From positions 1 to 64,000 of the forward strand of contig JABJKS010000031.1 in the NCBI GenBank assembly GCA_018660265.1: a stretch of DNA of 64,000 bases, given 5' to 3'. Below are positions 1 to 64,000 of this stretch, piece after piece. Numbering within the stretch: position 1 is the stretch's first letter; each line of letters begins with the position of its first letter. A program made the position numbers and the translations under genes. The notes beneath the pieces are model-generated. The model searched no databases and had not been told where the DNA came from. It saw only the letters and a program-made list of their open reading frames with translations. This DNA comes from Rhodospirillaceae bacterium. GTDB taxonomy: Bacteria; Pseudomonadota; Alphaproteobacteria; GCA-2731375.

Positions 1-1
1 A

Positions 2-17
2 GGCGGCAAGAGCCGCC
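2..17. terminator. GC-rich hairpin at the left edge
   Basis: GGCGGC (2-7) and GCCGCC (12-17) form a perfect 6-bp stem with an AAGA loop. No T-run follows. It may end transcription of a gene lying outside the window to the left. Only the inverted repeat is seen; its function is inferred. Confidence 0.35.
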
Positions 18-157
18 GAATGAACCCCGAACGTCAATCCCTAACACCTCTAAAAATTAGCCGCTGAAAACCGCCGTTGATCCGGCTGAAGCCGTGTGCT
101 CAGATCAAAGCTGATCGCGATCATGAATAATGTGGGCTAAATGAATACTCGGCGGTA

Positions 158-1084
158 TCAATCCCCCCGCAACCACGCCGCTGCTAGTTGATGGGCGATG
201 GCGAGGGGCGCGGGCATGCGGAGTTTTTGCTGGTTTTGCCAGCTGTTGACCATGTCGTGGACCTGATCCCTGGTAAACCAGCGGGCCTCTTCCAATTCAT
301 TGGTGTCGACGTTGATCTCCGTGGTTTCCGCAGTGGCGAAACAACCCATCATCAGCGATGACGGGAAGGGCCAGGGTTGGGAAAAAATATAACGAACATC
401 GCCGACCTTGATGCCGGCCTCTTCGAAAACTTCACGGCGCACGGTTTCTTCGATTGTTTCGCCAGGCTCCATGAAACCCGCCAGGGCGGAATAGCTGTTC
501 GGGGCAAAGATTTTTTGCCGTCCCAGCAGGCAATTGTCACCATCCAGCACCAACATGATCGTGACCGGGTCGGTGCGGGGGAAATGCATTGAGCCGCATT
601 CTTCGTCTGTACAGGTGCGCGAATAGCCCGCCTCGCCCATGCGTGACGGCTGACCGCAGACGGAGCAGAAACCATGCCGGGCATGCCAATCCAGCATTGA
701 GCGGGATTGCGCCAGAATGGCGGCGTCCGCACCATTGCATGACGCAGCAGCTGTGCGCACATCGATCCATTTACCATAGTCCTGCAATGGCGCGTCGGCC
801 TTTTTGGACCCGGCGGAGGAGACATCCACCGCAAAATGGCTGCGGCCATTGATCTGTCCCAGCAAAAGTGTGGTCGCGCCCTGACTGATAAAGGGTTGGA
901 CGTCTTGCCGCTGACACCAGCCGATCCGCAATTCCTCCCCCGGCATCATCAACGCCCGCAATTGCCACAAGGGCAGAAAACAGCTGTCGGGATCATCCAT
1001 CTGCTGCTTCAACCAGTCATTATTGCGCCGCTCGTTCCCCATTCTGTTCAAGGGACTGCCGGCGAAAGTGTTGATGAACTCCAT
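158..1084 (-). CDS. nudC: NADH pyrophosphatase NudC (Nudix hydrolase)
   Basis: Family role: hydrolyses the pyrophosphate bond of NAD(H) and removes NAD caps from RNA 5' ends. From the chosen ATG the protein is 308 aa. A four-cysteine zinc ribbon lies near residues 140-163 (CxxC, then Cx4C). It is followed by a complete Nudix box at about 203-225 that starts GFMEPGE and contains REVFEEAG. An ATG at 1141 would add 19 residues. I prefer 1084 because the family-like N-terminus (FINTFAGSPLNR) begins there; the SD sequence is weak at both. The gene is divergent from the SRP RNA and dnaX. The length is typical of alphaproteobacterial NudC, longer than E. coli's 257 aa because of the N-terminal domain. 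Confidence 0.9.
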   Translation of the reverse strand: MEFINTFAGSPLNRMGNERRNNDWLKQQMDDPDSCFLPLWQLRALMMPGEELRIGWCQRQDVQPFISQGATTLLLGQINGRSHFAVDVSSAGSKKADAPLQDYGKWIDVRTAAASCNGADAAILAQSRSMLDWHARHGFCSVCGQPSRMGEAGYSRTCTDEECGSMHFPRTDPVTIMLVLDGDNCLLGRQKIFAPNSYSALAGFMEPGETIEETVRREVFEEAGIKVGDVRYIFSQPWPFPSSLMMGCFATAETTEINVDTNELEEARWFTRDQVHDMVNSWQNQQKLRMPAPLAIAHQLAAAWLRGD

Positions 1085-1222
1085 AAATCCGTCCGCTTTT
1101 TTCTGGTGTGTATAAATTTGTTGCAGGGAAAGGTGCCACATGCGGGGAGTTTGGGCAAATCAGTGCGTATTTATGCAAACTCCAGACTTGCACAACGTGG
1201 TGCAAAAGCGGATAAAGCGCGC

Positions 1223-1317
1223 GGAAGGGCGGCTACGGACGGGCTTCTTGCCAATCCGGTCAGGTCCGAAAGGAAGCAGCCGTAACAAGTTTAGTCCGGG
1301 TCGTTGGTCGTTCTTCC
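1223..1317 (+). ncRNA. ffs: Bacterial signal recognition particle RNA (4.5S RNA)
   Basis: Scaffold RNA of the SRP; with Ffh it targets nascent membrane proteins to FtsY and SecYEG. The diagnostic SRP domain IV core is at about 1258-1282: GGTCAGGTCCG, then AAAGGAAGCAGCC, the almost invariant asymmetric loop and GNRA-type tip. The ends GGAAG (1223-1227) and CTTCC (1313-1317) pair, and a G-U-rich helix runs inward, giving a hairpin of about 95 nt like E. coli 4.5S RNA. A T-run (1325-1329) follows. Location just upstream of dnaX is common in alphaproteobacteria. The exact ends are inferred from pairing. Confidence 0.93.
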
Positions 1318-1329
1318 ACCTCACTTTTT
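1313..1329 (+). terminator. Likely terminator of the SRP RNA
   Basis: The closing strand of the SRP RNA helix is followed within eight bases by five Ts (1325-1329). This is an intrinsic terminator layout that reuses the RNA's own hairpin. dnaX therefore probably has its own promoter between here and 1407. Confidence 0.55.
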
Positions 1330-1406
1330 CCGTATTTTCGCCGCACTTTCATCGTTCCATCCCATTTATCAAATCGCGCCAGCATGCTAGCCTGTTCAGC
1401 GAAGCC

Positions 1407-3326
1407 ATGAACGAAATTGATATGGATAGCGCCACGCCAGTGGCTGCCAAAAACGCTGGGCCGGATGATCCTGCCTATCGCGTACTGGCGCGCAAATACC
1501 GACCGCAGGATTTCAGTCAATTGGTGGGGCAGGAGGCCCTGGTCCGCACCATTACCAATGCCATTCGGGAAGACCGTATTGCGCATGCCTTTATTCTGAC
1601 CGGGGTGCGGGGGGTCGGCAAAACCACGACGGCGCGGATTATTGCCCGGTCTTTGAATTGCAGTGGTGCGGATGGTCAGGGTGGCCCGACGGTCGAGCCT
1701 TGCGGGGTTTGTGAAAATTGCGTGGCCATCGCCGATTCGCGTCATGTCGACGTCCTGGAAATGGATGCCGCATCACGTACCGGCGTCGATAACATGCGCG
1801 AATTGCTTGATGGTGTGCGTTATCTGCCCGCCTCGGCGCGTTTCAAGATTTACATTATCGATGAAGTACACATGCTGTCGCTGGCGGCCTTCAATGCGTT
1901 GTTGAAAACCTTGGAAGAGCCACCCAGCCACGTCAAATTCATCTTTGCCACCACGGAAATCCGCAAATTGCCGGTTACGGTTCTCTCCCGCTGCCAGCGC
2001 TTCGATTTGCGCCGGGTCGGGGCTGAACTTTTGCGCGGTCATTTCGCCGCCATCATAGAGGCCGAGGGTGCCACTGCGGAAGTAGAGGCGTTGAACCTGA
2101 TTGCGGGTGCTGCTGAGGGCTCCGTGCGGGATGGTCTGTCTTTATTGGATCAGGCCATTGCCCATTGTGGCGGTCAAATCACGGCGCAACAGGTACGCGA
2201 GATGTTGGGCCTGGCTGACCGGGTGCGCATCTATGACCTGTTCGAAGCTTTGATGCAGGGCGATGTGCCCGGTGCCTTGGGGCATTTGCGGGAGCAATAT
2301 GATCTGGGCGCGGATCCGGAGGTGGTCTTGCGCGACCTGCTGGAACTGACGCATTTATTGACCCGCTTGCAAGTGGCACCCGAAGCGGCTGCGGATCCGA
2401 CACTATCGGAGGTGGAGCGGCAAAGGGCCGAGGCCCTGGCCCAGGGTCTTTCCATGCCGGTCATGGCGAGAACCTGGCAGATGTTACTAAAAGGCCTGGG
2501 GGAGGTTCGCAGCGCACCATCAGCCCTGGCGGCGGCGGAAATGATATTGATCCGCCTGGCCTATGCCACCAATTTGCCAAGCCCGGCGGATGCCGTGCGT
2601 CAGGTAACTGGGGCGGAGGGTCCTGGCCCCGCAGCAGCGCCAGCAGCTACATCGGCACCGACACCTGCATCAACGGCGCAGTCTGCATCCGTATCGCCGG
2701 AGCCTGTTTCCACAACACCTCTTGCCGGCCCTTCTTCGGTGCCTGTTAGCAGTGGCGGCGCTGTAGCTTCCGCCCGGGCTATGCCGCAAGAGACGCTGGA
2801 AGAGATGCCGGAGGATGCGCCCGAACCGGCACCTCCGTCGCTGCGAAATGACCCATCGTTGATCGTGATCGAAAGTTTCGAGGCGATTGCCGAACAGGCC
2901 CAATCGGCACGGGATGTCCGCCTGTACCACCATTTAATGGAAGATGTCCGTTTGGTGGATTTCCGTCCCGGTCACCTTGAAATTCGTCCCGAAGACAGCG
3001 CACCGACGGATCTGGCCAACAAACTTCGTGGCAAGCTGGAGGAATGGACCGGCGACAACTGGGCCGTGGTGGTCAATGCCCAAGCCGAAGGACACCCGCC
3101 CCTGGCCGCCCGCCAACGTCAGGCAGAGGCTGATGAACTGGCCGATACGACATCGGATCCATTGGTTCAGGCCGTGTTGGAAACCTTTCCCGGTGCCACG
3201 GTGACCAATGTGCGGCCCCTGGGGAATGGCAACCAGAACCAGCTGACAAACAATCACCCTGATTATGATGATGATGGCGGCGGGTCAGATCGATTTGGCC
3301 CCCCTGATGGAGTGGAAGAAAGATGA
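1407..3326 (+). CDS. dnaX: DNA polymerase III subunit gamma/tau
   Basis: Clamp-loader ATPase of the replicative polymerase. The protein is 639 aa from the ATG at 1407. Near the N-terminus it shows [15 protein letters not shown], Walker [10 protein letters not shown], a zinc module (CGVCENC with an upstream Cys), Walker B DEVHML and sensor-1 LSRCQRF, that is, AAA+ domains I-III. A Pro/Ala/Ser-rich linker follows, then a tau-like C-terminal domain. The frame stays open upstream to 1140, but that extension runs through the SRP RNA and must not be included; ATG 1422 is an alternative start. I see no long A-run that would support E. coli-style slippage to gamma. The stop overlaps the next start as ATGA, so translation is probably coupled. 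Confidence 0.95.
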
Positions 3327-3643
3327 AAAATCTGAGCCAGATGATGAAGCAGGCCCAGGAAATGCAGGGCAAAATGCAGGAAATGCAGGCCCGTATGGAA
3401 GAGGTGGAGATGACCGGTCAGGCAGGCGCGGGCATGGTCACTGTCACCTTGAATGGGAAAGGCGAAATGCGCGGCCTGAAAATGGATAACAGCCTGAAAG
3501 ACGGCGATATTGAGGTCATGGAAGACCTGATCGTTGCCGCCCATAATGACGCCAAGCGGCGGGTGGAGGAATATTCCCAGGAAGAAATGGGCAAGTTGAC
3601 CGGCGGCCTCAATCTGCCAGCGGGTATGAAGCTGCCATTTTGA
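3323..3643 (+). CDS. YbaB/EbfC-family nucleoid-associated protein
   Basis: 106-aa DNA-binding protein of the YbaB/EbfC family, which forms dimers and is nearly always encoded between dnaX and recR. Visible features: a Met/Gln/Glu-rich N-terminal amphipathic helix ([19 protein letters not shown]), a central beta region ([20 protein letters not shown]) and a C-terminal helix ending in a GL-rich tail. The start overlaps the dnaX stop by 4 nt. Members bind DNA and influence nucleoid structure and expression; the exact role here is not shown by the sequence. Confidence 0.93.
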
Positions 3644-3662
3644 GCAGCTTGAAAGTCTCCGG

Positions 3663-4256
3663 ATGAGCGGAACACAGATCGATGTGCTGATACAGCTGTT
3701 GGCGAAGATGCCCGGCCTGGGCCCTCGTTCGGCCCGGCGCGCGGCATTGCATCTGATCGATCGCAAAGAAAGCCTGTTGCGCCCGCTGGCCCAGGCCATG
3801 GGGCAGGCCGCCGACATGGTCGCGGCATGTGAAAATTGCGGCAATCTTGATAGCGTGCAGCCTTGCGCCATTTGCCAGGATCAGCGCCGGGATGTCAGCC
3901 TGATCTGCGTTGTTGAAAGCGTCGCCGATTTATGGGCTTTGGAACGGTCCGGGGTTTATCGCGGGCGCTATCATGTCTTGGGCGGTACCTTGTCCGCCCT
4001 GGACGGTATTGGCCCGGAGGATTTGAACATCGGTGCCCTGGTGGCCCGGGCAGACGACGTGGCGGTGGTGGAAGTGATCTTGGCGACCAATGCCACCGTG
4101 GATGGTCAGACTACGGCGCACTATCTGGTGGAAAAATTGTCCGACAGCGGGGTGAAGATTTCCGGCCTGGCGCATGGCGTCCCCGTCGGCGGAGAGCTGG
4201 ATTATCTTGATGACGGCACCCTGGCGACCGCCCTGGGGGCCCGCCGCCCCGTTTGA
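3663..4256 (+). CDS. recR: Recombination mediator RecR
   Basis: 197 aa, the usual RecR length. With RecF/RecO it loads RecA onto SSB-coated gaps. Domains in order: an N-terminal helix-hairpin-helix ([17 protein letters not shown]), a Cys4 zinc finger (C56, C59, C68, C71) and a Toprim domain starting near residue 79 ([14 protein letters not shown]) with conserved GG and G.GPEDL turns. The C-terminal segment has T..GQTTAHYL and [16 protein letters not shown], strongly conserved in RecR. It lies 19 nt downstream of ybaB and completes the dnaX-ybaB-recR operon. Confidence 0.96.
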
Positions 4257-4346
4257 TTTTCAGGGTTCGCAAGTCCGAAAACCGTTGATGCAGATCAAAG
4301 CCGTGTGGTTTTTTAATCGCTACAGTGCAGCCAACCTTCATACATT

Positions 4347-4355
4347 GGGGAGAAG
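4347..4355 (+). promoter_or_regulatory. Ribosome binding site that fixes the OmpW-like start
   Basis: GGGGAGAAG lies with about seven bases between its GGAG core and a GTG at 4360. That GTG opens directly into a signal peptide. The longer in-frame starts (ATG 4174 and 4288) lack an SD this good, and the first lies inside recR. Confidence 0.6.
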
Positions 4356-4359
4356 TTTG

Positions 4360-5001
4360 GTGTTTGATTTTTCAAGAACATGCGCATTTGCGCTGGCGTT
4401 TGTGCTGGGTACTGTGACAGTTATGCCGATTGCCGTGGCCAAGGATGCCGGTGATTTTGTTGTTCGCCTGCGGGGGATCGCGGTTCAGACCGATACCGAT
4501 GGAAGCACGGATGTTTTGGGGGGACGGGCCTATACCTCTGACGATCATGTGCCGGAATTGGACTTCACCTACTTCTTCACGCCAAATATCGCGGCTGAAT
4601 TGATCTTGGCTACAACCAAGCATTCGGTTCAGGTGCGGGATTCCACGGCCGGCGATCTGGCATTGGGGACCGTGCGTCTGATACCCCCCGTCCTGACCCT
4701 GCAGTATCATTTTATGCCCAAGAACGATTGGAGCCCCTATCTTGGCATCGGGGTGAATTACACCTTCGCTGATCGTGAAAGCACCGGCAGCAGCGTGACA
4801 TCAGTGAAATATTCCGACGAATTGGGTTATGCCCTGCAAGCCGGCATCGACTATCGCTTGAATGATAAGTGGAGCCTGAATGCTGATGTCAAAAAAGTCT
4901 TCGTGCATACGGATATCCGCGTCAACGGCGGCACCATCCGGGCCGATGATACGGACCTGGACCCGCTGATTTTGGGCATCGGCGTCGGTTATAAATTTTA
5001 G
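4360..5001 (+). CDS. OmpW-family outer membrane protein
   Basis: 213 aa from the GTG start, matching the roughly 210-residue size of OmpW porins. A signal peptide occupies about residues 1-27 (hydrophobic core LAFVLGTVTVMPIAVA before KDAGDF). The mature part alternates short beta strands and loops with OmpW hallmarks: DFTYFFTPNIAAELI early, PPVLTLQYHF, SPYLGIGVNYT and a C-terminal strand ending in Phe (LGIGVGYKF), the usual outer-membrane insertion signal. Family members form eight-stranded barrels for small hydrophobic compounds. It is downstream of recR but probably has its own promoter in the 100-nt gap. Confidence 0.85.
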   Translation: MFDFSRTCAFALAFVLGTVTVMPIAVAKDAGDFVVRLRGIAVQTDTDGSTDVLGGRAYTSDDHVPELDFTYFFTPNIAAELILATTKHSVQVRDSTAGDLALGTVRLIPPVLTLQYHFMPKNDWSPYLGIGVNYTFADRESTGSSVTSVKYSDELGYALQAGIDYRLNDKWSLNADVKKVFVHTDIRVNGGTIRADDTDLDPLILGIGVGYKF

Positions 5002-5013
5002 AGCGCCCTCATA

Positions 5014-5123
5014 GAGCATTTCCGATCAGGAAATGCTCAGACTCTTAAGAATAGAGCAATTTTTCCAATCACTTGGAATCGCCCCAGTGCTTAGGGCGAT
5101 TCACGTTGGATCGGAATTGCTCT
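5014..5123. repeat. Dispersed palindromic intergenic repeat, copy 1
   Basis: Two inverted repeats. The first is a perfect 10-bp hairpin, GAGCATTTCC (5014-5023) with GGAAATGCTC (5029-5038). After a spacer reading AGACTCTTAAGAAT comes a 71-bp imperfect palindrome (5053-5123) opening AGAGCAATT and closing AATTGCTCT. The same arrangement recurs at 8288-8388, 26511-26568 and 28771-28886. This copy runs hairpin first, opposite to the other three. It sits between the OmpW-like gene and the hipA 3' end. Confidence 0.75.
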
Positions 5124-5263
5124 AGCATCTCGAAAGCACTATAATCCACAGAAATGTGTCATTGTCTTTCTCGTTTAGCTTGGATTTGTGGCGAGCCTGT
5201 AGAAAATTTTATGTTCTGATTTGTAAGTAATGAATGGAACTATTTCATTTTTTTGGCAGATTT

Positions 5264-6577
5264 TTAGCCGGCTATATTCAACAGTTCTAACCGCTCAATC
5301 ATGGCCCCTTTAACAGACGTATGGATTTCTTCCGGAAAATTTTTGGGGAGGGATGTTGCCATCGTTTCCAAGGTTTTTTCCGCTGAATTTGCAATTTCAT
5401 CAATCACGCGATGGATCAGGCTTTTTGCTAGTGCAGCTTTTAGTCCTGTTTGAACAAAATGGCGTGCATGAATTGTGTCGACCCGGTAGTGGCGGTTGTT
5501 GCCGACTGACATTGCGAGCTTCATTTGCTTGCGGTTTATCTGGTGGTCACTAAGGCTCGGCTGAGCAGTCAGGATATCATAAAGTGGTGTTAACGAGAAG
5601 CGCCCCCCGGGACTCAAAAAGATACTAAAGTTTTTTGCGTGCCCATCCGTCGCACCAATGAGCCAGAATAGAATTTGCGCTTTAAGAAATGTCTCCTGGT
5701 CTTCTGCCGGACTATCGCTGCCTTTCAGAAGATTGAGAATGTTCAACATTCCCGGCCCATTATCGCTTTGGTACTTCTTTGTTGGCGGGAAGGATAGGGC
5801 CTGACAGCAATCCTCTTGGGGTAGACGCAATAGTCGCCCATCCTTCGTCCACCGGCGGTCGAATCGTTCAATGACAAGGGCCTTTGTCTCGCCGAAAGTC
5901 AAAATTTCTGCACGATTGACCGGCATGCTGAAGGCTTCAAAAAGCTTCAGGCAGTAATATTCATTTTCCACACTGTTGGAAAGGTCAATTCCATTGGGCA
6001 ACTGACCAATCTGTGTCTTGAATATATGTGTCGTTGGTGTTGTCCCTTGTGGCTTAAGCCATTGCCCTTCATACCGCAGTAGGGCGGTCTTCTCCTGTAC
6101 ACCGGCAACGGATATGCGGAAATCGTCATCACGATCTAAACCCAATGGTGCTTGCGCGAGGTTCTTTAAAAGTTTCTCAATCGCAATATCATCAACAGGC
6201 TCTCCATTGACTTTCGTACTGTCTATTTCATTTTCTGATCCGTCTTCTACAAATTGGAGAGCACCGACACAATCGCGCCCAATTGCAGCGAGCAGGCTGT
6301 AGGCATCAGTTCCATTGGCGCCTACCGTTTCGGCTACACGGCGGCGTAATCCGTCTGAATCAGGCAGCAAGTTTTCGAATACGGCTGCGACCGGCGCGCC
6401 GCGATAGGTGTCTTCGCGTAGCGGGAGCGACAAAGAGACAGGAAATGAATTTTCCCATTCCAACCAACTGCTATCGTACAGGAATTCAATTGCACCACTG
6501 GGTTTTTTTAGCAGTTGCCCGACTTTTCTGTTGTTTAGAAATACCTGTAACGGGGCATGTTGGCGTCGGCGTGACAT
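5264..6577 (-). CDS. hipA: Type II toxin HipA, Ser/Thr kinase
   Basis: 437 aa, close to E. coli HipA (440). The family phosphorylates glutamyl-tRNA synthetase, causing growth arrest and persistence. Kinase elements look intact: a P-loop-like RISVAGVQEKTALL near 154-167 whose Ser156 matches the autophosphorylated loop serine, Lys187 in THIFKTQ, the catalytic loop GATDGHAKNF with Asp311, and metal-binding Asp334 in PLYDIL. The N-terminal HipA_N-like part has FENLLPDSDGLRRR. It lies 1 nt overlapped (TAATG) behind the HTH antitoxin gene. Lower GC and more A/T-ending codons than the neighbours suggest transfer. Confidence 0.93.
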   Translation of the reverse strand: MSRRRQHAPLQVFLNNRKVGQLLKKPSGAIEFLYDSSWLEWENSFPVSLSLPLREDTYRGAPVAAVFENLLPDSDGLRRRVAETVGANGTDAYSLLAAIGRDCVGALQFVEDGSENEIDSTKVNGEPVDDIAIEKLLKNLAQAPLGLDRDDDFRISVAGVQEKTALLRYEGQWLKPQGTTPTTHIFKTQIGQLPNGIDLSNSVENEYYCLKLFEAFSMPVNRAEILTFGETKALVIERFDRRWTKDGRLLRLPQEDCCQALSFPPTKKYQSDNGPGMLNILNLLKGSDSPAEDQETFLKAQILFWLIGATDGHAKNFSIFLSPGGRFSLTPLYDILTAQPSLSDHQINRKQMKLAMSVGNNRHYRVDTIHARHFVQTGLKAALAKSLIHRVIDEIANSAEKTLETMATSLPKNFPEEIHTSVKGAMIERLELLNIAG

Positions 6578-6828
6578 TAGAACAGTTCCTCAATATCGGA
6601 CGCATGTCCCTTTGATCTCGGGGCAATATAAAATTCAAGACTGAGCGCGGCGAGAACAGCAAGAATTGTTTCTAGTTTAGCTGCCGGGTTCCCTGTTTCG
6701 ATCAAGGATATGGTTTCCTGTCGTAGCCCGGCATGTTCGCCTAACTGCGTTTGACTCCATCCACGGCTCTTTCGTACCCGGCGAACCGTGCCGCCAATTT
6801 GTTTTGGAGTGCGTGCCAAATTCATCAT
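6577..6828 (-). CDS. hipB: HipB-type HTH antitoxin
   Basis: 83 aa from the first of two consecutive ATG codons (6828, 6825); E. coli HipB is 88 aa. An Xre/Cro-type helix-turn-helix is evident (GWSQTQLGEHAGLRQETISL). A short C-terminal beta strand follows (LSLEFYIAPR), as in HipB dimers. The family binds HipA and represses its own operon. The frame is open upstream to 7002, but that stretch has no domain and includes the promoter/operator. No SD is visible before the ATGs, and a promoter places the transcript start at or next to them. Confidence 0.88.
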   Translation of the reverse strand: MMNLARTPKQIGGTVRRVRKSRGWSQTQLGEHAGLRQETISLIETGNPAAKLETILAVLAALSLEFYIAPRSKGHASDIEELF

Positions 6829-6834
6829 TTGGAA

Positions 6835-6873
6835 ATTATGATCTAATTCCGATAAATCGTCAATATCGGAATT
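6835..6873 (-). promoter_or_regulatory. Putative hipBA promoter and HipB operator
   Basis: On the minus strand TTGACG (6863-6858) and CATAAT (6840-6835) are separated by exactly 17 bp. The -35 box lies inside a perfect inverted repeat: AATTCCGAT (6845-6853) and ATCGGAATT (6865-6873), spaced by 11 bp. The predicted transcript start is near 6828, the first hipB ATG. HipB operators in E. coli are inverted repeats in the same kind of position. Motifs are seen; function is inferred. Confidence 0.6.
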
Positions 6874-7055
6874 GACACATAAATATATATTATGCGTTAA
6901 AGGCGATAAAGTAAATTTATCGGCACCGGCGGCCAACAATTTAATCCGTCTACCGAAACGGCCTGAAGCACCGCCATAAAACAGGGCTCGGAGTCTGTCC
7001 ATAGACTGCCGAACTCACCGGAAAAACAACTCATCGAAGGGTTTTTCAGCAGACT

Positions 7056-8270
7056 CTACGGCGAGGCGGCACCAACTTTTATGCGCCAGGGCCGGACCAC
7101 AAGGTAAAGCAGGCCGGCAAAGACTGTGCTGATGGTCAGAATTATGGCGGACGGCCAGGCGCTGCCGTTATGAAACAGCGCAATGCAAAATGTACCAAGA
7201 CCACCCCCCGCCATGGGCAGGGCCCCCAGCATGGCGGCGGCATAGCCGTGCCCGGCCCGGCAGACATCAAAGGCCCGCACGGGCGCGGTCGCGAAGATCA
7301 AGCCAAGACCAAAGGCGAAGGCGCATTGGGTCGCTGAAATCGAAACCGGGCCTGCCAGGTCCAGGATCAGCAACGCCGTGAAGGCAATTTCACCCAAGAT
7401 GGACACGATCAATCCAAGGGCCAGCAAGGGGTCGGAGGCGATCCGCCCCGCGGCCCGGTTTACCAGCAACGAGCCAAAGAAGAAGGCCAAAACTATGGTG
7501 GCATAGTAATAGCCGTAGGCTTCCGTCGGGACGCCCATGTTCTCAATAAAGAGGAAAGGAAAGGCGGTCAGAACCGCAAAGAGTCCGCCCAGTTGCAATG
7601 ACATGATCAGGGTGTAGGTCATGAAGGGACCGTCACTCAGCAAAATGCCATAGCCGCGCAACAACCGCCTAGGCCGCAAGGCCCCACGGTCGGGCTTCCC
7701 CAATGTCTCGGGCAAGTATCTCCAGATCAACAGCACTGCCAGTGCGATCAACCCGGCCAGCAATATGAAGTTGGAACGCCAGCCGAACCAGACATGCATA
7801 TGGCCGCCGATTACGGGGCCAATTGCCGGTGCTATGGCGATAGCCATGCCATAGGCGGCCAGAACCTTGACTGCGCCGGCATCGTCATAAAGTTCCCGGA
7901 TCACCGCATAGCCGACCACCGCCTCGGCACAGCCCGTCATGCCCTGAAACACCCGGGCCAGGATCAGGGCATCGATAGACGTCGCCGCCGCACAGCCCAG
8001 GGAGGCAAAGCCAAAACCGATCATCCCTGCCAATAGGACCGGACGCCGCCCGATCCTGTCCGACAAGGGCCCAAAGAACAATTGTGCCAGGGCATAGGCG
8101 ACCAGGTTCAAGGTCATGGTCAATTGCACCCGCGAGGCATCGGTCTGGAAAACCGCCTGCAGGTGCGGCAATGACGGTGTGTAAAGATCCGTCGCCAGGA
8201 TCGAAGTGGCGGAGGCCAGGATTAACAAAGCCGGAATGTATATGGGTACCGGTGGCCGCGGTGCAGTCAT
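7056..8270 (-). CDS. Bcr/CflA-family MFS drug exporter
   Basis: 404 aa with about 12 membrane segments. The N-terminus carries the Bcr/CflA pattern: LASATSILATDLYTPSLP in helix 1, then Q.T...N..AYA.AQLFFGPLSDRIGRRP, the MFS motif A loop between helices 2 and 3. PA.GP..GG in helix 5 resembles the antiporter motif C. The family exports bicyclomycin, chloramphenicol or sulfonamide-type compounds by proton antiport; the substrate here is unknown. It lies downstream of hipBA on the same strand, 228 nt beyond the hipB start region, and probably has its own promoter. Confidence 0.85.
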   Translation of the reverse strand: MTAPRPPVPIYIPALLILASATSILATDLYTPSLPHLQAVFQTDASRVQLTMTLNLVAYALAQLFFGPLSDRIGRRPVLLAGMIGFGFASLGCAAATSIDALILARVFQGMTGCAEAVVGYAVIRELYDDAGAVKVLAAYGMAIAIAPAIGPVIGGHMHVWFGWRSNFILLAGLIALAVLLIWRYLPETLGKPDRGALRPRRLLRGYGILLSDGPFMTYTLIMSLQLGGLFAVLTAFPFLFIENMGVPTEAYGYYYATIVLAFFFGSLLVNRAAGRIASDPLLALGLIVSILGEIAFTALLILDLAGPVSISATQCAFAFGLGLIFATAPVRAFDVCRAGHGYAAAMLGALPMAGGGLGTFCIALFHNGSAWPSAIILTISTVFAGLLYLVVRPWRIKVGAASP

Positions 8271-8287
8271 GTAAAACTTGGTCGTTT

Positions 8288-8388
8288 AGCGCAATTTTGA
8301 ATTAATTGGAGTCGCTCTCGCGACCCAAGTGATTGGTTCAATTGCTCTTTTTCTTAAGATTCTGAGCATGTTTTGAATAAACATGCTC
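8288..8388. repeat. Dispersed palindromic intergenic repeat, copy 2
   Basis: The large imperfect palindrome comes first (about 8288-8348, GCGCAATTTT to AATTGCTCT). The spacer TTTTCTTAAGATTCT follows, then a perfect 10-bp hairpin GAGCATGTTT (8364-8373) with AAACATGCTC (8379-8388). Orientation is opposite to copy 1. The hairpin abuts the 3' end of the epoxide hydrolase gene and could terminate it. Confidence 0.75.
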
Positions 8389-9548
8389 TATCGCACCGCG
8401 CGGAAACAGGTGCGCAGTTCCTCGACAAATGCCACCGGCTTTTCGGCGGCGGCGAAATGCCCGCCGCTATCGGGCACATTCCAATGGATGATGTTGTGGA
8501 ATTTCTTTTCCGCCCAGCGCCGCGAGGAAAAGAATATATCCTTCGGAAACAAGCTGCAGCCGACGGGAATTGTCACCTCATCCGTATTGGCTTTGCCGAA
8601 ACTCTCCCAATATAACCGGGCGGAGGAGGCCGCCGTGCCCGGCAACCAATACAGCATGACGTTGTCCAGCATATCATCCCGGCTCAAGGCATTTTCGGGA
8701 TGACCGTCACAATCGGTCCAGGCCCAGAATTTTTCCATTATCCAGGCTGCCTGGCCGCTGGGGCTGTCCACCAGGCCATAGCCCACGGTTTGCGGCCGGG
8801 TGCTTTGTTCTTTCGAATAGCCCGAATCCCAGGCCACATATTGTTTCGCGGCGGCGAACGCCTTTTTTTCAAAGTCAGTTGGGTCGTCCCTGGTGGCCGG
8901 GTCGGGGCGCTCGCTCACCATGTTCAAATGGATCGCCTTGCAGGCATTGTTGGAGGCGCCGTCTTGATTGGAGGCATTAACGCCCAGTTGCCGCGTGACG
9001 GCGGAGCCCCAATCACCCCCCTGGGCGACATATTCATCATAGCCCAGGCGCGCCATCAGTTGCTCCCAGGCCCCGGCAATCTTTTGTATGGACCACCCCG
9101 TTGTCTTTGGTTTGCCGGAAAAACCATAGCCGGGCAGGGACGGTGCGATGACATGGAAAGCATCCTCCGCCTTGCCGCCATGGGCCGTCGGATCGGTCAA
9201 AGGTCCGATGATGTGGCGGAATTCCAGCACGGACCCTGGCCAGCCATGGGTGATGAGCAGAGGCATGGCTTCGGGGTGGGGGGATTTGACATGCAGGAAA
9301 TGGATATCGATGTCGTCGATTTCAGTTTGGAATTGATCCCAGCCGTTCAGCATCGTCTCGCAACGACGCCAGTCATAATCGCTGGCCCAGTACTGGCAAA
9401 TTTCCTGCATATAGGATAAAGGAATGCCCTGGGACCAGTCATCCGGCGTTTCCGCATCGGGCCAGCGGGTGGCCGCGAGGCGACGGCGAAGATCGACCAA
9501 TTCAGCTTCCGGAATAGCAATTTCGAAAGGCCTGATATCTGTGCTCAT
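8388..9548 (-). CDS. Epoxide hydrolase, microsomal-type alpha/beta hydrolase
   Basis: 386 aa. Converts epoxides to diols in the family. The N-terminal epoxide-hydrolase domain (about 1-110) begins IRPFEIAIPEAELVDLRRRL and has RWPD. The alpha/beta core has HGWPGS (101-106, oxyanion region), the nucleophile Asp179 in QGGDWGSAV and a C-terminal His364 in SGGHFAAAE, completing an Asp-His system. The frame extends 98 codons upstream without domain content. ATG 9548 is chosen because AGAGGG lies just before it and the family N-terminus starts there. The substrate is not predictable. The stop codon overlaps the edge of the dispersed repeat. Confidence 0.9.
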   Translation of the reverse strand: MSTDIRPFEIAIPEAELVDLRRRLAATRWPDAETPDDWSQGIPLSYMQEICQYWASDYDWRRCETMLNGWDQFQTEIDDIDIHFLHVKSPHPEAMPLLITHGWPGSVLEFRHIIGPLTDPTAHGGKAEDAFHVIAPSLPGYGFSGKPKTTGWSIQKIAGAWEQLMARLGYDEYVAQGGDWGSAVTRQLGVNASNQDGASNNACKAIHLNMVSERPDPATRDDPTDFEKKAFAAAKQYVAWDSGYSKEQSTRPQTVGYGLVDSPSGQAAWIMEKFWAWTDCDGHPENALSRDDMLDNVMLYWLPGTAASSARLYWESFGKANTDEVTIPVGCSLFPKDIFFSSRRWAEKKFHNIIHWNVPDSGGHFAAAEKPVAFVEELRTCFRAVR

Positions 9549-9673
9549 GTTCCCTCTACCCCAGATCAGATGTGCTGCTGATAATAAGTGATGGGGCAGG
9601 TTAAACTGCGGCAGCCTTGTGCGCAAATATTGCTGCGACCAATTTGGCGCTCCGGCGCTTCGTCGGCTGTTGT

Positions 9674-9895
9674 TTAGCCGGGAATTTTTACAGTCTGGCC
9701 TGCCACGCCCTGGGGCTTGGTATAGGTGCCGTGGGTATACTGAATTTCGCCCTGCATGGCAGGGTTGGCGGCAAAATCCGCCGTGGTGGTCGTGCCACCG
9801 TCCATAGGCATCAACGCCAATGCGATCAGCGCGACCAGCCATACGGCTGTCCAGGTCAGGGCTGCATTTGGTTCGGGGCGTCTAAATTCTAACAT
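9674..9895 (-). CDS. Small single-pass membrane peptide, unknown
   Basis: 73 aa with no family I recognise. Residues about 14-31 form one hydrophobic helix (LTWTAVWLVALIALALMP). The C-terminal half is polar and Gly/Thr-rich (GEIQYTHGTYTKPQG). GAGGA sits four bases before the ATG. A GC-rich hairpin lies just upstream of that SD. The gene ends 125 nt before the epoxide hydrolase start, same strand, so cotranscription is possible. The good SD and plausible topology support it; absence of homology evidence limits confidence. Confidence 0.5.
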   Translation of the reverse strand: MLEFRRPEPNAALTWTAVWLVALIALALMPMDGGTTTTADFAANPAMQGEIQYTHGTYTKPQGVAGQTVKIPG

Positions 9896-9906
9896 GTCAT
9901 CCTCGT

Positions 9907-9923
9907 GCCGCGCCTTTCGCGGC
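9907..9923 (-). promoter_or_regulatory. Leader hairpin before the small membrane gene
   Basis: GCCGCG (9907-9912) and CGCGGC (9918-9923) form a perfect 6-bp GC stem with a 5-nt loop, ending a few bases before the SD (about 9899-9895 on the minus strand). It could modulate initiation or stabilise the 5' end. Only the inverted repeat is seen. Confidence 0.35.
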
Positions 9924-10361
9924 TTGTCTGAAGTTGTCCGGCCAAATTTGGATTTTTGGGCCTTTTGTCCGGTACTGCCAACTGCGATATAGATGATGTA
10001 ATAGGCATATTCACGTTTTCAATATATCAATTCGATATAAATAGGAGTTTTTTTTACATTTTTTTAACCATAAATCAAAAAACTTACAAAGCTGATCTTG
10101 ATGCCCGACTCATTCCATCAGATTCGTGGCAGCTATGGCGATATTTCAAGATGTTTTTCTAATTGTAGTAAATTTTGCAGCTGGTGCGTCGATGAGAACC
10201 GCAGGTAAATTTGTGTAATGTCGAGACCAATGAATTTTTTTGTGGACGCCCCGACGCGGCATCAATGTGCCACATTGGATGACTGTTGAAACGCCCAACT
10301 AGGGTGGGGCGTCCGCACATGCCGCCGTGATTTTGGACAGCCTAACCTATGTAGCAGGAAA
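9924..10361. other. AT-rich intergenic region without a convincing gene
   Basis: About 440 bp of clearly AT-rich DNA (notably 9990-10090) between the small membrane gene and the PEP-CTERM gene. A 68-codon frame at 9956-10162 is AT-rich and low in complexity, with no SD, so I do not call it. The only structure I see is the nested inverted repeat at 10241-10320. The base composition suggests foreign DNA or a promoter-dense spacer. Confidence 0.5.
10241..10320. repeat. Nested inverted repeats, possible structured RNA or terminator
   Basis: Outer arms: GACGCCCC (10245-10252) with GGGGCGTC (10306-10313), extended by TGTG (10241-10244) and CACA (10316-10319) around a 2-nt bulge. Inner arms: CATCAATGT and ACATTGGATG (about 10260-10282) pair with one bulged base. 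The whole folds as a branched stem about 80 nt long. A run of seven Ts precedes it on the plus strand, so it is not a standard terminator for the minus-strand gene to its right. Confidence 0.45.
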
Positions 10362-11261
10362 TCAGGCCGTGCGTTTCTTCCGCCAACGCAAGAAGCCCAT
10401 GATAGCTAAACCCGAGCCGAACAGTGGCAAGGTTGTGGGCAAGGGCACGGTGCTCGAACTGTTGATATACTGATTGTCAACGATTGAGCCGAACTCGGAA
10501 TTCGCTGTAAATCCTTCCGGTAAAATCAGCGCCGGGCCAAAAAGTGCGAAAGAAAGCGAGTTGAAAGAACTCACATTCGCGGTGATGATGCTGTCGTTAT
10601 AGGCAGCTTGGCTAACCCTGGCTGTCAGACTGAAGAGCACCTCGATCGTTTTTGTGGGATCAATCAAAATCCCAATAGGGGCCGAAAATTGCGACAGATA
10701 CTCGCCGTCTTCGAAAATGCCGCCGAAATTAAACACCTGTGCCAACGCCACTGAGGTATCGCTGGCGAGCACGCCGGCACCATTGCTATCGATGCCGGCG
10801 ATGCTGGCGAAGGCCGTAAGCTTCGCAGTGCCGCTGCGGGCAAACGGACTGCCAGTCGCAAGCGTGGCGGACACATTGCCGGAAAGGTGAGGCGTAAAGG
10901 CAATTGGAATGTCGCCGCCGCCAAAACTGTCCGGGACGCCGAGGGTAATTTCAATCAAGGTTTCCACTTTGACCTCTACGAAGGCCGTCCCTCCGCCCAG
11001 ACCCGGAGTCGTCACAAGCCCGAGATTGACACCAACGCCGCCGCCGCCGGCGCGCGCGGTAGCGCCAAGGGCACATTGGCCAAGGCTCGAGTCAAAAAAA
11101 CGGGAAATTTCGCCGCTCGAGCTTTCAGAAACCGACCCAGCCGTGCCGCAATTGCCATCGCCGAAATTCAATGTATTGACCGACGCGGCGATAGCGGCAC
11201 CGGAAAATCCCACCGCGCAGACAGAGGCAACGAGCGCAGTCCTCATAAAAGTTCTAAACAT
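10362..11261 (-). CDS. PEP-CTERM-type exported surface protein
   Basis: 299 aa with signals at both ends. An N-terminal signal peptide (about 1-26, ending SGAAIAAS) directs export. The C-terminus is a PEP-CTERM-like tripartite anchor: VPLPTTLPLF, a short hydrophobic stretch (GSGLAIMGFL) and a basic tail (RWRKKRTA). Such tails are processed by exosortases and the proteins are usually linked to extracellular polysaccharide. The middle is Gly/Ser/Thr-rich and beta-rich, typical of low-complexity PEP-CTERM proteins, with two early Cys. No exosortase gene is in the window. It is divergent from the winged-helix regulator at 11486, which may control it. Confidence 0.85.
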   Translation of the reverse strand: MFRTFMRTALVASVCAVGFSGAAIAASVNTLNFGDGNCGTAGSVSESSSGEISRFFDSSLGQCALGATARAGGGGVGVNLGLVTTPGLGGGTAFVEVKVETLIEITLGVPDSFGGGDIPIAFTPHLSGNVSATLATGSPFARSGTAKLTAFASIAGIDSNGAGVLASDTSVALAQVFNFGGIFEDGEYLSQFSAPIGILIDPTKTIEVLFSLTARVSQAAYNDSIITANVSSFNSLSFALFGPALILPEGFTANSEFGSIVDNQYINSSSTVPLPTTLPLFGSGLAIMGFLRWRKKRTA

Positions 11262-11350
11262 GGAATAATCTGCTTCCGCATTCTGCTACAAAGCCGCGAA
11301 CTCTTTTACGCGGGACAAGCGCCATTCTGCGGGAGGGCCTGCAAACCTGC

Positions 11351-11380
11351 TTGACATTTACGTGCTATTAACGTGCTATT
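11351..11380 (+). promoter_or_regulatory. Promoter with direct repeats before the winged-helix regulator
   Basis: TTGACA (11351-11356) and TGCTAT (11374-11379) are spaced 17 bp, a good sigma-70-type promoter. ACGTGCTATT occurs twice, at 11360-11369 and 11371-11380, an 11-bp period (one helical turn). That arrangement is typical of tandem binding for an OmpR/PhoB-type winged helix, the DNA-binding class encoded just downstream. Autoregulation is an inference. Confidence 0.6.
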
Positions 11381-11485
11381 TTTCAGTCCTAAATGGTGAC
11401 CCGCTGGACGCACTTGTTACGGGCGAGGTGCCATTGCGAAGGCGTTAGAATTTACATGCGCGACCATCGAAAAGGTAGATCGTGA

Positions 11486-13069
11486 ATGTTGTTGGCGTTT
11501 GGTGAATGTGTGTTGGACTTGGAGCGCCGTGAATTGCGCCGAAACGGCGTGTCGGTCCACACCAGGACCAAGGTCTTCAATGTCCTGAATTATCTAATCA
11601 CCAACCGTGACCGGATCGTGAGCCAGGAAGAGCTGCTGAGCCACGGCTGGCCAGGTGTGACCGTCAGCGACGCAACCTTGCGGAGTTGTATTCGGGGTGT
11701 GCGTCGCGCCATCGGCGATAACGGCAGCAATCAGCAGTTTCTTCAAACTCTTCGTGGCCAGGGCTTTCGCTTCGTAGCTGAGGTGACGTTTCAGGATGCG
11801 TTAGGGCAGGAGATACCAGAGGACACACCGGCGATCCATGCGCGCGCCAATATGCTTTCGATCGCGGTCCTGCCATTTGCCAATCTCAACGACGATCCGA
11901 AACTTAACTATCTGGCTGATGGCCTGGCAGAGGACATCACGACCGAATTGTCGCGCTTTAAGGCGTTCACCGTGATCGCTCGGAATTCCGCCTTCCAATA
12001 CCGCGGACCGGCCAACGACATCCAAAAGATTGCTGCCGAACTGCGGGTCGATTACATTCTGGAAGGCAGCGTGCGCTGCGCAGATGCAGCCTTCCGCGTC
12101 ACGACACAGTTGATCCATGCGCCCACGACAACCCATCTTTGGGCGGAAAAATACGATGGTCGGATCAACCAGCTTTTCGCGTTGCAGACCGACATTTCGC
12201 GAAAAATTGCAACCAACATCATGCCGGAAATCGATATGGCAGAAATTAGCCGGGCCGCGCGGGTTTCATCCCTGAATGATAGTAATCTTCGCGCCCAGGA
12301 AATGGCCTGGCGGGCCCGCGCCCTGCTGGATAGATCGCGGGCCGAAGGCGATCTGACGCTCTACCATGAGGGCGTCGCATTGGCGGAGGCGGCGGCCGCC
12401 TTGGATCCGCAATGCCGCCAGGCCTGGTGGACAATTTCCTTCGCCAATTACTACCGCGCCTTTGCCCTCCAGGGCGACCGACCGGAGGCTCTATTGACAC
12501 GCGCGCGGGCGGCAGCGGAACAACTGCGCCTGCTCGATCGCAATGATCACAGTGCGTATATGTCGCTCGGGTGGATCAACTTCATCGAGCGTGATTTTGC
12601 ACGTGCCGTGACCAATTTGGACCATGCGCACATGCTCAATCCCAACTGCACCATGACCTTGATGCTGATGGGGGTCATTGCAACCTCATCCGGCAATCCG
12701 GAAGATGGCTACGCGCATCTTAGCCAAGCGATCAGCCTAAGCCCACGTGACCTTTTTCTCGGTTTCATGTTGGCGGGTCTGGCGTTCACCTGCTTTGCTC
12801 TGGAACGGTTTGAGGAAGGCGTTAAGTTTTCAAGTCAGGCCATTGAACGCGAACCCCACGCGCCGGCCAACCACATCATCCTGGCCGCCTGCCTTGCGGA
12901 AACTGGCGATCTCGTTAACGCGGGGGAGGCTATCCAGGGGCAACGCCGGATCAACGAGAGTCTTTTGCAGCAATATCTTTCAGGCGCGCGGTTACCGTTC
13001 AGGGACTCAAATATTGCGGAACGCTACGCCGCTGCCTTGCGTCGCGCCGCCGAAGCTACCGTGTCTTGA
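11486..13069 (+). CDS. CadC-like winged-helix regulator with TPR domain
   Basis: 527 aa. Residues about 1-100 are an OmpR/PhoB-type winged helix (FGECVLDLERREL, then LLSHGWPGVTVSDATLRSCI and a GQGFRFVAEV wing). Residues about 125-250 match the TolB-like N-domain seen with CadC/adenylate-cyclase-type regulators: SIAVLPFANL, YLADGLAEDITTELSR, YILEGSVR and THLWAEKYDG. The rest (about 260-520) is TPR-like helical repeat. No transmembrane helix separates the parts, so it is probably cytoplasmic, unlike E. coli CadC. An SD-like AAAGGTAG precedes the ATG. Divergent to the PEP-CTERM gene. The ligand is unknown. Confidence 0.85.
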   Translation: MLLAFGECVLDLERRELRRNGVSVHTRTKVFNVLNYLITNRDRIVSQEELLSHGWPGVTVSDATLRSCIRGVRRAIGDNGSNQQFLQTLRGQGFRFVAEVTFQDALGQEIPEDTPAIHARANMLSIAVLPFANLNDDPKLNYLADGLAEDITTELSRFKAFTVIARNSAFQYRGPANDIQKIAAELRVDYILEGSVRCADAAFRVTTQLIHAPTTTHLWAEKYDGRINQLFALQTDISRKIATNIMPEIDMAEISRAARVSSLNDSNLRAQEMAWRARALLDRSRAEGDLTLYHEGVALAEAAAALDPQCRQAWWTISFANYYRAFALQGDRPEALLTRARAAAEQLRLLDRNDHSAYMSLGWINFIERDFARAVTNLDHAHMLNPNCTMTLMLMGVIATSSGNPEDGYAHLSQAISLSPRDLFLGFMLAGLAFTCFALERFEEGVKFSSQAIEREPHAPANHIILAACLAETGDLVNAGEAIQGQRRINESLLQQYLSGARLPFRDSNIAERYAAALRRAAEATVS

Positions 13070-13117
13070 CGGCCTCTCCCTAGAAATCCAGAATTTTACC
13101 TCGGCACCGAAAATGAG

Positions 13118-14290
13118 TTAGCTGCCTCGGGTGGATAGGTCGACGATGTTGGCGGCGGGGTCCTTGGGCTCTTCAATAGCGGTGCTTTCGGGCTCGTCGG
13201 CATCTGCCAATTGCACTTCTTCGATTTGTTCGGCACGGCGGGTGATTTTCCTGGTTGAGGTGGCGATCAACTCCAGGTCCTTTTCGGCCTGTGAGAAATG
13301 GGTCTGTAGCTTTTGGGTCCGCTCATCCAGGCGCTGGACGTCATCCATCAGCTTCATCACTTCCCCCTGAATAACGCCTGCTTGTTCCCGCATACGCGCA
13401 TCTTTCAAAACGGCGCGAACCGTGTTCAGGGTGGCCATCAGGGTGGTGGGGGAGACGATCCAGACCCGGGCCCGATAAGATTGTTCCACCGTCTCGGGGA
13501 AATTGGCGTGCAGTTCCGCATAGACCGCTTCGGAGGGCAGGAACATCAGGGCGCTGTCGGCGGTTTCACCCGCCACGATGTAACGTTCCTGGATGTCCTT
13601 GATATGCTTGCCCAAGGCGGCGCGAAAGGCCCGTTGCGCCGCTTTCAACTGGCCCTCGTCCGCCGCCTGGCGCAGGGCGTGATAGCTTTCCAGGGGGAAT
13701 TTGGCGTCCACCGCGATGGGGCCGGGGGGCTGGGGCAGGCGGATCAGGCAATCGACCCGGCGCTGGTTTGACAGCGTCGTCTGAAATGACACCGCAGATG
13801 GCGGCAGGATTGAGGTCACCAAATCCTGCATCTGCACTTCACCAAAGGCACCACGGGTTTGCTTGTTATCGAGAATATCCTGCAAACCGATAACCTGGCC
13901 CGCCAGGTCCGAGATGTTCTTTTGCGCCTGGTCGATGACGTTCAGATGCTTGCCCAATTCACCCAGCGAGGTCGCCGTACGGGTAGCGGATTGTTCCAGG
14001 CTGTCCCCCATGCGTTTAGAGACGCCGTCCAGGCGTTCATGCAGGGTGCGCATTAACTCTGCCCGTTCAAGGGCGGTTTGTTCCGACATCTGGCTCAACC
14101 GCCCCCCCAGGTCAGCCTGTGCCGTGGCCAGGCTGGCGGTTGCCACGGCCAGGGCGTCCAGACGTTCGTCGTCACCGGAGGGTTTGCTGTGAAGATATTG
14201 CAGATGGCGCAACAGGACAAAGCCGCCAAACAATAGCAGGATGGCTAAAATCAAGACCCCAGGAAAAATGTCCATCTGCAAAACGTCCAT
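13118..14290 (-). CDS. rmuC: DNA recombination protein RmuC
   Basis: 390 aa from the ATG at 14290, which has GAGAGGGG eight bases upstream; a longer frame to 14308 is less likely. An N-terminal membrane helix (FPGVLILAILLLFGGFVLL) is followed by a long coiled coil (about 40-130). The RmuC nuclease-like domain then shows RGAFGEVQMQDL, VDCLIRLP, AVDAKFPLESY, FLPSEAVYAEL and SPTTLMATLNTVRAV, all recognised RmuC signatures of the restriction-endonuclease fold. The family limits inversion at short inverted repeats; the biochemical activity is not settled. It converges with the regulator gene, whose stop is 48 nt away. Confidence 0.93.
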   Translation of the reverse strand: MDVLQMDIFPGVLILAILLLFGGFVLLRHLQYLHSKPSGDDERLDALAVATASLATAQADLGGRLSQMSEQTALERAELMRTLHERLDGVSKRMGDSLEQSATRTATSLGELGKHLNVIDQAQKNISDLAGQVIGLQDILDNKQTRGAFGEVQMQDLVTSILPPSAVSFQTTLSNQRRVDCLIRLPQPPGPIAVDAKFPLESYHALRQAADEGQLKAAQRAFRAALGKHIKDIQERYIVAGETADSALMFLPSEAVYAELHANFPETVEQSYRARVWIVSPTTLMATLNTVRAVLKDARMREQAGVIQGEVMKLMDDVQRLDERTQKLQTHFSQAEKDLELIATSTRKITRRAEQIEEVQLADADEPESTAIEEPKDPAANIVDLSTRGS

Positions 14291-14409
14291 AGTACGAACC
14301 CCTCTCAAACCTCTTGTCCAAAATATCTCCGCCCGCCTTGACCGACGACGGGCGGCATATTACCTAGAGCTTTGAACAACCCATCAAAATAGCGAAACTT
14401 GAACGAATC

Positions 14410-14928
14410 ATGGCTATTCTACCCATTATCACCGCACCTGACCGTCGCCTGAAGGTGAAATCGAAGCCAGTGGACGCTGTCGATGACAAAATCCGGCAGT
14501 TTTTGGACGATATGCTGGAAACCATGTACGACGCGCCCGGCATCGGTCTCTCGGCCGTGCAGGTAGGCGTGGCGAAATGCCTGATCACCGTTGATGTCTC
14601 TCACGATGATGAAGACAATGCGCCGTTGTATATGGTCAACCCGGAAATCGTTCACTATTCCGATGACAAGGGCATCTATAACGAAGGTTGTCTGTCCCTG
14701 CCTGATCAATTCGCTGATTTGGAACGGCCCGAGGGTATCACCGTGGAATACCTGGATTACAACGGCGAACCCCAGAAACTGCTGGCGGATGGGCTGTTGT
14801 CCCGCTGTATCCAACACGAGATGGATCACCTGAAGGGTCGCCTGTTCGTGGATCATATATCAGCGGTGAAACGCGGCATGATCCTGCGCAAATTGGATAA
14901 GGCCCGGCGGCAAAAGCAGACGGCCTAG
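14410..14928 (+). CDS. def: Peptide deformylase
   Basis: 172 aa. Removes the N-formyl group from nascent proteins. All three metal-site motifs are present: motif 1 GIGLSAVQ (44-51; Ser replaces the usual Ala), motif 2 EGCLS with Cys94, and motif 3 QHEMDHL with His136 and His140 as ligands and Glu137 as the base. Seven nucleotides separate it from fmt, the classical def-fmt operon in which formyl addition and removal are co-expressed. Divergent from rmuC. Confidence 0.97.
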   Translation: MAILPIITAPDRRLKVKSKPVDAVDDKIRQFLDDMLETMYDAPGIGLSAVQVGVAKCLITVDVSHDDEDNAPLYMVNPEIVHYSDDKGIYNEGCLSLPDQFADLERPEGITVEYLDYNGEPQKLLADGLLSRCIQHEMDHLKGRLFVDHISAVKRGMILRKLDKARRQKQTA

Positions 14929-14935
14929 GGCACCT

Positions 14936-15889
14936 ATGACTGATTTGAAAGTCATCTTCATGGGTACGCCGGATTTTGCGGTGCCCACCCTGGCCGCCCT
15001 TTGCGCCGCACCGGGGATCGAGGTTGTCGCCGTCTATACCCAGCCGCCGCGCCGGGCCGGTCGCGGCAAGCGCACCCGCAACACCCCTGTTCATCAGGCC
15101 GCCGTGGAGCGGGACATCCCCGTCTATACGCCCGTCAGCCTGAAGGCGGAGGGTGCAATCGCGGAATTCGCCGCCATAAGTGAGGACGCGGATGCCGCCG
15201 TCGTCGTGGCCTATGGTCTGATCCTGCCCAGCGCTGTGTTACAGGCCCCACGATTGGGCTGTTTCAATCTGCATGGCTCGATATTGCCCCGCTGGCGGGG
15301 GGCGGCACCTATTCAAAGGGCTGTCATGGCGGGGGATGCGGCAACCGGCGTCTGTATCATGGCCATGGATGAAGGCTTGGATACGGGCGCGGTCTATTGC
15401 TGCGCGGAAGTTCCCATCGGTCCAGCGACGACCGCAGGCGATTTGCATGATCAACTGGCCGAATTGGGCGCGCCTTTGATGGTGGAAACCTTGCGGGGGG
15501 TGGCGGCAGGCCGATTGAGGGCACAAGCGCAGGCCGAGGCCGGGGTGACCTACGCCAGCAAGATCGATAAGGCAGAAGCGCGGCTTGATTGGAGTCTTGA
15601 CGCAGCGACGCTGGATTGTCTGATCCGGGGTCTCTCCCCTGCTCCTGGTGCCTGGTGTGAATGGCAGGGTGAGCGTATCAAGGTTCTTTTGGCGGCACCT
15701 GAAAGCGGCGTGAAGAATGCGGTGCCAGGTACGGTTCTGGATGACAATCTTCTGGTTGCGACGGGTGCGGGCACCACGGGTGAGGGCGCATTGCGTCTGA
15801 TGCGTGTGCAGCGGGCAGGTAAAGGTGTCACATCTGCTGTAGAATTTTTGCGCGGCAATGCCCTGGGAACAGGCCAGGTCTTGGAATAG
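14936..15889 (+). CDS. fmt: Methionyl-tRNA formyltransferase
   Basis: 317 aa (E. coli 315). Transfers formyl from 10-formyl-THF to Met-tRNAfMet. The N-terminal Rossmann-like domain begins VIFMGTPDFAVPTL. The catalytic triad is Asn111, His113 (NLHGSILPRWRGAAPIQRA) and Asp149 (MDEGLDTG), offset by five from E. coli. The C-terminal tRNA-binding domain is complete (RVQRAGK, near the end GNALGTGQVLE). After the TAG stop the same frame continues through a 12-bp tandem repeat to a TGA at 15959, an unusual downstream extension described separately. Confidence 0.96.
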   Translation: MTDLKVIFMGTPDFAVPTLAALCAAPGIEVVAVYTQPPRRAGRGKRTRNTPVHQAAVERDIPVYTPVSLKAEGAIAEFAAISEDADAAVVVAYGLILPSAVLQAPRLGCFNLHGSILPRWRGAAPIQRAVMAGDAATGVCIMAMDEGLDTGAVYCCAEVPIGPATTAGDLHDQLAELGAPLMVETLRGVAAGRLRAQAQAEAGVTYASKIDKAEARLDWSLDAATLDCLIRGLSPAPGAWCEWQGERIKVLLAAPESGVKNAVPGTVLDDNLLVATGAGTTGEGALRLMRVQRAGKGVTSAVEFLRGNALGTGQVLE

Positions 15890-15892
15890 AAC

Positions 15893-15952
15893 GAAAATAT
15901 CGGCGAAAATACTGGCGGACATATTGGCCAAAATACTGGCGAATATATTCCG
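15893..15952 (+). repeat. 12-bp tandem repeat after fmt
   Basis: Four exact-length 12-bp units, GAAAATATCGGC, GAAAATACTGGC, GGACATATTGGC and CAAAATACTGGC (15893-15940), are followed by a degenerate fifth unit. They are in frame with fmt beyond its stop and would encode ENIG, ENTG, GHIG, QNTG and EYIP, then PVG-region residues before TGA (15959-15961). Either a decayed C-terminal tail or a chance codon-periodic repeat. Confidence 0.7.
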
Positions 15953-16138
15953 GTCGGTTGACGTGAAATTAGACCCTGGTCCACAATAAAATCGTAACTA
16001 TTTAGAGTATAAGATACCTCCGGAACCTGGATCGTTTGGGTGTTTCTTGCGCTTTTCGTTTGCACCGGCTTCGATTTTTTCTATATGTGCCTAAACCATT
16101 ACTCGTTCCACCTGACGGCGCTTTGAGGGATAGCGACT

Positions 16139-19100
16139 ATGCTGGACAAGAGAGTACGGGAAGAACGGGAAATTCGCCTCGAAGGCGTTGCCCATATGCT
16201 GGATGAACGCTTCAAACGCGCCGAAGCGGACGAGATCAAGGCGTTTTTTGAGCAGTTTTATGCCAGGGTTCCCACCGAAGATGTGAACGAGGCGTCGGCG
16301 GAAAACCTCTATGGTGCAGCCCTGTCGCTGTGGAAATTCGCCGCCCAACGGACTGCGGATCAGACCAAATTGCGGGTCTATAACCCGCGCATGGAAGAAC
16401 ACGGCTGGAAATCCCCCCATACAATCGTCGAAATTGTCACAGAAGATATGCCGTTTTTGGTGGATTCCATTACCTCCAATCTGAACCAGTGGGATTGTCA
16501 GGTGCATTTGGCGATCCACCCGGTGGTCAGGCTAAGACGCGGCGACAATGGTGCGCGGGAAGAACTGCTTCCCCCCGTACCCAACGGCAAACCGGGGTTG
16601 AGCGAAGCCGTCATGCATATCCAAATCGCCGAACAAAGTGATCCAGGCGCATTGCAAAAGATCACGGACGATTTGTGTGGGGTGCTGCGGGACATCCATG
16701 TGGCCGTGTCCGATTGGCCCGCCATGTTGGCGCAATTGGATGACACCATCGCCAATATGAAGACCGGTGCCTTCCCGCAAAGCAAGGCCGAAGTCGCTGA
16801 GTCCGAAGCATTCCTGGCCTGGATGCGGGAGAACCATTTCACCTTGCTGGGGTGTCGTGATTACAGCTACAAGCAGGGTACGGCGAAGTCCGGTTCCGCC
16901 GATCAATTGGATATTCTACCCGGCACGTCGTTGGGCATTTTTCGGGATGAAGCGCGGAATATTTTGACCCGCCCCGATGGCAACACCGCTGCTGCTACGG
17001 CAACCATTGCGCAACAATTTATTCGCCGCGACGAAATACTGCTGGTAACCAAAACCGGTGTCCGGGGCACGGTGCATCGTCCGGTGCATATGGATTATAT
17101 CGGCGTCAAACGCTATAACGGCAAGGGCAAGCTCATTGGCGAGCGGCGCTTTGTCGGGCTATTCACATCGTCCGCCTTTAATCGCACGCCACGTGATATT
17201 CCCTTGTTGCGGCGCAAGCTTTCCCTGGCCCTGGAGCAGGCCGGGTTGGAGCCCAGCAGCCATGACGGCAAGGCATTGACCCACATCCTAGAAACCTATC
17301 CCAGGGATGAATTGTGGCAGATCGATGTGCCCACCCTGACCCGGATCGCAACAGGCATTCTTGATCTGCAGGAGCGTCCGCGCTTTCGCTTGTTTGCCCG
17401 TCGCGACACGTTCGAGCGTTATTTCACGGTTCTGGTTTACATGCCGCGGGAGCGCTTGAACACGGAGTTGCGTGAGCGTTTCACCGACCTGTTGTGCCAG
17501 GCGGTTAATGGCCGCCTTTCGAATTACTATACGGAAGTGACCCAAAGCCCTCTGGCGCGGGTGCATTTCATACTGGGCATCAATGCGGGAGGGGTGCCGG
17601 AAGAACTGGATTTTGCTGCCATCGAAAAGCGCCTGATCGCCGCAGCGCGCGATTGGCAGGATGATTTCTATGACGCCCTGGTGGATCATTGGGGTGAAGA
17701 AGGCGGCAATCGTCTGGCGGCCCGCTATGGCAAGGCTTTCCCAACCTCCTATACAGAACATTTCAACGCCGAATTTGCCCTTCGCGATATCGACGGTATC
17801 GAAGTCTTGAACAATGGCGGCGATGTCAGCCTGAATATCTATCGTATGATCGAAGATGGCGATCATGTGGTGCGTTTCAAGATTTATCATCCCGGTCAGG
17901 CGCTACCGTTGTCCGACTGCCTGCCTATGATGGAGAATATGGGCCTCCGCGTGATTGGAGAGGAGCCGTACCGTATTGCCTTGGCGGGGGAGGAGACAAT
18001 CTGGATCCACAACTTCCTGCTTGAAGAACAAGATGGCGAGGCCGTGGACCTGACTGCCCTGAAGGCCGGATTTGAAGAAGCTTTTGCCAAGGTATGGCGC
18101 GGCGAAGTTGAAGATGACGGCTTTAACCGCCTGGTCCTGAAAGCCGGCCTTGGCTGGCGTCATGTTGTCGTCCTGCGGACTTTGTGCAAATACCTCCGGC
18201 AAACCGGGATCGCCTACAGCCAGGACTATATGGAAGAGACCCTGGCCCGGAACCATGGCATCACGAACATGATTTCAGCCTTGTTTCAGGTCCGCTTTGA
18301 CCCAGCTGCCACGAAAGGCCGGCAGGCAAAAGTTGATAAACTGATCAAGGGTATCATGGATGGTCTGGAGGCCGTGGAAAGCCTGGACGAAGACGGTATT
18401 CTGCGCCGTTTCCTGAATTTGATACAGGCGGCACTGCGGACCAACTATTTCCAGGTCGATGAAAACGGCCAACCGAAAACATATCTGTCCATCAAGTTCG
18501 ATAGCCAGGCGGTGGACGAATTGCCACTGCCCAGGCCGTTTCGGGAGATTTTTGTCTATTCACCACGTGTTGAAGGCGTCCATTTGCGCGGCGGCAAAGT
18601 GGCACGCGGTGGTCTGCGCTGGTCCGACCGGCGCGAGGATTTCCGCACCGAGGTCCTGGGCCTGATGAAGGCGCAGATGGTGAAAAATGCGGTTATTGTG
18701 CCGGTTGGTTCCAAGGGCGGATTTGTACCCAAACGTCTACCCCCCATTGGTCCTGGTGCGGGCGGGCGGGAAGCAGCCCAGGAAGAGGCCATCGCCTGTT
18801 ACAAAACCTTTATCCGCGGCCTGTTGGACGTTACCGATAATTTGAGTGGTACGGATGTGGTCCCGCCGCCGTTGGTGGAACGTTACGACGAAGATGATCC
18901 CTACTTGGTGGTTGCCGCAGACAAGGGCACGGCGACATTTTCCGATATCGCGAACGGCGTGGCCATCGATTACGGCTTTTGGCTGGGGGATGCCTTCGCG
19001 TCCGGTGGGGCAAAGGGCTATGACCATAAGGTCATGGGGATCACGGCGCGGGGTGCCTGGGAATCCGTCAAGCGGCATTTCCGGGAAATGGGCCGGGATA

Positions 19101-21007
19101 TCCAGAACGAAGATTTCACCGTTGTCGGTTGCGGCGACATGTCGGGTGATGTGTTCGGCAACGGCATGTTGCTGTCAAAGCATATTCGCCTGCTGGCCGC
19201 CTTCGATCACCGCAATATCTTCATTGATCCAAGCCCGGATGCGGCTGTCAGTTGGCGGGAGCGGGAGCGTCTGTTCGCCCTGCCCCGATCATCCTGGGAA
19301 GACTACGAGGGCAAGTTGATCTCCAAAGGCGGCGGTGTTTTTGACCGCAAGGCCAAGGCGATTGATCTAAGCCCGGAGATGACGCGTTTGACCGGCCTGC
19401 AGGCAAAATCGGTAACCCCCAATGAATTGATCCATGCCCTTCTGCAAGCAGAGGCGGATCTGCTGTGGTTCGGCGGCATCGGCACCTATATCAAGGCGGC
19501 CAGTGAAAGCGATCTGAATGCCGGTGACCGGGCCAATGATGCGGTTCGGATCAATGGCAGCGAATTGCGCGCCAAGGTGGTGGGTGAGGGTGGCAATCTT
19601 GGCATTACGCAATTGGGCCGGTTGGAGATTGCGCAAGCCGGCGGTCGTCTGAACAGCGATGCCATCGATAATTCCGCCGGCGTCGATTGCTCGGACCACG
19701 AGGTCAACATTAAGGTTCTGATCGATGCGGTCGTCGCCGATGGCGAGATGACGGACAAGCAGCGCAACCGCTTGCTGGTGGAGATGACGGACGAAGTTGG
19801 TGAGTTGGTGCTGCGGGACAATTATCTGCAGACCCAATCATTGAGCGTATTGGAACAGCAGGCTCCGGCGTTGTTGGAATCCCATGCCCGCTATATGCGT
19901 GATTTGGAGCGGGATGACTTGCTCGACCGCGAAGTGGAATTTTTGCCCGATGACGAAGCCTTGGCGGACCGGGCCGCCGATGGCAAAGGGCTGACCCGAC
20001 CGGAACTTTCAGTTCTGCTGTCTTATGCCAAGATGGAATTGTATGACAAATTGCTGGCCTCCGATGTGACCAAATCAGAGGGCTTGGTGCCTGATTTGAT
20101 CAAATACTTTCCCAGACCCTTGCGTCATGGCCAGCGCGAAGCAATCCTCAAACATCGTCTGCGCCCCGAAATTATTGCCACCGTTTTGGCCAACTCCATC
20201 GTTAATCGGGTTGGCATCACTTTTGTGCACGATGTCATCGAAGAGACCGGTGCCTCGGTCGAGGCTATATCGCGCAGCTATGCCGCAGCCCGTGATCTGT
20301 TCGACATGCGCCACATCTGGGGAGAGACCGAGACCCTGGACAATAACGTTGCCACGGCTTTGCAAACGGAAATTGTCCTGTCCACGGCGGGTTTCCTACG
20401 TCGGATGACCCTGTGGTTTCTACAGAATGCTGAACAGCCGCTGCGCATTAATTCAATCGTGACCGCGTTCGGTCCCGGCGTCGCCAGTCTGTCCGATCAA
20501 TTGGGAAAAATCGTCGGCAGCCATGAAAGCAAAAGAATTGCGGCAGGCGTTGCGGCGTTGGTCAAACAAGGTGTGCCAGAGGCCATGGCCCGGCGGATCG
20601 AAGGATTGGTATCAATGACCGCAGCCTGCGACATCGTCCAGGTAGCAGCTGATTGCGACCGACCGGTTGTAGAAGTCGGTCAGGTCCATTTTGCCCTGGG
20701 TGCCCGGTTGGGCCTGGACCGTCTTTGCACGGCGGCTGAGGCTTTGGAGGCGGAGGATTATTGGCAGCGCCAGGCGATTACCTCCATCGTCGATGACTTG
20801 CGTGGACAACAGCGGGCCCTGACCTCAGTCGTTTTACGCCAGGCCAATGGCGCGGCGGGGGAAAAGGCCGTGGAGAAATGGTGCGTCGCCAACGAGCCTG
20901 AAATCAGACGTAGTGACGAAATGATCGCCGAGTTTGAGGCTGGCGGTATTGATATTGCAAAACTTGCCCTGGCAAACCGCTATATGCGTCGGTTGATTAT
21001 AGGTTAA
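16139..21007 (+). CDS. NAD-specific glutamate dehydrogenase, large (180-kDa) class
   Basis: 1622 aa. Oxidises glutamate to 2-oxoglutarate and ammonia with NAD+, a catabolic enzyme. The length fits the large proteobacterial class with long N- and C-terminal regulatory parts around a central catalytic core. Core signatures near residues 820-1010 include GGLRWSDRREDFRTEVL, MVKNAVIVPVGSKGGFV, DFTVVGCGDMSGDVFGNGML (NAD fold) and, later, KVVGEGGNLGITQLGR with NSAGVDCSDHEVN. The N-terminal half includes ACT-like segments (FTLLGCRDY). GAGGGA lies before the ATG. It stands alone with about 250 nt upstream, probably its own promoter. Confidence 0.96.
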   Translation: MLDKRVREEREIRLEGVAHMLDERFKRAEADEIKAFFEQFYARVPTEDVNEASAENLYGAALSLWKFAAQRTADQTKLRVYNPRMEEHGWKSPHTIVEIVTEDMPFLVDSITSNLNQWDCQVHLAIHPVVRLRRGDNGAREELLPPVPNGKPGLSEAVMHIQIAEQSDPGALQKITDDLCGVLRDIHVAVSDWPAMLAQLDDTIANMKTGAFPQSKAEVAESEAFLAWMRENHFTLLGCRDYSYKQGTAKSGSADQLDILPGTSLGIFRDEARNILTRPDGNTAAATATIAQQFIRRDEILLVTKTGVRGTVHRPVHMDYIGVKRYNGKGKLIGERRFVGLFTSSAFNRTPRDIPLLRRKLSLALEQAGLEPSSHDGKALTHILETYPRDELWQIDVPTLTRIATGILDLQERPRFRLFARRDTFERYFTVLVYMPRERLNTELRERFTDLLCQAVNGRLSNYYTEVTQSPLARVHFILGINAGGVPEELDFAAIEKRLIAAARDWQDDFYDALVDHWGEEGGNRLAARYGKAFPTSYTEHFNAEFALRDIDGIEVLNNGGDVSLNIYRMIEDGDHVVRFKIYHPGQALPLSDCLPMMENMGLRVIGEEPYRIALAGEETIWIHNFLLEEQDGEAVDLTALKAGFEEAFAKVWRGEVEDDGFNRLVLKAGLGWRHVVVLRTLCKYLRQTGIAYSQDYMEETLARNHGITNMISALFQVRFDPAATKGRQAKVDKLIKGIMDGLEAVESLDEDGILRRFLNLIQAALRTNYFQVDENGQPKTYLSIKFDSQAVDELPLPRPFREIFVYSPRVEGVHLRGGKVARGGLRWSDRREDFRTEVLGLMKAQMVKNAVIVPVGSKGGFVPKRLPPIGPGAGGREAAQEEAIACYKTFIRGLLDVTDNLSGTDVVPPPLVERYDEDDPYLVVAADKGTATFSDIANGVAIDYGFWLGDAFASGGAKGYDHKVMGITARGAWESVKRHFREMGRDIQNEDFTVVGCGDMSGDVFGNGMLLSKHIRLLAAFDHRNIFIDPSPDAAVSWRERERLFALPRSSWEDYEGKLISKGGGVFDRKAKAIDLSPEMTRLTGLQAKSVTPNELIHALLQAEADLLWFGGIGTYIKAASESDLNAGDRANDAVRINGSELRAKVVGEGGNLGITQLGRLEIAQAGGRLNSDAIDNSAGVDCSDHEVNIKVLIDAVVADGEMTDKQRNRLLVEMTDEVGELVLRDNYLQTQSLSVLEQQAPALLESHARYMRDLERDDLLDREVEFLPDDEALADRAADGKGLTRPELSVLLSYAKMELYDKLLASDVTKSEGLVPDLIKYFPRPLRHGQREAILKHRLRPEIIATVLANSIVNRVGITFVHDVIEETGASVEAISRSYAAARDLFDMRHIWGETETLDNNVATALQTEIVLSTAGFLRRMTLWFLQNAEQPLRINSIVTAFGPGVASLSDQLGKIVGSHESKRIAAGVAALVKQGVPEAMARRIEGLVSMTAACDIVQVAADCDRPVVEVGQVHFALGARLGLDRLCTAAEALEAEDYWQRQAITSIVDDLRGQQRALTSVVLRQANGAAGEKAVEKWCVANEPEIRRSDEMIAEFEAGGIDIAKLALANRYMRRLIIG

Positions 21008-21076
21008 GCTTTCCCCCAGATATTCTATGGGCGTGATCCGTCGGGACCCGCGCCGTGATTTTTTGGGGGGAAAGCT

Positions 21077-22501
21077 ATGGTGGCGCGTGATGGCGGGCTG
21101 GAGGAAGAGTTAACGGTCTTCGGCACTCGACCTTCCGGTCGTTTGGGTACCTTTAGCTGGGCCATGTTTGATTGGGCTAACCAACCCTATTTCACCCTTA
21201 TTACGACATTTATTTTCGCGCCCTATTTTGCCTCTGCCGTGGTCGGCGATGCGGTTCGGGGCCAGGAATTATGGGGCTATGGCCAGGCTGTCGCCGGTCT
21301 TTGCATCGCCCTCCTCAGCCCCGTCATGGGTGCCATCGCCGATGCGGCTGGTCGGCGCAAACCGTGGATCCTGGTTTTTCAGAGCCTTTGTGTTCTGGCC
21401 TGTGCCGGCCTTTGGCTGGCCATGCCCGGGGCCGCGGACCGCGACCTGGTGATGATCCTCGGCCTGGTTGTGCTGGCAAGTCTGGGGGCTGAGTTCGCGA
21501 TGGTTTTCAACAATGCCATGCTGCCGGGCCTGACGACAAAAAATCGCCTGGGTCGTCTGTCCGGACAGGCCTGGGCCATGGGCTATTTGGGTGGCTTGTT
21601 GACCCTGGGGTTTGTCCTGGGCGGGTTCAGCCTGCCGGAGGTGCCGTTGTTCGGTCTCGACAAGGCGAGCCATGAACATGATCGCATGGTCGGGCCCCTG
21701 TCTGCCATATGGATGGTTGTTTTCGTCTTGCCAATGTTTCTATTTACGCCCGACACACCGCCCAGCGGGCTGGGACTGGCCCGATCCACGCGACTTGGGC
21801 TAGGGCAATTGGCCGGTACACTGCGCGCGGCGGGTCATTATCGCAATGTCCTGTTGTTTCTAATCGCCCGCATGATTTATTTCGACGGGCTTTCCGCCGT
21901 TTTCGCCTTTGGCGGAATTTATGCCGCCGGAATATTTGGCTGGACCACGACGAATTTGGGCATTTTCGGCATCATTATCACCATATTTGCCGCCGTGGGT
22001 GCGGTTGCCGGTGGCTGGTTGGATGATCGCATCGGCTCTAAACGTACAATCGTTATGTCGGTCGTTGGCTTGATCGTCGCCACCTTGGGCATAATCTCCA
22101 TCACGGTTGATGGCCGGGGTGGTGAGGGGCGCATGGATACGATCTTTTTCTTTGTTCACTATGCTGTCGCGCCACCAGGTGAGGGGATGTTCACCACGTT
22201 GGCAGAACAGATATTCCTGGTTTTCGGCATTCTGATTGGCATTTTCGGTGGCCCGGCACAGGCCGCCTCCCGCACGATGATCGCACGCTTGGCTCCGGTG
22301 GAAAAAATAGGCGAATTTTACGGACTTTATGCACTTTCGGGCAAGGCAACCGCTTTCATGGCGCCCCTGGTCGTCGCTTTGATTACCGGAATTACACAAA
22401 GCCAGCGGGCTGGTGTCGCCATAATTTTGGTATTCCTGGTACTTGGCCTGTTATTGATGTTGCCAGTACGTGAGGAGCGCGCTGTAACAGTGCAAAAATA
22501 A
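21077..22501 (+). CDS. Atg22/UMF1-type MFS transporter
   Basis: 474 aa, about 12 membrane helices. The start [25 protein letters not shown] (quoted in part) is the signature of the UMF1/Atg22-like branch of the major facilitator superfamily: a membrane-entry FDWANQ, then [22 protein letters not shown] is the motif A loop and [17 protein letters not shown] is typical of the C-terminal half. In yeast Atg22 exports vacuolar amino acids; bacterial substrates are largely unknown. A strong purine-rich SD (GGGGGGAAAG) precedes ATG. It follows the NAD-GDH gene by 69 nt and may share its transcript, which would be consistent with amino-acid transport, but this is inference. Confidence 0.85.
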
Positions 22502-22523
22502 AACTGGCGTCACGACCGGGCGG

Positions 22524-22555
22524 CCGCATCTGGGTTGAAAGCAAACCAGATGCGG
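22524..22555. terminator. Bidirectional terminator hairpin between convergent genes
   Basis: CCGCATCTGG (22524-22533) and CCAGATGCGG (22546-22555) form a perfect 10-bp stem with a 12-nt loop. It lies between the convergent MFS transporter and ThDP-enzyme genes, so it could serve both. No clear T-run flanks it. Confidence 0.6.
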
Positions 22556-22728
22556 GCAGCACATTCAGTTTCTCAATTCCAATAGCCGCAAAATAACGAA
22601 CGTTGAAATAGAACCCGCTCATTATTTCGCCGCGACCTGACCTTGGGGTGCCTGTTCCGCAGGGTCTTTGTGGGAACGCTGCCCGCCAGGACGCCGGCCA
22701 GTGTTTTTGTCCTGCTTAACAACGTTGG

Positions 22729-24453
22729 TTATTTGTGCTCTCTGTTGCGGGCTTCGAATTCTGCAAACTCGCTCATGAACGGCGCGGCGATATCCGCATT
22801 GATTTTGCAATCCAGGAATATCGGACCGTCAGGGTTTTGCAGCATGGGGGCAATGGCGCGCAGATCTTCCAAAGACCGTATGGTCGCTGCTTCATAGCCA
22901 AAAGCCTCGGCAACCGGTGCGAAATCCACATCCGGGAACAGGGATTTGCCGACGGGTTGTTGATGGGCGCGCAACAGGTGTAGCTCCGCCCCATAAGCGC
23001 AATCGTTCATCAGGATGATAATCATGGGCAGATCTTCGCGAGCCGGGGTGTCCAAATCATTCATGCTCATGGAAAATCCGCCATCGCCAACGATTAAAAC
23101 CGTTGTCGCCTCTGGCCGACCTTTGGCCACCCCAAGCGCGGTGCCGAAGCCAAGGCCCAGGGAGGCGAATTCGGAGGTGAACTTAAAATGGCCTGGCCCT
23201 TGGGCCGCGATATAGGGCACGGCACCTAAAAAGTTCCCGGCGTCATAAACCAGATCACGATCACTGGGCAAAAGCCGGTCCAGCTCCATCGCCAGGGCGC
23301 GTGGGTCGACAGTGTGGGCGGTATGGGCGGCCTGGAAATCCGATGCGATATCGAAATCGGCGATGTCCTGGCGGACAGCGGCGGCATGGAAAGGCTTTTC
23401 CCCCGCGCTGCGTTCCGGTGCGGCGGCAAGCAATTGTTCCGCCACCACTTTGGCATCGCCGACCAGGGCCAGATCCGCGCTGGTCCAGCGCCCGATATTG
23501 CTGCGCATACGATCGACTTGGATCAAGGGTACTGCGGGCAGGGAATTGCCGAAACTCATGGTCAGAAAATTCAAACCGGCACCAAAGACCAGCACGCAAT
23601 CGGCCTGTGCGGCATAACGCCGGCCCATGGAGTGGGAGAAGGAGCCGATGATATCAAGGTTATTGGGATTGCCGCGGAACATATCCTTGCCCCGGGCCGA
23701 GGTGATCAATAGCGCACCGATTTTCTCGGCCAGCTTTTCCAACGTCTTGCCCGCATCGGCCCGATGAGCGCCCAGCCCGGCCACGATCAGGGGCCGTTCG
23801 CTGTTGGCAAGCAGGGCCAGGGCGGCATCTATGCCCTGGCTTCGCGTCGGCGCGCCCGGGGCTGGCGCTGGCACGACGATGCCCGGGTCATCATCAGGCA
23901 CGACGATGTCAGCCGTTTGCACGTCGACCGGCAAATGCAGGGTCACTGCATTGCCACGGCTGGCAACGACAATGGCGTCGGCCAGGGCAGCGCGGGCCGC
24001 CTGGGGCGATCTGGGGGAAAATGTCTGAAGGCCGGCTGCCGCCAGCACGCCGCTGGCGTTAAACGCCTTGTAGTCGGGTCCGATTGTATTGACCGCGCCG
24101 CCACCCACCGGCATCTCACCATAAATGATCAGGACTTTTGAGCCGGTACGGGAGGCAGAGACGGCCGCATGCAAACCATTGGCCGCCGCCGGGCCCCGGC
24201 CAATTATGGCAATCCCAAGACGTCCGGTGGTGGAGCTGTAACCCTCCGCCATGGCGATGGCATTATTTTCGTGACGGCCACCGATGAAAGGAATGCCGAT
24301 GGTATCGATCTCGGTCGCGAACAATGCGGTATCATCGCTCATCAATCCGAACACGCATTCAACGCCAAGATTTTTTATGTCATGGGCCAAGGCCTGATAA
24401 GTGGGCATGCGATGCCCGGATTGTGCATTGTCGTTTGTTGAAGCCGTCGTCAT
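22729..24453 (-). CDS. ThDP-dependent acetolactate-synthase-like enzyme
   Basis: 574 aa from the ATG at 24453, which has GGGAGGAATTC before it. It has the three-domain layout of ThDP decarboxylases/synthases. The N-terminal PYR domain has FGLMSDD and the catalytic Glu62 in GGRHENNAIAMAEGY. A central nucleotide-fold domain has LPVDVQTAD. The C-terminal PP domain has GDGGFSMSMNDL followed by MNDCAYG, the GDG...N metal/ThDP motif. Relatives include acetolactate synthase, benzaldehyde lyase and oxalyl-CoA decarboxylase; the substrate cannot be assigned. No regulatory ilvH-like subunit is nearby, arguing against a biosynthetic role. Divergent from a carotenoid oxygenase gene. Confidence 0.85.
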   Translation of the reverse strand: MTTASTNDNAQSGHRMPTYQALAHDIKNLGVECVFGLMSDDTALFATEIDTIGIPFIGGRHENNAIAMAEGYSSTTGRLGIAIIGRGPAAANGLHAAVSASRTGSKVLIIYGEMPVGGGAVNTIGPDYKAFNASGVLAAAGLQTFSPRSPQAARAALADAIVVASRGNAVTLHLPVDVQTADIVVPDDDPGIVVPAPAPGAPTRSQGIDAALALLANSERPLIVAGLGAHRADAGKTLEKLAEKIGALLITSARGKDMFRGNPNNLDIIGSFSHSMGRRYAAQADCVLVFGAGLNFLTMSFGNSLPAVPLIQVDRMRSNIGRWTSADLALVGDAKVVAEQLLAAAPERSAGEKPFHAAAVRQDIADFDIASDFQAAHTAHTVDPRALAMELDRLLPSDRDLVYDAGNFLGAVPYIAAQGPGHFKFTSEFASLGLGFGTALGVAKGRPEATTVLIVGDGGFSMSMNDLDTPAREDLPMIIILMNDCAYGAELHLLRAHQQPVGKSLFPDVDFAPVAEAFGYEAATIRSLEDLRAIAPMLQNPDGPIFLDCKINADIAAPFMSEFAEFEARNREHK

Positions 24454-24569
24454 TCTGAATTCCTCCCAGTTGCCATAGGGCAGCAAATAATTGCCTGCGA
24501 GTATAGATTGTCAGGACATATGCGCAAACAATGCGCTTGCTGTATGGTGGGGGTGGGATTTCATAGGCA

Positions 24570-26030
24570 ATGAACAATCGGGGTGTTGGGGATATGACCA
24601 GCCAGGAAAACGGGAAGCGTTCTTATCCGGTGAACAAGTACCTTGAAGGCAACTACGCGCCGGTAAGTGGCGAGCATGTGGTTGAATTTGAGGATATGGA
24701 GGTGCTGGGTGAAGTGCCCCAGGACCTGGATGGGGTTTATGTACGCAATGGCCCGAATAATCAGCATCCGGCCCTTGGCAACTATCACCGCTATGACGGG
24801 GATGGCATGTTGCATGGGGTGCGTTTTAAAGATGGTCGCGCCACATATCGCAACAAGTGGATCCATACCACCTGCTTTGACGAGGAGGCTGCGGCCGGCG
24901 AGGCCCTGTGGGGCGGTATGCTTGATGCCCGCCGCGGCGACCGGCCTGATATGCCCTTGAAGGATACCGCCAACACGGACGTTGTCATGCATGCGGGCAA
25001 GTTGGTGGCAACCTGGTATATCTCAGGCGATCCCTATCTTGTTGATCCGATAACTTTGGAATCGCTAGGCCAGTCGGATTTCGGCGGCAAACGGACCACA
25101 AAAATTTCGGCGCATTCAAAGACCGACGAAAGTACGGACGATTTCATCTTTTTCGATTACAGCCGGGATTACCCCTATATGAACCATGGGGTGATCGACA
25201 AAAACGGCGCGATGACTGCCTTTACCCCGGTGGAGCTGCCGGGCCCCCGGCTGCCCCATGATATGTGGATCTCTCACAGCTACACGATCCTGCATGATTT
25301 ACCGCTGATTTATGACGAGGAAGCCTATGCCCACGGCCGGGTCAAGCTGCGCTTTGAAGAAGACTGGCCGACCCGGTTCGGCGTGTTGCCCCGCCACGGT
25401 ACAGGCGATGATATCCGTTGGTACGAGTTTGCACCGTGTTATATCCTGCACACCATCAATGCCTGGGAGAACGGCGATTGGCTGCATATGACCGGCTGCC
25501 GGATACAGCCCCACACGGACGGTCAGGGCAATCCGGACCTGCAATCCATCATCACCATCATGGGCCGGCACGGCCTGGATGCCCGCCTGTACCGCTGGTC
25601 GATAAATTTGCTGACCGGCGAGACGAAGGAAAGCCTGTTGGACGATAAATGGAATGCAGAATTCCCCACCTGGAATAATTCCGCTATGGGCGAACCTATG
25701 AAATATGCCTATTGCGCCCAGATCCGTCATGAACCGGTGATCAATTTTCCCGGACTGATGAAATTTGATCTCGATAACGGTGTCTCGGAAGTGCATAGCG
25801 CGGGCCCCGGTTATACCTATTCAGAGGCACCCTTTGCGCCCGCCGTCGGCGCTACGGGGGAGGACCATGGTTATGTAGTCAGCTTCGTACGCAACGCTGA
25901 GGCGGGACAATCCGAGGTCCATATCATTGATGCACAGAATTTCTCTGCCCCGCCGGTCTGTAAACTTATCCTGCCCCATCGCGTCCCCGAAGGCTTCCAC
26001 GCCACCTGGGCGCGGGGCGATCTGTTATAG
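24570..26030 (+). CDS. Carotenoid/stilbene cleavage oxygenase
   Basis: 486 aa (478 if ATG 24594 is used; GGGG lies before both). Non-haem iron dioxygenase of the carotenoid oxygenase (RPE65/lignostilbene dioxygenase) family, cleaving a C=C bond to two carbonyls. The four iron-ligand histidines are visible: His182 (SAHSKTD), His242 (ILHDLP), His294 (HTINAWE) and His477 (EGFHATWARG). Other family markers are GVYVRNGPNNQ and YDGDGMLHGVRF near the N-terminus and FPTWNNSAMGEP-type contacts later. Substrate may be an apocarotenoid or a lignin-type stilbene. It shares a 116-bp divergent promoter region with the ThDP enzyme gene. Confidence 0.92.
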   Translation: MNNRGVGDMTSQENGKRSYPVNKYLEGNYAPVSGEHVVEFEDMEVLGEVPQDLDGVYVRNGPNNQHPALGNYHRYDGDGMLHGVRFKDGRATYRNKWIHTTCFDEEAAAGEALWGGMLDARRGDRPDMPLKDTANTDVVMHAGKLVATWYISGDPYLVDPITLESLGQSDFGGKRTTKISAHSKTDESTDDFIFFDYSRDYPYMNHGVIDKNGAMTAFTPVELPGPRLPHDMWISHSYTILHDLPLIYDEEAYAHGRVKLRFEEDWPTRFGVLPRHGTGDDIRWYEFAPCYILHTINAWENGDWLHMTGCRIQPHTDGQGNPDLQSIITIMGRHGLDARLYRWSINLLTGETKESLLDDKWNAEFPTWNNSAMGEPMKYAYCAQIRHEPVINFPGLMKFDLDNGVSEVHSAGPGYTYSEAPFAPAVGATGEDHGYVVSFVRNAEAGQSEVHIIDAQNFSAPPVCKLILPHRVPEGFHATWARGDLL

Positions 26031-26287
26031 GGGCATTGCCGTTAAGATCAGCAATTTGATAATCACGGATCAATGTTCATTCGGATTGAATGACCATTAC
26101 GGCTTTGGGAATTGTGGTGATTTGGGGCATCTCCGCACTTCACATTGCGGTCGTGTTGGGCTATAAACTGCCACAATCGGCTGGTGAAGCGTGGCGACTA
26201 CGTTGTCGCACCTGACTTTGCGGGCCTGGAATATATCATTTAATCATCGGGTTTTCTGCTTTTATTGGCGGAATTCTGCGGTTTTTC

Positions 26288-26296
26288 AAGGAGAAG
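26288..26296 (+). promoter_or_regulatory. Ribosome binding site of rpsU
   Basis: AAGGAGAAG, a near-perfect anti-SD match, sits seven bases (after GGAG) before CTG 26301 and ten before GTA 26304. It lies inside the frame that would open at ATG 26265, so that ATG is unlikely to be the true start. Confidence 0.7.
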
Positions 26297-26300
26297 ACCA

Positions 26301-26510
26301 CTGGTACAGGTCAGTGTTCGCGACAATAATGTCGATCAGGCGCTTCGTGCCCTGAAAAAGAAGTTACAGCGTGAAGGCGTCTTCCGTGAAATGAAAATGC
26401 GGAAGTATTTTGAGAAGCCTTCAGAACGCCGGGCCCGTGAAAAGGCCGAGGCGGTGCGTCGTGCGCGCAAATTAGCGCGCAAGCGGGCGCAAAAAGAAGG
26501 TTTGCTCTAA
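26301..26510 (+). CDS. rpsU: 30S ribosomal protein bS21, apparent CTG start
   Basis: 69 aa if translation begins at CTG 26301 ([20 protein letters not shown] follows). The body is a textbook bS21: [36 protein letters not shown] and a very basic C-terminal helix ([17 protein letters not shown]). The family normally starts about two residues before the VxVRDN segment, which matches CTG or GTA here. The upstream ATG at 26265 would add [12 protein letters not shown], which bS21 lacks, and has no SD. The stop codon lies within the dispersed repeat, whose hairpin likely terminates the transcript. Confidence 0.9.
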
Positions 26511-26568
26511 AGCAATTTTCAATTGCTCGTTTCTTGAGATTTAGAGCATGTTTAAATCAAACATGCTC
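26511..26568. repeat. Dispersed palindromic intergenic repeat, copy 3
   Basis: A shortened copy immediately after the rpsU stop. AGCAATT (26511-26517) pairs with AATTGCT (26521-26527). The spacer GTTTCTTGAGATTTA follows, then a perfect 10-bp hairpin GAGCATGTTT (26544-26553) with AAACATGCTC (26559-26568). The large palindrome is reduced to its outer arms. Position suggests use as the rpsU terminator. Confidence 0.75.
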
Positions 26569-26942
26569 TGGGGCATCCTATCTCGGGCCTCTGGACTATC
26601 ATGCTGCCAATACTGATCTCCACTGATCTCCACTGATTTGTATTGGGCGCGTTAGCGTGAAGTACGGTGCCAAACTTAGATCTTTAGTATTGGGCTGGCA
26701 GGCCGATTGCGGTCTGCTGTCGTGTGTCTTGTCGTGGCATACAAATCGTCAGGTATTCTCCGCCATTAATCCTTCCCTATCATCGCAATGTGGTATTACG
26801 CTTTAGGCATCGACTAATCCCAATGGTCTGGCGCGGTGATCAGAGAACTCGAAACATTTAGAAAAGGACGTCATTGCCGGCCGCATGTCGGCGGCTTCCT
26901 TGTGTTCGTTTCGCAAACTAAGGCGGGTTCCAAAGTCACGTT
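26569..26942. other. Intergenic region with a short tandem repeat
   Basis: About 370 bp without a gene I can support. The only pattern is a 10-bp tandem repeat, ACTGATCTCC at 26612-26621 and 26622-26631 plus a partial third unit (26632-26639). The remaining part is the leader of the DHA2 exporter gene. I see no regulator motif or conserved RNA. Confidence 0.5.
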
Positions 26943-28454
26943 ATGACAGCTGTCGCGCAGAATGCTGAAGATATCCCGGCGCTTCGCCGCTGGGCCATTC
27001 TGTTTTCGATCACTCTGGCGACAACCCAATACGCCATGGCCATATTGGTGGTCTCGGTGTTGTTGCCGCAGATGCAGGGCTCCCTCTCTGCCACCCAGGA
27101 CGAAATCGCCTGGGTGATGATTTTCAATATCCTGGCCACGGCGGTGATGACACCGATGACAGGCTGGTTGGCGGGACGGTTTGGACGACGCCGGGTCATG
27201 CTGGTCTCCATGGCCGGTTTCTCACTTGCAACGGTGGCCTGCGGATTGTCCACCTCTTTGCCTGTGTTGGTTCTATTTCGTGTTGCCCAGGGTACCTTTG
27301 GTGCGCCTCTTATTCCGTTGGGTCAGGCGATCGTGCTGGACACCTTTCCGAAACGCCAGCACGGTATCGCCACCTCGGTCTTTGGTATGGCGGTGGTGGT
27401 CGGCCCGGTCATCGGGCCCATGCTGGGGGGTATTCTGGCTGAAACCTATGGCTGGCCGGCGGCGTTTTACATGTTTGTTCCGTTCGGCATTATCGCTCTC
27501 GTGGGTATGTTCATGTTCGTCACGGATAATGGGGCGCGGCAGCATACCAGCCTGGATTGGACCGGATTTCTAACCTTGTCAGTGGCGGTGATCGGCCTGC
27601 AATTGCTGCTGTCCAGGGGGCAACGCCTGGATTGGTTTGAAAGCCCCGAAATTATTATCGAAGCGGTTCTGGCAGTGGTCGCCCTGCATCTGTTCATTGT
27701 CCATAGCGTGACGGCGGAGCGGCCGTTTCTGAACCCACGATTATTGCTGGATCGAAATTTCGTTCTGGGGCTGGTGATTGTCAGTATTTACGGCATGTTG
27801 AATTTCACGCCTATGGTATTGCTGCCGCCCATGTTGCAGGGTGTCCTGGGCTATCCGGATTCGATTATTGGCCTGTTGCTGGGCATGCGCGGGGCCGGTG
27901 CCATCGCGGGCTTTTTTGCCGCCATTTTTATCTCCCGCCTGGATCCAAAATTCGGCATGACTTTCGGCTTCGGGCTACAGGTCGCATCGGGCATCTATAT
28001 GGCAGGCTTTGATATGAATACCAGCATCATCGACGTGGCGATCAATTCCATCCTCCAGGGCATGGCGGTCGGGATAATTTGGGTGCCGCTGACCGTGGCA
28101 GCCTTTGCCACGTTGGATAATCGGTACCTGGCGGAAGGATCGGCCGTTTATCATCTGTTACGCAATCTAGGCAGTGCCGTCTTTATCTCCCTCTCCGTGA
28201 CCTTGGTGATTATTTCCACGGCAGACAACTATGCCGGCATGACCGAATTTGTCTCCGATTATAATAAGGTCCTGAACCTGCCGTGGGTATTAGGGCTTTG
28301 GGGCGTGGATAGTGTGCGGGGGCTGACGAGTTTAAGTGGGGAAATCGGCCGCCAGGCTGCCATGATTGGTTATATAAATGCCTTTTGGGCCTATACGATG
28401 GCTTCTTTGGCAGTGATGCCTTTGATATTCTTGGTCCGTGCACGCAAAACGTAA
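26943..28454 (+). CDS. DHA2-family (EmrB/QacA-type) MFS exporter
   Basis: 503 aa with about 14 membrane segments, the DHA2 topology. Visible: helix 1-2 region with VVSVLLPQMQGSL, QDEIAWVMIFNILATA, motif A GWLAGRFGRRRVML, and motif C-like VVGPVIGPMLGGILAETYGW in helix 5. The family exports drugs, dyes or other hydrophobic compounds by proton antiport, often with an EmrA-type adaptor. No adaptor gene is adjacent, so it may act alone. The SD before the ATG is weak. The gene is isolated between long intergenic gaps. Confidence 0.88.
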   Translation: MTAVAQNAEDIPALRRWAILFSITLATTQYAMAILVVSVLLPQMQGSLSATQDEIAWVMIFNILATAVMTPMTGWLAGRFGRRRVMLVSMAGFSLATVACGLSTSLPVLVLFRVAQGTFGAPLIPLGQAIVLDTFPKRQHGIATSVFGMAVVVGPVIGPMLGGILAETYGWPAAFYMFVPFGIIALVGMFMFVTDNGARQHTSLDWTGFLTLSVAVIGLQLLLSRGQRLDWFESPEIIIEAVLAVVALHLFIVHSVTAERPFLNPRLLLDRNFVLGLVIVSIYGMLNFTPMVLLPPMLQGVLGYPDSIIGLLLGMRGAGAIAGFFAAIFISRLDPKFGMTFGFGLQVASGIYMAGFDMNTSIIDVAINSILQGMAVGIIWVPLTVAAFATLDNRYLAEGSAVYHLLRNLGSAVFISLSVTLVIISTADNYAGMTEFVSDYNKVLNLPWVLGLWGVDSVRGLTSLSGEIGRQAAMIGYINAFWAYTMASLAVMPLIFLVRARKT

Positions 28455-28530
28455 GGATATGTTTGCAACAAAATCGTTTTGCGCTAATCTCATCCCAATG
28501 GGTTTTTAATAATAATAAATGGAGAAAATC

Positions 28531-28686
28531 ATGGCCATCGCTAGAGGCGCGCCGCGACGCCAAGGAGAACGCCGCGCAACCGACCGAAGACAACGCAGTG
28601 ACGGGGCACCGGATGGTGTTGAACGGCGACTATCCCTGCGCCGTACGTCCAATCGCCGCGCCGGGGATGACCGCCGCGAGGGTTAG
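28531..28686 (+). CDS. Small Arg-rich protein with diarginine repeats, unknown
   Basis: 51 aa, no family recognised. GGAG lies six bases before the ATG, an ideal spacing. Sixteen of 51 residues are Arg. RR pairs occur at residues 9, 14, 19, then 32, 37, 42 and 48, so the protein is built of RRxxx pentads (RRQGE, RRATD, RRQRS; RRLSL, RRTSN, RRAGD) in two blocks separated by an acidic Gly/Pro turn. It should be soluble, strongly basic and probably disordered or helical, with nucleic acid or acidic-partner binding plausible. A strong hairpin follows at 28715. The 77 bp before it are AT-rich. Confidence 0.5.
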   Translation: MAIARGAPRRQGERRATDRRQRSDGAPDGVERRLSLRRTSNRRAGDDRREG

Positions 28687-28714
28687 CGCGCTTCCGAAAC
28701 AAGATCCAGACGGG

Positions 28715-28755
28715 ATTAACCCGGGTACCCACAACGTCGGGGCACCCGGGTTAAT
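28715..28755. terminator. Strong palindromic hairpin after the small Arg-rich gene
   Basis: ATTAACCCGGGT (28715-28726) and ACCCGGGTTAAT (28744-28755) form a perfect 12-bp stem, extended inward by CCC/GGG pairs. No T-run follows. It probably ends the small Arg-rich transcript, or both flanking transcripts. Confidence 0.55.
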
Positions 28756-28770
28756 GATTCCCTGAAAATG

Positions 28771-28886
28771 AGAGCAATTTTGAATTAATTGGCGTCGCCA
28801 CCGTAGCTTATTTGGCGCGATCCAGGTAATTGGTTCAATTGCTCTTTTTTCTTAAAAGTCTGAGCTTGTTTTAAATAAACCTGCTC
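28771..28886. repeat. Dispersed palindromic intergenic repeat, copy 4
   Basis: The large imperfect palindrome runs 28771-28845 (AGAGCAATT to AATTGCTCT). A TTTTTTCTTAAAAGTCT spacer follows, then a hairpin GAGCTTGTTT (28862-28871) with AAACCTGCTC (28877-28886) containing mismatches, so this copy is decaying. The last base falls in the stop codon of the thiolase gene. Confidence 0.75.
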
Positions 28887-30061
28887 TATGCGACTTCGAA
28901 CAAACCCGCAGCACCCATGCCGCCACCGATGCACATGGTGCAGACGACATACTTGACGCCACGCCGTTTGCCTTCGATCAAGGCGTGGCCCACCATACGC
29001 GCGCCACTCATACCATAGGGGTGGCCAATGGATACGGCACCGCCGTTGACGTTCAGGTTCTCATCCGCAATGCCCAGACGATCCCGGCAATATAGTACCT
29101 GAACGGCAAAAGCCTCGTTCAGTTCCCATAAGCCGATATCATCGACGGTCAGGCCATTACGCTCCAACAATTTTGGTACGGCAAAGACCGGGCCAATACC
29201 CATTTCATCAGGCTCGCAACCGGCCACGGCCAAGCCACGATAGATGCCCAGGGGCTGGATGCCGCGCTGTTCGGCCAGCTTGCTGTCCATGACCACGGCA
29301 GCCGAGGCACCATCGGAAAGTTGCGAGGCGTTGCCGGCTGTAATGGCACCACCATCGATGACCGGTTTCAGGCCCACAAGGCCTTCCATATTGGTGGAGG
29401 GGCGGTTGCCCTCATCCTTATCAAGGGTGACCTCCTTTTCACTGATTTCGCCGGTTTCCTTGTTGGCAACTTTCATGATGGACGTCATGGGCACGATTTC
29501 ATCATCGAATTTACCCGCCTGTTGCGCTGCGGCTGTACGCATCTGGCTTTGCAGGCCATAGGCATCCATGTCTTCACGCTTCACGCCATAGCGGTTCGTG
29601 ACAACTTCCGCCGTATTCAGCATGGCCATATAGATATCATTGGATTTATCAATAACCGACTGATTGGCGCGGTTGTTCATGTCGCCATTCTGGACCAACG
29701 AAATAGACTCAACGCCGCCACCGATACAGATCGGCATGCCATCGTCGATCACCTGTTTGGCAGCGGTCGCAATGGCCATCATGCCTGACGAACATTGCCG
29801 ATCCAGGGTCATGCCGCTGACGCCCACCGGCAGACCGGCGGCAAGCAGGCTTTGCCGGGCCGTGTTGCCGCCCGTGGTACCCTGTTGCATGGCGCAACCC
29901 AGGATCACGTCGTCAACCTCGGCTGGATCAATGCCGGCCTTGGCGACCGCATGCTGGATTGCGTGCCCAGCCATGGCCGGACCTTCGGTGTTATTAAAGG
30001 CACCGCGATAGGCTTTGCCGATCGGGGTGCGGGCAGTGGAAACAATGACGGCTTCTTTCAT
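28886..30061 (-). CDS. Acetyl-CoA acetyltransferase (thiolase)
   Basis: 391 aa, standard thiolase length. Catalyses acyl-CoA plus acetyl-CoA condensation or thiolytic cleavage. The nucleophile is Cys90 in LDRQCSSGM. The C-terminal catalytic pair is His347 ([17 protein letters not shown]) and Cys377 ([10 protein letters not shown]). The N-terminal [17 protein letters not shown] is typical. Sequence style ([12 protein letters not shown]) suits degradative or broad-range FadA-like enzymes. It is last of three minus-strand genes (isochorismatase-like, ThDP enzyme, thiolase), 75 nt after the ThDP gene, so cotranscription is possible. Confidence 0.93.
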
Positions 30062-30136
30062 AAGAAATCTCCTGACGTTGGGATCGGATAGGGGTCTTTA
30101 CAGTTGCCGCAATATAACCGCCGTACGCGATGGACA

Positions 30137-31780
30137 CTAGCCGCTTTGTTTGCCTTGGGACGGTGGCCGGCGGATCAGGGCCCAGACGTTGGGTGCCTCG
30201 GCCATGGGGATGGTGATCAGGCTGGGCTGTTCCGCATCGAGATGGCGGCGCAGGACGTCTTCCAACTGGGCGGGATCCGTTACCCTGTCTGCCATCATGC
30301 CGTAGGCTTCCGCCATGGCGACAAAATCCGGATTGGTCAGATCAACGGCGATGTGCCGACCGCCGTAATTATTGGCCTGGATGGTTTTGACGTTGCCATA
30401 AGCACTATTGTCAAACACGATTACCACGACGGGTATCTTGTGATGTACGGCGGTGGCCAGCTCCTGCACCGTGAACATGAAACCGCCGTCACCACAAATA
30501 GCGATAACTTTGCGGTCCGGCCGGGCAACTTTACCCCCCAGGGCCGCGGGATAGGCCCAGCCCAGGGTGGCCTGATAACCGGGCATGAAAAAGCTGCGCG
30601 GTTCGTATATGGGCATGGCGAAGCGGGCAAAAACTGTAAAGCGGGTGACATCGGCAAAGATAATACCGTCCCGGGGCAGCGCGGCCCTAATGGCGTCGCA
30701 GTAACCAGCTAAAGGTGCCAGATCGGCCAGCCGGGCATTGGCATCGTCGCGAATGGACGCTGCTTCCGGCCAAACAACGGGGCTCACCCCAAGTTTCCCA
30801 AGAACGCTATCCAATGCCGCCAACCCCAGTTCGGCGGAGGTCACCATGGCGATATCAGCCTCGACGGGTTTCACGATCTGGGTCGGGTCGATGTCAATGC
30901 GGATCAGATCCACCTCGTCCACCCGGCCCCAGGACAGGCCGACGTTGGTGTGACGGCTGCCAACCACCAGAGCCGCATCCGCCAGGTCCCATAATTCCTG
31001 CCCCGGCAGCATGGAGTAGGCCAGGGGATGATCGCCTGGAATAGCGCCCAAGGCATTGGGGGTCATAATAACCGGGGCACCCACACGTTCGGCCAGTTTT
31101 ACCAGGGCATCTTCGGCATCAACGCAACCACCCCCCGCGATAATTACCGGGTGGGTGGCTTTCGCCAGACAGGCCGCGGCCCTTTGCACCATTTCGGGGT
31201 CCGGCTCCGGCGCGGGCACCGCGGTCATTGCGGCCATGGACGGCTGTTGGCTGACTTGGCCCTTGCTGCCCAGAGTGTCGGGTGCCATCTCCAATATCGC
31301 GGGGCTTTTTCGGCCTGCGTTCATGTGGCGAAAGGCGCTGGCCAATAGATCCGGTACGGCGCTTGGGTGATCTGCCCGTTCCACCCAATCAATGACGCCC
31401 CGGGCCATGGCCAGTTGATCTTTTAACTCGTGGGCCATGCCGTAATTCTGCCCAATCTGGTAGGACGGTATCTGCCCGGTCAGGCCCAACATGGGTAGAT
31501 TGGCAGAGGCGCCGGTCGCCACCGCTGTCATGGCATTCAACAGGCCCGGCCCCGGCACCACGGCAAAAACCCCTGGCTTGCCACTGACCTGGGCATAGCC
31601 CATGGCCATGAAGGCCGCTCCCTGTTCATGGCGGCTGTGGATGACGCGGAGATTATTCCGTGCTTCGAAAAAGGCATCGAATAGATTATCCAGCTGAATG
31701 CCTGGTATGCCGAATACGGTATCCACATCGTGGTCGCGCAGACTTTGTACGATGGCTTGTCCACCGGTCATCGTGGCCAT
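30137..31780 (-). CDS. ThDP-dependent acetolactate-synthase-like enzyme
   Basis: 547 aa. PYR domain with VFGIPGIQLDNLFDA and catalytic Glu52 (SRHEQGAAFMAMGYA). The central FAD/nucleotide-fold domain has PVIIAGGGCVDAEDAL. The PP domain has GDGGFMFTVQELATA followed by FDNSAYGNVK, the ThDP/Mg2+ motif. This resembles the acetolactate synthase large-subunit branch, but no regulatory subunit is adjacent, so a catabolic carboligase or decarboxylase is more likely. A second paralogue lies at 22729. It is 17 nt after the isochorismatase-like gene, in the same operon. Confidence 0.87.
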   Translation of the reverse strand: MATMTGGQAIVQSLRDHDVDTVFGIPGIQLDNLFDAFFEARNNLRVIHSRHEQGAAFMAMGYAQVSGKPGVFAVVPGPGLLNAMTAVATGASANLPMLGLTGQIPSYQIGQNYGMAHELKDQLAMARGVIDWVERADHPSAVPDLLASAFRHMNAGRKSPAILEMAPDTLGSKGQVSQQPSMAAMTAVPAPEPDPEMVQRAAACLAKATHPVIIAGGGCVDAEDALVKLAERVGAPVIMTPNALGAIPGDHPLAYSMLPGQELWDLADAALVVGSRHTNVGLSWGRVDEVDLIRIDIDPTQIVKPVEADIAMVTSAELGLAALDSVLGKLGVSPVVWPEAASIRDDANARLADLAPLAGYCDAIRAALPRDGIIFADVTRFTVFARFAMPIYEPRSFFMPGYQATLGWAYPAALGGKVARPDRKVIAICGDGGFMFTVQELATAVHHKIPVVVIVFDNSAYGNVKTIQANNYGGRHIAVDLTNPDFVAMAEAYGMMADRVTDPAQLEDVLRRHLDAEQPSLITIPMAEAPNVWALIRRPPSQGKQSG

Positions 31781-31797
31781 TATTTCTTTTCCTTTAT

Positions 31798-32418
31798 TCA
31801 GGTTAGGGCGGCGATGATGTCGGCGCTGGATTGGACCCAGCCGAACTTCATTGCAAAATTTCTCAGCGTGGCAGTGTGGAGTTCGGGGTCGAAGGAGGAT
31901 ACCGCATCGGAAACCATGGTGGTGGGAAAGCGGTGGTGGAAAGCTTGACGCCCGGTTTCCTCAACACAGATTTGCGTCACCGTACCTGTCAGAACCAGGG
32001 AGCCAACGCCCATGTCCCGTAGGGAATCGTTCAACGGGGTGCCATGGAATGCGCCGTAGCCATATTTCTCAATGATCAAATCGTCTGCTTCCGGACGCAA
32101 CTCATCGATAATTTCGGTGCATTCAAGGGTCGTATCCAGGTCCGAATAGTGACGCTTATGACCTTGCCAACAGCATTTCGTATGGGGTTCGCATTCAGGC
32201 GACCAGATCCAACCCATGCTGGGCGCTTGGGTGGAGAGGAATTTGGTATAGATCACAGGATGGCCATGGGTGCGAAACGCAGCGATCAGGGCCTGATGGG
32301 CGGGCACCGTCACCAGGGCATCCGGCACTTGCAAGGGGCCATTCTGACGGACAAAATCGTTCTGCATATCGACAATCAATAGGGCCGGGTTTTTCAGTGG
32401 GTTATTTTGCTTGTTCAT
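31798..32418 (-). CDS. Isochorismatase-like cysteine hydrolase
   Basis: 206 aa. The Asp-Lys-Cys triad of this superfamily is visible: Asp17 ([11 protein letters not shown]), Lys118 ([10 protein letters not shown]) and Cys151 ([14 protein letters not shown]). The cis-peptide-type GTVTQ precedes the Cys. Members hydrolyse amides or vinyl ethers (nicotinamidase, N-carbamoylsarcosine amidase, biuret hydrolase, isochorismatase). Which applies here cannot be read. First gene of the three-gene minus-strand group; its start region is divergent from the GMC oxidoreductase, with about 100 bp between. Confidence 0.88.
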
Positions 32419-32500
32419 GCGTGGCCTGCCTTCGTCTCTGATCTCTGGTTGCGACTTGGACCCAGGATAGCGTTAGGATGTGGGCAAAACCAATATTATC

Positions 32501-32510
32501 GAGGAGAAGC
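32501..32510 (+). promoter_or_regulatory. Ribosome binding site that fixes the GMC start at GTG
   Basis: GAGGAGAAGC lies eight bases before GTG 32515, where the FAD-binding strand begins two residues later. The upstream frame to 32407 lacks this SD and would overlap the divergent gene's start. Confidence 0.6.
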
Positions 32511-32514
32511 GGTC

Positions 32515-34113
32515 GTGGATTTTGATTATATCGTCGTCGGTGCCGGCTCTGCCGGCTGTGTCTTGGCCAATCGGTTAAGTGAAAAACCCCTGTCCCGCAC
32601 CTTGTTACTGGAAGCAGGTGGCAAGGATAGCTCCATCTGGATCCACGTGCCCGTGGGCTTTACCAAGACGCTGAACGATAAATCGGTGAATTGGTGCTTT
32701 GAGACCGAGCCTGAGGAAAATACCGGCAATCGCAAGATACCCATTCCGCGCGGCAAGGTTCTGGGTGGTTCGTCGTCCATCAACGGTATGTTGTATGTCC
32801 GCGGCCAGGCTCAGGACTATGACACCTGGGCCCAGATGGGCAATCGCGGTTGGTCCTATGACGCAGTGCTACCCTATTTCAAAAAATCCGAACGGTTTGA
32901 GCGGGGGAGTTCCGATCTGCGTGGTGGCGATGGTCCCATGAACGTCGCCGATATGCGGGCCAGCCATAAGCTGTTGGACGCCATGATAGAAGCGGGTGGT
33001 CAGGCCGGCTATGGCATCAATCCGGATTACAACGGCGATAAGCAAGACGGTTTTGGTTACTACCAAGTGACCCAACGTGGCGGTCGTCGGCATTCTGCAG
33101 CCCGCGCCTTTTTGGGGCCGGCCTCTCATCGCGCTAATCTGGAGATAGAGACCAATGCCATCGCCGGACGTTTGATTGTGGAGGGTAAGCGCGTGGTTGG
33201 CGTTGAGTACACGGTCAACGGCCAGACCCGTCAGGCCCGCGCAAGGCGCGAAGTGATTTTGAGTGCCGGTGCGGTGCAATCGCCCCAATTGCTGGAACTA
33301 TCAGGCATTGGCCAGCCGGAATTGTTGCAAGATCTGGGCATCGACGTGGTGCACGCTTTGCCCGGCGTTGGGGAAAACTATCGTGACCATTATACCACAC
33401 GGGTCAATTGGCGGGTCCGGAATGCGACGACCCTGAACGAACAAAGCCGGGGCTGGCGTCTCGGTCTAGAGGTGATGAAATACGCGATCGCCCGGAAGGG
33501 TATGCTGACCTACACCGCCGGCATCGTGCATGGTTTCGTCCGCAGCCGGGCGGAGCTGGCAACCCCTGATGTGCAATTCCATGGCGCCCACGCCAGCTAT
33601 GCCACCTCGAAAGACCGGGTCTTGGATCAAAAGCCGGGGATGACGATTGCAGCCTGTCAGCTGCGTCCTGAAAGCCGGGGCTCCATCCATATTCGCGATA
33701 GCCGGCCGGGTTCGGAACCGGCCATCAGGCCGAATTTTCTGGCTGACGAGATCGACCGCGCGGCCCTGATCGCAGGCTTGCGCATCGCCCGTGATTTGGG
33801 CGACCAACCTGCCTTAAAGCCCTATGTGGAACACGAGATGAATCCCGGCGGAGATGTGCATAGCGACGATGAATTCCTCGATTACGCCAGGGCCACCGGT
33901 TCCACGGTCTTTCATCCCATCGGCACCTGCCGCATGGGCGATGACCCGATGGCGGTGGTGGATGACCGCCTGTCCGTGCACGGGATGGAGGGCCTGCGCG
34001 TCGTCGATGCCTCCATCATGCCGACCCTCGTCTCGGGCAATACCCACGCCCCCACGGTCATGATCGCGGAAAAAGCCGCTTCTATGATATTAGACGATGC
34101 GGCACAGTCTTAA
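32515..34113 (+). CDS. GMC-family FAD oxidoreductase (choline dehydrogenase-like)
   Basis: 532 aa from the GTG. Flavin-dependent alcohol oxidation. The ADP-binding fold is at residues 4-33 ([19 protein letters not shown], ending LLLEAGG). The GMC signature occupies about 80-97 ([18 protein letters not shown]). A second signature includes [16 protein letters not shown]-terminal active-site residues are His in [10 protein letters not shown] and His in [16 protein letters not shown]. The substrate is open (choline, polyethylene glycol, long-chain or other alcohols). It lies 48 nt before the TTC38-like gene, same strand. Confidence 0.92.
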
Positions 34114-34161
34114 TTCCATCCAATGATCTTCGGGCAAGATCACAAAAGAGAGAATTGTCAC

Positions 34162-35520
34162 ATGCAACAACTTGATAGTCGCGGCCATGGGCTGAGCACG
34201 GCCAACAGTGCAGCCGCTGAAGCCTTCAATGCCGGAATGAGCAGCTTTGTAAATTGGCGTACGGATGCCATGGGGCATTTGGACAATGCCATGGCGGCAG
34301 ATGATGGCTTTGCGATGCCGAAATTGACCAAGGGTTGGATTTTGCAGACCGGTCGGACGGCAGCCTTTCTCCCCGTGATCAAAGGACTTCTGGCGGACGC
34401 TGCACCCTTGATGGGGAAAGCGAATGCACGGGAGCAGGCCTATTTCGATAGCCTGGCGGCAGCCTCTGAAGGGCGCGGGGTCGTGGCTGCGACCATATTG
34501 GAGACTATGCTGGCCAGCAACCCGACGGATCTGTTGGCCCAGCGTCTGGTGCAGTTTGAATTGTTCTGGAACGGTCGCGCCAAATGGATGCGCGATATTG
34601 TTGAACGCGCGGCACCCAGTTGGTCCGACGATGTGGTCGATTTTGGCTGTTTCAATTCCGTCCGGGCCTTTTCCAACGAAGAAGCAGGTGACTATGAATT
34701 GGCGGAACGCTGTGGCCGCCTGGCGGTAGAGATTAACCCCAGCGATGTCTGGGGCACCCATGCAGTGGCCCATGTCCACGCTATGCAGGGGCGGGTTGGC
34801 GACGGGGTGGCCTGGTTGGAAGGCTTGAGTGGAAATTGGGGTGCGGCCAACCAGATCGGCCATCATCTGTGGTGGCACCTTTGCATCATGTTGCTGGAAC
34901 AGGGCGATCATGACCGCATCCTGGATTTGTTGACGGCCCAGGTGAGAAACCCGAATTCACCCCTGGTTCAGGCCATGCCCGATGCCACCATCGATCTGCA
35001 GAATGTGGCATCCCTGGTCATGCGCCTGGATTTGCGCGGTGTGGATGTCACCCAACAATGGGGCATTTTGGCCGGGATTTGCGCCGGCCGGGTCGGGGAT
35101 TGCGCCAATCCATTCTCCTCCGCCCATGACATGATGGTATTGGCCGCGACGGGACAGTTTGACCTGGCGGAGCAACTAATGGACGGTATTCGTGCCTTCG
35201 CTGCGACCCAAGGCCCCGGTGCTGCGGGCAGTCTGGTCACTGCCTATCGCGCCGCGGGTGTGCCGTTGTGTGAGGCTGTGTTGGCCCATCGCCGGGGCGA
35301 ATATGACCGGGTGATCGAATTGATGTCGCCAATTCGACATGACTTGCACCTGGTGGGCGGCAGCCATGCCCAACGGGATGTGTTTTTCCAGATCCTTCTT
35401 GATGCGGCCCATCGCGGTGGGCGGGACGATCTGATCCCGCAGTACTTTGACGATATCCGCCGCCTTGGCTTCGATCTGGTGGAACAGCGCACATTCTATC
35501 GGGATCTGGCTGCCGCCTAA
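34162..35520 (+). CDS. TTC38-like tetratricopeptide protein
   Basis: 452 aa from ATG 34162 (AGAGAG upstream); ATG 34123 is possible but lacks an SD. Helical repeats run throughout. The order and wording resemble the TTC38 family found in bacteria and animals: LSTANSAAAEAFNAGMSSFV, the central RCGRLAVEINPSDVWGTHAVAHV and GANQIGHHLWWHLCIMLLEQG (shortened), plus late HRRGEYDRVIELM. The family has no firmly established biochemical role. No signal peptide or membrane segment. It probably forms an operon with the GMC oxidoreductase. Its stop is only 7 nt from the convergent dehydrogenase stop. Confidence 0.78.
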   Translation: MQQLDSRGHGLSTANSAAAEAFNAGMSSFVNWRTDAMGHLDNAMAADDGFAMPKLTKGWILQTGRTAAFLPVIKGLLADAAPLMGKANAREQAYFDSLAAASEGRGVVAATILETMLASNPTDLLAQRLVQFELFWNGRAKWMRDIVERAAPSWSDDVVDFGCFNSVRAFSNEEAGDYELAERCGRLAVEINPSDVWGTHAVAHVHAMQGRVGDGVAWLEGLSGNWGAANQIGHHLWWHLCIMLLEQGDHDRILDLLTAQVRNPNSPLVQAMPDATIDLQNVASLVMRLDLRGVDVTQQWGILAGICAGRVGDCANPFSSAHDMMVLAATGQFDLAEQLMDGIRAFAATQGPGAAGSLVTAYRAAGVPLCEAVLAHRRGEYDRVIELMSPIRHDLHLVGGSHAQRDVFFQILLDAAHRGGRDDLIPQYFDDIRRLGFDLVEQRTFYRDLAAA

Positions 35521-35527
35521 CGGTCGC

Positions 35528-36478
35528 CTAAATTTGTGGCGGCACCGGCGTTAGGACCGGCTTGCCGTCAAAATGTGCCCGTAGATTGTCATAGACCAGA
35601 TCAGCCATGGCCCGGCGGGTCTCGTGGGTGGAGCTGGCGATGTGTGGCGTCAGGACAACGTTCTCCATAGCCATCAGTTCCGCCGGTACCTCCGGTTCAC
35701 TATCGAAGACATCCATCGCGGCCCCTGCGATGCCGCCATCACGCAGGGCGGCTATCAATGCGGGTTGGTCGATTATGGTGCCCCGCGCGGCGTTGATCAA
35801 AAACCCATCGGGCCCCAGGGCCTTCAGGACGTCAGCGTCGACGAGGTCACGGGTGGCATCCCCACCTTCGCAGGCCACCAACAGCATATCGCTCGCCTCT
35901 GCCAGATCCAGCAGGGTTGGGTAGGCGCGATAGGCCAGATCGCCCATGGGTTTGATGTCGTGATAGGCGATGTGCAGGCCGAACACCTCGGCCCGGCGGG
36001 CGACTGCCATGCCGATACGGCCCAGACCCAGGATACCCAGGCGCTTGCCCCGCACCGTGGTGCCCAAATCCATGCGCCCTTGAAGCCATTTGCCGGAACG
36101 CAAAAATCTCTCGGACTCGCCAATCCGCCGCGGTGCCATCAGAATGAACGTCATGGCCAGATCCGCCACGTCGCCGGTTAGAACTTCCGGCGTATGGGTG
36201 ACGATGACGCCACGGGCCTGGGCTGTGGCGACATCCGTTGCATCATAACCAACGCTGAAGGACGCAATAATCTCCAGGTTCTCCAGCCGATTGATCAGGT
36301 TGGCGTTCGGGCCCTTCATGCCGCCCGCCAGAATGCCCCGAATGCGCGGTCCCACATCGTCCAACAACTTATCCGGATCCGTTGGGTTGACGAAATCATG
36401 CAGGGTGAAGTCTTTTTTCAGACGCTCCACCAGAAAGGGCGGCAATTGTGAAACCTGTAGCAAATCAACCATGTCCAA
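35528..36478 (-). CDS. D-2-hydroxyacid dehydrogenase (GhrB/GyaR-like)
   Basis: 316 aa. NAD(P)H-dependent reduction of glyoxylate, hydroxypyruvate or other 2-oxoacids in the family. The Rossmann motif is GILGLGRIGMAVARRAEVFG; the substrate/catalytic triad is Arg (INAARGTIID), Glu (DVFDSEPEVP) and His (VVLTPHIASSTHETR). The N-terminal domain has GMKGPNANLINRLENLEIIASFSVGYD (shortened). Neighbouring gene on the same strand is an alpha/beta hydrolase 138 nt upstream. A different 2-hydroxyacid dehydrogenase lies at 38028. Confidence 0.9.
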   Translation of the reverse strand: MDMVDLLQVSQLPPFLVERLKKDFTLHDFVNPTDPDKLLDDVGPRIRGILAGGMKGPNANLINRLENLEIIASFSVGYDATDVATAQARGVIVTHTPEVLTGDVADLAMTFILMAPRRIGESERFLRSGKWLQGRMDLGTTVRGKRLGILGLGRIGMAVARRAEVFGLHIAYHDIKPMGDLAYRAYPTLLDLAEASDMLLVACEGGDATRDLVDADVLKALGPDGFLINAARGTIIDQPALIAALRDGGIAGAAMDVFDSEPEVPAELMAMENVVLTPHIASSTHETRRAMADLVYDNLRAHFDGKPVLTPVPPQI

Positions 36479-36616
36479 AGCCTCGTAAATTGCGTTTCAG
36501 GATTAAATTTGAGGACATGTTCAGTTCAACCTTTCGGGGCGGTATTGCGTATGGACGTCGTCGCTAACTTGCCCCAATGCCCGGATCGGGACAAGGGCGC
36601 GTCTACGAAGAGCGCT

Positions 36617-37501
36617 CTAAATCAACGACAACACCGCCTTGGTAAATTCCGCCGGTGCTTCCTGGGGCAGGTTGTGGCCGACGCTCGGGATGACTTGACG
36701 TTCGTATGGGCCGGTGAAAAATCGTTCGTGCCCGGCGCAGCCATTGGCGTCCATGACACCATCACCGGCACCGTCCATGGCAATGGTGGGGACGGATATC
36801 AATGGCCGCTTGGCCAGCTGCGCCTCAATCTCCGCCACTGTGGCATCGCCCTCTGCCAGGCCATAGCGGTGTCGATAGGAATGGATCACGACATCGATAT
36901 AGTCAGGGTTCTCGAACGATATGGCGGATTGATCGTAGATTTCATCATCAAACTGCCAATTGGGTGACCACAGCTGCCACAGCAATTTGCAAAATGCGTG
37001 ATGGTTGGCGGTTAGTCCGGCGCGGCCCCTCTCGCTGTGAAAATAATATTGATACCACAGGCGGTGTTCCATGGCTGGATCGCCGGGCCGCAGCGCGTTG
37101 GCGATATTCTGAATGTTATAGCCGTTACAGCTGACCAGGCCACGCACGCGGGATGGCCAAAGGGCAGAGACGATACAGGCTGCCCGCCCACCCCAGTCAT
37201 AGCCGCCCAACACCGGCTGTTCGATCTCCAGGGCATCCATCAAGGTCAAAAGATCAAAACCTAAAGCCGCCTGTTCGCCGGAACGCAAGGTCTCCGCCGA
37301 CAGAAACCGCGTCGGGCCATAGCCGCGCAAATAGGGGGTAATAACGCGGCAACCCTGGGCCACCAAACCCGGCGTGACCGCATCATAGGAATGAATGTCA
37401 TAGGGGAAACCATGCAGCAGAACCACCACCCGACCGTCCGATGGGCCATCGTCCAGGTAGGCCACGTTCAGGACGCCGGCGTCAATATGTTGCAGCGCCA
37501 T
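36617..37501 (-). CDS. Alpha/beta hydrolase, epoxide hydrolase/dehalogenase-like
   Basis: 294 aa. HGFPYDIHSYD forms the oxyanion region. The nucleophile is Asp102 in GGYDWGGRAACI, an Asp nucleophile as in epoxide hydrolases and haloalkane/haloacetate dehalogenases. The catalytic His is in SVGHNLPQEAPAEF near the C-terminus. A cap domain lies between (about 130-220). Subclass cannot be settled from motifs: halide-binding Trp positions are not obvious. Two nucleotides separate its start from the stop of the RsbW-like ATPase gene, so they are cotranscribed. Confidence 0.85.
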   Translation of the reverse strand: MALQHIDAGVLNVAYLDDGPSDGRVVVLLHGFPYDIHSYDAVTPGLVAQGCRVITPYLRGYGPTRFLSAETLRSGEQAALGFDLLTLMDALEIEQPVLGGYDWGGRAACIVSALWPSRVRGLVSCNGYNIQNIANALRPGDPAMEHRLWYQYYFHSERGRAGLTANHHAFCKLLWQLWSPNWQFDDEIYDQSAISFENPDYIDVVIHSYRHRYGLAEGDATVAEIEAQLAKRPLISVPTIAMDGAGDGVMDANGCAGHERFFTGPYERQVIPSVGHNLPQEAPAEFTKAVLSLI

Positions 37502-37503
37502 GC

Positions 37504-37929
37504 TTACTCCAGCTTCTGTACAAGGGTGATGATATTGTGCTGCCCTTCACGGCGATAATGGGCCTCGTGCATCATATTCAGCACCAGGTGAATGCCCAGA
37601 CCGCCGATTTCCCGCTCTGCTACAGGCAAGGCCGTATTGGGGGAGGTTGCGCCGAAGGGATCAAAGGCAATGCCGTCATCCTTGATCGTCACGTTGAGGC
37701 ATCGATCCTGATGCTTGAAAGTGATCGAAATTTCGTGGCGCTGATCGTCGGGATAGCCGTAGTAGATGATATTGGAGAGCATTTCATCAAAGACAACGTT
37801 GAAGCGGTCGGCGATATCGGCTGGCACGTCACAATTCTTGGCAAAGCCTTCAAAGGCAGACATAACCGTTGCAATGTCCCCTAGGTCATTGCTGATAGTC
37901 ATCTGTTGTTCGTCGTTTTGCGGCCTCAT
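37504..37929 (-). CDS. RsbW-like anti-sigma/serine kinase ATPase
   Basis: 141 aa from ATG 37929; the start is uncertain because the frame stays open to a TTG at 38001 and no SD is clear. HATPase_c fold of the GHKL superfamily: N-box FDEMLSNIIYYGYPDD, G1-box IKDDGIAFDP and G2-box GGLGIHLVLNMM. These proteins typically bind a sigma factor and phosphorylate an anti-anti-sigma STAS protein. No sigma factor or STAS gene is in the window. It is transcribed with the alpha/beta hydrolase, 2 nt upstream of it. The partner is unknown. Confidence 0.83.
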   Translation of the reverse strand: MRPQNDEQQMTISNDLGDIATVMSAFEGFAKNCDVPADIADRFNVVFDEMLSNIIYYGYPDDQRHEISITFKHQDRCLNVTIKDDGIAFDPFGATSPNTALPVAEREIGGLGIHLVLNMMHEAHYRREGQHNIITLVQKLE

Positions 37930-38027
37930 TTTGCCAAGACTAGAGCCAATCGCAGCCCTGGGCAATTGTCCCGGTTCAGGGTAAAGATGGTTAAAGGTCA
38001 AAAATCAGGCAATGAAAGAGTAATCAG

Positions 38028-38993
38028 ATGAAAAAGCGCGTAATGATCCATTTTCGCCAGACCGATGGCATGACATCCGTGTTCGATGGGCGGGATGATA
38101 TCGAAGTTGAATATTTCGATCAGTTGAGCGAAGACAATATTCAACAGCATATCGGTAATTATGACGCTGTTATCCTTGGCGCGGCACCCCTGACCGCACG
38201 CTTGATAGAAGCAGCGCCAAAGTTGAAAATCGCCGCGCGTATCGGTGTCGGCTATGACACGGTCGATGTGCCCGCCCTGACCAAGGCCGGTATTCCCCTT
38301 GCTATTGCGGGCATCGCGAATTCTGTGACCGTGGCGGAACACTCCCTGTTTTTCATGTTGGCCCTGGCCAAGCAGGCCCTGGCCTATCACCAGGAGACGC
38401 GGAAAGGCAACTGGGGTATCCGTTTTGAACAACCCGCCTTTGATTTGGCCGGGCGCACGGTCTTGATATTGGGCTTTGGCAAAATTGGTCGTCGTCTGGT
38501 CAATCGTTGTGTGGCGATGGAGATGAATGTTTTGGTCACTGACCCTTATGTCATTCAGGACGGCATCATCACCGCCGGGGCTACGCCGGTCAGTGATTGG
38601 CGCGCTATTCTGGGCGACATAGATATCCTGTCCGTTAACTGCATGAAAAACGAAGAAACCAACGGCATGGTCGGGGCCGCGGAACTCGCCGCCATGAAGG
38701 AAACCGCTTATGTGGTGAACACAGCGCGGGGCGGCATCGTTGATGAAGGTGCGCTGTACGATGCCCTGAAATCGAAAAGCATCGCCGGTGCGGGCATTGA
38801 CCCCTTTGTGGTGGAGCCAGCTTCGCCAGATAATCCATTGTTCGAATTGGACAACATCATTGTCAGCCCGCATTCCGCCGGGGTCACGAAAGAGGCTGTG
38901 TTCCGCATGGGGCAGACCGCGGCGCAAAATGTTGTGGATTGCTTTGATGGCAAGCTGGACCCCGCCAATGTGATCAACAAAGAAGTGCTTTAG
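38028..38993 (+). CDS. D-2-hydroxyacid dehydrogenase (phosphoglycerate dehydrogenase-like)
   Basis: 321 aa. Rossmann motif VLILGFGKIGRRLVNRCVAM. Catalytic triad: Arg in VVNTARGGIVDEGALYDAL, Glu in the VVEPASPDNPLF stretch and His in IVSPHSAGVTKEAVFRM. The N-terminal substrate domain has AARIGVGYDTVDVPAL. It lacks the C-terminal ACT domain of SerA, so it is not a serine-biosynthesis enzyme in the usual form; a 2-ketoacid reductase or a sugar-acid enzyme is more likely. First gene of a plus-strand module; 3 nt separate it from the next gene. Confidence 0.88.
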   Translation: MKKRVMIHFRQTDGMTSVFDGRDDIEVEYFDQLSEDNIQQHIGNYDAVILGAAPLTARLIEAAPKLKIAARIGVGYDTVDVPALTKAGIPLAIAGIANSVTVAEHSLFFMLALAKQALAYHQETRKGNWGIRFEQPAFDLAGRTVLILGFGKIGRRLVNRCVAMEMNVLVTDPYVIQDGIITAGATPVSDWRAILGDIDILSVNCMKNEETNGMVGAAELAAMKETAYVVNTARGGIVDEGALYDALKSKSIAGAGIDPFVVEPASPDNPLFELDNIIVSPHSAGVTKEAVFRMGQTAAQNVVDCFDGKLDPANVINKEVL

Positions 38994-38996
38994 CCT

Positions 38997-39761
38997 GTGG
39001 TGACGCCGAACAGAGAGCTGGCGGGCCAGGTCGCCCTGGTCACAGGCGGTGCCCTGAATATTGGCCGGGCCATCTGCCTTGATTTGGCCGCAGCCGGCGC
39101 TGCTGTTTGCGTCAACGCCAAATCCTCCAAGGCGGGGGCCGATGCTCTGGTGGCGGAGATTGAAGGGCAGGGCGGGCGCGCTTTTGCCCATATGGCGGAT
39201 GTCACGGATCCGGATGCGGTTACGACCATGGTTGGGGAGGTCGTGACGCAGTTCGGCGGCTTGAATATTCTGATCAACAATGCCTCCTACCGGGCCCGTA
39301 CGCCGTTGGTGGAATTGAGCCTGGAGCGTTGGCGTCTGGCCCAATCGGTCACGGTGGAGGGGAGTTATCTTTGTGCGCAGGCCGCACTCCCCCATATTAC
39401 AGACCGGGGTGCGGGGACCGTTATCAACATCGGTGGGGTCGCGGCCTATATCGGCGTCAAGGATCGCCTGCACGCCGCCACCGCAAAAGGTGCCGTATCC
39501 GCCATGACACGTTCATTGGCCCAGGAAGTCGCGGGCACCGGTATCACTGTGAACTGTGTTGTCCCGGGCGTGATTGATACGGTGCGTGGGGCCTCTGCCG
39601 GACAGTTGCCGCCCGGCGTTGATGGCGATTCCAATCTGATCGGACGCAAAGGCAAGCCGGAGGAAGTGGCTGCCCTTGTGCGGGCCCTTTGCGGTCTGGC
39701 CGGACGCTACGTTACCGGCCAGGTCATCCACTGCAACGGCGGTATGTACTTAGGTGCGTGA
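38997..39761 (+). CDS. SDR-family protein with degenerate catalytic site
   Basis: 254 aa from GTG. NAD(P) binding is intact: TGGALNIGRAI (16-26), a DVTDPD segment and NNAS (94-97). The catalytic centre is not canonical. The Ser position is Gly (NIGG, 144-147). The Tyr of YxxxK is Ala160, next to His159, while Lys164 is kept (LHAATAKGA). The C-terminal VNCVVPGVIDT is typical. It may be a reductase with altered chemistry or a non-catalytic subunit. The gene sits 3 nt after the 2-hydroxyacid dehydrogenase and 6 nt before the PLP enzyme, so it belongs to that operon. Confidence 0.85.
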   Translation: MVTPNRELAGQVALVTGGALNIGRAICLDLAAAGAAVCVNAKSSKAGADALVAEIEGQGGRAFAHMADVTDPDAVTTMVGEVVTQFGGLNILINNASYRARTPLVELSLERWRLAQSVTVEGSYLCAQAALPHITDRGAGTVINIGGVAAYIGVKDRLHAATAKGAVSAMTRSLAQEVAGTGITVNCVVPGVIDTVRGASAGQLPPGVDGDSNLIGRKGKPEEVAALVRALCGLAGRYVTGQVIHCNGGMYLGA

Positions 39762-39767
39762 GGATCC

Positions 39768-41018
39768 ATGACAACACCTCCCCGAAAGCTTTTCCCCAGG
39801 AACGGCGCTGCGTGGCCAAAATTAGAGGCCACCATGACAGAGATGTCCGGCGACGATGTGGATTGGCGTCATGGTCGCGCACCCCTGTATGTCTTCCACG
39901 GCAGTGATGCCGCCCACGAAGTGGGCCGGGCCGCCTTCATGAAATACTTCTCCGAGAATGCCCTGGGTGGCCGGCGCGCCTTCTTTGGCCTGAAGCGCAT
40001 GGAAGACGAGGTGGTGGAATTGGGCCTGGATTTGTTCCAGGCACCCGATGGTGCGGTTGGCAACATGACCACGGGGGGCAGCGAAAGCATCTTCATGGCG
40101 GTCAAGGCCTGCCGTGATTGGGCCCGCGCGCAGACTAAAATCACGGAACCATTTAACATTGTCGCACCTTACAGTGCCCATGCGGCTTTCAATAAAGCAG
40201 CTGATGTGATGGATCTGGAGGTTCGGCGTCTGCCCACTGGCGAGGGCTATCGCGCCGATGTGGCGGCAATGGCCGCCGCCATGGATGACAACACCATTAT
40301 GCTGGTAGGTTCAGCCCCTTGTTTCCCCCATGGTGTGATCGATCCCATTCAGTCTTTGAGTGACCTGGCGTTGGAAAGCGATACCTGGCTGCATGTGGAT
40401 GCCTGTGTCGGTGGCTATGTGGCGCCATTTTTCCAACGCATCGGGCGCAATATCCCGGACTATGACTTCGCCCTGCCCGGCGTGCGCAGTCTATCGGCGG
40501 ATCTGCACAAGTTCGGCTTTTGCCCCAAGCCTGCTTCGAACCTGTTCTATCGTTTTGAGGATGACCGGGAGCGCGGGCTGTTTCATTTCGATCAGTGGCC
40601 CAATGGCCAGTTTTCTACCGCGACCCTGTCCGGCACGCGCGCGGGCGGCGCGGTGGCGGCGGCCTGGGCGGTGATGCATCATCTGGGCGAAGACGGCTAT
40701 ATGGCCATCGCGCGGCAACTGGCGGATTTAACCGATGCTTATGTGGACGGGATTGAGGCCATTGATGGTCTGTACCTGCTGGCGAAACCGGATTTGAGCA
40801 TCATCAATTTCGCGGCCCATGGCATGGATATCTTTGCTGTGGCCGAGGCTATGGAAAGCCACGGCTGGTTGCCCGGTCTAACCCGAAATCCGAAAGGTAT
40901 GCATGCCATGTTGTCCATGTTCCATGCAGCGGGGCGGGCAGATTATCTGGCCGACCTGGCGGCTTCGGCCACAGCCGCCCGCAGCGGCGGGACGTCTGAG
41001 CTGAAGGCGGTCTATTGA
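39768..41018 (+). CDS. PLP-dependent lyase/decarboxylase, sphingosine-phosphate-lyase-like
   Basis: 416 aa, fold-type I group II decarboxylase superfamily. Features: NMTTGGSESIFMAVKACRDW (phosphate-binding, 99-118), His138 in YSAHAAFNKA for ring stacking, Asp211 in LHVDACVGG and the PLP Lys248 in SADLHKFGFCPK. The GGSESI and SAD.HK patterns and size resemble sphingosine-1-phosphate lyase more than glutamate decarboxylase. That family cleaves long-chain-base or amino-alcohol phosphates, but bacterial substrates vary. The stop overlaps the TTG of the exporter gene (TTGA), so it is translationally coupled. Confidence 0.87.
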   Translation: MTTPPRKLFPRNGAAWPKLEATMTEMSGDDVDWRHGRAPLYVFHGSDAAHEVGRAAFMKYFSENALGGRRAFFGLKRMEDEVVELGLDLFQAPDGAVGNMTTGGSESIFMAVKACRDWARAQTKITEPFNIVAPYSAHAAFNKAADVMDLEVRRLPTGEGYRADVAAMAAAMDDNTIMLVGSAPCFPHGVIDPIQSLSDLALESDTWLHVDACVGGYVAPFFQRIGRNIPDYDFALPGVRSLSADLHKFGFCPKPASNLFYRFEDDRERGLFHFDQWPNGQFSTATLSGTRAGGAVAAAWAVMHHLGEDGYMAIARQLADLTDAYVDGIEAIDGLYLLAKPDLSIINFAAHGMDIFAVAEAMESHGWLPGLTRNPKGMHAMLSMFHAAGRADYLADLAASATAARSGGTSELKAVY

Positions 41019-42421
41019 GCACGGCGGGGGCGCGCCCCGATAACTTACCCAGCAAGGGGCGCGCTTTCGTCGGTCTTCTTATTGTCGGTCTGGGCACGGT
41101 CATCGTGCCCCTGGATACTTCGGTCAATATCGCCTTCCCGGACATTACCGATCACTTCGCCATTCCCCTGCCCGCGATCCAGTGGGTGGTCATCAGCTAT
41201 GTGCTGATCTACGTCTCCCTGATGTTGGTCTTCGGCAAGCTGGGGGATCTGTTCGGCTATAAGCGAATATTCTTGATCGGCCTTATGCTGTCCGCCCTGG
41301 CGTTTGGTCTTTGTGGGCTGGCACCGGCTTTTCATTGGCTGCTGTTGGCCCGGGGCCTGCAGGGATTGGGTGCTGCGCTGGTGTTGAGTTGCGGGCCCGC
41401 ATTGGCCACGGCGCTGTTTTCCGAGGCGCAGCGGGGGCGCGCCCTTGGTGCCTATACCATGATGTTTGGCGTTGGTGCCGCGGCTGGACCGTCTTTGGGC
41501 GGTATCATGGTGCAGACGTGGGGGTGGGAGGCGGTATTCTGGTTTCGTCTGCCCATTACGTTGTTGGCGCTGGGGGCCATGCCTCTGTTGCGTCCGGCGC
41601 AAGGGGCAAAACGTACCGGCAGTTTCGATCTGTTTGGCGCCGTGCTGCTGGCGCTCGGCCTCGGTGCCTTGCTGGGTGCCATGAACCAGGTACAATCCAG
41701 TTTGTTGAATGCCTTTGTCATCGCATTGCTGGGCATTGTGGCGTTGGCTGTATTCGGCTGGCGCGAAATACGCGCACCGGAACCGATTGTCCCCCTGGCG
41801 GTATTTCGCCGTCTGGATTTCACCATGTTGAATGTGGTCAACAGCCTGGTCAATCTGGTTGGATTCTCATCCATGTTGCTGGTGCCTTATTATCTGGTGC
41901 GGGTGACGGATTATTCCCTGACCGTCAGCGGCCTTATCCTGGCGGCAGGGCCATTGGGGCTGGCAATCTCGGCCCCCTTGGGCGGCTGGTTGCTAAGCGC
42001 GCGGCCCTGGGCCTCCCGCCTGGCGCTGTTGGGAGCGATCATGGTCGGCGTTGCGACAGCCGTCATGGGTGCGTGGGCGGGGCGTTCGGATATGATGATA
42101 TTGGCCCTGCCAATGTTGGTGCAGGGTATCGGTCTGGGACTGTTCCAGGTCTGCATTTTGGATGTGGTTACCGCCCGCCTGGATATCAAAGATCGCGGCG
42201 TCGCGGGCAGCCTGGCCATGGTCACCCGTACCGTTGGCGTGGTCATGGGCGCGACCTGTCTGTCCCTGCTGTTTGCCACGCTGAGCCGGAACGCCGCGAT
42301 TGGTGGTTTGAACGAGGCGGCTGCCTTCCTGTCTGCTTTTCAGGCGACGTTCTTTTATGCCGGGGCCGGCCTGCTGGGCTGTCTCGGGGTTACCCTTTTG
42401 CGCCCACGGCTTTGGCTATAG
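41015..42421 (+). CDS. DHA2-type MFS exporter, TTG start
   Basis: 468 aa starting at TTG 41015, which overlaps the PLP enzyme stop as TTGA. About 14 helices. Visible: VIVPLDTSVNIAFPDITDHF, QWVVISYVLIYVSLMLVFG, motif A GKLGDLFGYKRIF and motif C-like GVGAAAGPSLGGIMVQTWGW. Compared with the exporter at 26943 the sequence is quite different. Coupling to a metabolic operon suggests it exports, or possibly takes up, a product or substrate of the pathway. The 3' end overlaps the convergent 2Fe-2S gene by 6 nt. Confidence 0.85.
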   Translation: MSTAGARPDNLPSKGRAFVGLLIVGLGTVIVPLDTSVNIAFPDITDHFAIPLPAIQWVVISYVLIYVSLMLVFGKLGDLFGYKRIFLIGLMLSALAFGLCGLAPAFHWLLLARGLQGLGAALVLSCGPALATALFSEAQRGRALGAYTMMFGVGAAAGPSLGGIMVQTWGWEAVFWFRLPITLLALGAMPLLRPAQGAKRTGSFDLFGAVLLALGLGALLGAMNQVQSSLLNAFVIALLGIVALAVFGWREIRAPEPIVPLAVFRRLDFTMLNVVNSLVNLVGFSSMLLVPYYLVRVTDYSLTVSGLILAAGPLGLAISAPLGGWLLSARPWASRLALLGAIMVGVATAVMGAWAGRSDMMILALPMLVQGIGLGLFQVCILDVVTARLDIKDRGVAGSLAMVTRTVGVVMGATCLSLLFATLSRNAAIGGLNEAAAFLSAFQATFFYAGAGLLGCLGVTLLRPRLWL

Positions 42422-42763
42422 CCGCTCATCGGGCGGCAGGGTATCGGTGACCAGGTCACGGATCAGGCGTTTGTTCGGTAGCGGCTCTATCAGCATTTCG
42501 CCCGCGCGCAGGGGCGTGGTGCAGGCATAGCCGGTGCGCCCGTCAATCCGCATGACGCATTCCTTGCAGGCATTGGCCGAGATGCAGGAATAACGCACCG
42601 CCAGGGAGGCATCCTTGTTGCCCCTGATCCAACGCAAAGCATCCAGCACCGATTGCCCATCCTCAAACGGGAAGTCGAAAGTTTCATGACGTTCGGGCTG
42701 TTCCGGGCCACCCCGGCGGATTTTTAGATTGGCCGTATTTTTGGCGCTTTGCGTCTCGCTCAT
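42416..42763 (-). CDS. Single-domain 2Fe-2S ferredoxin-like protein (FrdB N-domain only)
   Basis: 115 aa. Corresponds only to the N-terminal plant-type 2Fe-2S domain of succinate dehydrogenase/fumarate reductase iron-sulfur subunits; the C-terminal 4Fe-4S/3Fe-4S domain is absent. Cysteines 60, 66, 69 and 81 (YSCISANACKECVM, then GYACTT) give Cx5CxxCx11C. In SdhB of this same window the first spacing is Cx4C, so one residue is inserted. The start overlaps the flavoprotein stop as ATGA. It should pass electrons from or to that flavoprotein. Last gene of the six-gene operon. Confidence 0.85.
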   Translation of the reverse strand: MSETQSAKNTANLKIRRGGPEQPERHETFDFPFEDGQSVLDALRWIRGNKDASLAVRYSCISANACKECVMRIDGRTGYACTTPLRAGEMLIEPLPNKRLIRDLVTDTLPPDERL

Positions 42764-44463
42764 GATAGCTGCCTCACTTCGCCTCGGCTGATATGCAGTC
42801 CGTCGCCATCCGCGCGAATGACCTGATTATAGCTCCAGGCCTCATCCAGGCCGGGAAAATCCTCCCGCTGATGGGCACCGCGGCTTTCCGTTCGCGCCAG
42901 GGCGGCGGTGGCAATGGTTTCAGCCACCGCCAGCATATTGCGTAGCCCGAACCAGTCGCCGAGCTGTTGATTAAACGCTATCGCGCCCCCTGTGGGCATG
43001 TGCGGCAATTCCGCCTGCATCTCCGATATAGCAGCGACGGCGCGTTGTAAGCCTTCGCCGGTACGGAAGGGGCCCACGTCCTGTTGCAATAACTTTTGCA
43101 ACTCCGTAATCGCAGATGTTGGATTGGGGCCATCGCCGGTTCGCGCGCCGGCATTCGTGATGATCTCTAAATAAGGTCGCGCGGAGTCGTGAATATCAGG
43201 CATGGTCTGCCCCTTGGCGGCCTCCGCCGCGCCGCGCCCGGCCAGTTCGCCAAAGACAAAGGCTTCCGTGATGGCATTGCCCGACAGGCGGTTGGCACCA
43301 TTGGCCCCGCCCACAGCCTCGCCCGCTGCGAACAGGTTGCTGACGTTGGTGGTCAAGCTGTCATTCACCCGCAAACCACCCATGTGGTAGTGGGCAATGG
43401 GATAAACCTCTATAGCCATTTTTGTCAGGTCAATGCCGACCTTTGCCAGGCGGTCGATAACCGGGCCAAAGGCGGCGCGCAAATCAGGCTTCGGAATATG
43501 TTCAAACGACAACCAGGCCCCGCCGTGGGGGGAGCCGCGCCCGGCCTCCACCTCCTTGACGATGGCATATGTAGCCATGTCTCGCGTGACGACGTATTTG
43601 CCGTCTTCCGCTGTACCGTAGTTCTGGGTGAATTCCTCCATATCGCCGTTCAGCAGGCGGCCCCCCAGTTTATAGCGAAACGGATCCCACATGATCGGGT
43701 CCATGCCGATCAGGCGCGGGGCCAAATGGCCGATGGGGAAAAACTGCACGAACTCCATATCGATCAACTCGGCCCCCGCACGCAGGCCCAGGGCGAAGCC
43801 GTCACCGCCCATATTGGCGGAGGCGGAATTGCGATTGTACATGGACGTCAGACCGCCGGTGGCGATGATCGTCGCCTTGGCGGCAATGGTAACTGGTTCA
43901 CCTGATTCTAAATGCAGGGCCACCGCGCCCACGGCCTTGCCATCCTCGACAACAATGTCGGTGACGGTCAGATCGGAAATGCGTCTGATATTGTCGTACT
44001 TGCGGACCTGGTTACGCAGGGTGCGCGATGATGCGGGCCCGGTGGATAGAAAATCCACATAAACACAACGATTGCGGTCATGGCCGGGGGCGTGGGCCTG
44101 GGTGATATGGTTGCCACCAGCTACACTTCGGGCCCAGCCGATGCCCCAGTCTTCCATCTCCCAAATCCGCGCCGGTGCCATTTCGCAGAGGATTTGCGCC
44201 AGTGGTTCGTCCACCAAACCACGCCCGGCGGTGATGGTATCTTTCAAATGAAAGCGCCAGTCGTCGGGCTCCTCCTCGCCGATCGCGGCGGCAACGGTCA
44301 TCTGGGCCATGATGGTGGCCCCTGATCTGCCGACAATGCTTTTATCCAGCAGGATGACGTTGGCACCTGCCTTGGCTGCTGAAATGGCCCCGTACATACC
44401 GGCACCACCCGCGCCAATGATCAGAACGTCCGTTTCTAAATATTGTCCCACATTCTGATCCAT
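42760..44463 (-). CDS. Soluble fumarate-reductase-like flavoprotein
   Basis: 567 aa of the SdhA/FrdA flavoprotein superfamily. FAD fold at the N-terminus (DVLIIGAGGAGMYGAISAAK). Active-site signatures are HYHMGGL and the Arg in GANGANRLSGNAITEA. The loop that carries the covalent FAD-linking His in SdhA reads GRSGATIMAQM here, with no His, so FAD is probably non-covalent. A C-terminal helical domain is complete. No membrane anchor genes are nearby; the partner is the adjacent 2Fe-2S protein. Likely an enoate or acyl oxidoreductase, substrate unknown. It lies 3 nt after the LLM gene. Confidence 0.87.
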   Translation of the reverse strand: MDQNVGQYLETDVLIIGAGGAGMYGAISAAKAGANVILLDKSIVGRSGATIMAQMTVAAAIGEEEPDDWRFHLKDTITAGRGLVDEPLAQILCEMAPARIWEMEDWGIGWARSVAGGNHITQAHAPGHDRNRCVYVDFLSTGPASSRTLRNQVRKYDNIRRISDLTVTDIVVEDGKAVGAVALHLESGEPVTIAAKATIIATGGLTSMYNRNSASANMGGDGFALGLRAGAELIDMEFVQFFPIGHLAPRLIGMDPIMWDPFRYKLGGRLLNGDMEEFTQNYGTAEDGKYVVTRDMATYAIVKEVEAGRGSPHGGAWLSFEHIPKPDLRAAFGPVIDRLAKVGIDLTKMAIEVYPIAHYHMGGLRVNDSLTTNVSNLFAAGEAVGGANGANRLSGNAITEAFVFGELAGRGAAEAAKGQTMPDIHDSARPYLEIITNAGARTGDGPNPTSAITELQKLLQQDVGPFRTGEGLQRAVAAISEMQAELPHMPTGGAIAFNQQLGDWFGLRNMLAVAETIATAALARTESRGAHQREDFPGLDEAWSYNQVIRADGDGLHISRGEVRQLS

Positions 44464-44466
44464 ATT

Positions 44467-45366
44467 CTACAATAAATCCTCAACGGCCCGGCGGTAGGTT
44501 TCGATGCCCTCGATGTGCGCACTAAGTGAACGACCGGCAATGCGCTGGTGATGATCGCCCCGGTCATAGCTGTTGTTGACGGTAATATGGCTGACACCCG
44601 CATCCCGCCAGAATTCAAACTCCCGCCGCCAATCATCCCGGCCCCCGGCCCCGACCGAAGCCCAGATCTCCAGACCCATGGCGCCTGGGTCCCGGCCTTC
44701 GGCTTTGGTGTATTCGCGCAAGGTTGCAAACGCCGCCAGGGCGCTGTCATCGGCAGGGTGGGCCAGCATGATCCAGCCATCGCCCCATTTTGCTGTGCGC
44801 CGCAAGGTGACGTCTTCATGGCCGCCAAACCACACGGGGATGCTGCCGCCCTTTGGTAACGGATTGATGCCCGCATCATTAATTTTATGCCACTTGCCGT
44901 CAAAGGTGACGTGGGGTTCGGCCCAAAGGGCCTGCATGAATTCCACCTGTTCGGCGGAACGTTTGCCGCGATTGGAGAAATCTTCCCCTAAGGCAACGAA
45001 TTCTTCCGGGTTCCAGCCGACGCCGACGCCCAGGCGAAAACGGCCGCCGCTTAGAACATCCACACAGGCCGCCTGTTTCGCCACTAACGCGGCTTGCCGC
45101 TGGGCCAGGATCAACACCTGGGTGGAAAAGCCGATGGCCTTGGTGCAGGCGCTCAAATAACCGAACAGGACGAACGGATCATGGAACAGATCGGCAGAGG
45201 TGTTGCGATCACTCCAATCGGTCCGGCTGTCTGCATTGACCCCAATGACATGGTCCGCGGCCCCGATATAGTCAAACCCAAGGCTCTCTGCCGCCTGGGC
45301 AAAATCCCGTACGACATCCGGGTCCCCGCCGATATCCCACATTGGTATATTCGCGCCTAGTTGCAT
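44467..45366 (-). CDS. LLM-class flavin-dependent oxidoreductase
   Basis: 299 aa TIM-barrel of the luciferase-like monooxygenase superfamily. Visible: LGANIPMWDIGGDPD at the N-terminus, FDYIGAADHVIG, RQAALVAKQAACVDVLSGGRF (shortened to LDVLSGGRFRLGVG-type core) and GVGWNPEEFVALGEDFSNRG. This pattern matches the F420-linked LLM branch (Rv2161c-like), but FMN use cannot be excluded. AGGAGGAATTAGGCC precedes the ATG, an excellent SD. Operon member, 29 nt after the crotonase gene. Confidence 0.87.
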   Translation of the reverse strand: MQLGANIPMWDIGGDPDVVRDFAQAAESLGFDYIGAADHVIGVNADSRTDWSDRNTSADLFHDPFVLFGYLSACTKAIGFSTQVLILAQRQAALVAKQAACVDVLSGGRFRLGVGVGWNPEEFVALGEDFSNRGKRSAEQVEFMQALWAEPHVTFDGKWHKINDAGINPLPKGGSIPVWFGGHEDVTLRRTAKWGDGWIMLAHPADDSALAAFATLREYTKAEGRDPGAMGLEIWASVGAGGRDDWRREFEFWRDAGVSHITVNNSYDRGDHHQRIAGRSLSAHIEGIETYRRAVEDLL

Positions 45367-45395
45367 GGCCTAATTCCTCCTTGCTGATTAGTTAT

Positions 45396-46163
45396 TCAGC
45401 GCGCCTTCCAAACAGGTGCGCGTTTTTCCTTAAAGGCGAGCGGGCCTTCCTGGGCGTCCTCGCTCAAATAGACATGTTCATAGACGTCATCGCCCATTAC
45501 CAGGGCCGCACGCCAGCCCAATTCGGCTGATTTATAAACCATCTCCTTACCGGCGCGTACAGACAGGGGGGCGTTCTTGGTGATGGAGGTGGCCATGTCA
45601 CGGGCAGCGGTGGCTAGGTCCGCCAACGGCACCACCTGATTGACCAGGCCTACCTGATAGGCGCGCTCGGCAGACAATGGATTGGCCGTGACCAGCAATT
45701 CCATGGCCACGCGCGGCGGGATCAACCAGGACAGGGGGGCAGCCCAGGGTGCGCCACGGCCCACTTTTGGTTCCGATATGGCGAACTTGGCATTGTCGGA
45801 GGCGATGCACAGATCACACATCTGGGCCAGGAAGAAGCCACCCGCATAGGCCAGGCCGTTGACGGCGGCGATCACCGGTTTGTTGGTGCGAATGTTCTTG
45901 TTCAAATAAGGCAGAAAATCGTCGGGCGGGACCTGCAGGGCGGCCTCCGACATTTCCTTCAGGTCACCGCCGGCGCAGAACGCCTTGTCGCCCGTTGCCG
46001 TCAGAATTGCCACCAGGGCCGCATCCTCATCAACAAAGCGGCGAAAGGCAGACCACAGGCCTTCGCGGACCGCCCTGCTAAGGGAATTCATCGCCTCGGG
46101 GCGATCAATAGTGATGGTCGCGATATTGTCCGAAAGCTCGTAACGAACTGGATTGTCACTCAT
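45396..46163 (-). CDS. Crotonase-family enoyl-CoA hydratase/isomerase
   Basis: 255 aa from ATG 46163; GTG 46175 is an alternative. Crotonase fold with oxyanion-hole segments CAGGDLKEM (63-71) and AYAGGFFLAQMCDL. The first catalytic Glu of rat mitochondrial hydratase (Glu144) corresponds to Phe111 here. The second (Glu164) is kept as Glu131 in AISEPKVG. A true hydratase normally has both, so isomerase, decarboxylase or ring-cleaving activity is equally possible. Between the SDR (40 nt upstream) and LLM genes of the operon. Confidence 0.88.
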   Translation of the reverse strand: MSDNPVRYELSDNIATITIDRPEAMNSLSRAVREGLWSAFRRFVDEDAALVAILTATGDKAFCAGGDLKEMSEAALQVPPDDFLPYLNKNIRTNKPVIAAVNGLAYAGGFFLAQMCDLCIASDNAKFAISEPKVGRGAPWAAPLSWLIPPRVAMELLVTANPLSAERAYQVGLVNQVVPLADLATAARDMATSITKNAPLSVRAGKEMVYKSAELGWRAALVMGDDVYEHVYLSEDAQEGPLAFKEKRAPVWKAR

Positions 46164-46203
46164 GATACAAAACACTCCAATATATTGATTAGCCGCATAA
46201 TGT

Positions 46204-47013
46204 TCAGCCCTTGCCGGATGTGATCTTGTGCTGCAGGCCGCCGTCTACGTTCAACAACATACCGTTGATATAGCGTGCCTCGTCCGAGGCCAGGAACAGC
46301 GCGGCGTAGGCCACATCCCAGCCTTCCCCCATACGGCCCGTGGGCGATATGGCGTCCCGGGCTGCGACCATTGTCTCCATCCCCCCGTCGCCGTAGATGT
46401 CTTTCATGGCATCTGCGACCATGGGCGTGTTGATCAGGCCCGGCACCAGGGCGTTGCAGCGGATATTCCGATCGGCAAATTCCATGGCGATATTGATCGT
46501 TAGGGCATTCACCGCGCCCTTGGATGTGGCATAGGCCAACTCGGGTCGGGCCGCCTTTGTCGCCGATAGGGAGGAGACATTGACGATGGCCCCGCCGCCC
46601 TGTTCCAGAAACAATGGTATCACAGCCTGGCAGGTCAGAAACATCGAGGTGACATTGACCCGCATGACCCGTTCCCACTGGGCCAATGTGGTATCGATGG
46701 GACCACCAAGGGAGGCGATGCCGACGTTGTTGTGCAGAATATCGACCCGGCCATATTTGGCGACACAGGCGGCAACCATGTCGGCGACGGCAGCTTCGTC
46801 TGAGACATCGGCAGCATGGGCCGTGGCCTCAAAACCTTCGCCGGTGATAATGGCTGCGGTTTCCGCTGCGGCGTCCATGTTCAGATCAACGCAGAATACT
46901 TTCGCACCTGCCCGGGCGAAGGTTGCGGCAGTGGCCTTGCCGTTGCCCCAGCCTGGCCCGATGGAACCGGCCCCGCAGATCAACGCGACTTTGTCCTGTA
47001 GTCTTGCCGTCAT
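46204..47013 (-). CDS. SDR-family oxidoreductase (3-hydroxyacyl dehydrogenase-like)
   Basis: 269 aa. Coenzyme motif GAGSIGPGWGNGKATAATFA (an unusually long TGxxxGxG loop). Catalytic Ser in VNVSSLSATKAA and Tyr/Lys in AYATSKGAVNAL are all present, unlike the SDR at 38997. DL.MDA after the second strand suits NAD preference. In a CoA operon it plausibly oxidises a 3-hydroxyacyl-CoA or cyclic alcohol. The start overlaps the stop of the acyl-CoA ligase (ATGA). Confidence 0.9.
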   Translation of the reverse strand: MTARLQDKVALICGAGSIGPGWGNGKATAATFARAGAKVFCVDLNMDAAAETAAIITGEGFEATAHAADVSDEAAVADMVAACVAKYGRVDILHNNVGIASLGGPIDTTLAQWERVMRVNVTSMFLTCQAVIPLFLEQGGGAIVNVSSLSATKAARPELAYATSKGAVNALTINIAMEFADRNIRCNALVPGLINTPMVADAMKDIYGDGGMETMVAARDAISPTGRMGEGWDVAYAALFLASDEARYINGMLLNVDGGLQHKITSGKG

Positions 47014-48566
47014 GATGCAGCCTTCCCATCCGTTGCCAATTGCGCGCGAAGCTCCGTTTTCAGAACCTTACCGTAATTGTTCTTCGGCAGGGCGGCGACA
47101 AAGCGATATTCTTTGGGCCGCTTAAAGCGCGCGATATTGTCCAGGCACAGCTTGTCCAGTTCCGCTTCTGCTGCTGTGCCATCGGAACCCCCATCAGAAC
47201 TGGTGACGATAAAGGCGATGACTTCCTCGCCCCAGTCCGTATGCGGGCGGCCGACCACGGAACATTCACTAACGGCGGGGTGGCGCAGCAATACTTCCTC
47301 CACCTCGCGGGGATAGATATTGCTGCCCCCCGATATGATCATGTCCTTGGCCCGGTCCATCAAGGTCAGAAAGCCATGTTCATCAAAGGCGCCCACATCA
47401 CCTGTATGCAGCCAACCACCGCGCAGGGCATCCGCCGTGGCATCCGGGTTGTTCCAATAGCCAGCCATAATGACATCGCCCCGGCAGACAATCTCGCCCA
47501 TTTCGCCAACCGGCACATCGTTATCGTCCGCATCGACGGCGCGTACATCCACATCCGTACGCGCGATCCCGGTGGAGCCCAGGCGTTTTAGATAGTCGGG
47601 ATGGGCGGTATCCATATGCATGGCCCGGGATAGCCCTGTTATGGTCATGGGCGCTTCGCCCTGGCCGAACAGCTGTACCAACTTGGGGCCCAAAACCTCC
47701 AGGGCACGCAAAGTATCCTCCACATACATGGGCCCGCCGCCATAGACGATGGTTTTGATGTTGCTGGTATCGGCCGTCTCGATGCCAGGCAGATTGATCA
47801 GGCGGGTCAGCATGGTGGGGGCAAAGAAGAAGCTGACGTTAGTGTAATGCTGCAACATCTCCAACGTCTCCGCTGGATCGAAACCACCCGATGCCGGAAT
47901 AATATTGTTCGCCGCCTTGGCCACGTGGGGCAGGGCGAACAGGCCTGATCCATGGCTAAGGGGTGCGCCGTGGATCATGCAGTCGTCGGCGGTAACCGTA
48001 TCCATATCGGCGAAATAATTCATCACCATTGCCATCAGATTGCGCTGGCTCAGCATGGCCCCCTTGGGCCGCCCCGTGGTGCCGGAGGTATAGAACAGCC
48101 AGGCCAGATCCTCCGCCGCGCAATCGACCATGGCGCTGGCCGGATTGTCGAACAGGGCGTCATAGGCCGCCCCGGATGTGGCAACCACGGCATCCAGGCC
48201 GTCAATACTATCCTGCAACGGCGTGATGTCGGCCACCAGATCGTCCGTGATGAAACAGACCCGCGCCCCGGAATTCTCCAATATATAGGTCGCTTCCAAG
48301 GGGTGCAGTTTGGCGTTGATGGGCACGGCGGCCAGACCCGCATGCCAAGTAGCGTATAGGACTTCGAAAAATGCCGGAGCGTTTTTCATCATGATGGCGA
48401 CCCGGTCGCCTTTATTCAGGTGAAACTTGTCCCGCAAGGCATGGCCAAGGCGGGCCGCCCGGTTGGATAGATCATGATAGCTGGTGCTGGGGTTTAGGCC
48501 ATATGTGACGGCGGGACGGTGCCCGAAACTCAATGCCGCCTTGTGCAATAATGATGCTTGATTCAT
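47010..48566 (-). CDS. AMP-forming acyl-CoA synthetase
   Basis: 518 aa from ATG 48566 with GGGAGG eleven bases upstream; GTG 48578 would place the SD too close. ANL superfamily. Motifs: LAWLFYTSGTTGRPKGAML (P-loop), YGGGPMYVEDTL, GLSRAM, GWLHTGDVGAFDEHGF, DRAKDMIISGGSNIYP and C-terminal catalytic Lys in NNYGKVLKTEL. The family adenylates a carboxylic acid and loads it on CoA. It is first in the six-gene operon and sets the entry point: some acid becomes its CoA thioester. Chain length or aromatic nature is not evident. Confidence 0.92.
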   Translation of the reverse strand: MNQASLLHKAALSFGHRPAVTYGLNPSTSYHDLSNRAARLGHALRDKFHLNKGDRVAIMMKNAPAFFEVLYATWHAGLAAVPINAKLHPLEATYILENSGARVCFITDDLVADITPLQDSIDGLDAVVATSGAAYDALFDNPASAMVDCAAEDLAWLFYTSGTTGRPKGAMLSQRNLMAMVMNYFADMDTVTADDCMIHGAPLSHGSGLFALPHVAKAANNIIPASGGFDPAETLEMLQHYTNVSFFFAPTMLTRLINLPGIETADTSNIKTIVYGGGPMYVEDTLRALEVLGPKLVQLFGQGEAPMTITGLSRAMHMDTAHPDYLKRLGSTGIARTDVDVRAVDADDNDVPVGEMGEIVCRGDVIMAGYWNNPDATADALRGGWLHTGDVGAFDEHGFLTLMDRAKDMIISGGSNIYPREVEEVLLRHPAVSECSVVGRPHTDWGEEVIAFIVTSSDGGSDGTAAEAELDKLCLDNIARFKRPKEYRFVAALPKNNYGKVLKTELRAQLATDGKAAS

Positions 48567-48583
48567 GGACCCGGCCACCTCCC

Positions 48584-48606
48584 AACAACAATTTCATTTT
48601 GTTGTT
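48584..48606 (-). promoter_or_regulatory. Inverted repeat in front of the acyl-CoA operon
   Basis: AACAACAA (48584-48591) and TTGTTGTT (48599-48606) form a perfect 8-bp inverted repeat with a 7-bp spacer, in the 59-nt gap between the sortase stop and the ligase start. It could be an operator for a repressor or a weak leader hairpin; no regulator gene is beside it. Position is seen, function inferred. Confidence 0.4.
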
Positions 48607-48625
48607 TATGGCCTATCCGGAAAAT

Positions 48626-49237
48626 TTACGCCACTAGCACGGCGAAGATCACAAGGCGCAGAGGGCCACCGGGCACGGGACTGTCCAGGGGCCAGCAGGT
48701 GGACAATGCCAGGCGTGGGATGTCGCCACGGACTGATAATTGCGTCGTGCGGCTATCGACGATGCGGCCTTCGGTGATGCGAAAGCGATGCCGGCTGCCG
48801 TCTGCCCGACGAACCGTAACTTCCTGGCCTGGTGCCAGTTGACCCAGGGCGGCGAAATGGGTGTCCCGATGACCGGCGATGACGGACAGGCCTGGTTCTC
48901 CCGGCAAAGGCGTGCCGTTTAGATGGCTGGGCGCGAAGGCCAGGGCCTGGCCGCTGCCGCCCGCCAAGACCACAAAGGATTGCTCCGGCAGGATCAGTTC
49001 AGCGACGGCCTGGGTATCGGCCCAGGGCCAGGGCGGCGTCGGGCTGCCTGCCAGGGTTTGCGCCCAGGCCCGCGCCAATAGAACCTGGGCAGCCTGTGCC
49101 TTGATGGGTATCCACAGGGCCCAGCCAAGACACAGCAGCCCCATGGCGCAGAGAAGACCCGCCGCGACGATGGGGGGATCCGATCGGTCGCGGCGGGTCC
49201 GGGTGGCAATGCAATCCGGGTGAGGGGCCTCGCTCAA
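48626..49237 (-). CDS. Class GN sortase
   Basis: 203 aa from TTG 49237, which overlaps the substrate gene's stop as TTGA and has GGAAGG upstream. The frame continues to 49444 without domain content. One N-terminal membrane helix (about 23-43, IVAAGLLCAMGLLCLGWALW) is followed by the sortase beta-barrel with His123 (AGHRDTHF), Cys181 (LSTCWP) and Arg194 (GPLRLVIF), the catalytic triad. Family: the marine proteobacterial sortases (class GN) that cleave an LPxTG-like motif in one dedicated neighbour. It probably acts at the periplasmic face of the inner membrane. Confidence 0.92.
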   Translation of the reverse strand: MSEAPHPDCIATRTRRDRSDPPIVAAGLLCAMGLLCLGWALWIPIKAQAAQVLLARAWAQTLAGSPTPPWPWADTQAVAELILPEQSFVVLAGGSGQALAFAPSHLNGTPLPGEPGLSVIAGHRDTHFAALGQLAPGQEVTVRRADGSRHRFRITEGRIVDSRTTQLSVRGDIPRLALSTCWPLDSPVPGGPLRLVIFAVLVA

Positions 49238-51465
49238 GACTGCATCACCTTCCCGCGCCGGCCCCAATTTCGGCCCAGGGTCGGCAAGACCATCGGGGCC
49301 ATCAGGGCCAGTGCCAGCAAAACCAAAAGCAAACCGCAGATCATCAGGATGTCGGCGGCGGTCCCCGTGGCGGGCAGGCTGACCATGCTGGCTTGTCGAT
49401 CCTCCATGGCGGCACCGTTGCCGAAGACTTTTTTGTATTTCCAACCCTGGGGCAAGTTGGCGCTCATACGCTGGCTCAACAGAGGGTCTTCCGATCCACG
49501 GGCGACCAACTGATCAATGGCGATAAGGGCCGTCAGGCGGCTGACCAGGCCGTAGTCCATGGCCAGGGCCAATACCTGGGCGTCCAATTCGCCGGGGTTG
49601 TTTCTGTGCCTGGTATCCTCGGGGCCCTGCCGGGGCGGTTGATCCTCAAGCGCTGTAATCTTGCGCTGGGCCCATAATTTTCCGATGCCGACGCCTTGTT
49701 GGCCCCCTTGCAGGTCCAGGCTTTGTTGCCAGACCTTGCCGCCCCGGCGGCCAGTGACAGTCATCGCGCCGACCCGGCCAGTCAATTTCGCCGCAATTAC
49801 CAAGGGTTCACCGGCATATAGGTCCGGTATGGGGTCGCGTGCCAATTGCGCGCTGCCGCCGCTGTCAAAGCGGACCTGAATATCGGTCATCGCGGGATGG
49901 CTCAGCTTGGTAATCAAATCATCTATCCGGGGGCCGATCTGGGCGGTTGAACCAATATGCAAAAAGCTGCCCCGTCCGGCCTGGGCCGCACCGCGCATGA
50001 AATGGCTGTTGGGGGCCGAACCGATGCCTATGGTGAACAGGCGGGCAGAGCCCAGGTGCTGATTGATCAGGGCAAACAAATCCGCCTCGTTCCCCACGGC
50101 ACCGTCGGTCAGGAATACCACCTGGCGCAGGACGCCCGGAATCGCGGCCTGGCTTAGGGCGGCTTTCAAGGCCGGGGCCATCTCCGTGCCGCCGCCGGCC
50201 TGCAACCCGGAGATCCAGCCTTTGGCCTGGTTCAAATGGGCCGGATTGGCCTTCATGGAGGTTGCGAACAGGCGACTATGTTTGTTGTTGAATTCGACGA
50301 TGTTGAAATAGTCGCCGGCGCTCAGACTATCCATGGCGCGCAGCAAGGCCGCCTTGGCCTGACGGATGGAGGCCCCGCCCATGGAGCCGGAGGTATCCAG
50401 CACGAACAGCAATTCCCGGGCCGGCGGGGCGTTGTCGTCAGACTTTACCATTGGCGGGACGAGCATTAAAAGCGCGTGGCGGATATGGGGTCCGGTCTGG
50501 CTGGGGGCGTCGCTCTCCACGAACAGGCCGGCCTGGGGGGCGGCATCGGGTTTGGGTCGCCAGGTCAGTTCGAAATCACGATCAGCAGGTACAGGGTCTT
50601 GCGCCAGAGTGATGATGCGCCGTCCCTCGGACTTGGCCTCAACGACGATGCCATGGTGGTGGCTGGTAACATCCGCCAAGGGCATGCCGGGGTTCAGGCG
50701 AACGGTTAATGTTACGGGGTTGAGGCTGGGCTGACCCTTGGGGCCAGGCTTGGCCGCCACATCGGACACCGGTTGGGTGATGCGGGCACCGTCTTCCCAT
50801 CCATTGCTGCCGAATTTGGCAAGCTGCACCGCGCCGTTCGCCTGGCCTGGAATATAGCGCGGGCCGACAACCATGGGAAAGCGCAGGCGGAATTCCCCGT
50901 TGGCATAGGCCAGAACCTGCTGATAGCGAATTTCTATACGGACTGTTTCACCAGGTGCAATATTGGCAATCGAGGTTGTGAAGATATTCGGCCGTTCAGC
51001 CTCAACCAGGCCGGCCTTTTTGCCCTCACGCTTGGCCTGGGCGTAGTCTCTTTGCGCCTTCTGCCGCTCCTCGATACGGCCTTCGATGACCCGTTCGCCG
51101 ATGGTCAGGCGCAGACCGTCGACGGCTGCTTTGTGGGGCAGGGGGAAGACATAAATTCCCTCCATCCAACTGTCAGAGCTGTTGGTGAATTCCTGTCGTA
51201 CCTTGGCCCGCGCGATCAGGCCGGAGACATCGATCTCCACATCCGATTTCTGCGCGATGGCGGCACGGTAGGCACCTTCACCCTTGGCGCGCAGCAACAG
51301 GCTGCCTTCGCCCATCTGCTCAGGCACTGCTGCTGAGGCAGCGGCCGTGACGGCGAAGGTCAGGATCAACCCGGCCAGAATATTCATGATAAGTACGGCG
51401 AAGCGATCGGTTTTGGCAGTTTGGCCGGTACGATTGGTAGGATTGGTAGGATTGGCGCTGGACAT
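49234..51465 (-). CDS. Sortase target protein with VIT and vWA domains
   Basis: 743 aa from ATG 51465 (GGAGAG upstream). Signal-type hydrophobic segment at about 22-46. VIT domain about 55-190 (EGIYVFPLPHKAAVDGL, EARP-like KAGLVEAERPNIFTTSIANI shortened). vWA domain from about 350 with an intact MIDAS: Asp357, Ser359, Ser361 (LFVLDTSGSMGG). The C-terminus holds LPATG at 697-701, a 21-residue hydrophobic stretch and a basic tail (GRNWGRRGK). This is the classical substrate of the adjacent class GN sortase. Domain architecture resembles inter-alpha-trypsin-inhibitor heavy chains; metal-dependent adhesion is a reasonable guess. Confidence 0.93.
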   Translation of the reverse strand: MSSANPTNPTNRTGQTAKTDRFAVLIMNILAGLILTFAVTAAASAAVPEQMGEGSLLLRAKGEGAYRAAIAQKSDVEIDVSGLIARAKVRQEFTNSSDSWMEGIYVFPLPHKAAVDGLRLTIGERVIEGRIEERQKAQRDYAQAKREGKKAGLVEAERPNIFTTSIANIAPGETVRIEIRYQQVLAYANGEFRLRFPMVVGPRYIPGQANGAVQLAKFGSNGWEDGARITQPVSDVAAKPGPKGQPSLNPVTLTVRLNPGMPLADVTSHHHGIVVEAKSEGRRIITLAQDPVPADRDFELTWRPKPDAAPQAGLFVESDAPSQTGPHIRHALLMLVPPMVKSDDNAPPARELLFVLDTSGSMGGASIRQAKAALLRAMDSLSAGDYFNIVEFNNKHSRLFATSMKANPAHLNQAKGWISGLQAGGGTEMAPALKAALSQAAIPGVLRQVVFLTDGAVGNEADLFALINQHLGSARLFTIGIGSAPNSHFMRGAAQAGRGSFLHIGSTAQIGPRIDDLITKLSHPAMTDIQVRFDSGGSAQLARDPIPDLYAGEPLVIAAKLTGRVGAMTVTGRRGGKVWQQSLDLQGGQQGVGIGKLWAQRKITALEDQPPRQGPEDTRHRNNPGELDAQVLALAMDYGLVSRLTALIAIDQLVARGSEDPLLSQRMSANLPQGWKYKKVFGNGAAMEDRQASMVSLPATGTAADILMICGLLLVLLALALMAPMVLPTLGRNWGRRGKVMQS

Positions 51466-51595
51466 TGGGGGCTCTCCTGTTTCGCAATGCAGGAGGCATT
51501 CAGCACCGGCCATGGGGCGGGAAGGGGGCTATGTCAGGGCTTTTTCAAGTTCATTTTGTGGCGGGAATAGGGCAATCGGTGGCGGCGGGATAGGT

Positions 51596-52948
51596 TTATT
51601 CCGCCGCGTTGGCACGGCCAAAGGCGGCTTCCATCTCACGACGAATGATAACGGCGGGGTCCGTGTCGTCGATCACGGCGTCTTCCCAGGTCAACAATTC
51701 ACCCATGGCGATATCCCGTGTCAGGGGCACATCGCCCGCCAGGCCAAGCGGTAGCCCGCTCATGGCCAGGGACTTGGTCGCGGAAACCTGTTTGCCCCAG
51801 ACCATATGGCCACCTTCGCCGTCCAGAACCTCACCCTTTTTCAGATCGCGCTTGGCGGTTGCCACCACATCAGAGCGGAAGCCGATGGGCGATCCCGTTG
51901 GCTCCCCCCGCAGGGCGACAGAGGCGATGGAGACGCCCAGCTCCAACCCGATCATGTGGGTGGGTCTGTATAGGGCGGCAAAGTGTCCGCTGCCATCCGC
52001 CAGCATGTGATACTCCCGGAAACATTGCCGGGCGTAATCGCTTTCCCCCTCGATCACCACAAAGGTTCCCATGGCCAGATTGTGGGGCACATTGCTACCA
52101 TCCCGGTATAGGGAGGAGACGACCTCGGTGGTGCCGCTGCGGCTAAGGCTGCCGCCATCGCCGGCGGGTTTGCAGACATCGGCCAGTTCAAACCGGCTGG
52201 CGGGGGGAAAGGCCAGGCCGTCTTCCTGGGGGCTTAACCCTGTGGCATTGCACACGGCTGTCATCTCTATGCCGGATTTGGTGCCGTCGAGGAAGGAATT
52301 GAACATTTTCAGATTGATCGATTCGGGATCAATATCCAGATACTCGGTCAGGACATCGGGCAGCGTATTGGGGGTTAGTTGATGATAGTGCGGCGCATAG
52401 CGGGTGCCCTTGCCCGCGCAGACCACCTTGAAGCCACAGGTCCGGGCCCAATCCACATGTTCCGCGATCAACGCCGGTTGATCACCCCAGGCCAGGGAAT
52501 AGACCACGCCCGCTGCCTCTGCCTTGCGGGCCAGAAGCGGTCCTGCAACCACATCAGCCTCCACATTCACCATGATCACATGTTTGCCGTTTTCGATGGC
52601 CGCTAGACAATGGCGAATACCTATCCGCGGGTCGCCCGTGGCATCGATCAAGACATCCAGGCCCGGATGGCTGATCAAGGCCATGGCGTCATCGCCAATG
52701 TGGCTGGCCCCGGAAGTCAGGGCGTCATCAAGGCTGGGCGCGGCGATTTGTTCATCTGACCAACCCACCTGCCGGCAATTGCCTCGTGCCCGCGCCACAT
52801 CCAGATCGGCGATGCCCAGCAAATGCAATCCCTTGGTCAGGCGCGCCTGGGCCAGGAACATGGAGCCGAATTTACCCGCGCCAATCAAACCCACATGGAC
52901 CGGATTGCCCGCCTCAGCCCGCGCCGCCATAAGCCGTGAAAGATTCAT
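51596..52948 (-). CDS. SAF-domain NAD(P) dehydrogenase, homoserine-dehydrogenase-like
   Basis: 450 aa from ATG 52948; the frame is open to 53098, but that part overlaps the sdh promoter. N-terminal Rossmann fold (VHVGLIGAGKFGSMFLAQA) followed by ADLDVARAR, then a catalytic domain with KGTRYAPHYHQLTP. The C-terminal SAF domain contains GEVLDGEGGHMVWG and SLAMSGLPLGLAGDVPLTRD. Proteins of this kind are annotated as homoserine-dehydrogenase-like but usually work on sugar acids or related compounds; the reaction is unknown. Divergent from sdhC. Confidence 0.8.
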   Translation of the reverse strand: MNLSRLMAARAEAGNPVHVGLIGAGKFGSMFLAQARLTKGLHLLGIADLDVARARGNCRQVGWSDEQIAAPSLDDALTSGASHIGDDAMALISHPGLDVLIDATGDPRIGIRHCLAAIENGKHVIMVNVEADVVAGPLLARKAEAAGVVYSLAWGDQPALIAEHVDWARTCGFKVVCAGKGTRYAPHYHQLTPNTLPDVLTEYLDIDPESINLKMFNSFLDGTKSGIEMTAVCNATGLSPQEDGLAFPPASRFELADVCKPAGDGGSLSRSGTTEVVSSLYRDGSNVPHNLAMGTFVVIEGESDYARQCFREYHMLADGSGHFAALYRPTHMIGLELGVSIASVALRGEPTGSPIGFRSDVVATAKRDLKKGEVLDGEGGHMVWGKQVSATKSLAMSGLPLGLAGDVPLTRDIAMGELLTWEDAVIDDTDPAVIIRREMEAAFGRANAAE

Positions 52949-53051
52949 GATAAGATTCCCAAATGCCCATTTTCTTGCAATGAAGCACGATTGATGGCGT
53001 TGGCCAAGCCTGACAATTCGGCAATTTTTCGCCAATTCCCATAGCCAACCT

Positions 53052-53082
53052 TTGACAGGGGCGGGAGGTTGGTTAGTATAGT
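53052..53082 (+). promoter_or_regulatory. Candidate sdh promoter
   Basis: TTGACA (53052-53057) is followed by TATAGT (53077-53082, 19-bp spacer) or the shifted TAGTAT (53074-53079, 16-bp spacer). Either gives a start about 50-60 nt before sdhC. The -35 is a perfect consensus; spacing is off optimum, so confidence is moderate. Confidence 0.5.
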
Positions 53083-53142
53083 CGCAATTCGCCCGCATGG
53101 GGGCACGCTAAGAACACTATGGGAGCATGGGGGATCACCACA

Positions 53143-53529
53143 ATGGCTGCCGGAAACCGTCCACTTTCACCGCATCTGCAAGTTTATCGCTGGCAGATCA
53201 CAATGGCGCTATCGATCGTGCATCGGATCAGCGGCGTTGGATTGGCCCTTGGCATGTTACTGCTGACCTGGTGGTTGGCGGCGGCGGCGTCGGGACCGGA
53301 ATATTTTGATATGGTTCACGGAATTATGGGCTCTGTAATTGGCCGCGTCATCCTGTTGGGCTTTACCGGCTCGCTGTATTTCCACCTTTGCAACGGCATC
53401 CGCCATCTGTGTTGGGATGCGGGCTATGGCTTCGAGTTGGGTGCCATGCGGAACTCGGGCATTTTGGTCATCGTCGCCACGGTCGTGTTGACGTTGGGCA
53501 CGTTCCTGATCGGTTATGGGGCGGTATGA
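53143..53529 (+). CDS. sdhC: Succinate dehydrogenase cytochrome b556 subunit
   Basis: 128 aa from ATG 53143 with GGGGGAT eight bases upstream; ATG 53119 would add eight residues. Three membrane helices. The start RPLSPHLQVYRWQ and SIVHRISGVGLALGM are SdhC signatures. His in LCNGIRHLCWDAGYGFE is a probable haem ligand region. It anchors SdhAB and helps form the quinone site at the inner membrane. Its stop overlaps sdhD (ATGA). Confidence 0.95.
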   Translation: MAAGNRPLSPHLQVYRWQITMALSIVHRISGVGLALGMLLLTWWLAAAASGPEYFDMVHGIMGSVIGRVILLGFTGSLYFHLCNGIRHLCWDAGYGFELGAMRNSGILVIVATVVLTLGTFLIGYGAV

Positions 53530-53921
53530 AGATGACAGATCGCAGCTTAAGAACCCCACTGGCCCGTGTACGCGGCCTTGGCTCCGCCAAAAGCGGTACG
53601 CATCATTTCTGGATCCAGCGCCTGACCGCGGTGGCCCTGGTGCCCCTGACCATTTGGTTTGCCCTGTCCATTGCCTCCCTGGCCACGGCTGATTTGCCCA
53701 GCGTCCAGGCCTGGATGAAATCCCCACTTAGCGCCACCTTGATGTTGAGTTTTCTCCTCGCCGGTTTCTGGCATATGAAACTGGGCCTGCAGGTGGTGAT
53801 CGAGGATTATGTCCATAGTGAATGGACCAAGGTCACCTGCCTGGTGATGAACAATCTTATCTCAATTTTCCTGGCCCTGGCGGCGACGCTGGCGGTCCTA
53901 AAAATGTTGTTAGGGGGCTGA
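53526..53921 (+). CDS. sdhD: Succinate dehydrogenase membrane anchor subunit
   Basis: 131 aa from ATG 53526, overlapping the sdhC stop; ATG 53532 is an alternative. N-terminal RTPLARVRGLGSAKSGTHHFW is typical of alphaproteobacterial SdhD. Three membrane helices; His in LLAGFWHMKLGLQVVIEDYVH marks the haem/quinone region. It pairs with SdhC to anchor complex II. Three nucleotides separate it from sdhA. Confidence 0.94.
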   Translation: MKMTDRSLRTPLARVRGLGSAKSGTHHFWIQRLTAVALVPLTIWFALSIASLATADLPSVQAWMKSPLSATLMLSFLLAGFWHMKLGLQVVIEDYVHSEWTKVTCLVMNNLISIFLALAATLAVLKMLLGG

Positions 53922-53924
53922 TCT

Positions 53925-55715
53925 ATGTCGCAGACTTATGCGATTGAAGACCACGTCTATGATGTGGTGGTGGTCGGTGCTGGCGGTTCCGGCCTGCGGG
54001 CGACCATGGGCGCGGCACAGGCTGGTCTGAAAACCGCCTGTATCTCGAAAGTATTTCCAACCCGGTCTCATACGGTTGCCGCCCAGGGCGGCATCGCCGC
54101 ATCCCTGGGCAATATGGGCGAGGATGACTGGCGCTGGCATATGTACGACACCGTTAAAGGGTCTGACTGGCTGGGCGATCAGGACGCCATTGAATATATG
54201 TGCCGGGAGGCACCCCGCGCGGTGTTGGAGCTGGAACATATGGGTTTGCCGTTCTCCCGCACGGAAGAAGGCAAGATCTATCAGCGTGCCTTTGGCGGTA
54301 TGACCACGAATTTCGGCGAAGGCACGGCGCAACGGACCTGCGCGGCGGCTGATCGCACGGGCCATGCCATTCTGCACACCCTGTACCAACAGTCCCTGCG
54401 CTATGACACGGATTTCTTCATTGAATATTTCGCCCTTGATCTGATCATGGACGATGATGGTGTCTGCCGGGGCGTTATGTGCTGGAACCTTGCGGACGGT
54501 ACCCTTCATCGTTTCCGGGCCCATATGGTTATCCTGGCCACGGGCGGTTATGGGCGCACATATTTCTCCTGCACCTCGGCCCATACATGTACGGGCGATG
54601 GCAATGCGATGATGCTTCGCGCCGGTTTGCCCCTGCAGGATATGGAGTTCGTGCAGTTCCATCCCACGGGCATTTACGGTGCCGGTTGCCTGATTACCGA
54701 AGGTGTGCGCGGCGAAGGCGGCTTCTTGGTGAATTCCGAGGGCGAACGCTTTATGGAGCGTTATGCGCCGTCCGCCAAGGATCTCGCCAGTCGCGATGTT
54801 GTCAGCCGCTCAATGACTGTTGAAATTCGCGAAGGGCGCGGTGTTGGACCGAACAAGGATCACATCGTCCTGCATCTGGATCATCTTGATCCGGCGGTGA
54901 TCGAAGAACGGCTGCCCGGCATTTCGGAATCGGCGCGTATTTTCGCCGGTGTCGATGTTACCAAACAAGCCATTCCCGTGATCCCGACCGTGCATTACAA
55001 CATGGGTGGTATTCAAACCAACTATCATGGCGAGGTCGTCACCCTGAAAGATGGTGAGCCGGACTCCATCGTCCCCGGCTTGATGGCTGTGGGTGAGGCG
55101 GCCTGCGTTTCCGTCCATGGTGCGAACCGCCTCGGTTCAAACTCTCTGATCGATCTGGTGGTCTTTGGCCGGGCTGCGGGCCTGCGCGCGGCAGAGGTTG
55201 TGACCTCCGGTGCACCGCATCCTGATCTGCCGGCGTCATTGGATGACGCGTCCCTGGGGCATTTCGACAAGATGCGGCATGCCTCCGGCGGGACCTCCAC
55301 CGCGACGATCCGCGATAAGATGCAACACATCATGCAAAGCAACTGTGCTGTCTTCCGCACCGGTGAGGTGTTGGAGGAAGGGCAGACGCTGATCGACGAG
55401 GTTTGGGAAATGATGCCGGATATCAAAGTCTCTGATCGTTCGATGATCTGGAACTCCGACCTGGTTGAGAGCCTGGAGCTTGATAACCTGATGCGCCAGG
55501 CCGTCGTTACCATGCACGCAGCTGCCAACCGTAAGGAAAGCCGTGGCGGACATGCCCGCGAGGATTACCCGGACCGGGATGATGAAAACTGGATGAAACA
55601 TACGCTGACATGGTTTGACGATGACGGATCGGTGAAGATCGATTACCGCCCCGTGCATAGTTACACCCTGTCGGATGATGTCGAATACTTCCCGCCCAAG
55701 GCGCGGGTTTACTAA
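53925..55715 (+). CDS. sdhA: Succinate dehydrogenase flavoprotein subunit
   Basis: 596 aa. Oxidises succinate to fumarate in the TCA cycle and passes electrons to SdhB. FAD-binding [17 protein letters not shown]; covalent FAD His49 in [17 protein letters not shown]; active-site [19 protein letters not shown] with the catalytic Arg. The C-terminal [15 protein letters not shown] and D..WMKHTL are conserved in SdhA. It follows sdhD by 3 nt and precedes sdhB by 10 nt. This gives a useful contrast with the His-less flavoprotein at 42760. Confidence 0.98.
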
Positions 55716-55725
55716 GGATACGGAT

Positions 55726-56508
55726 ATGGTCGAGTTCAACTTACCCGCCAATTCCAAGATTAAGGGCGGTAACAAACATAAGGCGGCAGCGGGCGCGAAG
55801 AATGTCCGCAGCTTCCAAATCTATCGCTATGATCCCGACAGTGGCGAGAACCCCCGCGTGGACACTTACGAGGTGGACATGGACGAATGCGGGCCCATGG
55901 TTCTGGATGCGCTGATCAAGATCAAGGACGAGATTGATCCCACCGTCACCTTCCGCCGTTCCTGCCGGGAAGGTATCTGTGGTTCCTGCGCCATGAATAT
56001 CGACGGCACCAATACGCTTGCCTGCACCAAGGATTGCGACGATGTGAAGGGGGACGTGAAGATCTATCCTCTGCCGCATCTGGAAGTGATCAAGGACCTG
56101 GTCGGTGATCTGACGAACTTCTATGCCCAATATGCTTCCATCAAGCCATGGCTGGTAGCAGATTCCCCAGCCCCGCCTGATGGCGAGCGCCTGCAGTCCG
56201 AGGAAGAGCGGAAGCTGATCGACGGCCTGTACGAATGCATCCTGTGCGCCTGTTGCTCAACGTCCTGCCCCAGTTATTGGTGGAACTCAGATCGCTATCT
56301 GGGTCCGGCCGTTTTGTTGCAGGCCTACCGCTGGTTGGTGGACAGCCGGGACGAAAGCCAGGGCGAACGCCTGGACCAGTTGGAAGACCCCTTCCGCCTG
56401 TACCGTTGCCACACCATCATGAACTGCACCAACACCTGCCCAAAAAGCCTGAACCCCGCGAAAGCCATCGGCGAAATCAAAAAAATGATGGTGGCCCGCC
56501 AGGTTTAG
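55726..56508 (+). CDS. sdhB: Succinate dehydrogenase iron-sulfur subunit
   Basis: 260 aa from ATG 55726 (AAGGATACGG upstream); an earlier ATG at 55675 lies inside sdhA. Plant-type 2Fe-2S domain with [12 protein letters not shown] and LAC. The C-terminal domain carries [16 protein letters not shown] for 4Fe-4S and [17 protein letters not shown] for 3Fe-4S/quinone. Passes electrons from SdhA to ubiquinone. It completes sdhCDAB. Confidence 0.98.
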
Positions 56509-56572
56509 CCATTCCGACGGCATGATCTTCCCGTAGATGTAATTGTGGGATAATTATGCTATCGTGTTGGGC

Positions 56573-56761
56573 ATGACTGATACTAAGACAACAGATGTTG
56601 GGCTGGACGATCTCGTGCGGGATGTTCAGCCATCGCAGGATCCAGCGTATCTGGCGTGGCGCGATGCGAAGATCGCGCGGGCGTTGAAGGCTGCGGAGGC
56701 TGCGCCGGAAAGGCGTATTCCCCAGCGTGAGATCTGGAAGAAATTCGGCCTTGAATCTTAA
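56573..56761 (+). CDS. Putative antitoxin of a ParDE-like pair
   Basis: 62 aa from ATG 56573. A hydrophilic, charged protein with a C-terminal segment APERRIPQREIWKKFGLES; the N-terminal half has DDLVRDVQPSQDPAYLAWRDAKIARAL. It resembles short ParD/Phd-associated antitoxins that precede RelE/ParE toxins, but I do not see a clear ribbon-helix-helix. The gene overlaps the toxin frame, and this overlap is the main evidence. GGATAATTATG-like -10 elements lie before it. It is 64 nt after sdhB. Confidence 0.6.
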   Translation: MTDTKTTDVGLDDLVRDVQPSQDPAYLAWRDAKIARALKAAEAAPERRIPQREIWKKFGLES

Positions 56762-57029
56762 TTATACGCCAGAGGCCGGGGCGGATTTGGACGCTATTTT
56801 CGACTATATTGGTCAGCGCGACCCCAAGATAGCCGACCAGATCATTCATCGCATATTGCAAGCCATTGCTATCCTTGAAACTTTTCCTCTTCTGGGGCGG
56901 CCAGGCCGAATTGATGGCACCCGGGAATTTCCCTTGTCCAACCTGCCATATTTCGCCGTGTATCGGATACCCGACGAAATCCAGATTGATATCATTGCAG
57001 TCATGCACATGGCTCGCGAATTTCCGTAG
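56751..57029 (+). CDS. RelE/ParE-family toxin
   Basis: 92 aa from TTG 56751, overlapping the antitoxin by 11 nt; GTG 56727 would add eight residues. The body LNYTPEAGADLDAIFDYIG and later FPLLGRPGRIDGTREF, LPYFAVYRI and IDIIAVMHMAREFP fit the ParE/RelE fold with its conserved small hydrophobic and Arg residues. ParE toxins poison gyrase, RelE toxins cleave mRNA at the ribosome; the sequence alone does not choose. GGAAG lies ten bases before TTG. Confidence 0.78.
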   Translation: MNLNYTPEAGADLDAIFDYIGQRDPKIADQIIHRILQAIAILETFPLLGRPGRIDGTREFPLSNLPYFAVYRIPDEIQIDIIAVMHMAREFP

Positions 57030-57041
57030 GATACCAAGACC

Positions 57042-57659
57042 ATGTATACGCCCGAAAGATACGTCATGGATGACGCTGGCCAACAGCAGGCTTTGATGGC
57101 GGATAATCCGTTTGCCCAACTTGTGACGGTTGATGGCGACGGACTGCCCCATGCATCCCATTTGCCGGTCTTGTATGAGAACGGTGTCTTGGACGGGCAT
57201 ATGGCCAAGGCCAATTGCCAATGGCAGCATTTTGAGAATGGCCGGGATGTACTTGTCATCTTCTCCGGCCCGCATGGTTATATTTCACCGTCCTGGTATG
57301 AAAGCACACCGGCTGTGCCGACCTGGAACTACACGGCGGTGCATGTCTACGGTCGACCCCGTTTGATCGAGGACCCGGCGCAGAAAAAGGCGCGGCAGAG
57401 CCATCTGGTGGACGTCATGGAAAGCGGCTTTGCCGAACCCTGGCGTATGGAACTGCCGGAAAAATATGAACAGGGCATGTTAGCAGGCATCATCACCTTT
57501 GAAATCGACATCACCCGCATAGAAGGCAAGGCAAAGCTGGTTCAGGGCCGCAAGCCCGAAGACGCCCAAGGGGCCATCGACGGCCTGCGCAGCACGGGCC
57601 GGGCGGAAGATGCGGCCTTGGCGGACCTGATGGCACAGAATTTGGCGGAGCAACCCTAG
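57042..57659 (+). CDS. PaiB-like FMN-binding protein
   Basis: 205 aa. Family markers: MYTPERYVMDDAGQQQALM, NPFAQLVTVDG, ASHLPVLYENG, FSGPHGYISPSWY, VPTWNYTAVHVYG and EPWRMELPEKYEQGML with IVGFEI-like GIITFEI. In Bacillus, PaiB is annotated as a negative regulator, but the fold is an FMN-binding split barrel, so redox activity is possible. It follows the toxin gene by 12 nt, though a functional link is not obvious. A hairpin of the dispersed-repeat type follows at 57661. Confidence 0.88.
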   Translation: MYTPERYVMDDAGQQQALMADNPFAQLVTVDGDGLPHASHLPVLYENGVLDGHMAKANCQWQHFENGRDVLVIFSGPHGYISPSWYESTPAVPTWNYTAVHVYGRPRLIEDPAQKKARQSHLVDVMESGFAEPWRMELPEKYEQGMLAGIITFEIDITRIEGKAKLVQGRKPEDAQGAIDGLRSTGRAEDAALADLMAQNLAEQP

Positions 57660-57660
57660 C

Positions 57661-57681
57661 GCATGTTTAAAGGAAACATGC
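57661..57681. terminator. Repeat-derived terminator hairpin between convergent genes
   Basis: GCATGTTT (57661-57668) and AAACATGC (57674-57681) form a perfect 8-bp stem with a 5-nt loop. This is the small hairpin of the dispersed repeat (GAGCATGTTT with AAACATGCTC) without its large palindrome. It lies between two convergent genes and can terminate both. Confidence 0.6.
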
Positions 57682-57682
57682 T

Positions 57683-59218
57683 TTAGCTTGGCGTGAAGAC
57701 GTTCAGACCATCGTTGCTGGCGACCTTACCGGCAGCACCGAGATAATCGTTTGCGACCATTTCCGCCAGTAACGCCGGATCGTCCGGGGTGTTGGCGATG
57801 AAACGGCTGCCGTCATCCAACAGACCCATGACGATGGCAAAGCTGGGGCCCGCGCGGTCGTGGATAACCGAATAGGTTTCCACCGTCGCCTCGCCGTCAG
57901 CGGTTTCCACAGCTGTGCGGCCCTTGGCGGCATTGATGCCCGCCTGATAGATGCCTGGGTCTTTCGGGGCGAAGGGTTTTTCCGGTGCGTCTGTGGAGTA
58001 GATGCCGGCGGATTGCTTGGTCACATAATTGCCGTTGGAGGTGACCAAACCTTTCATGCCCGGATTGGCGCGCACCTTGTTCATCATCTCGGCAATTGAA
58101 TGGGTGACGTAGTTATTGCCGGGCCCGCCAAAATAGGGGAGGCCCCCCGTCACGGTCAGGCCACGGGGATCATCAAGGGGAATGCCCATTTCCGCGCAGG
58201 CGATTTGCACGGCTGAAGGGAAACAGCTGTAAATATCAAAGGCACCAATATCATCCAGGCTGGCATCCGCCATTTCCAGGACCTCCCCACCCACAACCCG
58301 CATGGCGTGGGAAGAATGGAAATCCTTGCGGTCGGAAATAAACCAATGATCGTAGGCGTCGGCACAGCCGTGCAGATAGACCCAGTTTTCCTGGGGTATG
58401 CCCAATTCCTTGGCCTTGGCGACGGAGGTTAGGATCAGGGCTGCGGATTGATCATTGTAAGCATTGGCGTTCATCAACTTGGTATAGGGAAAGCCGATAT
58501 AGGGATTGGCCGCGCTGGGCGTGGCGATTTGTTCGGCGGTAAAGCCGTCCCGTCGGTCCGCCAACGGGTTGGCGGCGGCAACGGCGGCAAAGCCCGCGAA
58601 TAATTCCCCCATGGCCATGCCGTGTTCTTCGATAGTACGGCCATGATGGCCGCGAATGGCGTTTTCGAACAGGGGATAGGCAAAGATGGCACCGGCCATA
58701 CGGTGGCGGTCTTCAACATCATTCCAGCCGCGGGTTTCCACACCCCACATCTCGGGCTCCCCACCGGGATGTTCGTTCCAATCAAGGTCCAGGTTTGCCC
58801 GCTGGGCCGCTTTTTGCGTCGACAATGCCTCCCCGCCTGCGATCAGGGCTGCGCCAACCTCGCCACGGGTGATCATTTCGAACAGGCGGTTGATGGAATA
58901 TTGCACCATGTTGCCGCCCGGGTGGGTATAGATCAGACGTTTTGCCGCCGTGGCACCAATGCGTTCGGCGATGGTGCGCGGCGGGTTGGTCTGGGTGCCG
59001 AAGGTGGAGGCAAAACGCCAGGAGGTATCGGCAAACGTACGGATCGCCAAAACCGTATCCAGGGCCGCCAGCAAGGCATCACCCGCACCCGCGTTATCAG
59101 CCGCAAGGCGGGCCGCGTCCACGGTCAGATCCATGGGTGAGCGGGCGGCTGTCGGGTCTGCTTCACGCTGGGTGATCTGGCCGCAACCGACCAGAATGGG
59201 AATTCTACTCTCGTCCAT
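57683..59218 (-). CDS. Thiolase-superfamily protein without nucleophilic cysteine
   Basis: 511 aa. N-terminus IPILVGCGQITQREADPTAA and RSPMDLTVDAARLAA match a thiolase-like acyltransferase subfamily of about 500 residues. At the position where active thiolases have Cys (SxxCSSG), this protein reads PGGNMVQYSINRLFEM, with no Cys. The C-terminal half keeps thiolase strands (VTGGLPYFGGPGNNYVTHS) and adds a beta-rich extension of the OB-fold kind (GRTAVETADGEATVETYSV shortened). Perhaps non-catalytic or a different acyl transferase; often paired with a DUF35-like partner, which is not visible here. Adjacent LLM oxidoreductase gene lies 29 nt upstream, same strand. Confidence 0.8.
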   Translation of the reverse strand: MDESRIPILVGCGQITQREADPTAARSPMDLTVDAARLAADNAGAGDALLAALDTVLAIRTFADTSWRFASTFGTQTNPPRTIAERIGATAAKRLIYTHPGGNMVQYSINRLFEMITRGEVGAALIAGGEALSTQKAAQRANLDLDWNEHPGGEPEMWGVETRGWNDVEDRHRMAGAIFAYPLFENAIRGHHGRTIEEHGMAMGELFAGFAAVAAANPLADRRDGFTAEQIATPSAANPYIGFPYTKLMNANAYNDQSAALILTSVAKAKELGIPQENWVYLHGCADAYDHWFISDRKDFHSSHAMRVVGGEVLEMADASLDDIGAFDIYSCFPSAVQIACAEMGIPLDDPRGLTVTGGLPYFGGPGNNYVTHSIAEMMNKVRANPGMKGLVTSNGNYVTKQSAGIYSTDAPEKPFAPKDPGIYQAGINAAKGRTAVETADGEATVETYSVIHDRAGPSFAIVMGLLDDGSRFIANTPDDPALLAEMVANDYLGAAGKVASNDGLNVFTPS

Positions 59219-59247
59219 GAACTTGTCCTATGGGTCAGAAAATTGGC

Positions 59248-60105
59248 TTAGCGAATGTGTGCCTCAGCAATAGCATTGATACCATCGACACCGCTACCAT
59301 CCAGAATAGTGACCACCCGGCTGATGCCAAGGTCGGCCAGGGCCTTAAGGCTGTCCGCCCCGCCCTTGGGACCCCACATGGTGGTCAATTCAATGTCGTC
59401 ATAGTTTCGCCTCTCCGCTTCGCAGGCGGCGCGCAGGTCCGCCAACATTGGGGGCAGGTCATCAATGCCGGCACCGGGGATAAACCAGCCATCGCCATAT
59501 TTGGCAATACGTTCATAGATCTTGCCCGCCTTGCCACCCATGACAATGGGTACGCTTGGCACATTGTTGATCTTTTGCACCGGCAGGGGATAGCTTTTGA
59601 AACCGTGCCAGGACAGAAAATCACTTTCATGTTCCACGACGTCGCCCGACCAGACTTTTTTCATGGCGATCATATAGTCATCAAAGCGGGCCCCGCGGCG
59701 TTCAAACGGTACGCCCATGGCCTTGAATTCCTCCCTCAGCCAGCCAATCCCCGCACCCAGTATGAAACGCCCAGCTGAGAGGAAATCCAGGCTGGCAGCT
59801 TGTTTCGCCAACAATAGGGCGTTGGTCTGGGCGACAATATTGACCCCCGTGGCCAGGCGAATGGTTTTGGTATTGGCGGCAATGGCGGTCAGGGCGATCA
59901 GGGGATCGACAAAAGGAGTTTCCGGCGCCGCACCCATTTTGCCGGTCTTATTGTAGGGGTATTGCGAGGCATAATCGGTGGGCACAATAACATGCTCAAA
60001 GGTCCAGACGCTTTCAAACCCGGCCTGTTCGGCGGCCTGGGCGGTGGTGATCATTTGCTCCGGCGTGGCGACGCCGATATTGATGGGTACCAGGCCAAAT
60101 TTCAT
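59248..60105 (-). CDS. LLM-class flavin-dependent oxidoreductase
   Basis: 285 aa. Luciferase-like TIM barrel: VGATPEQMITTAQAAEQAGFE-type start (short form GVATPEQMI), SVWTFEHVIVP, TALTAIAANTKTIRLATGV, LDFLSAGRFILGAGIGWLREEF and VPIVMGGKAGKIYERIAK. The pattern fits F420-dependent members more than bacterial luciferase; the coenzyme cannot be proved. GGATGTCTA precedes the ATG. It is paralogous in fold to the enzyme at 44467 but not very similar in wording. Possibly cotranscribed with the thiolase-like gene. Confidence 0.87.
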   Translation of the reverse strand: MKFGLVPINIGVATPEQMITTAQAAEQAGFESVWTFEHVIVPTDYASQYPYNKTGKMGAAPETPFVDPLIALTAIAANTKTIRLATGVNIVAQTNALLLAKQAASLDFLSAGRFILGAGIGWLREEFKAMGVPFERRGARFDDYMIAMKKVWSGDVVEHESDFLSWHGFKSYPLPVQKINNVPSVPIVMGGKAGKIYERIAKYGDGWFIPGAGIDDLPPMLADLRAACEAERRNYDDIELTTMWGPKGGADSLKALADLGISRVVTILDGSGVDGINAIAEAHIR

Positions 60106-60150
60106 TAGACATCCAATCTTTTGCTCTAAAGTCGTCGAACGCGATGGTGT

Positions 60151-60621
60151 TCAGGTCAGATCGTAATGCACCGCGCCAAGGATCATATCGACAATCTCAC
60201 CATCATCGGACATGGGCAAGTAGACACCTTCATAAGCCTGCCAATCCTTGCCAACAAATCCCGATGTGCCATACCATCGTAGCGGCTCCGCATTTTCGGC
60301 AACCCATTTGAAAGGGCCTAAGACGGTATCAAAATCGCCGCCTTGGTACAGTTCATCAAAGTACTTCCCAGTTGCATCGCGGGCGACAGCCGTCGTGACG
60401 TGGGTGCCGATCAGCCGCCAACGAAACCGCAAATCCGGATCCCGGAGAACTTCGATCAATTCAAGATGAGGCAGCAAATGGCGCGGCACATCCAAGACAT
60501 CCATATCGCCGTGCGCGGGCATTTTCCGATCACTTCGGATTTCATGCCAGTAATCAATTACTTCAACCAGCCGTTCATTTACAAAGGCCAGATCGGGATC
60601 AAAATTACCCTGAACTTCCAT
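60151..60621 (-). CDS. PAS-domain protein of the short alphaproteobacterial type
   Basis: 156 aa from ATG 60621 (GGAG upstream); the frame extends to a TTG at 60639. The sequence DVPRHLLPHLELIEVLRDPDLRFRWRLIGTHVT (shortened) and DATGKYFDELY with later YEGVYLPMSDDGEIVDMIL matches the single PAS-like domain proteins common in Rhodospirillales and Rhizobiales. There is no output domain. Ligand and partner are unknown; such proteins are usually seen alone. Same strand as the flanking lipid-type genes. Confidence 0.75.
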   Translation of the reverse strand: MEVQGNFDPDLAFVNERLVEVIDYWHEIRSDRKMPAHGDMDVLDVPRHLLPHLELIEVLRDPDLRFRWRLIGTHVTTAVARDATGKYFDELYQGGDFDTVLGPFKWVAENAEPLRWYGTSGFVGKDWQAYEGVYLPMSDDGEIVDMILGAVHYDLT

Positions 60622-60685
60622 TCCCCACTCCATCCCCAACCAAGATGGAAACAGTCTACATTAAAGTTCCCGTGTGGAGGCGACG

Positions 60686-61498
60686 TTATTTATCGAATAT
60701 GGGCGCGCGTTTTTCAAAGATTGCGGCCATGCCTTCCTGAAAATTCTCAGATTGTATCGTAAGGACCTGATTGCGATCTTCCATGGCGATGGCGCTTTCC
60801 AGGCTGGGTGCGTCCAGTCCCATGTTTATGCCTTCTTTTGTAAGCCGCAGGCCAAGGCGGGAGGTGGCGGTCATCTCGTCCAGATAAGAGCGGGCAGCCG
60901 CCGCCATAGCGTCATCGGCGACGACTTCGGATACCAGGCCGGTTGCCAGGGCGCGGTCCGCATGGATGAAACGGCCGGTCAGCATCAGTTCGGACGCGAT
61001 GGATACCCCGACAATGCGGGGTAGCAGATAGCTTAACCCCAGATCGCATGACGTCAGGCCAAGGTTGATAAAGGCACAGTTCATAGCTGCACTTTCCCCG
61101 GCGATACGGATATCGGCGCCAAGAGCCAGGGCAAAGCCACCCCCCGTCGCCATGCCGTGGACCAGGGCGATAATTGGCTGCGGGCAGCGGCGCATACGCC
61201 GGATCACCTCTGCCACCCGTCGTTGCCCTGCCAAATCGTCCGGGGTGTTGTTGCCCACGATGCCGTTGCCGTCGCGAATATCTTTGATGTCGATGCCCGA
61301 ACAGAAAGCCCGCCCGCTACCGGCCAGGACGACCATGCGCACACTGGCATCGGTCATCAGGCCTTCCAGGTAATCATTCAATTCCGCCACCATCTGGGCG
61401 TTCAGGGCATTCAGGCGATCAGGCCGGTTTAAGGTCAACCAGTCAATGGCACCTTCTTTTCGGATTTGCAGAGTTTCATAGTTCGCTGACCCGCTCAT
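60686..61498 (-). CDS. Crotonase-family enoyl-CoA hydratase/isomerase
   Basis: 270 aa from ATG 61498, which has GGAGG six bases upstream; the frame continues to 61693 without domain content. Crotonase markers: LNRPDRLNALN, AFCSGIDIKDI and ATGGGFALALGADIRIA. Both catalytic glutamates of hydratase are missing: Ala123 and Phe143 at those positions. An Asp (152) in TSCDLGLSYLLPRIVG sits where dienoyl-CoA isomerases have their Asp. An isomerase is therefore more likely than a hydratase, an inference. Role with the neighbouring thiolase-like and LLM genes is uncertain. Confidence 0.87.
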   Translation of the reverse strand: MSGSANYETLQIRKEGAIDWLTLNRPDRLNALNAQMVAELNDYLEGLMTDASVRMVVLAGSGRAFCSGIDIKDIRDGNGIVGNNTPDDLAGQRRVAEVIRRMRRCPQPIIALVHGMATGGGFALALGADIRIAGESAAMNCAFINLGLTSCDLGLSYLLPRIVGVSIASELMLTGRFIHADRALATGLVSEVVADDAMAAAARSYLDEMTATSRLGLRLTKEGINMGLDAPSLESAIAMEDRNQVLTIQSENFQEGMAAIFEKRAPIFDK

Positions 61499-61590
61499 GA
61501 TAATCCTCCAATAATGAAGCGAATTATTCCCTGTGGAATTATCCTCCGTCAGTGGCAACAAAACAAATGCGACCCTTGGTCGCGGTCGCA

Positions 61591-63465
61591 TCAGGCCGTG
61601 CCTTGAAAGCTGTATCGCCACCATAGTGCCAGCATTAACAAGGCGAAGATCTGCCGGCTGCGGTCCCGCCGGTTGGAAAGGTGATCCTGCCACAGCTTAG
61701 ACAATGCACCTCTATCAAGGTAATCCAGATGCGGCGCATCGGCGGCCAACAGGGCGTCTTCTATATAGTCCCGCCAGGGGCCGCGGGACCATTCACCAAA
61801 GGGTACTTGGAAGCCGCGCTTTGGCCGCTGCACGATTGCCGGCGGCAGATAGTGCGCCGCCATTTTTTTGTGGACGATCTTGCTCTGCTGCAATGCCAGA
61901 CGATACTTCAGGGGCAGGCTCTCAACGAAATTTACTAATTCGATGTCCAGCATGGGCACACGGGCTTCGAGGGATCTCGCCATGGATGTCTTATCGCCAT
62001 AAAGCAGCAAATCGTCCGCCAGGTTCATGCGGGTGTCGACCCGCATCATGCTTTCCGCCGGCGCGCATTCAGCTGGTTCCAGCCATGACATCCAGTCCCC
62101 CATCGCTGCCAGCGTGCCGCCGTTCCCGGTCGAGCCGGTCAGCTGTTGGCGCTCTTGGGCGCTAAACAAGGCGCAGGCCTCATGGGCGCGTGAGGCAAGG
62201 TCAGTTTCGGGCAGGGCGCGCAGACCCCGTTCCAATTCATCGGGAAGCCTGTCGCCGGCGATTTGCCCTAAAGCCCGCATCGCACCCCAAAAACCGCTGT
62301 AGGGCATTAATCGGCGCACCATCTCCATCTGATAGCGGCGATAGCCACCCCACGGCTCGTCCGTTCCCTGACCGGTCAGCACGACGGTGGTATCCTGTCG
62401 CGCGCGCTGAACCAAAAACCACATGGGCATGATCGATGTTGTGCCCAGGGGCTCCTCAATAGAACGGACAATATCGGGCAAGGCATCTAATAAACCCTGG
62501 GGCGTGACTTTTACGGAAGCGATTGGCAGCCCCAATACCCTGGCGGTTTCCTCCGCATCCGCGATCTCGCATTCGGGATGGCCATCGCCGAAACCAACCG
62601 TAAAACAGGGCAGCGCGCGCCCGACATCTTTTGCCATCGCCGCTATAAGGGCAGAATCGATCCCGCCCGATAGCAATACACCTACCGGCACATCGGACAG
62701 CAACTGGCGTTCAACGGCCGCCTTCAGGTGGCTTTGATAGGCCTTGGCGGCATCATCAATGCTGCCTGAAAATTGCGCGCTGGTGGGTTCAACAAAAGGC
62801 GATTGAGACAGCTTCATGCTGCCCAGATCCAGGCAAAGGACATGCCCCGGTTTTAGGCGTTGCACGCCTTTCCACAAGGTCATGGGCGAAGGCAGATAGC
62901 GCAGGCTGAGGAAACCTTGCAGGGCCTCTTCATCCAGTGCCGCATCGATCACGCCGAGTTCACGAAGCGCCCTGACTTCTGAAGCGAAAGCAAAGGTGTC
63001 GTCCCCACCCAGGGAGCCATGCAAATAATACAGTGGCTTTATCCCGAACGGATCCCGCACCAGGTAAAGCTTTCCCGTATTACAATCCAACGCGGCGAAA
63101 GCAAACATGCCGTTTAGTTTGGGCAGGATGTTGTCCATGCCCTGCTGGGCAATAAGCTCAACCAGGGTTTCCGTATCCGAATGTCCGCGAAACGGGCCGG
63201 ATATGGCTTTGCGAAGCGTCAGGTGGTTGTAGATCTCTCCATTGAACGTGATCCACCAGCGTTTATCCCGGCTTTGCATGGGCTGCTGGCCGGCAGGGGA
63301 TAAATCCTGAATGGCCAACCGTGTATGGCCAAGACCGATTTGTTTGTCCGCGATGGATATGATCTGCTGATCCCGCCCATCAGGGCCGCGATGGCCCAAC
63401 GATGCAACGGCAGCCGACAAATTAAACTCCGGCCTGTTCTTGATGCCGCCAACTATGCCGCACAT
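61591..63465 (-). CDS. Asparagine synthase (glutamine-hydrolysing), AsnB-type
   Basis: 624 aa. Class II glutamine amidotransferase domain with the N-terminal nucleophile Cys2 (MCGIVGG), GHRGPDGRD, GHTRLAIQDLS and FNGEIYNHLTL. The synthetase domain has the PP-loop LLSGGIDSALIAAM and a later DKTSMARSLEARVPMLD (shortened). The length suits the AsnB homologues embedded in exopolysaccharide and exosortase loci as well as true asparagine synthetases. GGTGAGG lies before the ATG. Next to a sulfotransferase, 63 nt upstream on the same strand, it is more likely part of a polysaccharide-modification cluster than of basic asparagine synthesis. Confidence 0.92.
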   Translation of the reverse strand: MCGIVGGIKNRPEFNLSAAVASLGHRGPDGRDQQIISIADKQIGLGHTRLAIQDLSPAGQQPMQSRDKRWWITFNGEIYNHLTLRKAISGPFRGHSDTETLVELIAQQGMDNILPKLNGMFAFAALDCNTGKLYLVRDPFGIKPLYYLHGSLGGDDTFAFASEVRALRELGVIDAALDEEALQGFLSLRYLPSPMTLWKGVQRLKPGHVLCLDLGSMKLSQSPFVEPTSAQFSGSIDDAAKAYQSHLKAAVERQLLSDVPVGVLLSGGIDSALIAAMAKDVGRALPCFTVGFGDGHPECEIADAEETARVLGLPIASVKVTPQGLLDALPDIVRSIEEPLGTTSIMPMWFLVQRARQDTTVVLTGQGTDEPWGGYRRYQMEMVRRLMPYSGFWGAMRALGQIAGDRLPDELERGLRALPETDLASRAHEACALFSAQERQQLTGSTGNGGTLAAMGDWMSWLEPAECAPAESMMRVDTRMNLADDLLLYGDKTSMARSLEARVPMLDIELVNFVESLPLKYRLALQQSKIVHKKMAAHYLPPAIVQRPKRGFQVPFGEWSRGPWRDYIEDALLAADAPHLDYLDRGALSKLWQDHLSNRRDRSRQIFALLMLALWWRYSFQGTA

Positions 63466-63528
63466 GGCCTCACCGTTGTGTGGGAAATCAGAACGAGCGT
63501 AGCATTTATCATGGTTTGGGCCAGCACG

Positions 63529-64000
63529 CTAGAATCTCAGAATAGACTTCCATGCTCCCATAAGAGAGGCAATTGCGCGCTGGCTTGTACTCGTCAATGA
63601 TGGATCGCTACTTTCCGCAGCAAAAGATACCTGGCCCATTTTTCGGATCCGGTTTCCCGTGACTATATGGCCAACGTCAAAGGGCAGTTGGCGTGCAATA
63701 TTTTTCTTTGCCACCGTAAGCTCCATGCCACAAAATTTTTCAATTCTTGTGAGGGCACCAATGGGGTCCTTGAGCAGTTCCTCATAACGTAAATACATAA
63801 TTTGATTGCGTAACTGACGGCCCGCGAGGCGAAGCAGGGAGCTGACCACAAGATAATAAAACAGGGTCTTAAGCGGTGACTTCGGAAGTTGCTCGCCCCG
63901 GTTCGGCTTTTGGAAAGCGGCCATCAGCCCGGCGGGGGACCGGGTCAGGCAGATCACATAGACCCGCAAGGGACAGGCTTGCCCCAATGCGAGCGCCCGT
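63529..64000 (-). CDS. Sulfotransferase-family protein, truncated by the window
   Basis: Only the C-terminal 157 residues are inside the window; the frame is open at 64000, so any start inside is not the real one. VYVICLTRSPAGLMAAF resembles the 3'-phosphate-binding segment of PAPS sulfotransferases (usually ..RDP..). IMYLRYEELLKDPIGALTRIEKFCGMEL is the conserved later region. The C-terminus RIRKMG.. resembles the NPxRG-like end. The family transfers sulfate from PAPS to sugars, lipids or proteins. Upstream of asnB on the same strand. Confidence 0.78.
   Translation of the reverse strand, partial: RALALGQACPLRVYVICLTRSPAGLMAAFQKPNRGEQLPKSPLKTLFYYLVVSSLLRLAGRQLRNQIMYLRYEELLKDPIGALTRIEKFCGMELTVAKKNIARQLPFDVGHIVTGNRIRKMGQVSFAAESSDPSLTSTSQRAIASLMGAWKSILRF

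Follow-up and report, generated by a model that had tools for sequence, protein, structure and literature searches.

Purifying selection acts on a protein-coding gene at 28531-28686 of the window (the whole 64,000-nucleotide stretch of DNA that was analysed), and this gene almost certainly encodes a real protein. The forward-strand translation is MAIARGAPRRQGERRATDRRQRSDGAPDGVERRLSLRRTSNRRAGDDRREG, followed by a stop codon. Arginine accounts for 16 of the 51 residues (31%), lysine is absent, and eight residues are acidic. An earlier note made from the sequence had described this open reading frame, a well-placed Shine-Dalgarno sequence, and the high arginine content, and all three were seen as described (Table 1). 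The family of this small protein is confined, as far as was searched, to one small family of uncultured Alphaproteobacteria.

The start at 28531 is favoured over an alternative in-frame ATG at 28519, which would give a 55-aa product, both by the alignment and by conservation of the ribosome site. GGAG precedes the start in all other copies except that of G009, where a different purine-rich stretch is found in its place.

Table 1. Coordinates of the features in and around the small gene, in window numbering
Feature	Coordinates	Strand	Basis
rpsU (ribosomal protein S21; probably starts within these coordinates)	26265..26510	+	PF01165, TIGR00030
DHA2/EmrB-type MFS efflux transporter gene	26943..28454	+	TIGR00711, 302 bits against a cut-off of 230.2; synteny
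Ribosome-binding site GGAG	28521..28524	+	6 nt ahead of the ATG, read from the sequence
Gene of the small protein with the arginine lattice (51 aa; net charge, +8)	28531..28686	+	Translation, homologues, dN<dS, Arg codon drift, 15 invariant Arg
Block 1 (RR at 9-10, 14-15, 19-20; acidic residues 13 and 18 preceding the second and third pairs)	28555..28593	+	Alignment
Turn G-[AP]-P (residues 25-27) joining the blocks	28603..28611	+	G25 and P27 invariant in the nine full-length copies
Block 2 (RR at 32-33, 37-38, 42-43, 48-49; residues 31 and 47 acidic; helix at 29-49 predicted with low confidence)	28621..28677	+	Alignment, AlphaFold2
Hairpin, perfect 12-bp stem (arms 28715-28726 and 28744-28755)	28715..28755		Sequence; fold z -3.3
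Acetyl-CoA C-acyltransferase (thiolase) gene, convergent neighbour	28886..30061	-	NF005494, 618.9 bits against 615

Homologues and selection

The protein was searched against 61 genomes, and a profile was searched against all 15 genomes of the family, which are also the 15 genomes of the order. Nine full-length copies were found, including that of the window (G000, G001, G002, G003, G005, G006, G008, G009, and G011). The eight from other family genomes encode proteins of 50-54 aa with 46-67% identity to the window protein, and G004 carries one shortened copy. The profile search retrieved no copy from G007, G010, G013, or G014, and its weak match in G012 (E 0.009) is probably unrelated to the small gene.

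The alignment of the nine sequences has 15 invariant lattice arginines (R5 and seven pairs) together with invariant M1, D18, Q21, G25, and P27. All 135 lattice cells were occupied by arginine and none by lysine, and the remaining columns held three arginines and five lysines. Positions 13, 18, 31, and 47 were acidic in all nine sequences. The arginine codons drifted among CGN and AGR, with residue 33 encoded by five different codons across the nine copies. Pairwise differences were 0.571 at the third codon position versus 0.296 and 0.281 at the other two, and the mean dN was 0.38 (36 pairs) compared with a mean dS of 1.39 (34 pairs with a computable dS). Conservation of the frame, the start, the ribosome site, and the residues extends over two genera.

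The proposal of the earlier note that this is a real, unannotated coding gene is thus strongly supported by the homologues, the purifying selection, and the synonymous drift at arginine codons. The check it had suggested, conservation of the RR positions with synonymous drift, gave that very pattern. Stops and frameshifts, which were sought in the relatives, were absent from the nine full-length copies; one copy is shortened in frame, and two relatives of the same genus have no copy.

Spacing of the arginine pairs

The RR pairs begin at residues 9, 14, and 19 in block 1 and at residues 32, 37, 42, and 48 in block 2. A fixed five-residue spacing in two blocks had been claimed for them, and this holds for every step except the last, which spans six residues. 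Chance was measured as the frequency, over 200,000 residue shuffles, of the observed four RR pairs with another RR five residues on. This count was attained in 0.07% of the residue shuffles and in 2.2% when RR was kept as units; the spacing by itself is therefore only suggestive. RRxxxRRxxxRR also arises fortuitously in numerous Arg-rich frames (34 further loci among the 80 scanned), and conservation is what settles the reality of the gene.

Genomic neighbourhood

The small gene is fixed directly behind one DHA2 MFS gene. In all ten carriers (the nine with full-length copies and G004), the same DHA2/EmrB-type permease gene is its immediate upstream neighbour and runs in the same direction. The gap between the permease stop and the small gene was poorly conserved and ranged from 49 to 242 nt across the carriers. 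In the window, it is 76 nt to the ATG at 28531, or 64 nt if counted to the in-frame upstream ATG, and the gaps in G008 and G002 are likewise shorter when counted in this way.

Orthologous permeases (77-90% identity) were present in 12 genomes, and in 11 of them rpsU precedes the permease gene. These include nine of the ten carriers, the exception (G009) being a contig edge. The rpsU-MFS order is present also without the small gene in two genomes and may be mere synteny. The thiolase gene adjoins the small gene in eight of the ten carriers and was not found in G009 or G011; it is not a conserved partner. Of nine neighbours tested, only rpsU, the permease gene, and the small gene are kept in G011, a genome of another genus in which the contig ends soon after.

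The region 22729-34113 of the window also holds genes for two TPP enzymes, a carotenoid-oxygenase-type (RPE65) protein, and the thiolase, as well as, by eye, an isochorismatase-like hydrolase and a GMC-type oxidoreductase. This gene set would suit aromatic or fatty-acid breakdown.

Gene loss and the shortened copy

G007 and G010, which belong to the same genus, carry rpsU, the permease gene, and the thiolase gene, and the small gene is absent from both. As these two genomes retain the rpsU-MFS order without it, the small gene is dispensable. In total, it is absent or shortened in three of the 11 same-genus genomes. The permease tree comprised 14 rows, with G014 left out because its permease is cut by the contig end. 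In this tree, the carrier G002 pairs with G007 within the clade that holds G010 (97/94 support), a grouping that requires at least two losses, or one loss and a regain. The gap in G007 shares a 10-nt match with the ribosome-site leader of G002, which was attained by 12 of 2000 shuffles and hints at a deletion.

Compared with its sister G005, the copy in G004 has an in-frame loss that takes in the end of block 1, the turn, and part of block 2. The junction leaves the five-residue register unbroken, and one lattice arginine is replaced by cysteine. This copy may represent either a variant that is tolerated or an early stage of decay.

Hairpin and regulatory signals

The perfect 12-bp hairpin that the earlier note had placed after the gene exists as described, and it is not part of the function of the small gene. 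The stretch folds at -29.9 kcal/mol (z -3.3), carries no T run, and is located in the gap common to the small gene and the convergent thiolase gene. G010, which has no small gene, likewise carries a strong hairpin in this gap (the folded stretch gives z -3.0), and on this ground the hairpin was rejected as part of a small-gene system. A hairpin was also predicted in G006, where the longer stretch was unexceptional overall (z -1.2). The window hairpin is a probable terminator region between convergent genes.

A sigma-54 promoter in the MFS-gene gap was considered and dropped, as good matches were confined to G001 (11 specified consensus positions) and G011 (10) among the ten gaps. Scans for sigma-70 promoters and terminators gave about the same yield as shuffles.

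Family, structure, and literature searches

No Pfam family matched the small protein at E values up to 10, so neither the DUF1127 profile nor the PilZ domain was matched; the RxxxR element resembles that of PilZ c-di-GMP receptors. No match to the small protein was found in NCBIfam or PDB, and none of the nine family members matched PHROGs. The search for plasmid homologues returned none. No relative was found on viral contigs, a weak negative since the same search missed known homologues in genome contigs. As contigs of known carriers in the searched collection went unfound, negatives from such searches for relatives are weak for a low-complexity peptide. No description of this small-protein family was found in the open-licence literature.

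Inspection of the alignment revealed no hydrophobic stretch in any of the nine sequences, and thus no transmembrane helix and no twin-arginine hydrophobic core. There is a single aromatic residue across all nine sequences and no cysteine, which argues against membrane insertion or metal binding.

Look-alike arrays in other proteins

In a sample of the class, six of 385 genomes matched at E 0.001 or better; two were family carriers and four were partial matches in larger frames. In a sample of the phylum, the two of 398 genomes matching at E 0.0001 or better were the genome of the window itself and G514. In a search with a loose lattice pattern, the reversed control matched more often than the pattern itself, and a tighter pentad pattern found matches in 22 of 385 genomes, several of which were simple DNA repeats.

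The ORF in G514 (L253, G514:C263:1138-1404; 89 aa from GTG) contains DRR-x2-DRRQ, G-P-P, and ERR-x3-RR-x3-RR, followed by a hydrophobic stretch. It is flanked by frames that we take, by eye, to resemble anmK and yaaA. A weakly similar ORF was found in one of 60 relatives of G514 (G501, 31%, E 2.3e-4). Among the matches of the tighter pattern were four genomes of the alphaproteobacterial genus g42 whose GNAT-like proteins (L106-L109) have tails made up of two [DE]RR-pentad blocks separated by a spacer, and one of these proteins matched TIGR04045 far below the cut-off. The genome of the window also encodes a 341-aa protein behind Suf-like genes (labels by eye; L100 3128-4150, G000:C27). It has an N-terminus with a helix-turn-helix look (by eye), a run of [DE]RR pentads, a Pro/Ala-rich linker, and a probable coiled coil. 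The 341-aa protein had no Pfam or NCBIfam match. Its relatives were found in four of the 14 other family genomes, with the array stretch apparently missing in G002. Another short ORF dense in [DE]RR pentads, with 72 codons between stops, was observed at L112 (G137:C80).

The g42 and 341-aa proteins share runs of [DE]RRxx with the small protein, and the GNAT-like tails also share two blocks with a spacer; unlike the small protein, these runs sit inside larger proteins. Judged from the sequences, low-complexity similarity is enough to explain the likeness of the G514, g42, and 341-aa arrays to the small protein. One reading, which we consider rather improbable, makes the lattice of two blocks (RR-x3-RR-x3-RR, G-x-P, RR-x3-RR-x3-RR-x4-RR, acidic residues at fixed places) a portable, Arg-specific binding module that would dock its carriers on RNA or another polyanion, being free beside rpsU-MFS, tethered to a membrane helix in G514, and a tail on GNAT-like enzymes.

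Candidate targets and competing explanations

The product would be a soluble peptide, disordered or helical, in which two blocks of arginine pairs are linked by a G-x-P turn. AlphaFold2 returned a mean pLDDT of 64.3 and a pTM of 0.25, with helix only at residues 29-49 and at low confidence. The RRxx[DE] spacing, in which an acidic residue follows the preceding pair, would permit i to i+3/i+4 salt bridges. A polyanion could then neutralise a block and turn it into a helix with arginines around its entire girth; RR every five residues is not one helical face, as each step turns by 5 x 100 degrees and so distributes the pairs over all sides. Since arginine is never replaced by lysine in the lattice, contact with phosphates, guanines, or carboxylates probably depends on the two-pronged Arg group. 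The G004 copy, which loses the turn in frame yet holds the five-residue register, was counted toward this cationic-peptide reading. Binding to nucleic acid or to acidic protein surfaces, as suggested in the earlier note, fits the composition and the Arg-not-Lys constraint.

RNA is our tentative first choice of target, as for small Arg-rich RNA binders. Binders with an Arg-rich motif, such as lambda N, P22 N, and HIV Rev, use a short helical or induced-fit Arg-rich stretch, as in the small protein; unlike them, it has two blocks, a strict pair lattice, and no phage family match. The neighbour rpsU, which encodes a ribosomal RNA-binding protein, was counted toward RNA; that a transporter gene rather than an RNA gene forms the tightest genomic link was counted against it. 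The second choice, in a near draw with RNA and no less tentative, is an acidic surface of an inner-membrane protein, with the neighbouring transporter first in line.

The precedent of DUF1127 is split. RNA binding is reported for CcaF1, a small DUF1127 protein rich in arginine, and binding to PhoR for the DUF1127 SDPs of Agrobacterium (PMC12501420), and YjiS is reported to associate with the inner membrane (PMC11707872). CcaF1 was counted for the favoured reading and the other two against it, as were the low AlphaFold2 confidence and the dispensability of the gene. RNA-binding and membrane- or protein-binding roles are thus both reported for DUF1127 members. DUF1127 proteins (CcaF1, 71 aa; YjiS, 54 aa; the Agrobacterium SDPs) are small, Arg-rich, proteobacterial, and without an experimental structure, like the small protein. 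The latter differs in having no Pfam match and in its RR lattice, acidic partners, and G-x-P turn.

It is possible, at a level much like that of the acidic membrane-protein surface, that the product is a transporter modulator that is co-expressed with the DHA2 permease, docks on its acidic cytosolic loops or the surrounding anionic lipid, and alters activity, stability, or specificity in the manner of AcrZ, SgrT, and MgtS. The position directly behind the orthologous permease gene in every carrier, with the thiolase gene missing in two of the ten, favours this explanation, as does the RR/G-P-P/RR stretch followed by a hydrophobic stretch in the distant look-alike of G514. Small proteins that adjust bacterial transporters are well established, as stated in a review (PMC10710835), and the known modulators (AcrZ, 49 aa; SgrT; MgtS; WatS1, 55 aa) are of similar size to the small protein, whose gene always adjoins a transporter gene. 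AcrZ is described in that review (PMC10710835) as a helix that encloses the transmembrane domains of AcrB like a belt, whereas the small protein has no hydrophobic segment. The variable gap leaves tight co-expression unsupported, and the permease is retained without the small gene in two genomes. Only two permease columns, both uncharged, separate the carriers from the two same-genus non-carriers; co-varying acidic permease residues were sought, and none track the presence of the small gene.

An unlikely explanation is that of a general polyanion ligand without a specific partner, which would act in a protamine-like manner in DNA compaction or associate with polyphosphate, anionic lipid, or ribosomes. 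The net charge of +7 to +11 across the family, the low complexity, and the lack of a confident fold are consistent with it; the fixed pairs, the invariant acidic residues and turn, and the exclusion of lysine are stricter than bulk charge demands.

A non-coding or decaying stretch, that is, a chance Arg-rich frame in GC-rich DNA, is highly improbable and was rejected, as the frequency of the pattern in unrelated frames, the shuffle with RR units, and the absence or shortening of the gene in some same-genus genomes speak for it but conservation and synonymous codon drift over two genera contradict it. Equally remote is a phage-derived, antiterminator-like peptide of the lambda N type with the downstream hairpin as its target: the hairpin lies 3' of the small gene and N proteins have Arg-rich motifs to which a short block of this kind is similar, but the PHROGs and viral-contig searches gave no relative (the latter a weak negative) and a hairpin is present in G010 without the gene.

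Significance

The small protein represents a new family, unlabelled before, of a known general kind, that of Arg-rich small proteins such as DUF1127, and not a new kind of system. Its strict constraint, with arginine never replaced by lysine at 15 fixed places, allows a clean test of what sets arginine apart from lysine in a binding peptide of minimal size. The permease, whose gene is always adjacent, is the first partner candidate to try.
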